DNA from: a virus
IMG/VR virus record: IMGVR_UViG_3300032770_000075
Coordinates: 1 to 32,252 of that record
Direction: 5' to 3' (one strand)
Length of the DNA stretch: 32,252 bases
Numbering within the stretch: the stretch's first letter is position 1; every line of letters starts with the position of its first letter. Below, piece by piece: positions 1-32,252 of this stretch. Below the pieces are notes generated by a model. It saw nothing but the letters and a program-made list of their open reading frames with translations, did not search any database and was not told where the DNA came from. Made by a program: the position numbers and the translations under genes.

Positions 1-1
1 C

Positions 2-460
2 AAGTTTGGGCCTAAGACGGCTTTCGATGTCACTATTGATGGCCGTAAGATTGGGTTGGGATTTAACAATAAACTGGTGGCTAATTTGCAACCTGGAACG
101 GTGGTTGAATATGCAGTTGAAGAAGGACAGTACCCGAAAGTCACGTCTATTGTGGCTGTGTCAGGTGAGGCTGCTCCTGCTGCTACGCCAGCTACTCCGG
201 TTGCTCAAACCGCAACTTCTAGCCCGACCAACAAAGATTGGGGTCTTGCGCTCCACAACGCATTGGAGTTTGTGAATGCTCACTACAGTTCTCCACTGGT
301 CAAGAAGTCGCTGTCCTTGCCAGAGAAGTTTAAACTGGCTGTGGCATATGCAGATATGATCGTGCAATATGGACTGACGGGTAAGGTTGTGACAGTTGAC
401 GCGGAAGAGGAAGCGAAGTTGCAGGATGTGGCAGAGGAAGCCGAAACTGCGGTTAACTAA
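2..460 (+). CDS. OB-fold ssDNA-binding-like protein, 5' truncated
   Basis: The frame is open from base 2 to the stop at 458-460, so the gene begins outside the window; the TTG at 56 is only an internal codon. The first ~50 visible residues (FDVTIDGRKIGLGF, then VEYAVEEGQYPKVTSI) have the alternating beta pattern of short phage OB-fold, SSB-like proteins. A Pro/Ala/Thr linker follows, and then a helical C-terminal part (WGLALHNALEFVNAHY and onward) with an acidic tail, as in phage ssDNA-binding proteins. The role as a single-strand binding protein is inferred from fold pattern only; a different OB-fold protein is possible. It is the most upstream gene visible in the plus-strand left cluster. 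Confidence 0.5.
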   Translation, partial: KFGPKTAFDVTIDGRKIGLGFNNKLVANLQPGTVVEYAVEEGQYPKVTSIVAVSGEAAPAATPATPVAQTATSSPTNKDWGLALHNALEFVNAHYSSPLVKKSLSLPEKFKLAVAYADMIVQYGLTGKVVTVDAEEEAKLQDVAEEAETAVN

Positions 461-466
461 TACGAT

Positions 467-622
467 GTCGGGATGGTCTGTTAGAACAGACGCTAGGTTA
501 TTACGCTAGAAGAGGACCCAAATCTGGACGCAGACGTGGTGAATGCTAATAACTGAGTGGCCGCTATTGCCCCCCACTGACGAGGCAACCGGCGCGGGGT
601 GCAAATCCCCCTCCCGATTCCA
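467..622 (+). ncRNA. tRNA-like RNA with a very long variable-region insertion
   Basis: The ends form a tRNA acceptor: 467-473 (GTCGGGA) pairs with 612-618 (TCCCGAT), followed by discriminator T619 and an encoded CCA at 620-622. T474 fits U8. A D-arm-like hairpin lies at 476-491 (GTCTG/CAGAC). An anticodon-like arm lies at 493-509: CTAG/CTAG plus a G-G mismatch closes a 7-nt loop TTATTAC with U33 and A37 in place and ATT as formal anticodon. The T arm is at 595-611 with G53-C61, T54, C56 and A58 equivalents; T55 is G, and the D loop lacks the G18G19 pair that would contact it. About 85 nt (510-594) lie where a 4-21 nt variable loop belongs. It could be a tRNA carrying a small insertion, a decayed tRNA, or a non-decoding tRNA mimic. 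No tmRNA tag ending in Ala-Ala is seen. Confidence 0.5.
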
Positions 623-637
623 TTTTTGGAGGAATGA

Positions 638-838
638 ATGCCTAAAAATAAGATCAGCGTGTACTTTACTGATAGTAACACACCGATGAAGTTTGCGGAT
701 ACAGAAGTTACTTATCTGAGTGGTGTTGTGGGTTTTGCTGGTGAGGTTGTATCTATTGTTTTTCCACTTCATCGTATCCGTAGTATTATTACAATCAGAA
801 CAGAGGAAGAAGAGAAGGAAACAAAACGTGCGAAGTAA
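638..838 (+). CDS. hypothetical small protein, 66 aa
   Basis: Start chosen at ATG 638 because GGAGG at 628-632 sits five bases upstream. The product is short, with alternating hydrophobic and polar residues, and ends in a Glu/Lys-rich tail (EEEEKETKRAK). No family is recognised. It follows the tRNA-like RNA by only 15 bases, so the RNA would have to be processed from the same transcript or come from its own promoter. Its last 11 bases overlap the start of the exported Fn3-like gene, which suggests translational coupling. Confidence 0.6.
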   Translation: MPKNKISVYFTDSNTPMKFADTEVTYLSGVVGFAGEVVSIVFPLHRIRSIITIRTEEEEKETKRAK

Positions 839-1223
839 ACTGTTGTTGGTTCTATTGTTGCTGAGTATCGCTACGCCAGCATTTGCCGCCTACGGCCCCA
901 ATAATGAGGAATGCTGGACTAACCCTACGACTAATACGGACGGCACTCCACTGACAGACTTGGCGGGGAATCGCCTTTATGCAGGGAAGGCGAGTGGAGC
1001 ATATACTATTATCAAAGATGTAGTGTTATCTGCTATGCCTGGTGGCAGGTGCTTGGCGGGAGAAGTAGGGGTATTGCTGGGAAGTTTGGGGATGACTACA
1101 GGAACATGGTATATCGCTGTGACGGCATACAATTCTGCTGGTACTGAAAGCGGGTACAGTAATGAGGTAACCGTCCCTTTCGATGCCGCTTCTCCAAAAT
1201 CCCCTACAAATGCGGTAAGATAA
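828..1223 (+). CDS. exported fibronectin type III-like protein
   Basis: Start chosen at GTG 828 (AAGGA upstream, overlapping the previous stop) because it gives a textbook signal peptide: MRSK, then a Leu/Val-rich core, then a TPAFA-A cleavage site near residue 20. The alternative upstream TTG in this frame would bury the signal. The mature part (~111 aa) has two cysteines and a C-terminal stretch, WYIAVTAYNSAGTESGYSNE, matching the F and G strands of fibronectin type III domains. It should therefore be secreted or periplasmic, and a role at the cell surface (superinfection exclusion, adhesion) is conceivable but unproven. Signal peptides are rare among phage structural proteins, so this is more likely to act on the host envelope. 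Confidence 0.65.
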   Translation: MRSKLLLVLLLLSIATPAFAAYGPNNEECWTNPTTNTDGTPLTDLAGNRLYAGKASGAYTIIKDVVLSAMPGGRCLAGEVGVLLGSLGMTTGTWYIAVTAYNSAGTESGYSNEVTVPFDAASPKSPTNAVR

Positions 1224-1246
1224 TTATACCCTAATTGGAGAAGCAG

Positions 1247-1459
1247 ATGAGTCATAGGGTAGCAAAACGACAAAGAAAAGAACTGCGTAAAGCAATTCTA
1301 GCTGGTCAGTTTGGAGAGGAAGCGAGAGAGTTGTTGAAGAAACTCCAAAAGGAATTGAATGGAATGTTTAGCGCCTTTCAAGATATGAAAATGCTATATC
1401 AAAAATTGCATTTGGAATATCAGATATTGCGGGAGGAACGCAAAAATGAAAAGAGATAG
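1247..1459 (+). CDS. small basic coiled-coil protein, 70 aa
   Basis: ATG 1247 is preferred over the in-frame TTG at 1235 because GGAGAAG at 1237-1243 is a good ribosome site for it. The N-terminus is strongly basic (HRVAKRQRKELRK) and the rest is a heptad-rich helix with Leu/Met at regular spacing, so a coiled coil or small nucleic-acid-binding helix is likely. No family is recognised. Its last 14 bases overlap the next gene. Confidence 0.6.
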   Translation: MSHRVAKRQRKELRKAILAGQFGEEARELLKKLQKELNGMFSAFQDMKMLYQKLHLEYQILREERKNEKR

Positions 1460-1733
1460 TAAGGGAAGATTTGCTCCAAAATATAGAACGGGATCACCAC
1501 ACGCATATGTTGGTAGGTGTTTGAGGGGGCCAAGTGGTGTTTATATTATTGCTCAAGTAGAGTGTAGGCGGTTTAAACTAATTGGTATGACGAGCGGTAA
1601 TCGTTTCTCTGATACAGAGAGTTTTGATTCGACTGTAGACCTAGTCGAGTACTATACGAAAAAGAGACGTTTTGAACAAGTGAATGTGTCCCTCAATGTT
1701 AGAAAACTCGAAGGGTGGGGCTATGGGGTTTGA
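1446..1733 (+). CDS. hypothetical protein, 95 aa
   Basis: The start at ATG 1446 has GGGAGGAACG just upstream, inside the preceding gene. The N-terminus MKRDSKGRFAPKYR is of a kind common at the start of small phage proteins (a basic GRF motif), followed by a mixed alpha/beta segment. No catalytic motif is seen and no function is proposed. Its stop overlaps the start of the Cas4-like nuclease gene by 11 bases. Confidence 0.6.
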   Translation: MKRDSKGRFAPKYRTGSPHAYVGRCLRGPSGVYIIAQVECRRFKLIGMTSGNRFSDTESFDSTVDLVEYYTKKRRFEQVNVSLNVRKLEGWGYGV

Positions 1734-2556
1734 TCTATTAGAGGATTTGCTGGATGAAGAGATAAGGAAAACAAATGAGCTACATAAAGCAACCAGAAAA
1801 GGACGAAAGTATTTTAGTGCGTCAAATTCAGGATACTGTCCTAGAGCTACGATCCTCAATCGACTCTCTGCAAAAGAAATTCCTGCAACTGAACGCCAGC
1901 TTAGGATATTCTGGATTGGTAGTACCATCCACGAAGCTGTTGAACGAATGCTTCAGTCTTCGGGAAGACTTATCGCGGCTGAAAAGTTTGTCGGAGATCG
2001 AGGCGGCTATCTTGTTGGCTCGTTTGATTTCATACTTAGAGACACCGATGGGAAAAATGTCCTGTACGAATTGAAGAGTATTAATAGCAATCGGTTTTGG
2101 AATAAGATTGCCAAGAAGGGTAAAGAACCATTCAAGCATAATGTGATGCAAGCTATAGCCTATTTTATGCTGGCAAAGGGCTATCAAATTGATAGGGTTA
2201 AGATTGCATATATTAGTAAAGACGATGCAGCCCTAAGAGCATTTAGTGTCCCTCTTGACACAGGGTTAATTAAAGAAGTTCACGATTGGTGGGAAGCTGT
2301 TAATTGGTGTTATACAAACAAGCAGCTTCCAGCCCCATATAAAGAAGAGGATCAGGAATACAAGGACTTCTGTAAGAGTTGTTCATTTCGGTCATTGTAT
2401 TGCTTTCCAGATACAGAACATACACAAGATAGTATTGATCTGAACTTGGAGGAATTGCAATGGCCCGACGGGAACGGGATCGCCGCTACGCCAGTACAGC
2501 TAGAGGGAAACTTGTTAGAAAAGCCAATCACTTTAAAGAACGATTCCCAGGGCTAG
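1723..2556 (+). CDS. Cas4/RecB-like PD-(D/E)XK nuclease with Fe-S cysteines
   Basis: ATG 1723 is chosen because AAGGGTGGGG precedes it; an in-frame ATG at 1684 lacks such a site. In the 277-aa product the PD-(D/E)XK core is visible: H70 in a helix (STIHEAVE), D102 in GSFDF, E116-x-K118 in LYELKS, and Q143 to Y147 (QAIAY). One cysteine before the core (C39, YCPR) and three after it (C217, C220, C227) match the four-cysteine iron-sulphur cluster layout of Cas4 and AddB-type nucleases. Such phage proteins are usually 5'-3' or general DNA exonucleases working in recombination or end processing; no CRISPR locus is nearby, so an adaptation role is not implied. The last 97 bases overlap the HNH gene in another frame. 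Confidence 0.8.
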   Translation: MGFDLLEDLLDEEIRKTNELHKATRKGRKYFSASNSGYCPRATILNRLSAKEIPATERQLRIFWIGSTIHEAVERMLQSSGRLIAAEKFVGDRGGYLVGSFDFILRDTDGKNVLYELKSINSNRFWNKIAKKGKEPFKHNVMQAIAYFMLAKGYQIDRVKIAYISKDDAALRAFSVPLDTGLIKEVHDWWEAVNWCYTNKQLPAPYKEEDQEYKDFCKSCSFRSLYCFPDTEHTQDSIDLNLEELQWPDGNGIAATPVQLEGNLLEKPITLKNDSQG

Positions 2557-2852
2557 AGCCTGAGTGGTTGAGAGAACGGATTACAGAATGTATTGGGATA
2601 CCATGTAAATACTGTCATGTAGAGCTTAATTTAGAGAATTGTTCCGCAGATCATAAGGTATCGGTTAAACATGGTGGAGGAAATGAACAAAATAATTTTC
2701 AACTAATTTGTAAGAAATGTAATCGAGGTAAGGGGGATTTTGATGATAGATTCTTCGTTCTCTTGTTGGATTTAGCTGAACGGTATAAAGAACGAGAGAA
2801 CTTATTGAAGAGATTGGCTATGGCAACAATGGTATTTGGTAGGAGATTCTGA
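2460..2852 (+). CDS. HNH endonuclease
   Basis: The start ATG 2460 has GGAGG seven bases upstream, inside the Cas4-like gene. The 130-aa protein carries the HNH signature: C49-x2-C52, then D64-H65 (SADHKVS), N79 (EQNNF), and C84-x2-C87-N88 (ICKKCNRGKGD). The two Cys pairs bind structural zinc and the DH/N/N residues form the beta-beta-alpha metal site. The N-terminus is very Arg/Lys-rich, as expected for DNA binding. HNH proteins in phages serve as homing enzymes or packaging-associated nickases; being far from the terminase and inside the accessory cluster, this one is more likely free-standing. The 97-nt out-of-frame overlap with its neighbour is long for an intact gene pair. Confidence 0.85.
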   Translation: MARRERDRRYASTARGKLVRKANHFKERFPGLEPEWLRERITECIGIPCKYCHVELNLENCSADHKVSVKHGGGNEQNNFQLICKKCNRGKGDFDDRFFVLLLDLAERYKERENLLKRLAMATMVFGRRF

Positions 2853-2977
2853 TGGTATGGTTACGGGGATTATTCTTATTGTTTGTTACTTTTGTGGTTT
2901 GCTGGGTATTTTTGCCCATCACTATTGGAGTAATTTTAGAGATTAAGAGGTTGGTGAAGGAGAAACATGGACGCTGA
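2852..2977 (+). CDS. 41-aa single-span membrane protein
   Basis: Begins at the ATG overlapping the HNH stop (TGATG) with AGGAG just upstream, and ends at TGA 2975-2977, overlapping the next gene by 11 bases. The product starts MVWLRG, has a continuous hydrophobic core of roughly 24 residues with Phe, Val, Trp and Leu, and ends in a basic tail (KRLVKEKHGR), so N-out/C-in topology is plausible. No family is recognised; a tiny lysis or membrane-associated protein is possible. Confidence 0.65.
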   Translation: MVWLRGLFLLFVTFVVCWVFLPITIGVILEIKRLVKEKHGR

Positions 2978-3224
2978 TGTTGTTTGTTATATTAATAATA
3001 TTCCTATTTATCGAGAGATTGGTGTTTTGCATGACGTGTATCAAGAACTCTTTGATCGTGTCCCATCTATTTACATGGTCAGTGGGGGATATTTGATAAA
3101 GACTCAGAGTATGACAGCCAATCAACAGAATAATCTAGTGAATGAATTGACTAAACGACTCTCTGATAAATGGGAAATTGATTGGGAGTTGGATCACAAT
3201 AGCATACTGCTCAGGAGACTCTAA
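2967..3224 (+). CDS. hypothetical protein, 85 aa
   Basis: Preceded by GGTGAAGGAG with proper spacing and followed by a TAATG coupling to the next gene, so it is almost certainly translated. The sequence starts MDADVVCYINNIPI and ends WELDHNSILLRRL, with a likely small alpha/beta fold. Nothing diagnostic is seen. Confidence 0.6.
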   Translation: MDADVVCYINNIPIYREIGVLHDVYQELFDRVPSIYMVSGGYLIKTQSMTANQQNNLVNELTKRLSDKWEIDWELDHNSILLRRL

Positions 3225-3589
3225 TGGCTGATGAAGAAAAGAAAGATAAAAAGGAACGAGAACTTGGTTTGGGACTGGGTTTAGACGCCAAAGTCAGAGT
3301 ATATAAGCTGACTAAAAAGGTTCTGGACTTTATTGAAGATGCGTATAAGAAAGACGAATTAGTCAATGATATGGAACTGTTTGCTGTCAGCCAGTCTATC
3401 TCGTTGAATGTGAATCTTCGGATTCGAGAACTCTACGGAGAGAATGTGTTACTGGCCTTGCATTTGTTAATTCAGCAGCAGAAGTCCAGCACTATTGATG
3501 AGATTAAGGAGAAGTTGGGAACGGATGAGATTGACCAATTAAACAAGCTCTGGAATCTCCCACCCGATATGAAAAAAGGTAATGCGTAA
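3224..3589 (+). CDS. hypothetical protein, 121 aa
   Basis: Starts in a TAATG overlap with the previous gene and ends in another with the MazG-like gene. The N-terminus is highly charged (MADEEKKDKKERE), then a Gly-Leu repeat (GLGLGL) leads into a mostly helical domain. Helices around residues 30-60 and 75-100 look amphipathic. No motif identifies a function; its position directly before three nucleotide-metabolism genes is the only clue. Confidence 0.6.
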   Translation: MADEEKKDKKERELGLGLGLDAKVRVYKLTKKVLDFIEDAYKKDELVNDMELFAVSQSISLNVNLRIRELYGENVLLALHLLIQQQKSSTIDEIKEKLGTDEIDQLNKLWNLPPDMKKGNA

Positions 3590-3942
3590 TGAACGATTTG
3601 GTGCGCTATACAAATTGGTTAAATACATTAGAAGCTATTGCTTTGCGTACAAACGTGTGTGCGACTGAGCATGGTTTTTGGGGAACAGATAATCCAAGTA
3701 CTAAGGCAGAAAAAATTGCACTTATGCACAGCGAACTTTCAGAAGCATTAGAAGCTATTAGACACGGGAATCCACCAGATAAACATATCCCCGATTTTTC
3801 GGGATTAGAGGTAGAACTAGCCGACACAATAATTAGAATTATAGATTTTGCTTTCCAATATAATTTACATATTGGGGAAGCTATGTTAGCTAAAATTGCC
3901 TATAACGAAAGTCGTCCTTATAAACATGGAAAGGCATTTTAA
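3589..3942 (+). CDS. MazG-like nucleoside triphosphate pyrophosphohydrolase
   Basis: The 117-aa all-helical protein has the MazG-type metal-binding pair: E49-x-x-E52 in HSELSEALEAIR and E76-x-x-D79 in EVELADTIIRIIDFA. These bind Mg2+ for cleavage of (d)NTPs to (d)NMP and pyrophosphate. The length fits a single-domain, phage-type MazG. It lies in a TAATG chain with the deoxyribosyltransferase-like and dATP/dGTP-diphosphohydrolase-like genes, suggesting joint control of the nucleotide pool during infection; depletion of ppGpp is another role reported for phage MazG. Substrate cannot be read from the sequence. Confidence 0.75.
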   Translation: MNDLVRYTNWLNTLEAIALRTNVCATEHGFWGTDNPSTKAEKIALMHSELSEALEAIRHGNPPDKHIPDFSGLEVELADTIIRIIDFAFQYNLHIGEAMLAKIAYNESRPYKHGKAF

Positions 3943-4472
3943 TGGAATACTATCTGATTGGTTCTCTTCGTAACGAAAACCTGGGAACAATAGGGAATGA
4001 ATTGAGACAGGCAGGACTAGAGATTTTTGACTCTTGGTATGCGGCAGGGCCAATTGCAGATGATTGTTGGAGAGACTATGAGAAAGCTAAAGGCAGTAAT
4101 TATAAACAAGCTTTGGCTGGGTATGCGGCTCAACACATATTTCAATTTGATCGAAAGCATCTTGATCGTTGTGATGGTGCTATCCTTGCTTATCCTGCTG
4201 GAAAGTCAGCACATTTGGAACTTGGCTACATACTTGGTCAAGGTAAGCCGGGGTATATCCTATTAGATGGAGAACCAGAACGATTTGATGTGATGCTCAA
4301 TTTTGCTACTGCTGTCTGCTATACAACTACAGAGTTAATTGGCGTGATAAGAGAAGGTTATTGGTCACAATTCCAACACAGAAACAAGAACAGACAGAAT
4401 CTTGTACCATTTTATCCTTTAGAATCTGAACATGAGGTTCCGAGCGTGACTGGTGGTAGATATGTCATTTGA
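3942..4472 (+). CDS. nucleoside 2-deoxyribosyltransferase-like protein
   Basis: The 176-aa product starts with a Rossmann-type strand (MEYYLIGSLRN) and has the family's core: D70/D78 in FDRKHLDRCDGAILAYPAG and the E93 region SAHLELGYILGQGKP, where the glutamate is the usual nucleophile. Family members exchange the base on 2'-deoxynucleosides or hydrolyse deoxynucleoside 5'-monophosphates, and phage versions occur in salvage or modified-base pathways. The C-terminal ~40 residues (QFQHRNKNRQNLVPF...) are an extra tail beyond the core. The start is fixed by the TAATG overlap with the MazG-like gene; the stop overlaps the next gene by 11 bases. Confidence 0.7.
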   Translation: MEYYLIGSLRNENLGTIGNELRQAGLEIFDSWYAAGPIADDCWRDYEKAKGSNYKQALAGYAAQHIFQFDRKHLDRCDGAILAYPAGKSAHLELGYILGQGKPGYILLDGEPERFDVMLNFATAVCYTTTELIGVIREGYWSQFQHRNKNRQNLVPFYPLESEHEVPSVTGGRYVI

Positions 4473-4824
4473 AACTAAAGATAGCGGTAAGAGAGAACAG
4501 TATACGTCTGGTATGGTGCGAGATACCACGGAGGGTAAAGCACGTTTTGATTTAATCTATATGCCCATGCTTGTTCGATGGGCAGAACTGATGGCAAGAG
4601 GGGCAGTTAAATACGGAGAGAGAAATTGGGAGAAGGCTTGTAGTTTAGTCGAATACCTACGATTTAAAGGGTCTGCATTCAGGCATTTTATTCAGTGGTT
4701 TATGGGAGATATGGACGAGGATCATGCTGCTGCTGTATTCTTTAATATCTCGGCAGCAGAGTATGTGAAAGCTAAACTAGATGCTATGACAGATATAGAC
4801 CCCGATAAATGGAGCCATACATGA
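4462..4824 (+). CDS. dATP/dGTP diphosphohydrolase-like protein (DUF5664 type)
   Basis: ATG 4462 is preferred to the in-frame GTG at 4453; the ribosome site (GGTGG) is weak for either. In the 120-aa product the family pattern is clear: EGKARFDLI (24-32), VKYGERNW (49-56), FRHFIQWFMGD (73-83), and DEDHAAAVFFN (85-95) with H88. These residues are conserved in the phage family described as dATP/dGTP diphosphohydrolase, N-terminal. Some relatives (MazZ) occur in 2-aminoadenine phages, but no PurZ or DatZ is in this window. With the MazG-like and deoxyribosyltransferase-like genes it forms a nucleotide-pool cassette. Confidence 0.7.
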   Translation: MSFETKDSGKREQYTSGMVRDTTEGKARFDLIYMPMLVRWAELMARGAVKYGERNWEKACSLVEYLRFKGSAFRHFIQWFMGDMDEDHAAAVFFNISAAEYVKAKLDAMTDIDPDKWSHT

Positions 4825-5090
4825 CAGAAATGACACAGCTTACGATAGGGAATGCTATTACAGATTCTAGAAATTATAAAGAAGGTTATGAGGATGGCTA
4901 CCAGGCTTGTAGAAAAGATTTTGAGGAAGCAACAGAAAAATTAAAGATGGTTTATCATGCTATACTTAGCGACAATAAACGCTTGGTTAATGAAAACTTC
5001 CAATTGCATACTGTGGTTTTGAATTATCAAGAAAAGTTTAGAACTATATTTGGGAAGCCGTTAGCGGAAGGAGAAGCAGATGGCGTTTGA
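4821..5090 (+). CDS. hypothetical helical protein, 89 aa
   Basis: ATG 4821 in an ATGA overlap is chosen over ATG 4809 because GGAG at 4811-4814 is correctly spaced for it. The protein has the segment NYKEGYEDGYQACRKDFEEATEKL, typical of small phage helical proteins, followed by a coiled-coil-like region. No function is assigned. Its stop overlaps the holin-like gene by 11 bases. Confidence 0.6.
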   Translation: MTEMTQLTIGNAITDSRNYKEGYEDGYQACRKDFEEATEKLKMVYHAILSDNKRLVNENFQLHTVVLNYQEKFRTIFGKPLAEGEADGV

Positions 5091-5469
5091 TCCTATTACA
5101 GGCGCAGAGGATTTGTTTAAGAGTATTGTTGGTCTTGGCCAAACCTATATCGACAACAAAGAAAAGGCTGCTGAGTTTGCATTCCAACTTGCTCAATTAC
5201 AGGTACAGTTTTCACAACAGCTAGTCCAAACTAAAACCAGTCCTTTTGTTGATGCATTGGTTAAGTTTATGTACGCTATGCGGGATGTTATTATCCCAAT
5301 GTTTAGGCCCATTGGCAGTTTTCTTCTTACTGCTTCTTGCGCCTATCTTAATTATAAACAGATCGCTCCACCTGAACCTATCAACAGTATTATGGCGTCT
5401 TCGTTTCCTGGGTGGATGGTGTCAAGGCACATTAATAAACAAACCGAATTAACAAAAAATGGAGCATAA
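5080..5469 (+). CDS. holin-like membrane protein (3TM/GTA-holin resemblance)
   Basis: GGAGAAG precedes ATG 5080. The 129-aa product has an amphipathic N-terminal helix (residues ~20-55) and one or two hydrophobic segments (about 65-98: FMYAMRDVIIPMFRPIGSFL then LTASCAYLNY) separated by an Arg-Pro turn, a layout seen in 3TM holins of the gene-transfer-agent type. If right, it would permeabilise the inner membrane for lysis. No endolysin gene is visible in the window, and only one span is strong, so a non-lytic membrane protein remains possible. Confidence 0.45.
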   Translation: MAFDPITGAEDLFKSIVGLGQTYIDNKEKAAEFAFQLAQLQVQFSQQLVQTKTSPFVDALVKFMYAMRDVIIPMFRPIGSFLLTASCAYLNYKQIAPPEPINSIMASSFPGWMVSRHINKQTELTKNGA

Positions 5470-5655
5470 ATGAAAGTACGAATTCAATACCTAAATGAAC
5501 GGGATGAGGTTATTGCTTCTGATGAGTTTCAGGGGATTGGAGCAATGAGACAGTTTCAGATTGCTCCTGCTTTAGGGGATGGGACGGTACTGGTAGGGTA
5601 TCAGTTGCAAACGATTCTAGGAGTGCGAAATCAGGCACAGAAGGTTATTCAATGA
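5470..5655 (+). CDS. hypothetical protein, 61 aa
   Basis: GGAG lies seven bases upstream of ATG 5470, which follows the holin-like stop immediately. The protein looks like a small beta-rich fold (MKVRIQYLNERDEVIASDEF...). No family is recognised. Its stop TGA overlaps the ATG of the next mini-gene. Confidence 0.55.
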   Translation: MKVRIQYLNERDEVIASDEFQGIGAMRQFQIAPALGDGTVLVGYQLQTILGVRNQAQKVIQ

Positions 5656-5744
5656 TGCAGGAAAATTTAAGTTGGATTGGCTATGCTATAATACTCGGCT
5701 TGACATTATTCTTGATTATTTATGCCTTTTATGATGGGGATTAA
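5652..5744 (+). CDS. 30-aa single-span membrane peptide
   Basis: The ATG overlaps the previous stop (ATGATG at 5652-5657). The product is MMQENLSWIG followed by a ~18-residue hydrophobic helix (YAIILGLTLFLIIYAF) and a short acidic end YDGD. It is the last gene of the left plus-strand cluster. Its TAA at 5742-5744 lies in the TTAA that also contains the stop of the opposing minus-strand gene. Role unknown; size and hydrophobicity resemble small lysis-accessory peptides. Confidence 0.5.
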   Translation: MMQENLSWIGYAIILGLTLFLIIYAFYDGD

Positions 5745-5881
5745 CTTCCAAATAAGAGACAGGGGCCATCAGGGTTGCCGCTAATCCATACTTCAATAGG
5801 AGTATAGATATGCCAGTACCAGAGCGAGATACAGAGGACTCCTAGAAGTAATCCGGCCAAGAACCAAAGAAATTTTTTCAT
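5741..5881 (-). CDS. 46-aa small membrane/exported protein
   Basis: Last gene of the late operon. Its ATG (5879-5881) overlaps the TAA of the large virion gene in a TAATG arrangement. The product begins MKKFLWFLAG with a hydrophobic helix to about residue 22 (membrane anchor or uncleaved signal), then a polar tail with Cys17 and Cys41. No lipobox is evident. Its position at the very end of the late operon would suit a lysis function such as a spanin-type peptide, but it is too short to assign. Confidence 0.6.
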   Translation of the reverse strand: MKKFLWFLAGLLLGVLCISLWYWHIYTPIEVWISGNPDGPCLLFGS

Positions 5882-8800
5882 TAGGGGAATAGCTCCTTAT
5901 ATAGAAGTCCTCCACCTAATTGTGGAGGGATCATTCTAATCATACTTCCTACAACACCTTTTCCAACCGTATCCCTAAATTCCTTCCCAGTAATTTCTCC
6001 CGAAAGCCATTTAGTCAACCCTGAAACAAACGTATGCGCCTGGGCAGCGGTAGTACTAATTGTTGGCCCTGCTCCAAACTCTACAGCCTGTTCTTTTGTT
6101 TTCGCATTTGCAGCATTAATGGCTTCTCCTACGATACCAAAAGTTACTTTCATTCCCATATGAACGGCTGCATCGGTTAGTTTTTCTGGATCAGTTTCCC
6201 CCATCATTTTACTTTTAACCAATCCAATTGTTGCCGCAAATGGCAATCCCCCAACAAGGAATCTAGCAGTATTTGTAAGCGGTCGCTGTTTCAGCATATC
6301 TAACATAAACTGTGCTTGTCTGGTAGCTGCTTTTTTGAACATTGTTAGGAATTCCCACTCAGGAGTAGTTGCCCAAAGAGGCAAATCAACAGGGCGAACT
6401 CTTCCAATAGTAGCATCTGCAATTCGTTTAATCGCAAGATATTTGTCCTGTTGTGCGATCCCCTTATTTTTAATTACATCTTGTGGGTTAATATATAATT
6501 CTTTTAATGCTTTATTCGCAAGAGTATCTGTCCCATTACTTTTAATGGTTCGTTGTACCATTTTTTCGATATACGGATCGCCCAATGTTGCGCCTACCCG
6601 TCGCATATAGTTCATTATTGGATCAATACCATTTACTTTAGACAGGACTTTTGACATCCGACTATTAAATCCACCCCACTCATTATAGTCTGACATAATC
6701 CCTCGTAGAACGCCAGCATTAGCCATGAAGTTTCGATCAGCCCCAGTGAGTAACCCATAGGTTGCTTTGATTAATCCTGGTACTGTTTTTAACCCATAAC
6801 GAGTAATAAGATTACTGCCACCAGACGCTAAGTGAACAAACGCCACCCCAGCTTGCCAGAGCATATAAGAAAAGTTATTACCAGCACGTTGAAGTTTGGA
6901 TAACGTAGGATCAATAACCTCTCCATTTGTAAGTCGGGTATAGAGTCTTTGCCCAATATCTGCTGCATTAGTATATCGCTTATCCTGCCCCAATTGTCCG
7001 AGTAATTGATTGTAAACCTCGCCATCTTTCCCAAATTGATTAATCTGTTCGATACGCCTAAAGGTAGCTAAATAGTGTTTGTTCCATGCATCAATCGGAT
7101 TCACATTATAGCCGAATTCTTTAAGAGCATCGTAGGTAGGTAGTATAAGTTTTCTTTTTTGTTCTGCTGGGGCTTTCATCCCAGCCCTTGATTCAGCTAT
7201 CCGTTCATATTCTTTTTGGATCAGATTCGTGGCTTCAGCATCGTTCGCAGCAAGCTTATGCTTGACAAGATATTGTTTTAATTTTAATTCGTCTAATGGT
7301 TGCGCGAGCAAATGTCTTGGATGGAACATTCGTGGTGTTCCAGTCTGCCCAGTCTTGCCATAAATCTCTTGAGTAATACGAGTATTTAATTCGTCAAGTT
7401 TATCGAATGCAGCTTGGACTCTAGGAGAAATAGATTCAATATGTGGAAGGCCATAATAAACGGCTTCAGCTTTATTGATAAGATTTTTAGTTTCTGTTTG
7501 AGAAAGTGTTTTTAGTACAGGAATATACTCTCTTTGGATTTGAGAAAGACGAAGTTCTGGAATATCAATATAGTTCATAAGCTTTGTTGCAAGGGTATCC
7601 CCAATCTTACCAGCATTTCTCAATACAGTTGTAGATGCGCTAATCGCTTTATCCCACACCTGCCCCCATAACCCACGTTGAATCATCTTTGCGTCTTCTC
7701 CCCCATCATGCAAAGAAAGATTATGAAGGGCATTATTCGCCACTTGTTCAGCAGGGCTATTTGGAGGAAGAGAAGCCCTCGATTTAGCAACTTCATCAGA
7801 AAGGCCCAGTTGCATTCTCATCCATTCTTTAGGATTTTGTTCCATGAATGTCTGGACTAATTCGTGTTGGCTCTGAGTCATCCAATTATCTGAATTGTTC
7901 TCGATATGCGCTTCTAAAGCTTGAGTAGTTTTAAACTGTTTTGTAATAGCTGGTGCGGGATCGTATATTTTATTGAACTTTGCTTCTTCTCTTTCGGCAC
8001 TTTTTTGAAGTTCTGTAATATCCTGATGAGATAATCCCTGTTGAATAAATACTTTTTCTTGTGCCAAATCTTCTGCTGTTCTTTTAAATCCTTCTTCTTT
8101 AGGATAAAGTGTCTGTTGAGCTAATTCTGTAATAGATTTAGTTTCAGTTTTTGGACGTAATGGTTTCGTTTCAACTGGTTTTCCAGTTACAGCTTCCATC
8201 CCTAACTGTGCAACAGACGGGCTAGGTTGGGTTGATGCTGTTGGCCCAAACGGTTCAAATGGTTCGGGAGGAACTGGTGTAGTAGTTTTAATTTCTTTTT
8301 CTGTTTGATTGATAATAGCTTGAGGAACTTCTTTTTCTACCCAATTACTGACATACCGTCCAGCCATCTTTGAATAGAACCTAGATACCCCTCCCCAAAT
8401 AATACCAGCATTCACAATATCCATACTACTATCAAATATCTTTTTTGCAGCATCTAAATGAATACCCGAAGTATCATAAGGATCAAGAGAGCTAACCCCT
8501 GTAAAAAAATCACTAACAGTTTGTCCAGTCAATATTCGTTTAGCTGATTCTGCGACTCCCACTACATTATTATATGCGGTATCTAAGGGATGTAGGAGTG
8601 GCTGAAAGGCAACTCCCGCTGCCACATTAGCAGCTACTTCCGTGGTCCGATAAAGAGCTTGCTCCCAACCTTCTTCTTTTGGTCGTTGTTGAAGAGTATT
8701 CTGTGCTAAATTTTGACTTAGGAACTTATCCTGCGAATCAACAGCAGGAAACGGATTATTCGGGGTATCAGGATTTTTGGCTGTATCTACAACATCTTTA

Positions 8801-8922
8801 AGAGGTTGATGTTCTGTAGAAGGAGGTGGTACGGGAGGTTGCAAAACAATCCCACTTGTAGCAGGAGGGGTTAAAGTAATACTAGGTTGAGTAGTCGTAG
8901 GTGGTTCGAGAGTAATAGGCAT
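5881..8922 (-). CDS. large internal virion / ejection-type protein, ~1013 aa
   Basis: Start chosen at ATG 8922, which forms TAATG with the preceding stop and has GGTGA upstream; an in-frame ATG at 8940 has its AAGGA touching the start codon. The N-terminal ~110 residues are Pro/Thr-rich and probably disordered, then come a Pro-rich linker near 210-290 and a long helical region. Hydrophobic, Gly-rich segments occur in the C-terminal third (NFSYMLWQAGVAFVHLASG; FLVGGLPFAATIGLV). Length, helical content and position at the end of the virion operon after two other Gln/Ala-rich proteins match the inner-core/ejection protein group of podoviruses that crosses the envelope ahead of the DNA. No lytic transglycosylase motif was found, so the call is by position and composition. 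Confidence 0.6.
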   Translation of the reverse strand: MPITLEPPTTTQPSITLTPPATSGIVLQPPVPPPSTEHQPLKDVVDTAKNPDTPNNPFPAVDSQDKFLSQNLAQNTLQQRPKEEGWEQALYRTTEVAANVAAGVAFQPLLHPLDTAYNNVVGVAESAKRILTGQTVSDFFTGVSSLDPYDTSGIHLDAAKKIFDSSMDIVNAGIIWGGVSRFYSKMAGRYVSNWVEKEVPQAIINQTEKEIKTTTPVPPEPFEPFGPTASTQPSPSVAQLGMEAVTGKPVETKPLRPKTETKSITELAQQTLYPKEEGFKRTAEDLAQEKVFIQQGLSHQDITELQKSAEREEAKFNKIYDPAPAITKQFKTTQALEAHIENNSDNWMTQSQHELVQTFMEQNPKEWMRMQLGLSDEVAKSRASLPPNSPAEQVANNALHNLSLHDGGEDAKMIQRGLWGQVWDKAISASTTVLRNAGKIGDTLATKLMNYIDIPELRLSQIQREYIPVLKTLSQTETKNLINKAEAVYYGLPHIESISPRVQAAFDKLDELNTRITQEIYGKTGQTGTPRMFHPRHLLAQPLDELKLKQYLVKHKLAANDAEATNLIQKEYERIAESRAGMKAPAEQKRKLILPTYDALKEFGYNVNPIDAWNKHYLATFRRIEQINQFGKDGEVYNQLLGQLGQDKRYTNAADIGQRLYTRLTNGEVIDPTLSKLQRAGNNFSYMLWQAGVAFVHLASGGSNLITRYGLKTVPGLIKATYGLLTGADRNFMANAGVLRGIMSDYNEWGGFNSRMSKVLSKVNGIDPIMNYMRRVGATLGDPYIEKMVQRTIKSNGTDTLANKALKELYINPQDVIKNKGIAQQDKYLAIKRIADATIGRVRPVDLPLWATTPEWEFLTMFKKAATRQAQFMLDMLKQRPLTNTARFLVGGLPFAATIGLVKSKMMGETDPEKLTDAAVHMGMKVTFGIVGEAINAANAKTKEQAVEFGAGPTISTTAAQAHTFVSGLTKWLSGEITGKEFRDTVGKGVVGSMIRMIPPQLGGGLLYKELFP

Positions 8923-10061
8923 TATTTCACCGAAACCCATTCCTTACCATTTGAGATTTTTTTAGTTCCATCGGGAAATGTCGCAGTAAATCCTTTATAT
9001 TGTGCTGGATCAAGTTGAGATAAATCTGTTATTGTTTTGGGAGGGGTAGTTGTAGATGTTGAAGTCGGAGATGTCCCTGCCGCATCTCGTTCCCATTTTG
9101 GTGCAACTGCCCCTAAACTAGTACCTAAGAACCCTGGTTTACCTTCAATTAGATGGTATGTCGTAAGTTGTGCATTGTTCGGCAAATACGGGTTGATAAG
9201 TTTCGCCAGATCGTTTTGCTGACTTCTTAGATTTGTTTCAACATCAGGTTGGATTGTTTTTCCATGTCCACCTATATATGCTTTCATATTCTCAGCGTTA
9301 TATTGTCTTTCTAAGTCATTATACTGATCGAATGCTTTTTGAATTTGAGTGGGCAATTTATCATAATATTGCTTACTCTTTGCATCTCGTTCATCCCACA
9401 AAGATAACGAATTAATAGTAGCGTTAATTTGAGGATCAGTTGGATCGTGAGCCATCAAAATTCGTACTGCTGCTTTTCTATGTTCAGCATTAGTATAATC
9501 AAACGGTTTATTTGGAGGAAATTCTTTATTCCAATCTTTTTGAACATCTTGAACAATTTTTTGTCTACTTTGTTCTTTCATTTCTTCTGCTGTAGGTGCA
9601 GGAAGAAACTGCTCAAAAGATTTAGCAGGAACTCCTTGTTTCATTAAATTACCTGCCGTTATTGCTCGTTGTTTAGCAGGGCCATCGGGCATATTTTTAG
9701 CTGCTTCCAATAATTGCTGACCTGCTGTACTTGCCTCCATGATTTCCCTACCATGCTGTGCTTGAATCGTTTTTTGTTCAGTCTGAAAACGATAGTCTTC
9801 CATTGTCTTTTCATTTTGTAATTGCATGGCATTCTGTATCATATACTCTTGCAAATGTGACTGTAAAGCTTGTTCAGCTAGAGCCTTGTCTTTTTTCAAC
9901 TGTTGGCCTTCGGGAGACATGGCATACATTACTTTACCAAGCCCGCTAATAAAATTCCCGATAGCACCAGGCACACCACCGGCTTGTGGCTGCTGTTGCT
10001 GATTACCTAAGATTGCCTGGATAGCAGTATTTGGATCAAACTGAGATGTAGTGTCCGGCAT
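8922..10061 (-). CDS. probable internal virion protein, Gln-rich coiled coil, 379 aa
   Basis: Begins MPDTTSQFDPNTAIQAILGNQQQQPQ and has a small hydrophobic segment near 30-50 (GVPGAIGNFISGLGKVMYAM). A long Gln/Glu/Lys-rich helix (about 55-125) is probably a coiled coil. A Thr/Ser/Pro-rich linker near 330-345 precedes a small C-terminal beta module with the WxxxF-type phrase KGFTATFPDGTKKISNGKEW. Sits between two other putative ejection proteins. No enzymatic motif. Virion role is inferred from context. Confidence 0.55.
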   Translation of the reverse strand: MPDTTSQFDPNTAIQAILGNQQQQPQAGGVPGAIGNFISGLGKVMYAMSPEGQQLKKDKALAEQALQSHLQEYMIQNAMQLQNEKTMEDYRFQTEQKTIQAQHGREIMEASTAGQQLLEAAKNMPDGPAKQRAITAGNLMKQGVPAKSFEQFLPAPTAEEMKEQSRQKIVQDVQKDWNKEFPPNKPFDYTNAEHRKAAVRILMAHDPTDPQINATINSLSLWDERDAKSKQYYDKLPTQIQKAFDQYNDLERQYNAENMKAYIGGHGKTIQPDVETNLRSQQNDLAKLINPYLPNNAQLTTYHLIEGKPGFLGTSLGAVAPKWERDAAGTSPTSTSTTTPPKTITDLSQLDPAQYKGFTATFPDGTKKISNGKEWVSVK

Positions 10062-10077
10062 TGGTTAATCCTCTCCT

Positions 10078-10596
10078 TTACAACGCTGCAAATCCAAGCG
10101 CACTAAGGGCACCGAGAGCGTCTGCACCACCCGCAGCGGCACCCCCACCAAACAAGCCAGCTAACCCGCTAAGTCCACTAGAAACCATTGGGCCGAGTGC
10201 TTCTAATCCTGAACCTAAAGACCCCGCTAACCCACCAATTCCTTGACTACCAAGCAATCCGCTAAGTGGAGAAGACCCGCCAGCTAGTCCAGCGTATCCT
10301 TTAGCTAATCCTGCTACCTGTCCACCAAGACCGCCTAATATCTGTTGATAAATTTGAGGCATCATAGTAGCTTCTTGAGCCATTCCTGCGCCACTGGTAA
10401 ACATCCCACGATCAGCCTGCGCTCCACGAATTCCGGCCTGTGACTGTTGAAGCATTTGCTGGATAGCTGTTTGCATTTGGGGATTTAGTTTAGAAAGATT
10501 CCCCATATACAATTGTAGGGCTTGGTTCATCAGATTTTGCGACATACCCTGAGCATGAGCCTGGCGTCCACCTAACATATTATGTACTGTACCCAT
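10078..10596 (-). CDS. probable small ejection protein, Gly/Ala-rich, 172 aa
   Basis: The first half is an amphipathic Gln/Met-rich helix (MSQNLMNQALQLYMGNLSKL and onward). The second half is low-complexity Gly/Ala/Leu/Ser with glycine-zipper-like spacing, able to insert in or span a membrane. This matches small DNA-ejection proteins of podoviruses in size, composition and position just before two larger internal proteins. The start ATG at 10596 immediately follows the GNAT-like gene stop at 10598. Confidence 0.5.
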   Translation of the reverse strand: MGTVHNMLGGRQAHAQGMSQNLMNQALQLYMGNLSKLNPQMQTAIQQMLQQSQAGIRGAQADRGMFTSGAGMAQEATMMPQIYQQILGGLGGQVAGLAKGYAGLAGGSSPLSGLLGSQGIGGLAGSLGSGLEALGPMVSSGLSGLAGLFGGGAAAGGADALGALSALGFAAL

Positions 10597-10597
10597 T

Positions 10598-11062
10598 TTA
10601 CTTCATCACTTCCATATAAGTTGAACTGTTAAGAATAAATCCCTGGGATTTATAATAAGCGTTTATCTCAGGCATCTCAGCCATTGTTGTAACTACGCAT
10701 TGCGCTTGATTCAGCTTGGCCCATTGCCGATAGGTCTGAAAGAGTTTGTCTCCTACTTTATTACTTCTGTATTCTGGAATAACGTACCACTCGATCTCTA
10801 CCGCTTGGAGTTGTTCTTTATTATACTTTGCTGGTCGAAGGATAGCGCCTATTACACCAACAAATCGTGTCACAGGCTGTTCTACAGTGGTTTGAGCAAC
10901 TACTAAAAAGTGTTCTGGATTATTCCAAAAATCAATAAATTCATTTAATTTGTACGCTTTCACTTCTGGATGAGTGGGAGCAAATTCTTTCTGAGCGACA
11001 TTTTGCATCCACTCGCCAACTCGATTAAGCAGGTGTAGGCTCTTGGCTCTTAGTAGAATCAT
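10598..11062 (-). CDS. GNAT-like acetyltransferase in virion operon
   Basis: ATG 11062 is chosen because GAGGTG lies upstream at good spacing; an in-frame ATG at 11074 is poorly placed. The 154-aa product has the GNAT order: a beta strand with FVGVIGAILRP (residues ~65-75), then VEIEWYVIPEYRSNKVGDKLFQTYRQWAK where R/S-N-K-V-G replaces the usual acetyl-CoA pyrophosphate loop (R/Q-x-x-G-x-G/A), then the terminal INAYYKSQGF motif. It overlaps the preceding GNAT-like gene by 38 bases. It may modify a virion or host protein, or be a degenerate fold used structurally. Confidence 0.65.
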   Translation of the reverse strand: MILLRAKSLHLLNRVGEWMQNVAQKEFAPTHPEVKAYKLNEFIDFWNNPEHFLVVAQTTVEQPVTRFVGVIGAILRPAKYNKEQLQAVEIEWYVIPEYRSNKVGDKLFQTYRQWAKLNQAQCVVTTMAEMPEINAYYKSQGFILNSSTYMEVMK

Positions 11063-11453
11063 ACAGCACCTCATCTTCTAGAGGTTTAGCAGCTTGCCAT
11101 AACATCCGATAGGTAAGAACACGGAATCCCATCTTTTCAGCCATTTCTCTATCGACAGTATCAAACACGGCCTCTTCAATACGGAAATGGTTTTGAAGAT
11201 AACGGAATAGAGACTCCATAATCTGCGGTGTAGTGGCTTGATATAACCCAATAGTAAACAATGGCCCTAGAAGAGTACCTGTTACGATACCTACTATTTG
11301 TTTCTCATGTAGAGCAACCGCTGATTTAAAGTTAGGGTTATTAGTCCTTTGATCCATCCATGCAATTACGAGAGTTTCCCATGTTTTCTCATCTGTGGTT
11401 AAAAACTTAGCCGCCCTTGCAAGATCGTATGTCGATGGTGTGCGAATAATCAT
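11025..11453 (-). CDS. GNAT-like protein, degenerate, 142 aa
   Basis: AGAGGA precedes ATG 11453. It begins MIIRTPSTYDLARAAKFLTTD, a typical GNAT opening, has strand phrase VALHEKQIVGIVTGTLLG near residues 45-62, and a terminal EKMGFRVLTYRML motif like the conserved GF-x-x-x-x-x-M end of GNATs. The central acetyl-CoA binding loop is not clear, so catalytic activity is doubtful. It lies directly upstream of a second GNAT-like gene in the same operon; such genes occur beside tail genes in some podoviruses with unproven roles. Confidence 0.5.
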   Translation of the reverse strand: MIIRTPSTYDLARAAKFLTTDEKTWETLVIAWMDQRTNNPNFKSAVALHEKQIVGIVTGTLLGPLFTIGLYQATTPQIMESLFRYLQNHFRIEEAVFDTVDREMAEKMGFRVLTYRMLWQAAKPLEDEVLYDSTKSQEPTPA

Positions 11454-11464
11454 AATATCCTCTA

Positions 11465-12052
11465 TTAGGTGATTTCCATATAGTCAATGTAAGCACCAGC
11501 CCACAATTTCATAGGCGTTGCACTACTATTGTTTTGTGACCATTGCAAATACACTATTCCTGCTGTAGAACCTACTGTATAAAGCCAATGAATATAGATT
11601 GCTTCACGAGTGTTAGCACTATTGTTGTTATCGGCGGGAACGTGCGTACTATCCGATCCGTCATCGCATTGGTATCTCCAAACCGAATTTCCATGAGCGT
11701 TATACCAGTTGTTTCTTATGTATGTAACAGATGGAACAGAAAAGGTATATTTATACCCACCTGCTGTTGCGCTACCTCCACTATCATTACCACCAAAAAA
11801 CAAGAATGCTCGAATTGTATAACGACTATTCGCTTTCACAGGAAAGAATAATTCAGCATCATTAGCTGGTGTAGTATTGCTGGTTCTACTTTCAGTTACA
11901 GTCTTTGCCACAGTTATCCAAGTAAAGGCCGGTTGTGGAACAGGAGCATAGCCTGGGATTGGAGTTGGGCTAAGATCAGAGCGTTGGGTAGTATGTGGAA
12001 TAATAGGTTCTGGTTGTTGGATACCAGGGAATAGCTGTGTTAAATCTGCCAT
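11465..12052 (-). CDS. putative tail/fibre-associated virion protein, 195 aa
   Basis: Begins in TAATG overlap with the nozzle-like gene. A Pro-rich N-terminal ~45 residues is followed by a beta-sandwich-like domain rich in Thr, Ser, Asn, Tyr and Trp, ending WAGAYIDYMEIT. The phrase NDAELFFPVKANSRYTIRAFLFF and the aromatic strands are common in phage appendage and carbohydrate-facing domains. Position next to the tail nozzle gene supports an appendage role. No enzymatic motif. Confidence 0.5.
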   Translation of the reverse strand: MADLTQLFPGIQQPEPIIPHTTQRSDLSPTPIPGYAPVPQPAFTWITVAKTVTESRTSNTTPANDAELFFPVKANSRYTIRAFLFFGGNDSGGSATAGGYKYTFSVPSVTYIRNNWYNAHGNSVWRYQCDDGSDSTHVPADNNNSANTREAIYIHWLYTVGSTAGIVYLQWSQNNSSATPMKLWAGAYIDYMEIT

Positions 12053-14157
12053 TATTCTGCTCTTGGCTCAATCGTGTAGTTAATACACAGTTTCAATAAA
12101 GCAAATCTAGTGTTGCTCTGTGGTTGATTATAAGAGAAATCAAAAGAAATACGATTACCCGTAGTGGTACTGGGGAGTAAAGGTTGATACCAACGAGTCC
12201 AACCTGCAGCCGTTGGTGTAAAGGATTTTGTTTCTTTTAGTACACCATCGGCATAGGTCTTCATAGTAATTGAAGTACTCGCATCTGCAGCCACAAACTC
12301 CAAAACAGTATAATTAATTGCTTTACGATGGTCTGGAAGATCAAAAGTAAAGTCTTTAGTCTGTGCGTAGCAAGCAATAGTAGTTTCGTCACTTTCGCTA
12401 AAGTGGTCGAACTCGACCAATGCGCCAGTGGTAGTCGTGAGAGCAACCCCTACTTTTGGCCCCCAATCAAATGTTAAAATACAAAGATGATCCCGACAAA
12501 ACGTGCTTAAATAAATCGGATTGGTAAAGGTAAGCTTATAGCATTTTTCTGTCAAATGGTCGAATACAAATACTCTTGGAGTTGTTCCATCTATATTTTC
12601 TTGGATAAAACTAGCTAGCCACACCTGATCGTAATTATATCCCATATTAGCTTGAGTATCCCATGTACTCCCTCTGAGCATATTAAAGATAGGAAGTGCA
12701 ATAGGTTGATAAAACGAACGCATATAAGAGGAAGGCGGAAGTGCTTGCCACCCAAAACCATTAGTAAATGTTACCAGTTGCCCATTAGAAGAAATAATTG
12801 ATCCTTGTGGGCTAACAGAACCTTTATTGGGATCGGCCTGTACCAGCATGGAATTAACGGGATCGCCTGCATTAAAATAGAGAAACCACGTACTTGCTTC
12901 TTTTTGAATAATTAACCGATCAATTTGTTCTGTTAAGGCAATAATAGCTTCCCCAGGGTCACCAATATCGAAGTATTGCGTTCCAGAAGCAGGATCGGTT
13001 GCTACTCCAAAAGTTTCCGGTTGCCCAACATTGCTATAATACAAACGATGCGGGAGATTATTAGTTACATCATAGCCGTAAAAAGCAGTATTTTTATGCA
13101 CAGTACCAATTTGGGTTGTTGTAGTCATTGTTGTTGATTGATCGGCTACGCCATCCCACTTTCGCCACGCAACGCTTCCATCTGTATAATAAATCGCAGA
13201 GTATCCCCCAGGAGAAATCGACCTAAAAAATTGAACTAATCTGGTATCTGAACTAGCTTGAGCAGAAATACTACTCGTTGTGGAAGTTTCATCAACTAAG
13301 TATCTCGTTTCAAAATCTCCTGTTGATTGATTATACCCGCCAGTAACTAAACAAAGACTTCCTTGATTTACATTAGTAATCGACGATCCCCCTATTTGGA
13401 GACTCGTTGGACTCTGAATAGTCACATCGGAAGTAGGAAGGCGATCTTGGTTTCCACCAGAAGCAGTACAATGGATATAGAGTTGACTAATTTGTACGCT
13501 TGCTCCTGTACTATTAATATAAAATCCAAAATATTTAAGAGGGTGTGTTCCAATTCCATTAACATCATTTACTGTCCAAGCCGAACCTGTTGCTGGATTA
13601 GTCGTCCACGTTACTGTATATGTCGCCCACCCAGTTGAAGGAGAAACAGAAATTTGGTGTGCCGTAACTACAATGTTCCATATCGTTTCTCCTTCTGTAA
13701 ATGCTAAATATAATTTTGTGGAATCCACAACGTCTATTTTTGCGCGTACTACCATTTGGACGTTTGTAATTGATCCGCTAACGCTAAAAACAGGAAACCC
13801 AAATAAAGCATAACTTCCATTAATACTGCTGTTAAAAATATAATCAACACCATCATTAGGTACACCTACTGTATCGTCCACAGCCTGATAATAATTAGCT
13901 GTTGTTGGTCTACTAACTCTAAATGTAACTAAAGACTTAGGAACGAAGCCTAGATCATCGCTATGGAGTCTTTTGTACCCTGGTCTACACGTTAATGCCA
14001 AATTACTCTGCGCTACTCCCCCTGACCATACTGTTTCGGGAAGTGTAATCAAGTTATTGAGATTCTGCATCTCATTATCTTGGATCATAGTTGGGTGCTG
14101 AAGCGTATTAAGACCACCCATAAAATCTATGGTTTTATTTAAAATCTTATCGACCAT
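12052..14157 (-). CDS. tail nozzle / tail tubular protein B-like (P22 gp10 / T7 gp12 type)
   Basis: The 701-aa protein opens with FMGGLNTLQHPTMIQDNEMQ and then ALTCRPGYKRL, the pattern of podoviral nozzle proteins (GG-x-N-x-x-x-x-P-x-x-x-x-D/N-E-x-x-x-x-N then RPG). The middle has propeller-like blades with the typical EAIIALTEQIDRLIIQKEAS and NGFGWQALPPS segments, and a C-terminal beta domain ends the protein. A roughly 150-aa insertion of beta-rich sequence (about residues 90-240) is present. It would close the DNA channel at the tail tip. It follows the adaptor gene, as expected. Confidence 0.7.
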   Translation of the reverse strand: MVDKILNKTIDFMGGLNTLQHPTMIQDNEMQNLNNLITLPETVWSGGVAQSNLALTCRPGYKRLHSDDLGFVPKSLVTFRVSRPTTANYYQAVDDTVGVPNDGVDYIFNSSINGSYALFGFPVFSVSGSITNVQMVVRAKIDVVDSTKLYLAFTEGETIWNIVVTAHQISVSPSTGWATYTVTWTTNPATGSAWTVNDVNGIGTHPLKYFGFYINSTGASVQISQLYIHCTASGGNQDRLPTSDVTIQSPTSLQIGGSSITNVNQGSLCLVTGGYNQSTGDFETRYLVDETSTTSSISAQASSDTRLVQFFRSISPGGYSAIYYTDGSVAWRKWDGVADQSTTMTTTTQIGTVHKNTAFYGYDVTNNLPHRLYYSNVGQPETFGVATDPASGTQYFDIGDPGEAIIALTEQIDRLIIQKEASTWFLYFNAGDPVNSMLVQADPNKGSVSPQGSIISSNGQLVTFTNGFGWQALPPSSYMRSFYQPIALPIFNMLRGSTWDTQANMGYNYDQVWLASFIQENIDGTTPRVFVFDHLTEKCYKLTFTNPIYLSTFCRDHLCILTFDWGPKVGVALTTTTGALVEFDHFSESDETTIACYAQTKDFTFDLPDHRKAINYTVLEFVAADASTSITMKTYADGVLKETKSFTPTAAGWTRWYQPLLPSTTTGNRISFDFSYNQPQSNTRFALLKLCINYTIEPRAE

Positions 14158-14337
14158 TTATTTTACCTTTACAGAGCGATGAACTTCTTTAATAAGATCA
14201 TAAATATGTTCAAGATCATTACTTCTGAGTGTCATTAATTCTGCCCGAAGACTAGATAAACTATAAGCAAGAAACCCAGCGATACTAAGATTAATAGTAG
14301 CTAATGTACCTAGCACAAATTGAACCCATGTTTCCAT
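14158..14337 (-). CDS. 59-aa membrane-anchored coiled-coil protein
   Basis: Start chosen at ATG 14337, directly after the adaptor stop, rather than an upstream in-frame ATG at 14418 that would overlap the adaptor by 80 bases. The product is METWVQFV, a transmembrane helix (about 6-26), then a charged helix with Leu heptads (SLRAELMTLRSNDLEHIYDL). This N-in, short-helix layout resembles XhlA/holin-accessory or inner-spanin-like proteins. It ends three bases before the nozzle gene start. Confidence 0.5.
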   Translation of the reverse strand: METWVQFVLGTLATINLSIAGFLAYSLSSLRAELMTLRSNDLEHIYDLIKEVHRSVKVK

Positions 14338-14338
14338 A

Positions 14339-15082
14339 TTACGGCCCCGGCCCTGGATTGCCTGTATCTTGAGGCCAGATATTGAATCTAGCCTGTCTCG
14401 GTCTGTGGCGTCGTGCATCTAGTCTAGCTACTTGTGGATACTGTCCAGTATCAACCATGTTCCTACGGTATCGTGCAACAACAGCTTCCAACAAACCTTC
14501 ATTATAACGAGGGTCTTTGACATACCCGTACAATTCGTTTGTAAGTAAGATAACTAATGTATTCTGATCTGGAAAATCTGGAACGCCCGTATCACCAATA
14601 TCATAGGCAGGATTAAAATAGTAGAGCAACTGGCAAGTATAGTCTTTATCGGGAGTAGGATAAATATACCCAGTCACATTTGGAGAACCGGAAAGAGTAA
14701 ACACGCTGTTAATGGCAACAGCTTGTGGGGGGCCGGTAGTACCAGGAGTCCTCAGCATAAAGTACTGCTCCATGTCTATCTTATGAAGAACGATATGGGG
14801 AGGATTGGTGGGGTTAATATCTGTTCGGATACATACCATAGTATTAAATTTAAGATAATCTGAGGGAGCCGTCCACGTTGTACTTCCTGATGTTAATGTA
14901 ACTGTAGCAGGAGGTTGTTTGGAAAGAAACGGCCAAGTATAATCAAGATATAATTGGCTTAACAGAAGGTTTAGTTTTTGATAAGCAATGCTATCTAATT
15001 CTGTACCTCGACTGACATTCTGTTCAGCCGCAAGAATAATATCAGCAATTTGTAACGGACTATTGCCTTGAGGCGTTGGCAT
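14339..15082 (-). CDS. head-to-tail adaptor (gp4/gp11-like)
   Basis: The 247-aa protein has the adaptor opening IADIILAAEQNVSRG followed by LNLLLSQLYLDYTWPFL, a hallmark of podoviral head-tail adaptors (tail accessory factor family). A beta region then follows (TVTLTSGSTTWTAPSDYLKF), and a helical C-terminus with PDFPDQNTLVILLTNELYGYV. Located between capsid genes and the nozzle, as in P22-like and T7-like gene order. It would form the ring beneath the portal. The C-terminal ~30 residues are Arg/Pro-rich. Confidence 0.7.
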   Translation of the reverse strand: MPTPQGNSPLQIADIILAAEQNVSRGTELDSIAYQKLNLLLSQLYLDYTWPFLSKQPPATVTLTSGSTTWTAPSDYLKFNTMVCIRTDINPTNPPHIVLHKIDMEQYFMLRTPGTTGPPQAVAINSVFTLSGSPNVTGYIYPTPDKDYTCQLLYYFNPAYDIGDTGVPDFPDQNTLVILLTNELYGYVKDPRYNEGLLEAVVARYRRNMVDTGQYPQVARLDARRHRPRQARFNIWPQDTGNPGPGP

Positions 15083-15083
15083 T

Positions 15084-15383
15084 TTACCCCACGTCCCTTA
15101 ATAGCTTAGTTTCTTTTGCTTGACGCTTTTTCTCAGCTTCGACAAACTCTTTTGGAAGGGGTTTTGAAGGATCAACAGCCCTCTGGTACTCCGCTGCAAG
15201 TGCAGCCCTGTTATTCTCAATAACTCGACGTTGGAGGGCATCAGCAGCAGCAGTAAGAGCTTCGTATATAGCATCACTAGACAGTTCATACGAATTAACA
15301 ACTACGGTTGCAGTTTCTTCCACACCTGTTTGTCGATGAATATTCACAACCGCTTTAGGTTCTTTCTTTTTAAACCACAGCAT
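15084..15383 (-). CDS. hypothetical virion-operon protein, 99 aa
   Basis: Ends one base before the adaptor gene. The N-terminus is basic (MLWFKKKEPK); the rest is a long Ala/Glu-rich helix ending KRQAKETKLLRDVG. No family is recognised. Its location between the capsid and adaptor suggests a minor head or connector component. Confidence 0.55.
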   Translation of the reverse strand: MLWFKKKEPKAVVNIHRQTGVEETATVVVNSYELSSDAIYEALTAAADALQRRVIENNRAALAAEYQRAVDPSKPLPKEFVEAEKKRQAKETKLLRDVG

Positions 15384-15394
15384 ATTCTTTCTCC

Positions 15395-15799
15395 TTATTG
15401 AACGTGTCCCAGGTTAATATCGGGATGTCTGGTATCTAACGAAATACCGTCAAGATGTTTTTGGTATTGCTGACAATTACGGATGATCTCATTAGCAAGC
15501 GATTGTCTTACCCGAACTCTACCAACATACAATTTTCCGTTAATAATTGTGCCTTCTCTATGAGGAACTTCCACTTCAATAATAGGATCGATAATATCTT
15601 TAAGAAGCTGTAAAGCCACTTCAAGTTCTTTATAACAGTTCTCATACTGATTGTATTGAAGCCAGGCCACAGCCCTACCAATCGTTTCCTGAACAATGCT
15701 GGTAGGGGTATTAATAAAAGGCATAACCGGAACAGAGGGTTGGACAGTCTGTTTCAGAGCAAGTTTACTTTTATTCTTTGAACCTTTTGGTCTGCCCAT
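15395..15799 (-). CDS. hypothetical protein with AT-hook-like N-terminus, 134 aa
   Basis: Opens with MGRPKGSKNKSK, in which GRPKGSKNK matches the AT-hook-like N-terminus common in phage and regulatory DNA-binding proteins. The middle is helical (VAWLQYNQYENCYKELEVAL) and the C-terminal part has beta strands and a helix. It lies between the endonuclease VII-like gene and a 99-aa gene. Minor-groove DNA binding is suggested by the motif only. Confidence 0.55.
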   Translation of the reverse strand: MGRPKGSKNKSKLALKQTVQPSVPVMPFINTPTSIVQETIGRAVAWLQYNQYENCYKELEVALQLLKDIIDPIIEVEVPHREGTIINGKLYVGRVRVRQSLANEIIRNCQQYQKHLDGISLDTRHPDINLGHVQ

Positions 15800-15826
15800 T
15801 TGGTTTACTCCGCAGAATACTTACAT

Positions 15827-16252
15827 TTACTGTAAGGTTTTTGTTGTTTGGTGTTCTTCGAGATAACTAATCGCTAATCGTAAAAGTTCTATATTATCTT
15901 TAAAATTTCCCAAGCCCTTATTACACGATTGGCATAATAGTTTTCTTTTTACATTTGTTGCATGGTCGTGATCTACACAGAGCCACTTACTTTTACCTGT
16001 TGGCGGATTGCCACAAATATAACAAAGCCCTTGCTGCCAATCCCACATCGCCGTATATTCTTCTAGCGTTAATTTATGATGTCTCCTTAAACTTTTAGCT
16101 CTAATTTTTTCAGGATTGGTTTCTACCCAATGACTGCGGTAATGACTACTACAAGACTTACACCAGTAGCGCCTTCCAGAAGACCTGCTCCGATCTTGAT
16201 GGAAGGCACTAGCTGGTTTCGTCTCTTTACATTTAGTACACGTGAGCATCAT
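15827..16252 (-). CDS. endonuclease VII-like HNH nuclease
   Basis: The 141-aa protein has an N-terminal zinc pair of knuckles (C5-x2-C8 and C31-x2-C34), then the recombination endonuclease VII core: C77-x2-C80 (LCYICG), VDHDHATN (D94-H95-D96-H97), and C107-x2-C110-N111 (LLCQSCNKGLGNFKDN), including N116 and D119. T4 endo VII resolves branched DNA before packaging, but free-standing relatives act as homing nucleases. Start is ATG 16252 or 16249; neither has a Shine-Dalgarno within the usual distance. It sits alone between the capsid gene and a small gene, as an insertion in an otherwise ordered virion operon. Confidence 0.85.
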   Translation of the reverse strand: MMLTCTKCKETKPASAFHQDRSRSSGRRYWCKSCSSHYRSHWVETNPEKIRAKSLRRHHKLTLEEYTAMWDWQQGLCYICGNPPTGKSKWLCVDHDHATNVKRKLLCQSCNKGLGNFKDNIELLRLAISYLEEHQTTKTLQ

Positions 16253-16269
16253 ATACTAAATATACTAAA
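16252..16269. repeat. tandem 9-bp repeat at the start of the endo VII-like gene
   Basis: Two exact adjacent copies of TATACTAAA (16252-16260 and 16261-16269) occupy the position where a ribosome site for the minus-strand nuclease gene should be. Read on the minus strand they contain TATATT- and TATATG-like segments that could serve as a -10. They may instead be a scar of insertion of the gene. Confidence 0.6.
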
Positions 16270-16279
16270 CCTTTCTCGC

Positions 16280-17692
16280 TTACGTTATGCTAAAAGCAGC
16301 CGCTCCCGCATCGAACGCAGAAGAGCTTTCACACCGAGCGAAAAAATTGTTGTTGTTAATTACAGCCTTGAACATGGTTTTCCAACCAGCTTTACGCCGT
16401 TGGATCAACGGATCACTGTCAGTCGCCACAGGAGCAGTAAGCGTGGACTGCAAGGCCATAAGGTCTACGCAAGTATACGCTTCCTTTCCGATGAAGAACG
16501 ACAAGTGAATCTGCCGTGTACTCGCAGCCAACTGAGCAGGAGCAGCAGCACCCGTGGTCGTCAACTGCAAGCGAGTCGAAGACGCAGTACCAGCCGAGGA
16601 ACCGAGTTTAATAGAAGCACTCGGAGCATACCCCGAACCCTGTAGCGTCATCGCAGTCGCCGTAGTCGTCGCACCAGCAGCAGCAGTCCCATCAGAGGCG
16701 TAGATATTATAGGTGTACCCAGCGGTAGCCGGAATAGTCACCGTCACCGTATGGGCCTGATTACCGTCATTCGCAGTAGCCTGTTCAGACGACTGGTAAA
16801 TGACTCTCTCATACCCACGCAGATTATCCACACCCGTAACCATGACTCTCAAGCCTTTATTGGCCGCAAGAGTCCCGTTGTCTGCGCTATTATCCGCAGT
16901 AGAAGCCGCAGCCGCAGAAGTCAACATAGGAATCAAGTTCGAGCGAACGAACCGGAAACCCTTGTAACTCCCCGCTTCACCATTCCACAGCGTTTTCGCA
17001 CTTGCATACTGATGAGCAGATTTGAAATCCGAATCAGCAGCAACATCCTGTTCCACAAAAGGATCGACGATAGCCAGATAGTCGTCCCCAAGTTCAGGGT
17101 CTTCCGCACTACCAGCCTTCGGTTTCTCGATCCCCATTGCGCCCAATGCCCTCAACTGGGCCACGATACGCGCCAGCACAGAGGCCGTCACATAATCCGT
17201 AGCACCAATATTAAGACGACCAGCAGTCGCCCCAGGATAGAACACAGTCGTTCCACCCATAAGAACATTGAAGATCACGCGATCAATCGTTTCAGCAGCC
17301 TGAATACCAAGCAACTGAATCGCCTTCTGCAGAGGTTTGTGCCGAATCGTTAATTCAGCAACATCCGTGATAGTAACCACGGCACCCCATTGCTCAGCAA
17401 CAGCCGTAACAGTCGTGATAGACATAGAAGTATCACTAGGAGTCACGCCATCAGTGAGAGTAGACTGGGGCAACGACAAACGCTCATATCGCGTATATTG
17501 GAAGGTCTTTGAAGATTGGCTAGGCAATTTCGCCTTATCCGCAGCTTCATAAAACCGAACAATTTTATACGCAATGGAAAGCGTTTTCTCTGCAATATAA
17601 GTGACCGCATCGCTAGCCAATGCAGAGAAATCAGTCGCACCGACCTGATTACGCACCGGCTGTAGAAGCCAATTCTTAATTGCATCGAACAT
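16280..17692 (-). CDS. major capsid protein, N4-gp56-like family
   Basis: AAAGGATG precedes ATG 17692. The 470-aa product has the family's features: early YERLSLPQSTLTDGVTP, then SITTVTAVAEQWGAVVTITD, then QLLGIQAAETIDRVIFNVLM and a DPELGDDYLAIVDPFVEQD loop before KGFRFVRSNL. This is the HK97 fold as used in N4-gp56-type capsids. Residues ~309-390 form a Thr/Ala/Gly-rich, Ig-like stretch (TVTVTIPATAGYTYNIYASD) inserted before the C-terminal strands; it probably projects from the shell. The gene follows the scaffold gene, as expected. Confidence 0.8.
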   Translation of the reverse strand: MFDAIKNWLLQPVRNQVGATDFSALASDAVTYIAEKTLSIAYKIVRFYEAADKAKLPSQSSKTFQYTRYERLSLPQSTLTDGVTPSDTSMSITTVTAVAEQWGAVVTITDVAELTIRHKPLQKAIQLLGIQAAETIDRVIFNVLMGGTTVFYPGATAGRLNIGATDYVTASVLARIVAQLRALGAMGIEKPKAGSAEDPELGDDYLAIVDPFVEQDVAADSDFKSAHQYASAKTLWNGEAGSYKGFRFVRSNLIPMLTSAAAASTADNSADNGTLAANKGLRVMVTGVDNLRGYERVIYQSSEQATANDGNQAHTVTVTIPATAGYTYNIYASDGTAAAGATTTATAMTLQGSGYAPSASIKLGSSAGTASSTRLQLTTTGAAAPAQLAASTRQIHLSFFIGKEAYTCVDLMALQSTLTAPVATDSDPLIQRRKAGWKTMFKAVINNNNFFARCESSSAFDAGAAAFSIT

Positions 17693-17714
17693 TTACTTTC
17701 ATCCTTTTCTTTGT

Positions 17715-18416
17715 TTAGAATTTGACATTTTCAAGCGCTTTTTCCTTTTCAGGAAGAGACAACTCTTTAAATGCCTTCTTAGTAGGTTGACGATTATCAA
17801 CACCACTCTTTTCAGTTACAACGCGAACCTTCTGTTTCTGAATCACAGTCTTAGGTTTAGAAGTTGCAGATTTAGGAGTATCTTTAATGATACCCTGTGA
17901 TTTCAAGATAGCATAGGCATCTTCTCGTTTGAGATACTGCCCTCGATTGGCCCACTCATTCTTGAGTTCTTCAATATGGTTTTTAACTTTTCCATAATTA
18001 GGAATCGCAATACGAGCGTTTGCTTCGTCTAACTTATCCGCCAATTGTCCAAGAATTCCAGTGAAGCCTTCTTCTTTCTGCCGCAATTCAGCAGCAATAG
18101 CTTCCCGTACTTCGGGGTCTTGAATCTTGGCTAGATTATCCACAGCCTGCCTTTGCTGGGCAGGAGTGCTTGGCTGACGAGTAGCAAGAGTATCGGAAAG
18201 CTTTTTCAGAATCGCATTTTGTTCTGTAACTTCTTTAAACCGAGCATACGGAACACTTTGCTCTTCTTCCTCTTCCTCTACTTCTTCTTCGTTGCCTTCT
18301 TCATCAACAACAACTTCTTCGCCTTCTTCTGTCTCTTCATCATCAGAAGACTCTTCCTGTTCATCTTTAACGTCTTGAACTTCCTCAGACGACTCTTCCT
18401 TCTCTTCTACTTCCAT
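17715..18416 (-). CDS. capsid scaffolding-like protein, 233 aa
   Basis: CGGAG precedes ATG 18416. The first ~52 residues are almost entirely acidic (Glu/Asp/Ser), followed by helical coiled-coil segments (about 60-140) and a basic C-terminus (KSATSKPKTVIQKQKVR), a layout typical of phage scaffolds whose positive C-terminus contacts the capsid. Immediately upstream of the major capsid gene. No protease motif is seen. Confidence 0.7.
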   Translation of the reverse strand: MEVEEKEESSEEVQDVKDEQEESSDDEETEEGEEVVVDEEGNEEEVEEEEEEQSVPYARFKEVTEQNAILKKLSDTLATRQPSTPAQQRQAVDNLAKIQDPEVREAIAAELRQKEEGFTGILGQLADKLDEANARIAIPNYGKVKNHIEELKNEWANRGQYLKREDAYAILKSQGIIKDTPKSATSKPKTVIQKQKVRVVTEKSGVDNRQPTKKAFKELSLPEKEKALENVKF

Positions 18417-18460
18417 GTTTATCTCCGTTTTGTTTTACGCCTCTTGAGATACAGGCGAGT

Positions 18461-18805
18461 TTACCGCATTGGATCAATTAAAATTGTATTGATCTCTTCT
18501 TTTTTCTCTGGAATCAGATTTTTATTTACTTCTACCATTTTTAACATATTTTCATCTAAGTTAAATAACTCCCAGGTTGTTTGATAGAGAGCCTTGAGAG
18601 AAGCAAACTTAATACACTCGTCCAGCGTAACTCCCTTTACTTTCTTCATTTCTGCATCCGTTACTTTCAACGTCTGCGATAACCTGGTCTTAATGAACTT
18701 CCACCACTCAGTCTGAATACCATGCTTTGTAATATTCAGCAAATCTTCTTGCGACATCTTGGAGATACGATCACGTTCTGTATCGGGAATATCGTACCAT
18801 TCCAT
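18461..18805 (-). CDS. hypothetical protein, 114 aa
   Basis: The start region has AAGGAG upstream (rc of 18813-18818). The protein opens MEWYDIPDTERDRISKMSQEDLL and is mainly helical with a Trp/Lys-rich middle (TEWWKFIKTRLSQTLKV). No recognisable family. It precedes the scaffold gene in the head-assembly block. Confidence 0.55.
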   Translation of the reverse strand: MEWYDIPDTERDRISKMSQEDLLNITKHGIQTEWWKFIKTRLSQTLKVTDAEMKKVKGVTLDECIKFASLKALYQTTWELFNLDENMLKMVEVNKNLIPEKKEEINTILIDPMR

Positions 18806-18816
18806 GAGAGAACTCC

Positions 18817-18984
18817 TTATACTTTCTTCACATCAGCTTCAACAGCTTTAGCCGCAGCGACAACAGGAGCCACAGCTTTAAGAACTTTAGCCTCAGCCTG
18901 TTTCTTAAACCAGTACCCTAACGCAAACCCCCCGCCAACCAATACCACGCTCAATACCAAATGAACATAGCCAAGTAATGACAT
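18817..18984 (-). CDS. 55-aa membrane-anchored Ala/Lys-rich protein
   Basis: GGAGAG precedes ATG (18982-18984). The product starts MSLLGYVHLVLSVVLVGGGF, a single transmembrane helix with a Gly triplet, and continues as an Ala/Lys/Val amphipathic helix (KKQAEAKVLKAV...). Reads like a small membrane anchor with cytoplasmic helical tail. Role unknown. Confidence 0.6.
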   Translation of the reverse strand: MSLLGYVHLVLSVVLVGGGFALGYWFKKQAEAKVLKAVAPVVAAAKAVEADVKKV

Positions 18985-19004
18985 TGTTACTCTCCTTTGT
19001 TTGT

Positions 19005-19562
19005 TTACTGAACAACCTGAGTGAAACTCACAAAACTACCAACCTTAACTGTTGACGTAGAGTTGCTGGAATTCTGAGCCGTTTGAATCAATGGCGCACC
19101 TGCCACATTCACTGACAGAATACCACTAAAAAATACTGGCAATCCAGTAATTGCTCCACCAGAAGATGCGCCAGCAGCCGTTCCCAGTGAAGTAGCTGTT
19201 GCACTAGACACAGCCGTTGCACTAGTAGGAACCTGAATTGAAATAGCAAAAGCAGTTGCACTTAAAGTTGCATCGGCTGTAACAGCTACTTTCAATCCAC
19301 CAGTCCCACCACAAGTCAAAATCAGTATTCCTTCAAACGCCCATAAGGAACCTGCGGGAAGAACTGGAAAGGACAAGATCGTGGTCAATGTAGTACTGGT
19401 AGTATATGTAACATCAGCCGCAACCGCTCGTACAACCATGTGACCCTTAGTAAATAGATAATTCGCAAGCGCAGCCCAGTTTGCATCATGCGCGGCATCA
19501 TTAGTATCTACCAAAGACAAACCCAACGGATAATTCGGAACAAGCGAACTCAGTAAACTCAT
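19005..19562 (-). CDS. putative virion decoration/fibre protein, 185 aa
   Basis: Ser/Thr/Ala/Gly-rich beta protein. N-terminus MSLLSSLVPNYPLGLSLVDTNDAA is followed by strands with TTLTTILSFPVLPAGSLWAF and LILTCGGTGGLKVAVTADATLS. The composition and its place between portal and scaffold suggest a surface decoration or head fibre protein. No motif gives a firm assignment. Confidence 0.5.
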   Translation of the reverse strand: MSLLSSLVPNYPLGLSLVDTNDAAHDANWAALANYLFTKGHMVVRAVAADVTYTTSTTLTTILSFPVLPAGSLWAFEGILILTCGGTGGLKVAVTADATLSATAFAISIQVPTSATAVSSATATSLGTAAGASSGGAITGLPVFFSGILSVNVAGAPLIQTAQNSSNSTSTVKVGSFVSFTQVVQ

Positions 19563-19575
19563 AAACTATTCTCCT

Positions 19576-19851
19576 TTAGAATGATTTACCTTCAAGCTCT
19601 TTTTCCAGAGCATCTAGTGAAGGATATTTTTTAATATGTTCAACCAGTTTCTTTGCGTGATCCAGCGTTTCTTTAGAATGCTTTTCAGCGTGTTCCTGAT
19701 TAAACTTCTTACTTACTTTATTCTTTTTAGCTTTCCCTACAGATTTAATATGCGAGTTGGCGTGTTTCGCATTATTAACAACACCATCAGCCAAATGAAC
19801 GAAAGTAGTCAAACGATCTTTCTTTTTTAGCTTGAAGATGTCTTTCTTCAT
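19576..19851 (-). CDS. small Lys-rich protein ending in ELEGKSF, 91 aa
   Basis: One of five small genes between portal and the decoration-like gene. Highly basic (about a quarter Lys, with many His), mostly helical. It ends -KELEGKSF, the same terminal LEGKSF as the next gene upstream. Start overlaps the TAA of that gene (TAATG type). A DNA-associated internal head protein is an inference from charge and position. Confidence 0.55.
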   Translation of the reverse strand: MKKDIFKLKKKDRLTTFVHLADGVVNNAKHANSHIKSVGKAKKNKVSKKFNQEHAEKHSKETLDHAKKLVEHIKKYPSLDALEKELEGKSF

Positions 19852-20033
19852 TAGAAAGACTTTCCTTCCAGCCGCTTCTCTGCCGTATCTTTCTTATGTT
19901 TAGCTTCCATCGCTCGACCCTTTGCCGTAGTCTTGCTTCCTCTCATAGCGCCTATTTTATTCATAATCCTATAGGGAATATCAGATTTAGCTCCATACTC
20001 TTTTTTCAACTTCTTTTCAAGAAACTTAGGCAT
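19851..20033 (-). CDS. small Lys-rich protein ending in RLEGKSF, 60 aa
   Basis: Basic throughout (MPKFLEKKLKKEYGAKS...), ending EKRLEGKSF. The last six residues are identical to those of the 91-aa downstream neighbour. Linked to both neighbours through overlapping stop/start codons. No known domain. Confidence 0.55.
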   Translation of the reverse strand: MPKFLEKKLKKEYGAKSDIPYRIMNKIGAMRGSKTTAKGRAMEAKHKKDTAEKRLEGKSF

Positions 20034-20203
20034 TAGAAACTCATCCCTCCAAGCCTTGTCTCCAATTCAGACATCCCGCCTTTAGACGAAGATTGCGCTT
20101 TATGGAGTGTTTCAGGATCGTTCATTTTCTTAATCTTTTTCACAATACGTTTAGCTTTACCTGCCCGTTTTTTTCCTTTTGGTTTTACAGATTGTTTAAA
20201 CAT
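20033..20203 (-). CDS. small basic protein ending in RLGGMSF, 56 aa
   Basis: Found by reading the gap: ATG at 20201-20203 with AGGAGGAG upstream (rc of 20209-20216), TAA at 20033-20035 overlapping the next start. The N-terminus is densely basic (MFKQSVKPKGKKRAGKAKRI), the C-terminal end is ETRLGGMSF, close to the RLEGKSF ends of its neighbours. Probably a nucleic-acid-binding internal protein; function inferred only from charge. Confidence 0.55.
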   Translation of the reverse strand: MFKQSVKPKGKKRAGKAKRIVKKIKKMNDPETLHKAQSSSKGGMSELETRLGGMSF

Positions 20204-20603
20204 TTGTCACTCCTCCTTGTTTCTTTTGCTGATAGGGATTTTTAACGGAGGATTTACGAGTACGATTAGTAGTAGCTTTCCGAGAAGACGATTGCCCAAC
20301 CTTCTGTTTACCAGGGGATGTCGGTTTACTGTCTTTCTCAAACTTAGAGTGAAGGTCTTTTGGATTAGGCCGTCCTGTCCCACCCTTGCTAGAAATCTGT
20401 TGTGAAACTTGGCGTCCGTGACCCTCACCCCCTTCCGGCATCCGTTTTTCAGTACCATCGGCTTCGTAAGATGTCTGATGTTTCTGAGCAGTAAGTGATT
20501 GCCCAGCGGGAAACCCACCACCACTAGCATACCACGCAAGTAAACCTGGTGACATGGGTTCAGTTTCCGTAACGGGCTTACCGCCCAATGATTTTTTTGG
20601 CAT
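20196..20603 (-). CDS. low-complexity basic protein, 135 aa
   Basis: Starts MPKKSLGGKPVTETEPMSPG and has a short ordered segment (LLAWYASGGGFPAGQ) followed by a Ser/Lys/Thr/Gly/Gln-rich, probably disordered tail. Unlike its four small neighbours it does not end in Phe. Overlaps the 56-aa gene by 8 bases and is coupled (TAATG) to the 51-aa gene upstream. Position is just after portal. Confidence 0.5.
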   Translation of the reverse strand: MPKKSLGGKPVTETEPMSPGLLAWYASGGGFPAGQSLTAQKHQTSYEADGTEKRMPEGGEGHGRQVSQQISSKGGTGRPNPKDLHSKFEKDSKPTSPGKQKVGQSSSRKATTNRTRKSSVKNPYQQKKQGGVTNV

Positions 20604-20758
20604 TAGAATTTCGCTCCTGAGAGAAGGGCGTTGCGAACTGGACGTTTATCTGCTCGTTTACCCTTTCCAAATGATTTAGATTTCTTCACTTTTAACTGCT
20701 TCTTCTTTCCCTGCAAACCAGCAAGCGGCGTAGCCGCACCCGAAACTCCATTAGGCAT
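20603..20758 (-). CDS. small basic protein ending in SGAKF, 51 aa
   Basis: Found in the gap after portal: ATG at 20756-20758 inside the portal stop region (8-base overlap), TAA at 20603-20605. It opens MPNGVSGAATPLAGLQ and then becomes strongly basic (GKKKQLKVKKSKSFGKGKR), ending LLSGAKF. The Gly-x-x-Phe end is shared with three neighbouring mini-genes. Confidence 0.55.
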   Translation of the reverse strand: MPNGVSGAATPLAGLQGKKKQLKVKKSKSFGKGKRADKRPVRNALLSGAKF

Positions 20759-22859
20759 TTTGTTCTCCAATCAATTGCATTTCTCGTTGTGATTTTAACC
20801 CCATATATTCATTCTTCATCATATCGCCTGTTTGCTGATTATCCAACGTATTCCCTGTAGGAGGTTCACCTTGCCCAGCATTTTGTCCACCCATCATTGC
20901 AGCCTGTTGGAGGGCAAAGTTATGTTCTTGAATATGTCTCTGAGCCAAAGGAACAGCGTAGGGATCAAGCTGCTGTAGTGCTTGACTATGTACTTGAATA
21001 TGCATTTTATGATCGTCAAGAGTCGAAATTGGAACATACTTACCTAAGTTAAGAAGTACGTTTTCAATCTGCGGATCAATGCCCCTGTCTTGTGCAGCTT
21101 CTTCAATAACCAAGTCGCCACCATCGAATCCAAGACCTTCAGTCCAAATGCTACGAAGAATTTTAGAAACACCAAGTTTAACACCTTCCTGAGCTAAGAG
21201 GGGTTGAAGTGGAGCCGCAGACTGTAAGAACTGAAACTTCTGTTGCGTCTTAACATGGATATTAGTTGATTGACTGGAACCTTTCCAGTAGAAGTTATAA
21301 TCTCCAACCAACATCTCAGGGCGAAGTCTTTCAAAGTATTTGACTCCACGCTTACCAGTAACCATGAACACTTCTTCATCTTCTACAAACTGTTGATTCC
21401 GAACATAGGCCATTTTCAACCACGGATTAAACACATCCAATTCAATATTCTGGCACATTTCGATTACCGGAATGCTATATTCTTGCTGAATGGCTTGGAT
21501 ATGTGTTGCAGCTTTTCGACCAGCTAAAGGAATATTGGCAGGGCCAGCGAATTCCTCCATAACCTGTTTCATTTGTGCAGCAGCGTTAAACCCAATCTGC
21601 GAGACATCGGGAGGACGTTCAAATACCGCAGCCGTTGGATCAGTCAAAGCCCACATTGCCCCAGGAGCAAACGCGATAGTATTGGCATTAACAACTCGGC
21701 CAGGATCATACTTAATAATTGGGTTAATCTCATACAATAGCGCATCAAATGTCTGATTCAACGTATCGTTCAAGAAATACTGAAGCGTAATAAGCGGTTC
21801 AATTAAACCAGATGGGTAACTCTCATTCTGTAATTCGCAAAATCTAGCTTGAAGGTACGGAATCTGCTGATCGTAGAACGGGTTCTTTCTGATTTGAAGA
21901 CAAATAGAGTTGTTACCAGCAGTAGTAATGACCGTAGGTTGTTCATCCGGTTCGTCCTCCGTACCCCAATTAAATTTACCCCAGTACTCAATTACCGTAC
22001 AGGCAGGAATCTGATCCTGCATATCAACATTCGTTAATCCATCAGTAATAAGCCGCTGTTCCTGTGCCCATTGCCATAAATAAGAATCTTCGGCATGATC
22101 TCTTTTAAGAAGCCCGGTATTTTCGTAATCTCCCTTTCGACCTTTTTCTTGAAGTGAAGCAATCGGCTGTTTACTAACTTCAAAGCATCCATAAGCTTCT
22201 TCAATTGAATTACAGGTCACAGGATACATATACCAGGCAAATACATCAATGGGTTCAAACGTAGGGTTATTTTTTAATACTAGCTCTTTCTCAGCTTGAT
22301 AGACTTTAGTTCGAGTTTTACCAGTTGGTTCCAGAAGTTTTTCACCAGTAATGGGATCGGTTACACGTTTCATTACTGGCTGTTCTTCTTTTTCTAAACC
22401 AACAACCTTACGACTTTCCTGTTCCCATATACACTTTACAGGACACCAGCCATACATTAAAAATTGACGAAGAAAACGAGGAATCTTTCCTTTGAGTTTT
22501 ACCTTTTTATCAATCTGCCATTGCATGAAAGAAGTAATAACTTCTGATTCATTCAACATTTCAGGAATAGTCGGTTCTGCATCCAACAAATCTTCTGTAG
22601 GAAAGAGAGTTTGTTTCATCTTTGCTACAAGCATATCAATTTGTTTGCGTAACTGAGGGATATAAACTTGTGAAGTACCCTCGTAAAAACGAACATCAAA
22701 ATTACATCTGTATGCATTATAAAATTGCATATAACGCATATCCAAAACTTGTCGTCGAGTCCGAACCTCGAACGACACCTTTTTAAGCCAGTTTAACGCT
22801 CGATCCGCAAGAACCGCATCGGAGGCGTAATTCTTATTATCAATAATATATTCAGGCAC
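20751..22859 (-). CDS. portal protein
   Basis: The 702-aa product has podoviral portal features: an N-terminal helical region with RYMQFYNAYRCNFDVRFYEG, the wing region with PIDVFAWYMYPVT and CTVIEYWGKF, the stem/clip phrase PSGLIEPLITLQYFLNDTLNQTFDALLY, and a helical crown with Gln-rich end. It forms the dodecameric DNA port and binds TerL. The start is GTG 22859 because the next ATG is about 40 codons in and would lose conserved sequence; no strong ribosome site is visible, so coupling to the upstream gene (stop at 22861) is likely. Confidence 0.85.
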   Translation of the reverse strand: MPEYIIDNKNYASDAVLADRALNWLKKVSFEVRTRRQVLDMRYMQFYNAYRCNFDVRFYEGTSQVYIPQLRKQIDMLVAKMKQTLFPTEDLLDAEPTIPEMLNESEVITSFMQWQIDKKVKLKGKIPRFLRQFLMYGWCPVKCIWEQESRKVVGLEKEEQPVMKRVTDPITGEKLLEPTGKTRTKVYQAEKELVLKNNPTFEPIDVFAWYMYPVTCNSIEEAYGCFEVSKQPIASLQEKGRKGDYENTGLLKRDHAEDSYLWQWAQEQRLITDGLTNVDMQDQIPACTVIEYWGKFNWGTEDEPDEQPTVITTAGNNSICLQIRKNPFYDQQIPYLQARFCELQNESYPSGLIEPLITLQYFLNDTLNQTFDALLYEINPIIKYDPGRVVNANTIAFAPGAMWALTDPTAAVFERPPDVSQIGFNAAAQMKQVMEEFAGPANIPLAGRKAATHIQAIQQEYSIPVIEMCQNIELDVFNPWLKMAYVRNQQFVEDEEVFMVTGKRGVKYFERLRPEMLVGDYNFYWKGSSQSTNIHVKTQQKFQFLQSAAPLQPLLAQEGVKLGVSKILRSIWTEGLGFDGGDLVIEEAAQDRGIDPQIENVLLNLGKYVPISTLDDHKMHIQVHSQALQQLDPYAVPLAQRHIQEHNFALQQAAMMGGQNAGQGEPPTGNTLDNQQTGDMMKNEYMGLKSQREMQLIGEQNA

Positions 22860-22860
22860 G

Positions 22861-23139
22861 TTATTTCACAAAGAAGGTGACGATGGGAGAACCGGCTGTA
22901 GTTGTAATATCAATCCCTTCATTCGGGACACCAACTCCATCTTCGCCAAAAAACTGATGCCAGGCTGAACCAGCGCCAGAGGCAGCGAGATTGGCACTCA
23001 CCCATACTTGACCAGTACTATGTTCTTTAATAACAACCACACAGGCATTTGTTCCGTCTGCGCTAATACAAATCGCGCCTACACGATACCCATGAAGCAA
23101 TGCGCTTTGCGCTCCTGTAAATGCTCTAACTTGTAGCAT
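22861..23139 (-). CDS. hypothetical protein, 92 aa
   Basis: Lies between TerL (one-base overlap at 23139) and portal. Predicted beta-rich: MLQVRAFTGAQSALLHGYRVG then strands ACVVVIKEHSTGQVWVSANL and DITTTAGSPIVTFFVK. No family recognised. The phrase VPNEGIDI resembles the VPNDGVDYIF phrase of the nozzle-like protein, perhaps reflecting a shared beta element, but this is a weak similarity. Confidence 0.5.
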   Translation of the reverse strand: MLQVRAFTGAQSALLHGYRVGAICISADGTNACVVVIKEHSTGQVWVSANLAASGAGSAWHQFFGEDGVGVPNEGIDITTTAGSPIVTFFVK

Positions 23140-24653
23140 TAAACTCCCGCTTTCTGATAGCCCGTCATCCAGGCGTGAGGATTTATTTTTTCTGTCACTT
23201 TGGCATATGTATTGGGGATTACAGGATTTTTTAATGCAGAAAGTTTTAAATTTTCATCTTGCCGTTTACCAGTAATCCCATAAATATTCACAAAGAAATA
23301 CTTGTCTGTATCCACCAAATGTAAATAATAATCTTTCTCTTTCAATCCCTGTTCGTCCAACCCATCGCCTTTAGGAGTTATTCCATCATCTTTGTATATC
23401 GCTCCAAAAATAAAACCATCAATAGTGACTACACAATTAGAATGAACTTGATATGCAGGACGATCTCCAATAAACGTAGTCATCTTTCGTCGAATAGTGG
23501 AAAAACCATCTTCATCATTTACTTTTCTATATCGTGGGTAAATTCCTTTGGAGTTAAGAATTTGAATAGAAGTTTTTTCAGTTTTATCATTAACCTGTGT
23601 CCCGGCAATATCGCAGAAATCCACATAGCTAGCATTAGGAAAATGAATATTTCCAAAAGCAAGTACCCTATCAGCGTAAGTATCAATAAGTTCATCGTGT
23701 CCCAAGATTTCCGCAAGTTTATTCACCCGATCTTGATTATCAATCTGATAAAAAGAGGTAGCGGGTCGATGGAAGCCAAAATCCCAACTTCGATAAATAG
23801 GAAGTTGTGAATTGTAGCATAGGTGCTGGTTCACATGAGAAGCTACACTAAAAGCAGGAAATAGACGCTTGACGCCAGGTGCCACCAGTGTCAATTCTTG
23901 CTCTCTAGCCCAGTCGTCCTCAGACCAGCCAGCCCTACTTACCTTCGCCCACTCCTGATCTCGCCCAGGAACGAGAGAATAGTGTAATGAAACAACCTTA
24001 AAAAGATTATTGCGAAATAGGTTATAGGCGTAATTTTTCTCGCGGGGCGGGGTCGTACACGCCACGAAACGACCTCCCGCATCAACGATGGGTTTTGCCG
24101 CCCCAAAACTTTCTTCTAACTTTGTTTGAAATCCAAACTCATCAGACATGATCCAAGAAAACGAGAATGATCGAAGCTGATCGCCACCAGATGCAATACC
24201 ATAAACATCAGATAACATCTCTGGTACTGCAATGTGGCATTCAGTAAATTCTGCCATAGGTTTCCATGCTGGTAAGTGGTCATAGATAATTTTCATTCTT
24301 TGCAAGAGCGCATTGGCTTTATCTGACTTCTCGCCTTGTACTGCAACTTTTCTACCCTGATGAAAGAGTACTAGCCATAATCCATATGCAACCAATGTCC
24401 ACGTTGCCATAACCTGACGCGATTTCCAAAGATATAACCACTTCTCCGTATGAATATCTTTAATCAAATCTTTCAAATACGGCCAATCTTTGATGGGATA
24501 TTTCTTAATCGGATGCCCAGTACTATCGTACTCATCCAATGTGTAAACTAAATCCTCAAAATAGCGAATAAGATTATTTGCATAAAACTCACGAATGAGT
24601 TTCTTCTTAGTCGCAAGTGTTAATGATTTAATCTGTTCTTCAGAGACATTCAT
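23139..24653 (-). CDS. terL: terminase large subunit (ATPase-nuclease)
   Basis: The 504-aa protein shows both terminase domains. ATPase: a deviant Walker A, WKSRQVMATW (76-85), as in TerL families that use the RQ-x-x-x-T/S-W form; Walker B FSWIMSDE with D171-E172; coupling motif ACTTPP (198-203). Nuclease (RNase H-like): SWDFGFHRPA with D291, and SYVDFCD with D345/D348. It translocates DNA into the head through the portal and cuts concatemers. Gene order TerS, two small genes, TerL, small gene, portal is standard. Its start overlaps the Zn-ribbon gene by 14 bases. Confidence 0.88.
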   Translation of the reverse strand: MNVSEEQIKSLTLATKKKLIREFYANNLIRYFEDLVYTLDEYDSTGHPIKKYPIKDWPYLKDLIKDIHTEKWLYLWKSRQVMATWTLVAYGLWLVLFHQGRKVAVQGEKSDKANALLQRMKIIYDHLPAWKPMAEFTECHIAVPEMLSDVYGIASGGDQLRSFSFSWIMSDEFGFQTKLEESFGAAKPIVDAGGRFVACTTPPREKNYAYNLFRNNLFKVVSLHYSLVPGRDQEWAKVSRAGWSEDDWAREQELTLVAPGVKRLFPAFSVASHVNQHLCYNSQLPIYRSWDFGFHRPATSFYQIDNQDRVNKLAEILGHDELIDTYADRVLAFGNIHFPNASYVDFCDIAGTQVNDKTEKTSIQILNSKGIYPRYRKVNDEDGFSTIRRKMTTFIGDRPAYQVHSNCVVTIDGFIFGAIYKDDGITPKGDGLDEQGLKEKDYYLHLVDTDKYFFVNIYGITGKRQDENLKLSALKNPVIPNTYAKVTEKINPHAWMTGYQKAGV

Positions 24654-24798
24654 GGCAATAGGTTGGTTCGCTTTCGTTTCCCCGTTTTTGGTATCCCCGA
24701 CTTAAATAATACTTTGCACTTTTAGCATCCACAAGAAATCTACCAGGGATTTCCTTTTGACATTTCGCGCAAATCGCTGGAATCTTAAATCGCAACAT
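24640..24798 (-). CDS. 52-aa zinc-ribbon protein
   Basis: Gap gene: ATG at 24796-24798 in TAATG overlap with the previous stop, TGA at 24640-24642. Two CxxC knuckles, C10-AK-C13 and C48-HE-C51, 34 residues apart, form a probable zinc ribbon. The rest is basic. It could be a DNA-binding accessory of packaging, given the position between TerS and TerL. Confidence 0.65.
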   Translation of the reverse strand: MLRFKIPAICAKCQKEIPGRFLVDAKSAKYYLSRGYQKRGNESEPTYCHECL

Positions 24799-25049
24799 TA
24801 CTGGTAGTAAATCGTAACTTCTGGTTCACCCTTATCTATCTTCAATACAATCTCATCCAAATGAAGTTTTGTTTTCAGATGAACACCATTCGAGGGTTTA
24901 TTTTTTCCAACTTCGAGTGTTACAATTGGCTCATTATCTGCCAGTAATCTCACAACAGAATCATTCTTTCCATCCCAAAAGATTTGACACCCGCAGAATT
25001 CGTGATCCTGCATAACTTTACCGGATTTCTTAAATGTTTTGTGGGGCAT
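24798..25049 (-). CDS. hypothetical protein, 83 aa
   Basis: Basic N-terminus (MPHKTFKKSGKV), a His-x3-Cys-x-Cys cluster (HEFCGC) and a C-terminal beta-rich part ending TIYYQ. It overlaps the TerS-like stop by 20 bases. No family recognised; the HEFCGC cluster might bind a metal. Confidence 0.5.
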   Translation of the reverse strand: MPHKTFKKSGKVMQDHEFCGCQIFWDGKNDSVVRLLADNEPIVTLEVGKNKPSNGVHLKTKLHLDEIVLKIDKGEPEVTIYYQ

Positions 25050-25689
25050 TGAGTTCCTTTATATCGGATTCTGTTAATTCAGGAGTAACATCTGTGGCAT
25101 CCTGAATAGGTCTAGTATCAATTACCTGCATTGGATTATTTACTCGTCGCATCAATTTAAGCAATTCTTCAGTTAAAGCTTCTTCATTCTCTGATTTTTC
25201 TTCTTTGATTGAAAGCTTCTGGACATATCCAAAACATTTCTCCATCATATTTTTCCAATACAAGAATCCCTGTTCATTATCTTGGAACATCCGTTTGTAC
25301 CCAAGCGCAACCACTTCGGCTTGCATACTCTTCAAGTTTTCTTCAAAAGCTTTCTTCCACCAACTTTTAAACCCAGGGATTCTATTCCACTGATACCATG
25401 AAGCACGATCCAATCCAGATTCCGTAAACCATGCCTTAATCGTTGTACCAACGTCGGGATCGAGAGCAGTTCTCAGAATCACCAACATATTCTTTGTCGG
25501 TTTGAATTCTCCCTCTGCCCATGCCAATGCCGCTTCTTCCTCAGCGTGTGAGACAACTGGTTCTCCGGCGGCTTTAGCCTTGCGGGTCGCCACGCTTCGT
25601 TCCAATGCTTTTTGTTTCGTTATCGGATTTTGAAAACCAACCAGTTTCGTTTGTTCTACTTCCTGAAATAATTCTAACTGATTAGTCAT
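25030..25689 (-). CDS. terminase small subunit-like protein
   Basis: ATG 25689 is chosen because GGGAG lies six bases upstream; ATG 25704 has AAGGA abutting it. In the 219-aa product a helix-turn-helix-like segment is seen at about 85-115 (TWFTESGLDRASWYQW-type: tight turn, then W/N-rich recognition helix, then PGFKSWW). It is followed by a helical oligomerisation region and an acidic C-terminus, as in TerS proteins that mark the packaging site. Located three genes before TerL. Assignment rests on position and HTH pattern. Confidence 0.55.
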   Translation of the reverse strand: MTNQLELFQEVEQTKLVGFQNPITKQKALERSVATRKAKAAGEPVVSHAEEEAALAWAEGEFKPTKNMLVILRTALDPDVGTTIKAWFTESGLDRASWYQWNRIPGFKSWWKKAFEENLKSMQAEVVALGYKRMFQDNEQGFLYWKNMMEKCFGYVQKLSIKEEKSENEEALTEELLKLMRRVNNPMQVIDTRPIQDATDVTPELTESDIKELNAPQNI

Positions 25690-26077
25690 ATTGGCTCCCG
25701 ACATTCCTTTTAACTCTTGCTTCCCAAATCCAACAACTGTGCGCTAAAACTATATGGAGAAGTTTATTTATTTGTTTCTGAGTCATTGTACGAAGAATTC
25801 TACGCTCAAGCTGTAATACCAACTGCTCCGCGTGTGGTTCTGGTAGAATCAAGTGTAAACATTCGTGAATAATAACAGCCGGTAACTCTTCAACTCGAAT
25901 ATGAACCGAAAGATTAACTATATCTGCTTCGTGTTTAGTTTCGTGATCGTGTAGAGGAATGCTTTCCCCTAGTAAATTAGGGCGTAAATTCCTAAACCTA
26001 AATACAACATTTCCAGACTGAATATATTTAAGAATATGATTAAGCGGATATTTTGGCACAATAATTTTAACATTCAT
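25682..26077 (-). CDS. HExxH metallopeptidase-like protein, 131 aa
   Basis: The sequence VIIHECLHLI contains H71-E72-x-x-H75, the zincin zinc-binding motif, inside a helix after a beta strand; a further Glu occurs in the helix QLVLQLERRI. The N-terminal part is beta-rich and could provide the substrate cleft. Virion-linked peptidases mature capsids or cut host proteins, but neither role is shown. It overlaps the TerS start by 8 bases. An inactive or structural variant is possible. Confidence 0.6.
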   Translation of the reverse strand: MNVKIIVPKYPLNHILKYIQSGNVVFRFRNLRPNLLGESIPLHDHETKHEADIVNLSVHIRVEELPAVIIHECLHLILPEPHAEQLVLQLERRILRTMTQKQINKLLHIVLAHSCWIWEARVKRNVGSQYD

Positions 26078-26085
26078 ATTCCACC

Positions 26086-27075
26086 TTAGAAAAAGTGTCC
26101 TTGTTGACTGGATAATACAATCGGAACAATTGTCACGCCACCAGAATAAATCAATCCAACTGCTTCTCCTGTTAAAATATAACTACCTGGAACCAAAACC
26201 AATTTTCGAGAAATAACTAACTGTACTGTCTCACCAGTTAAGACATAGCTACCTTGTGCCAAAGAAAGCGTATATGTTGGCCCACTTGGAGTATAGGTGA
26301 GAGTAACATCTTCGCCGGTTAATGTATATGTGCCATAACCTAAACCTAATGTCCGAGCAAGAAGAAAATGAATGCTCTCGCCCACCAGCGAATAAGCCCC
26401 ATAAGCTGCAACCATTTCATAAACAGGATTGACCGGAATTTCAAAGGACAACCCCATATCCGCATACGCTGTTTTGCTCTGCGCGTATCCCCACCCTGTC
26501 AGCGAATCTCCAAAACCTGCTTCCGCATAACCCGCAGGAGTTGTTAGGGAACGGAGGGTTTTAGAAATAGTAATTTGAGCCGTGACACTATATGTTGCAA
26601 ATGCTGTTGTACTATTTCGTTCTCGAAAAGTTAAAACATCCCCATGTGCTAATTGTTCGCTTAATATTACCAGTACATATTCGTGTTCAGTAACATTATT
26701 TTGAGATAGCGATGCAGTTGCAGAACAACTACAATCTACATCATCCATTTTCCCTGCGACAAATGTTCCGCTACTGATCTGTTGTGTAGTGGCACCATCA
26801 TCAGTAACTTTTACCGAGGGATACGCTTGCACATAAGCTGAGGTGGCTGAAATACGTCCGTAAGCCCCGCCATTGAGAGTTCCGTATAATCTAGCTGTTA
26901 AGGCTCCGGCTGTAGTTCCTGTTTCTGTAGCGTTAATACGAAGACGAAGAACCTGTCGTCCAGCAGCGCAATCAAGTGTGATTGCAGTATCGGCAGCAGC
27001 TTTCCATGTAGCTGTAGATTCGCTTCCATCATTGTTTCTAAACCGATAATGTGTTTGCTGCCATGTTGTCGCCAT
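26086..27075 (-). CDS. virion surface protein with tandem beta repeats, 329 aa
   Basis: The N-terminal ~165 residues look like a beta-sandwich appendage domain (TYSVTAQITISKTLR end). The C-terminal ~100 residues carry four imperfect ~22-27-aa repeats built on GxYxLTGExVxL: AYSLVGESIH, TYTLTGEDVT, SYVLTGETVQ and SYILTGEAVG. Such repeats are found in phage structural proteins. Placed among small virion-type genes at the head of the late operon, it is likely an exposed component. Confidence 0.6.
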   Translation of the reverse strand: MATTWQQTHYRFRNNDGSESTATWKAAADTAITLDCAAGRQVLRLRINATETGTTAGALTARLYGTLNGGAYGRISATSAYVQAYPSVKVTDDGATTQQISSGTFVAGKMDDVDCSCSATASLSQNNVTEHEYVLVILSEQLAHGDVLTFRERNSTTAFATYSVTAQITISKTLRSLTTPAGYAEAGFGDSLTGWGYAQSKTAYADMGLSFEIPVNPVYEMVAAYGAYSLVGESIHFLLARTLGLGYGTYTLTGEDVTLTYTPSGPTYTLSLAQGSYVLTGETVQLVISRKLVLVPGSYILTGEAVGLIYSGGVTIVPIVLSSQQGHFF

Positions 27076-27653
27076 TAGTCATTATCCCGACCCCATACCG
27101 TCAACTCTGCTGCTGTCGTAAAGGCGTTGGAAGAAACACTAGTTGTCGTAAGGTCGTCATAATTTGAAACTGAAAAGGAACCAGCTTGTGCTACGCTATT
27201 CCAAATACTCGAAAAACTACAAAGATCGGGAGCCGTACCAGATGTGATTGATCCAAAACAAGTTGTACCAACAATTCGCTTAGCATATGCCGAAAAATTA
27301 TATATATGAATCATAGAAAAGACAGAAGATGTCTGTGCTGTTTTATATAACGGGCAACCATTCGTTGAAACAGAGGTTTGATCTAGTGAGCCATTTTCCA
27401 ACAATGTCGTTGCAAAATGAGTCCCAGTATCAACCCCACCAGAACCAAGTTGTAAACGAGGAATCCCGTTCGATGCAATTGCTCGAATAAAAATACGAAC
27501 CATCACATGACGTTTGCCGGAGGTAATTAACACAGGCAATGATGCACCAGACGCCCATTGCACTTGTCCTAAAAATTCCCAGGCTCCTGCCATATTCAAA
27601 TTTGGGACAAATGCTTTATTGTGATAGCCTATGCGTAATGGACTTGCTAGCAT
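27075..27653 (-). CDS. virion appendage protein, 192 aa
   Basis: Start chosen at ATG 27653 overlapping the previous stop (TAATG); the longer in-frame start at 27668 is a TTG. Beta-rich and Ser/Thr/Gly-rich, with TTSVSSNAFTTAAELTVWGRD at the end. The pattern is that of a jelly-roll or lectin-like phage appendage, with no specific family recognised. Confidence 0.5.
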   Translation of the reverse strand: MLASPLRIGYHNKAFVPNLNMAGAWEFLGQVQWASGASLPVLITSGKRHVMVRIFIRAIASNGIPRLQLGSGGVDTGTHFATTLLENGSLDQTSVSTNGCPLYKTAQTSSVFSMIHIYNFSAYAKRIVGTTCFGSITSGTAPDLCSFSSIWNSVAQAGSFSVSNYDDLTTTSVSSNAFTTAAELTVWGRDND

Positions 27654-27982
27654 TAGGTCATTTCCCAACCAGAAATAAGAAGATTCACTTGACTGGCAAC
27701 ACTCGCCAAAGCTGCAATAAAATCCCCAGCAGCAAGAATTGTATTTAACGGTACGATTAGTGCTTCACTTGCTTCAACGGGTGTAGCTGGTAGAACTTGA
27801 TTTGTGGCATCGGCTGAACCTCCCGATGGAACAAAATGCACAGTAATAGTATGCTGAATGGTATCGGTATTGGTAATAAGTAATTCTGTTACCCTTGTCG
27901 TTGTGGAACCTGGTACTGTATACTGGGTAACGGCTGATGCTGTTAACTGATTGCGCGAAAGAGATTTAGGAGTTAATGCCAT
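27653..27982 (-). CDS. small virion-type beta protein, 109 aa
   Basis: Compact beta protein with VTELLITNTDTIQHTITVHFVPSG..., a pattern common in small phage tail/head appendage proteins. It shows the typical sequence N-T-D-x-x-x-H-T-I-T-V-H-F of a beta-sandwich edge. Linked by TAATG to the next gene. Role inferred. Confidence 0.5.
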   Translation of the reverse strand: MALTPKSLSRNQLTASAVTQYTVPGSTTTRVTELLITNTDTIQHTITVHFVPSGGSADATNQVLPATPVEASEALIVPLNTILAAGDFIAALASVASQVNLLISGWEMT

Positions 27983-27991
27983 ATTTATCCC

Positions 27992-28402
27992 TTACTGCAA
28001 TTGAAGAAGACCATTCGTGCCATCAAAATCTAACAAGAAGGTTTCTGTATCGTTTACGGTAATAGATGGACCATAATCAAAAAATGCGATCAATTCTTTA
28101 TTGGTTGCAGTATCGTTATAAATCACAACGTATCTAAATGGCCCGAATGATCCACCTGATGCTGTCAAGGTTAGATCGTTAATAACTAGTTTATATAATC
28201 CTCCTGATTGCGATGAAGCAGAAATAGTCAAGGCTCTAGTTGAACAATGGGTATAGCTAATTTCTGTAATGTCCGATAGCCGAGTATTACTTGCCGATGG
28301 AGCAGAATTAGTTAATGCAACTGTCAAAGCATCGCTTCCAAGATTATGTACTTTCTCTGCGATTGCTTCTACGAATGAATTAAACTTAGTGTATGATGCC
28401 AT
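27992..28402 (-). CDS. small virion-type protein, 136 aa
   Basis: Opens MASYTKFNSFVEAIAEKVHNLGSD followed by ALTVALTNSAPSAS, a signature opening of a common phage structural protein family, and ends in beta strands (FRYVVIYNDTATNKELIAFF; FLLDFDGTNGLLQLQ). Expected on the virion; exact place unknown. Confidence 0.6.
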   Translation of the reverse strand: MASYTKFNSFVEAIAEKVHNLGSDALTVALTNSAPSASNTRLSDITEISYTHCSTRALTISASSQSGGLYKLVINDLTLTASGGSFGPFRYVVIYNDTATNKELIAFFDYGPSITVNDTETFLLDFDGTNGLLQLQ

Positions 28403-28405
28403 CTC

Positions 28406-28534
28406 TTATTTGCTCCTAACAAAAAAAGACCAAAGTTTACGATACCAAGAAATCCTTGTTACAGGTGTTTCGATATATCGTTCCACAACAATTGGGACTA
28501 CTGTTTGGGTTGGTGAAATAAATTGGGAGATCAT
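28406..28534 (-). CDS. 42-aa hypothetical protein
   Basis: ORF in the gap between the first two virion genes: ATG at 28532-28534, four bases after the preceding stop, TAA at 28406-28408. The product MISQFISPTQTVVPIVVERY... ends in an aromatic and basic tail (ISWYRKLWSFFVRSK). The ribosome site is weak, so coupling to the first gene would be needed. Not recognisable. Confidence 0.45.
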   Translation of the reverse strand: MISQFISPTQTVVPIVVERYIETPVTRISWYRKLWSFFVRSK

Positions 28535-28537
28535 TGG

Positions 28538-28903
28538 TTACTCGTAAGAAAAATTAATAAGCCCACCAATTTGAACTGCATTGGAAGAATTGATAATAAA
28601 GCTATCACCGGCAACCATTTCCAACTGTATCTCATCGCCAGAGAGAATGATTCCCTGATTAGCTGCAAAGGGCATAAGTCCTGTTTTTGAGGTTGCACCA
28701 GACTTAAAGCGAATATTCGTCACGCCGCCAACCAAAAACATAATCAAGTGTAAACGAAGCTTTCTTCCTGAATCGGGAGGCGTAGCAATCGTATTATCTC
28801 CGTTGGTATTAAAATCAATAATATCCTGGTAGATACCTACCAGGTTTTGATTGATCTTTCCAGAGACAAACTTTTTATAAGCTCCTAAGAGAACTGCTGA
28901 CAT
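28538..28903 (-). CDS. first late gene: small virion-type protein, 121 aa
   Basis: AGGGGG lies six bases before ATG 28903, the strongest ribosome site in the operon. Product: MSAVLLGAYKKFVSGKINQN..., a beta-rich protein (LRLHLIMFLVGGVTNIRFKSG; GIILSGDEIQLEMVAGDSFI) resembling small phage decoration proteins with an AANQGIILSGDEIQL-type middle. It is the promoter-proximal gene and should be abundantly made. Confidence 0.55.
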   Translation of the reverse strand: MSAVLLGAYKKFVSGKINQNLVGIYQDIIDFNTNGDNTIATPPDSGRKLRLHLIMFLVGGVTNIRFKSGATSKTGLMPFAANQGIILSGDEIQLEMVAGDSFIINSSNAVQIGGLINFSYE

Positions 28904-29217
28904 TCATTACCCCCTAAAAGAATAACTTCTAAAACCTGGCCAATGTTATATTGTTTATATATATATATTCTTTTTATTATTATTATTATTATTTTTATAT
29001 ATGGCGGCTATAGTAGAGTATAGTATGTAGGTATGTATTAAGTACTATAGCTTTATTATTATATATTATATATATAATACTATATGCGGAAGATAAATAA
29101 AGTATATTGTAAGTGTAGTATTTATTATAATATAAGAACTATTACACTTAAGATATACTACCTACGGGTTTTTAAAGCTTAGGTAAACAAGACAAGAAAA
29201 GACGCTCTCTCACTCTA
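28904..29217 (-). promoter_or_regulatory. AT-rich structured leader of the late operon
   Basis: About 310 bases of non-coding sequence between the late promoter and the first late gene. It contains a nested inverted repeat at 29101-29159 (AGTATAT..TAAGTGTA / TACACTTA..ATATACT), another at 29007-29051 (GCTATAGTA / TACTATAGC), a (TTA)n-type run near 28974-28996 and an alternating TA run near 28956-28968. The hairpins would form in the leader RNA. No ORF over 40 codons with a ribosome site is seen. Confidence 0.55.
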
Positions 29218-29254
29218 TACTTATATTATAGCACAGAACATTACCATTTGTCAA
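29218..29254 (-). promoter_or_regulatory. strong sigma-70 late promoter, minus strand
   Basis: Reading the minus strand, TTGACA (29254-29249) and TATAAT (29230-29225) are both perfect, with an 18-base spacer and a TGC extended -10. Start would be near 29218. It faces the whole virion operon and is the only consensus promoter seen for it. Confidence 0.85.
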
Positions 29255-29345
29255 GTCTTTTTTTAATATTTTTATATATTTTTTATATGCATAGCTTTTG
29301 TATATTTTTCTATCTATACACAAATATTATTTTTTTCTATTTTTA
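29255..29345 (-). promoter_or_regulatory. A-tract region upstream of the late promoter (UP-element-like)
   Basis: On the minus strand, the ~90 bases upstream of the -35 hold repeated A-runs (AAAAAAA, AAAAA, AAAAAA, AAAAA, AAAAAAA) separated by short TA-rich stretches. Such tracts bind the RNA polymerase alpha C-terminal domain or bend DNA. The same AT richness could serve as an unwinding region. Confidence 0.5.
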
Positions 29346-29371
29346 CTATTCACTTACTTCACCTACCTCCT

Positions 29372-29415
29372 GGTGGTCGAACACACCCCTACCCGGCCTG
29401 GGGGATCATGCCACC
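29372..29415. other. GC-rich inverted-repeat island
   Basis: In an AT-rich region, GGTGG (29372-29376) pairs with CCACC (29411-29415), and inside it CCCC (29386-29389) pairs with GGGG (29400-29404). No T-run follows on either side, so a simple terminator is not supported. Confidence 0.4.
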
Positions 29416-29454
29416 CTACCCCCATATCTTGTACTCTACTCTACTCTGCTCCAC

Positions 29455-29472
29455 TATGTAATGTATTACATA
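29455..29472. promoter_or_regulatory. operator-like palindrome TATGTAAT-GT-ATTACATA
   Basis: Perfect 8-bp arms with a 2-bp centre, typical of a dimeric repressor site. It lies just before a TTGACA at 29484 and next to the GTAAA array, between the divergent promoters. Confidence 0.5.
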
Positions 29473-29492
29473 CTGTGTGATAATTGACACAG

Positions 29493-29632
29493 TGTAAAGT
29501 AAAGTTTACAGTGTACTATACAGTACAGTTTACTCCTATGTCGCTGTAATGTAAAGTAAAGTAAAGTAAATGGGGCAAAATAGGACAAAGTAGGGTATTC
29601 CCCACTGTAAAGCAAAGTTTACACTACTTTAC
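29493..29632. repeat. GTAAA/TTTAC box array with two 18-bp palindromic sites
   Basis: Two near-identical sites, TGTAAAGTAAAGTTTACA (29493-29510) and TGTAAAGCAAAGTTTACA (29606-29623), differ by one base and each have inverted TGTAAA/TTTACA arms. Between them lies a run of four tandem GTAAA (29551-29570) and another TTTAC (29529-29533); further boxes occur at 29628, 29670 and 29712. A GTACT-ATAC-AGTAC inverted repeat lies at 29513-29526. This is either a multi-site operator or replication iterons. Confidence 0.6.
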
Positions 29633-29717
29633 TCTGCCCTATCCCATTTAACCTATTGAAATGACTACATTTACACTACGATGTTCCACTTTTGCAACAT
29701 AAAACTGTCAGGTAAAC

Positions 29718-29746
29718 TTGACACCTTGCCAAGATAGGGATAGAAT
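29718..29746 (+). promoter_or_regulatory. sigma-70 promoter, plus strand
   Basis: TTGACA at 29718-29723, 17-base spacer, TAGAAT at 29741-29746. Directed toward the right-hand early-type genes; a GTAAA box overlaps just upstream. Confidence 0.65.
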
Positions 29747-29833
29747 AACGCAAAGTAGCGGTTGTTTCTCTCTGGCATAGCGGTTGCATATATTAGGGGC
29801 ATGGTGACAGAAAAAAATAGTCAAGAAAAAAGC

Positions 29834-29862
29834 TTGACAATATAATACAGGTATGGTACAAA
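29834..29862 (+). promoter_or_regulatory. sigma-70 promoter, plus strand (GCTTGACAATA type)
   Basis: TTGACA at 29834-29839, 17-base spacer, TACAAA at 29857-29862 with TGG extended -10. The start would be near 29869, giving a short leader to the gene at 29895. The flanking GCTTGACAATA and TATGGTA recur around 31994-32024. Confidence 0.6.
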
Positions 29863-29894
29863 GAGAATAGCAACTAACCTAACAGGAAAATACA

Positions 29895-30047
29895 ATGACA
29901 CTCGCTAGATTAGAAAAAAATCTAAACAGAGCTATAAGAGAATACCGAAAAGCTTGGCAGATGGATAACACACAGCTAGCTAAAGAATGGGTGAAATCCA
30001 TTGCATACTGGGCGGGAGAATTGGAAATAGAATATAATAAACTCTAA
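29895..30047 (+). CDS. 50-aa hypothetical protein, first gene of right cluster
   Basis: ATG 29895 with AGGAAAA upstream, directly after the plus promoter. The product is a single charged helix pair: MTLARLEKNLNRAIREYRKA then WQMDNTQLAKEWVKSIAYWA. No family recognised. Being promoter-proximal it is a candidate early host-takeover or regulatory peptide. Confidence 0.6.
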   Translation: MTLARLEKNLNRAIREYRKAWQMDNTQLAKEWVKSIAYWAGELEIEYNKL

Positions 30048-30056
30048 CACGTTAAC

Positions 30057-30092
30057 CTATGGCTTGACAAGGAACAGGCCATAGTGTAAAGT
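30057..30092 (+). promoter_or_regulatory. promoter with inverted-repeat operator before the Gp88-like gene
   Basis: TTGACA (30064-30069), 17-base spacer, TAAAGT (30087-30092). The -35 lies in the loop of a CTATGGC / GCCATAG inverted repeat (30057-30063 and 30078-30084), which could be a repressor site or an RNA hairpin. A GTAAA box overlaps the -10. Confidence 0.45.
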
Positions 30093-30122
30093 GGTAGCAG
30101 ATAGAAAACAGGGGGTTTGACA

Positions 30123-30739
30123 ATGAATAAACATCTACTCTTGAAATGGTCTGACGGTAACGAGAAGCTAAAAAAACTCGTACTGTTAGCTTTAATCTAC
30201 CAGCTATTAAAGCTTGCCCTATGGCAAGAGTTTGCGCTAGTGTTTGCTATGCCACGCAAGGCGCATATGTTTATCCTAACGTGCAAGCTAGCAGGGCGTA
30301 CAATTTCGACATCGCACAGCATAACCCAGGATTTCAAGATATGTTAATACATGACCTAAAACTAATAAAACAGTCTAGTATTAGAATGCATGACAGCGGG
30401 GATTTTTTCAACCAAGCGTATTTGAATGCGTGGATAGCTGCTATGAAGCAATTCCCTGATAAACAGTTTTATGCATATACGAAAAGCCTACACTTAGACT
30501 ACTCTGCTAAACCAGATAATTTCCAAATAGTCCAGAGTGTAGGTGGCAAACTAGACCATTTAATTGATACTAGCAAGTCTCACAGTCGCATATTCGCCGA
30601 TGATGCTGCCAGGATAGCAGCGGGATATGAAGACGGCAGTAAAGACGATACTACCGCGCAATTCGGGGTGATTAAAATTGGGTTGGTTTATCATGGCAAA
30701 AAGAACTTGACAGAAAACCAGAAAGTTACTTTTAGCTAA
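30123..30739 (+). CDS. Gp88-like phage protein read through a -1 frameshift
   Basis: The 5' frame from ATG 30123 encodes MNKHLLLKWSDGNEKLKK and then diverges into unlikely sequence. The -1 frame, open from 30161, continues TRTVSFNLPAIKACP, then MARVCASVCYATQGAYVYPN, with the family's Cys cluster (C-x5-C-x3-CYA) and the conserved IRMHDSGDFFNQAYLNAWIAAMKQ and FYAYTKS. Together they give a natural ~204-aa Gp88-family protein (family of unknown function, sometimes linked to replication). The internal ATG 30221 has no ribosome site and would drop the conserved NLPA-x3-CP segment. The A7 run at 30170-30176 allows the shift, so either programmed frameshifting, a mutation or a homopolymer error explains it. 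Confidence 0.65.
30170..30214 (+). promoter_or_regulatory. candidate -1 frameshift site: A_AAA_AAA plus hairpin
   Basis: A30170-A30176 in the zero frame reads A AAA AAA, a slippery heptamer. After an 11-base spacer, AGCTTTAAT (30188-30196) and ATTAAAGCT (30206-30214) form a perfect 9-bp stem with a 9-base loop. A slip back by one base here joins the two frames exactly where the protein family would continue. Confidence 0.55.
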
Positions 30740-30757
30740 AGCTAGGTGGGAGCATAT

Positions 30758-31258
30758 ATGGCTATTAAATGGATAAGCCAGGGAAGCAAGCCTAATTGCT
30801 TACTAGCTGCCGCTTGTATGGCGCATGGATTAGTTCAGGCACACTATGACCAATTAGCTCCATATTATTATCCAAATGTTGAAAATATTAACGATGTGCT
30901 ATCTATAATTAACCCAAAATTTAATGAAGTTTCGCTAGTAGCAAACCATGTTGTAAAATATGGGCATCGACGTTTTATAGCTATGGACACTATCCCCGAT
31001 CTGTCAGGTCGTGGAATAATAATTTTCGTGTTTTGGCACCGTGTTATGGGGTTTTTCCCTTCTTGCCATGCTGTAGCCTATAACAATAATGCAATCTATG
31101 ATAGTGATGAACCGGACACCGCTGCAGGAATGCAATTAAACTATTATTTGAAATACAAAAAAATACAGGAAGATACTAAAGACATGACTATTTATTACAA
31201 ACCGAAACTTAACAAAGTAATCAAGATAACAAAACAAGATATTCAGATAATCGCCTAG
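30758..31258 (+). CDS. papain/C39-like cysteine peptidase fold protein
   Basis: ATG 30758 with GGGAG upstream is preferred to GTG 30746. In the 166-aa product a Cys-Asn-Leu helix start is seen near the N-terminus (SKPNCLLAAACMA, C14), a His in SCHAVAYNN (H104) and an Asp in YDSDEPD (D115/D117), the order Cys, His, Asp of papain-like and C39-like peptidases, with the helix and strand pattern between. It could be an active host-directed protease or a related non-peptidase fold. It follows the Gp88-like gene by 18 bases in the same operon. Confidence 0.5.
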   Translation: MAIKWISQGSKPNCLLAAACMAHGLVQAHYDQLAPYYYPNVENINDVLSIINPKFNEVSLVANHVVKYGHRRFIAMDTIPDLSGRGIIIFVFWHRVMGFFPSCHAVAYNNNAIYDSDEPDTAAGMQLNYYLKYKKIQEDTKDMTIYYKPKLNKVIKITKQDIQIIA

Positions 31259-31270
31259 AAAGGGGATAAA

Positions 31271-31435
31271 ATGCTACGCTACAAGGTTAGGAGTTTACAT
31301 AACAATAAACGACCACCATACGTTATTGTAACGAAGCTGTTAGGTCAACGAGTTACAATGGACGAATATGATAGTTATGTAGGCGCGATGATTGAAGCAC
31401 TAGCTATTGATAAAAGGGAGAGTGAAAAACGATGA
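31271..31435 (+). CDS. 54-aa hypothetical basic protein
   Basis: AAGGGG seven bases before ATG 31271. Product MLRYKVRSLHNNKRPPYVIVTK... ends in a charged helix (IEALAIDKRESEKR). Probably a small alpha/beta nucleic-acid-associated protein, but no family is recognised. Confidence 0.6.
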   Translation: MLRYKVRSLHNNKRPPYVIVTKLLGQRVTMDEYDSYVGAMIEALAIDKRESEKR

Positions 31436-31506
31436 CATATGAATGTCAGACAGGCGGTTCTGCTATTAATGTTTCTCAAACATGGAGGATAAAATGGCTA
31501 CAGTAA
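31432..31506 (+). CDS. possible 24-aa leader peptide
   Basis: ATGA overlap with the previous stop; reads MTYECQTGGSAINVSQTWRI KWLQ in two stretches and ends inside the next gene's start region. No strong ribosome site beyond AGGGAG at a long distance. It may simply couple translation to the next gene or be chance. Confidence 0.25.
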   Translation: MTYECQTGGSAINVSQTWRIKWLQ

Positions 31507-31763
31507 CAGGGAAAAGTAAAGGATTGAAAAAAGGTGATTTCGTATTCACGGGCGCATTTCCTGGGATTATTGTCTCAGACGTGCATACGTTTGCCCCATG
31601 CTGTGAAGTTTGGGGTTTTGAACATGAAAGTGGTAGCTGTTACGCCACTGATTTGAGAAAAATCACCAAAGAGGAATTTATTAACTTGGCAAAACAACAA
31701 CCATGCGGGTTTAACGGAATCGCCTACAGCAAAGTGGCGCAAGATGCGCTGAAAGGGGTGTAA
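31494..31763 (+). CDS. hypothetical protein, 89 aa
   Basis: ATG 31494 is chosen because GGAGG at 31484-31488 lies just upstream; the in-frame ATG 31482 overlaps that site. Product: MATVTGKSKGLKKGDFVFTG..., with a PGIIVSDVHTFAPCCEVWGFE beta-hairpin-like core suggestive of a small beta-barrel, and a helical C-terminus. Cys pairs (CC, C) are unpaired with any motif. Not recognised. Confidence 0.55.
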   Translation: MATVTGKSKGLKKGDFVFTGAFPGIIVSDVHTFAPCCEVWGFEHESGSCYATDLRKITKEEFINLAKQQPCGFNGIAYSKVAQDALKGV

Positions 31764-31764
31764 G

Positions 31765-31881
31765 ATGTGCTATACCTGTGATTGTGATGAATTGTTTGAT
31801 GCCGACCCCGATTGTAATTGTGTATGCCACCAGGATGAAATTGAACATGGTTATGAGGAAGAATATGAACCAGTTGAATGA
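31765..31881 (+). CDS. 38-aa cysteine-rich mini-protein
   Basis: AAGGGG precedes ATG 31765. Six cysteines sit in two clusters: C2, C5, C7 near the N-terminus (MCYTCDCDE) and C17, C19, C21 followed by H22 (DCNCVCHQDE). The rest is acidic. Reads like a small metal-binding (zinc or iron-sulphur) or disulphide-rich peptide. It overlaps the next gene by 17 bases. Confidence 0.55.
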   Translation: MCYTCDCDELFDADPDCNCVCHQDEIEHGYEEEYEPVE

Positions 31882-32059
31882 AATATGGATAACAAGCGAT
31901 CATCGGGGGAACGAGTATTTTAATTGTTATTGTCAAGTGGGGAGCATAGAACATATAGAAAAAATAGGTAGTGGATGGAAAGAAAAAGAATTGCTTGACA
32001 ATACTACAGTTCATATGGTAAAATTACTTGAACTTGGGGAGGACAAGTGGGATGGCTAG
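31865..32059 (+). CDS. 64-aa hypothetical protein
   Basis: ATG 31865 is preferred to upstream in-frame starts because GAGGAAG lies upstream of it and the longer reading would lie inside the cysteine-rich gene. Product: MNQLNEIWITSDHRGNEYFNCY then a beta/helix mix ending LELGEDKWDG. No family recognised. Its stop overlaps the last gene by 8 bases. Confidence 0.5.
   Translation: MNQLNEIWITSDHRGNEYFNCYCQVGSIEHIEKIGSGWKEKELLDNTTVHMVKLLELGEDKWDG
31995..32024 (+). promoter_or_regulatory. internal sigma-70-like promoter
   Basis: TTGACA (31995-32000), 18-base spacer, TAAAAT (32019-32024) with TGG extended -10, inside the previous coding sequence and upstream of the gene at 32052. It shares GCTTGACAATA and TATGGTA with the promoter at 29834. 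Confidence 0.4.
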
Positions 32060-32252
32060 AGAAAAGAGAGTAGATAGAGAACTCTATACAATGCTTTGTC
32101 GAGAAGCAAGAAAATATAAAATTTCGTATGTTCATAAGGATCAAAGTGGAAAAAATATCTGGAAACCATACAAGCAATTAAAGAGCGAAATTGAAGCTAT
32201 TAAGAATGTAGACTGCGATAAGAAGGTAGATTGGGAAATAGAAAAAGAAATA
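32052..32252 (+). CDS. hypothetical protein, 3' truncated by window
   Basis: ATG 32052 with GGGGAGGA upstream; the frame stays open for 67 codons to the window end. It opens with a basic helix (MAREKRVDRELYTMLCREAR) and is Lys/Glu-rich. Too incomplete for a function. Confidence 0.55.
   Translation, partial: MAREKRVDRELYTMLCREARKYKISYVHKDQSGKNIWKPYKQLKSEIEAIKNVDCDKKVDWEIEKEI

Follow-up and report, generated by a model that had tools for sequence, protein, structure and literature searches.

A scaffold-type C-terminal tail is carried by unrelated small proteins encoded between the portal and scaffold-like genes of uncultured phages: a candidate capsid-loading tag

We observed, in uncultured bacterial viruses of one group, that one type of C-terminal tail ends both a scaffold-like protein and several small proteins with unrelated bodies, and that among these phages the tail is restricted to the interval between the portal and the scaffold-like gene. 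The tail has the approximate consensus S/T-x-x-E-[LK]-E-K-x-[LM]-x-[GND]-K-x-F. By analogy with P22, we consider that it is probably the coat-docking hook of the scaffold, reused as a C-terminal tag that recruits the small proteins into the procapsid. The window (the whole stretch of DNA that was analysed, 32,252 bases that make up one complete IMG/VR record) contains a podovirus-type head operon on the minus strand, consisting of TerL, the portal, the small ORFs, an acidic 233-aa protein and the major capsid protein (MCP). The relevant features are:

24653-23139, minus strand: TerL, identified by tblastn
20751..22859, minus strand: portal protein, 702 aa, the upstream border of the tagged-gene interval
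20603..20770, minus strand: small basic ORF, 55 aa from TTG, ends RNALLSGAKF (tail codons 20606-20635)
20196..20603, minus strand: 135-aa Gly/Lys-rich ORF in the portal-scaffold interval, ends GGVTNV, without the tail
20033..20203, minus strand: small basic ORF, 56 aa, pI 10.7, ends LETRLGGMSF (tail codons 20036-20065)
19851..20033, minus strand: small basic ORF, 60 aa, pI 10.2, ends AEKRLEGKSF (tail codons 19854-19883)
19576..19851, minus strand: basic ORF, 91 aa, pI 9.9, ends LEKELEGKSF (tail codons 19579-19608)
19571..19575, minus strand: AGGAG, which serves the following gene as ribosome-binding site and lies apart from the codons for LEGKSF in the 91-aa gene
19005..19562, minus strand: 185-aa untagged protein of the portal-scaffold interval, without a confident family match
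18461..18805, minus strand: 114-aa untagged protein, used as internal negative control
17715..18416, minus strand: acidic scaffold-like protein, 233 aa, pI 4.6, ends SLPEKEKALENVKF (tail codons 17718-17747)
16280..17692, minus strand: MCP, 470 aa, proposed receptor of the tail (phrog_1357, E 8e-41; Pfam Phage_capsid_4 above cut-off)

The portal was identified by its matches in PHROGs (phrog_1216, E 3e-22; phrog_332, E 3e-21) and by tblastn to annotated phage portals. According to the original prediction, small basic proteins with a common Gly-x-x-Phe-style end and otherwise divergent sequences are encoded directly after this gene. All four ends (LLSGAKF, LGGMSF, LEGKSF and LEGKSF) were indeed present on the minus strand, and no mutual similarity could be detected among the four bodies. 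The ORFs lie between the portal and the scaffold-like gene and are not strictly consecutive, given that the untagged 135-aa ORF separates the first from the second. The prediction did not include the end of the scaffold-like protein, EKEKALENVKF, which is of the same style, and the conserved element proved to be longer than it had described, running approximately as S/T-x-x-E-L/K-E-K-x-L (helix) followed by G/N-K-x-F. When the last ten residues of all called window genes were compared with the scaffold tail KEKALENVKF, the four ORFs occupied the top four places (similarities of 21, 20, 15 and 10; next window gene, 7), which is a resemblance beyond chance. Searches of PHROG, Pfam and PDB provided no identity for the four small proteins. 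The 135-aa Gly/Lys-rich protein, for which PHROG and Pfam gave no match, sits among the tagged genes yet lacks the tail.

The product of 17715..18416 is scaffold-like in its position, its acidity and its predicted structure. Its gene adjoins the MCP gene, just upstream, and the P22-type layout is present, with an acidic and helical protein, a flexible linker and a C-terminal hook; homology to a known scaffold was sought in PHROG, Pfam and PDB, with no match. The AlphaFold2 model (12 scaffolds, mean pLDDT 68) has a disordered acidic N-terminus, helices at 57-174, a low-confidence linker and a C-terminal helix at 221-229 followed by NVKF, the modelled hook ending in the tag; this predicted arrangement is like the plan of P22 gp8. 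In an alignment of 12 scaffolds from the group of relatives described below as clade A, the terminal Phe is invariant. The model of the MCP, the candidate receptor, is of low confidence (pLDDT 57), and its best PDB matches by Foldseek were N4-like and P22-like (Sf6, CUS-3) coats (E 3e-5, probability 1.00). In the AF2 model, residues about 270-410 of the MCP form a beta-rich stretch, longer than that of N4-type coats, between the N-terminal part and the conserved C-terminal end. Directly downstream of the MCP gene, a 141-aa protein (15827-16252, minus strand) with paired Cys and an HNH-like region resembles an inserted homing endonuclease within the head operon.

A single-sequence portal search of IMG/VR yielded no relatives and alignments were needed; accordingly, related IMG/VR contigs were gathered via alignments of portal, MCP and TerL. 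Scanning bacterial genomes for the portal gave no relatives. Clade A comprises 14 loci (the window, L005, L023/L006, L007, L020, L022, L025/G004, L029, L030/L055, L031, L033, L039/G002, L052/G001 and L057), which include close kin, the independent lineages being perhaps ten. The motif, sought in homologous genes of these relatives, was present there. The scaffolds of clade A end in LENVKF, LGDQTF, LDGKTF, LENKQF, LEGKIF, MVDVKF, LENAKF, MADIKF, MDNVKF or MENVRF, and the tails of its small ORFs include LEGKSF, LRGKKF, MEGVKF, LEGKEF, LDGKEF and LAGKKF, together with LSKKKF, LKDKKF, LRGKRF, LGGKSF, LEGVEF and LKGKTF. We assigned a protein to the tagged group when its gene lay between portal and scaffold and its last ten residues matched the tails of scaffolds from its own phage group.

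A profile built from the ten distinct scaffold tails only was used to score the 435 other proteins encoded in these 14 loci. Ranks 1-28 were all small ORFs (28-122 aa) encoded between portal and scaffold, with scores of 6.1 to 20.5; the next protein scored 5.3. By location, a score above 6 was reached by 29 of 66 interval genes and by 0 of 365 genes elsewhere in the 14 loci (Fisher p about 4e-27, a value that is overstated since kin loci were treated as independent), and in internal windows scores above 8 occurred at a rate of 0.017%. One more tagged protein, with a DUF6496 domain, is encoded in L031, outside the gene caller's set. Relatives of the 114-aa protein (about 106-130 aa), placed just upstream of the scaffold, never carried the tail. 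The window ORFs belong to the tagged group, with scores of 11.9 (56 aa), 17.3 (60 aa) and 16.3 (91 aa); the LLSGAKF tail of the 55-aa ORF is the weakest, scoring 2.3 on the profile versus more than 6 for the 28 small ORFs, and it was third best in the direct comparison with the window's own scaffold tail. A looser pattern (hydrophobic at −6, F or I last), listed in long stretches of G001, G002 and G004, gave few matches outside the interval, and these were unlike the tail. Terminal Phe alone is unspecific, as a few other genes end in F. Among clade-B relatives we sought tagged small ORFs and saw none; most clade-B scaffolds end in F or another hydrophobic residue. As a separate observation, tiny basic ORFs without the tail (22-25 aa), which close relatives conserve, lie directly after the last tagged gene:

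L023 12551-12622, tiny untagged ORF
L007 2259-2330, tiny untagged ORF
L029 5181-5249, tiny untagged ORF
L025 12632-12709, tiny untagged ORF
L039 6744-6815, tiny untagged ORF

The bodies that precede the tail are diverse, forming about 16 BLAST families in the 14 clade-A loci. Most have a pI of 9-12, but two families include acidic members (pI 5.4-5.5), so a cargo that is bound to DNA or invariably basic, as proposed, is not supported as a general rule. One tagged family corresponds to DUF6496 (Pfam E 4e-9), a domain that occurs in many other phages and bacteria. The tail was found in 1 of the 78 phage DUF6496 copies read, the clade-A one; the other 77, mostly with Lys-rich ends, lacked it, as did the copy of phage MW202462. 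None of the 29 bacterial copies read carried the tail (29 of 80 loci were readable with the pattern used). Since copies from other phages and bacteria lack it, the sequences indicate that the tail was added to DUF6496 within this phage group and does not belong to the domain itself. Its absence from these 106 copies read outside the group, its presence on the scaffold-like protein of the window and of the relatives, and its confinement to the portal-scaffold interval all strongly favor the part of the original prediction that proposed a common docking tag for the capsid interior.

We considered whether the tail could have arisen for reasons other than recruitment. It might be a by-product of translation: the last codons would supply the Shine-Dalgarno sequence of an overlapping downstream gene, and the peptide would have no function. 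Many tagged genes do overlap the next start (TAATG) and carry GGA or GGG then AAG about 11 bases upstream, and this overlap may help explain the frequent Gly in the tails. However, scaffold genes carry the tail without overlapping the MCP gene, and the 91-aa gene of the window and the 122-aa gene of L005 have their own AGGAG after the stop codon; the separate AGGAG at 19571..19575 indicates that the tail persists even where no ribosome-binding site is required of it. Moreover, a ribosome-binding site needs neither Leu/Met at −6 nor the terminal Phe, and the codons vary while the residues stay. Overlap as the sole cause of the tail was largely refuted and we rejected it, a functionless peptide being very improbable. 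The two LEGKSF copies of the window (CTG GAA GGA AAG TCT TTC and CTT GAA GGT AAA TCA TTC) differ synonymously at 4 of 6 codons; this rules out a recent DNA copy of the tail and suggests that it is likely under selection as protein sequence. For the small ORFs to be broken copies of the scaffold C-terminus, or for the tail to reflect common ancestry of one duplicated gene, seems extremely improbable: the operon and the tail are the same, as such an origin would have it, but the window bodies lack mutual similarity, one tagged body is the widespread DUF6496, ORFs and tails persist across diverged phages, and neither profile nor structural comparison showed body homology to the scaffold.

Other alternatives accept a functional tail but assign it a different partner or a different outcome. 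The small proteins could be auxiliary scaffolds or assembly factors with a coat-binding hook, which would leave before or during DNA packaging and involve no cargo. The operon and the tail that small proteins and scaffold have in common agree with this, as does T4, in which several core proteins accompany the main scaffold (PMC9026906); nevertheless, we judge it unlikely, given that the small proteins are very small and mostly strongly basic and that their bodies are many, unrelated and variable. A common assembly role would predict conserved bodies, and their variability therefore counts against it. As for the receptor, the role proposed for the coat could belong to the portal, to the 114-aa protein that lacks the tail or to a host factor; in the case of a host protease, the tail would be a degradation signal. 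A portal and a 106-130 aa protein are always encoded beside the tagged genes. Yet the C-terminus of the P22 scaffold binds coat (PMC9965877), and clade-B phages retain a portal and a similarly placed protein of ~90-100 aa without having tagged small ORFs, and we regard a non-coat partner as quite unlikely.

Recruitment through the scaffold hook, the reading that we favor, would operate as follows. The scaffold's capsid-docking hook would have become attached to several unrelated small proteins encoded in its operon. While the procapsid assembles, scaffold and small proteins would dock through their hooks at one common site on the coat's inner face, and the small proteins would be built into the head together with the scaffold, afterwards staying with the DNA or being ejected with it. 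We infer coat binding from P22, where the loop-hook C-terminus of gp8 binds the inner face of the coat and the last 11 residues are required for this binding (PMC12005531, PMC9965877). The small proteins would reach the virion interior and have a putative role there. It also seems to us reasonably likely that this is a modular, natural capsid-loading tag, the scaffold hook having spread to many unrelated small genes and the interval serving as a plug-in site for varied putative cargo (DNA-binding, ejected or anti-host proteins). As a counterpoint, in P22, T7 and Bacillus phage Pascal the scaffold does not share its tail with other proteins, indicating that the trick is not general.

Several known systems resemble this arrangement in part. 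The capsid-targeting sequence (CTS) of T4 is a 10-residue terminal sequence on the internal proteins IPI-III, which have divergent bodies and are brought by it into the prohead along with the core (PMC9026906); like the window tail, it is a short terminal sequence common to small proteins with divergent bodies. However, the T4 sequence is N-terminal and is removed by the gp21 protease (PMC9026906), whereas the window tail is C-terminal and matches the scaffold tail, and the N-termini of the four ORFs differ. Encapsulin cargo-loading peptides (~10 residues, C-terminal) are likewise carried by unrelated proteins of one operon, which dock inside an HK97-fold shell (PMC7355545). Encapsulins, in contrast, are bacterial nanocompartments without scaffold or DNA, and their peptide has no assembly-protein counterpart; the shell protein of the window is a phage MCP whose operon also encodes terminase and portal. 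In P22, any protein fused to the C-terminus of the gp8 scaffold gets packaged, these fusions being man-made (PMC9962691). The window and P22 share an acidic or flexible helical scaffold with a C-terminal hook, which in P22 binds coat, but no natural P22 protein besides gp8 was seen with the gp8 tail. The protease of herpesvirus UL26/UL26.5 reaches the procapsid through the coat-binding C-terminus of the scaffold (PMC12474303), so there too a second protein carries the scaffold C-terminus; this is achieved by gene nesting and with one partner, while the window group consists of separate small genes with unrelated bodies and a short copy. T7 gp6.7 and gp7.3 are also small Lys-rich proteins from a podovirus head-gene region, and the annotation of gp6.7 describes injection from the virion, but their tails are unlike that of the T7 scaffold gp9. 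The tagged 122-aa protein of L005 matched phrog_1320, a gp7.3-type PHROG, weakly (E 0.21), and the small proteins of the window showed no PHROGs match that would relate them to gp6.7/gp7.3. The literature searched, which covered few subscription journals, did not yield any description of separate small phage genes bearing scaffold-tail tags.

Comparing C-termini with the scaffold's C-terminus provides a sequence-only rule by which tiny, usually unannotated phage proteins can be predicted to lie inside the virion. The results suggest that phages load cargo via a reused scaffold hook, as engineers do with P22; if so, the capsid-loading tag would be a viral counterpart of the encapsulin cargo peptides. 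The portal-scaffold interval would then represent a variable cargo slot and a place to seek ejected anti-host proteins, and the tails are candidates for short C-terminal tags with which proteins could be loaded into heads.

A Gly/Lys-Cys ending (GGGKC, KKGC, KKGKC), possibly representing another C-terminal tag, was noticed in other phage contigs on DUF6496-like proteins and on a neighbour, which are encoded beside structural genes:

L171 4635-6038, Gly/Lys-Cys-ending proteins
L180 4007-4945, Gly/Lys-Cys-ending proteins
L187 4491-6107, Gly/Lys-Cys-ending proteins
L199 1614-2165 and 2167-3180, Gly/Lys-Cys-ending proteins
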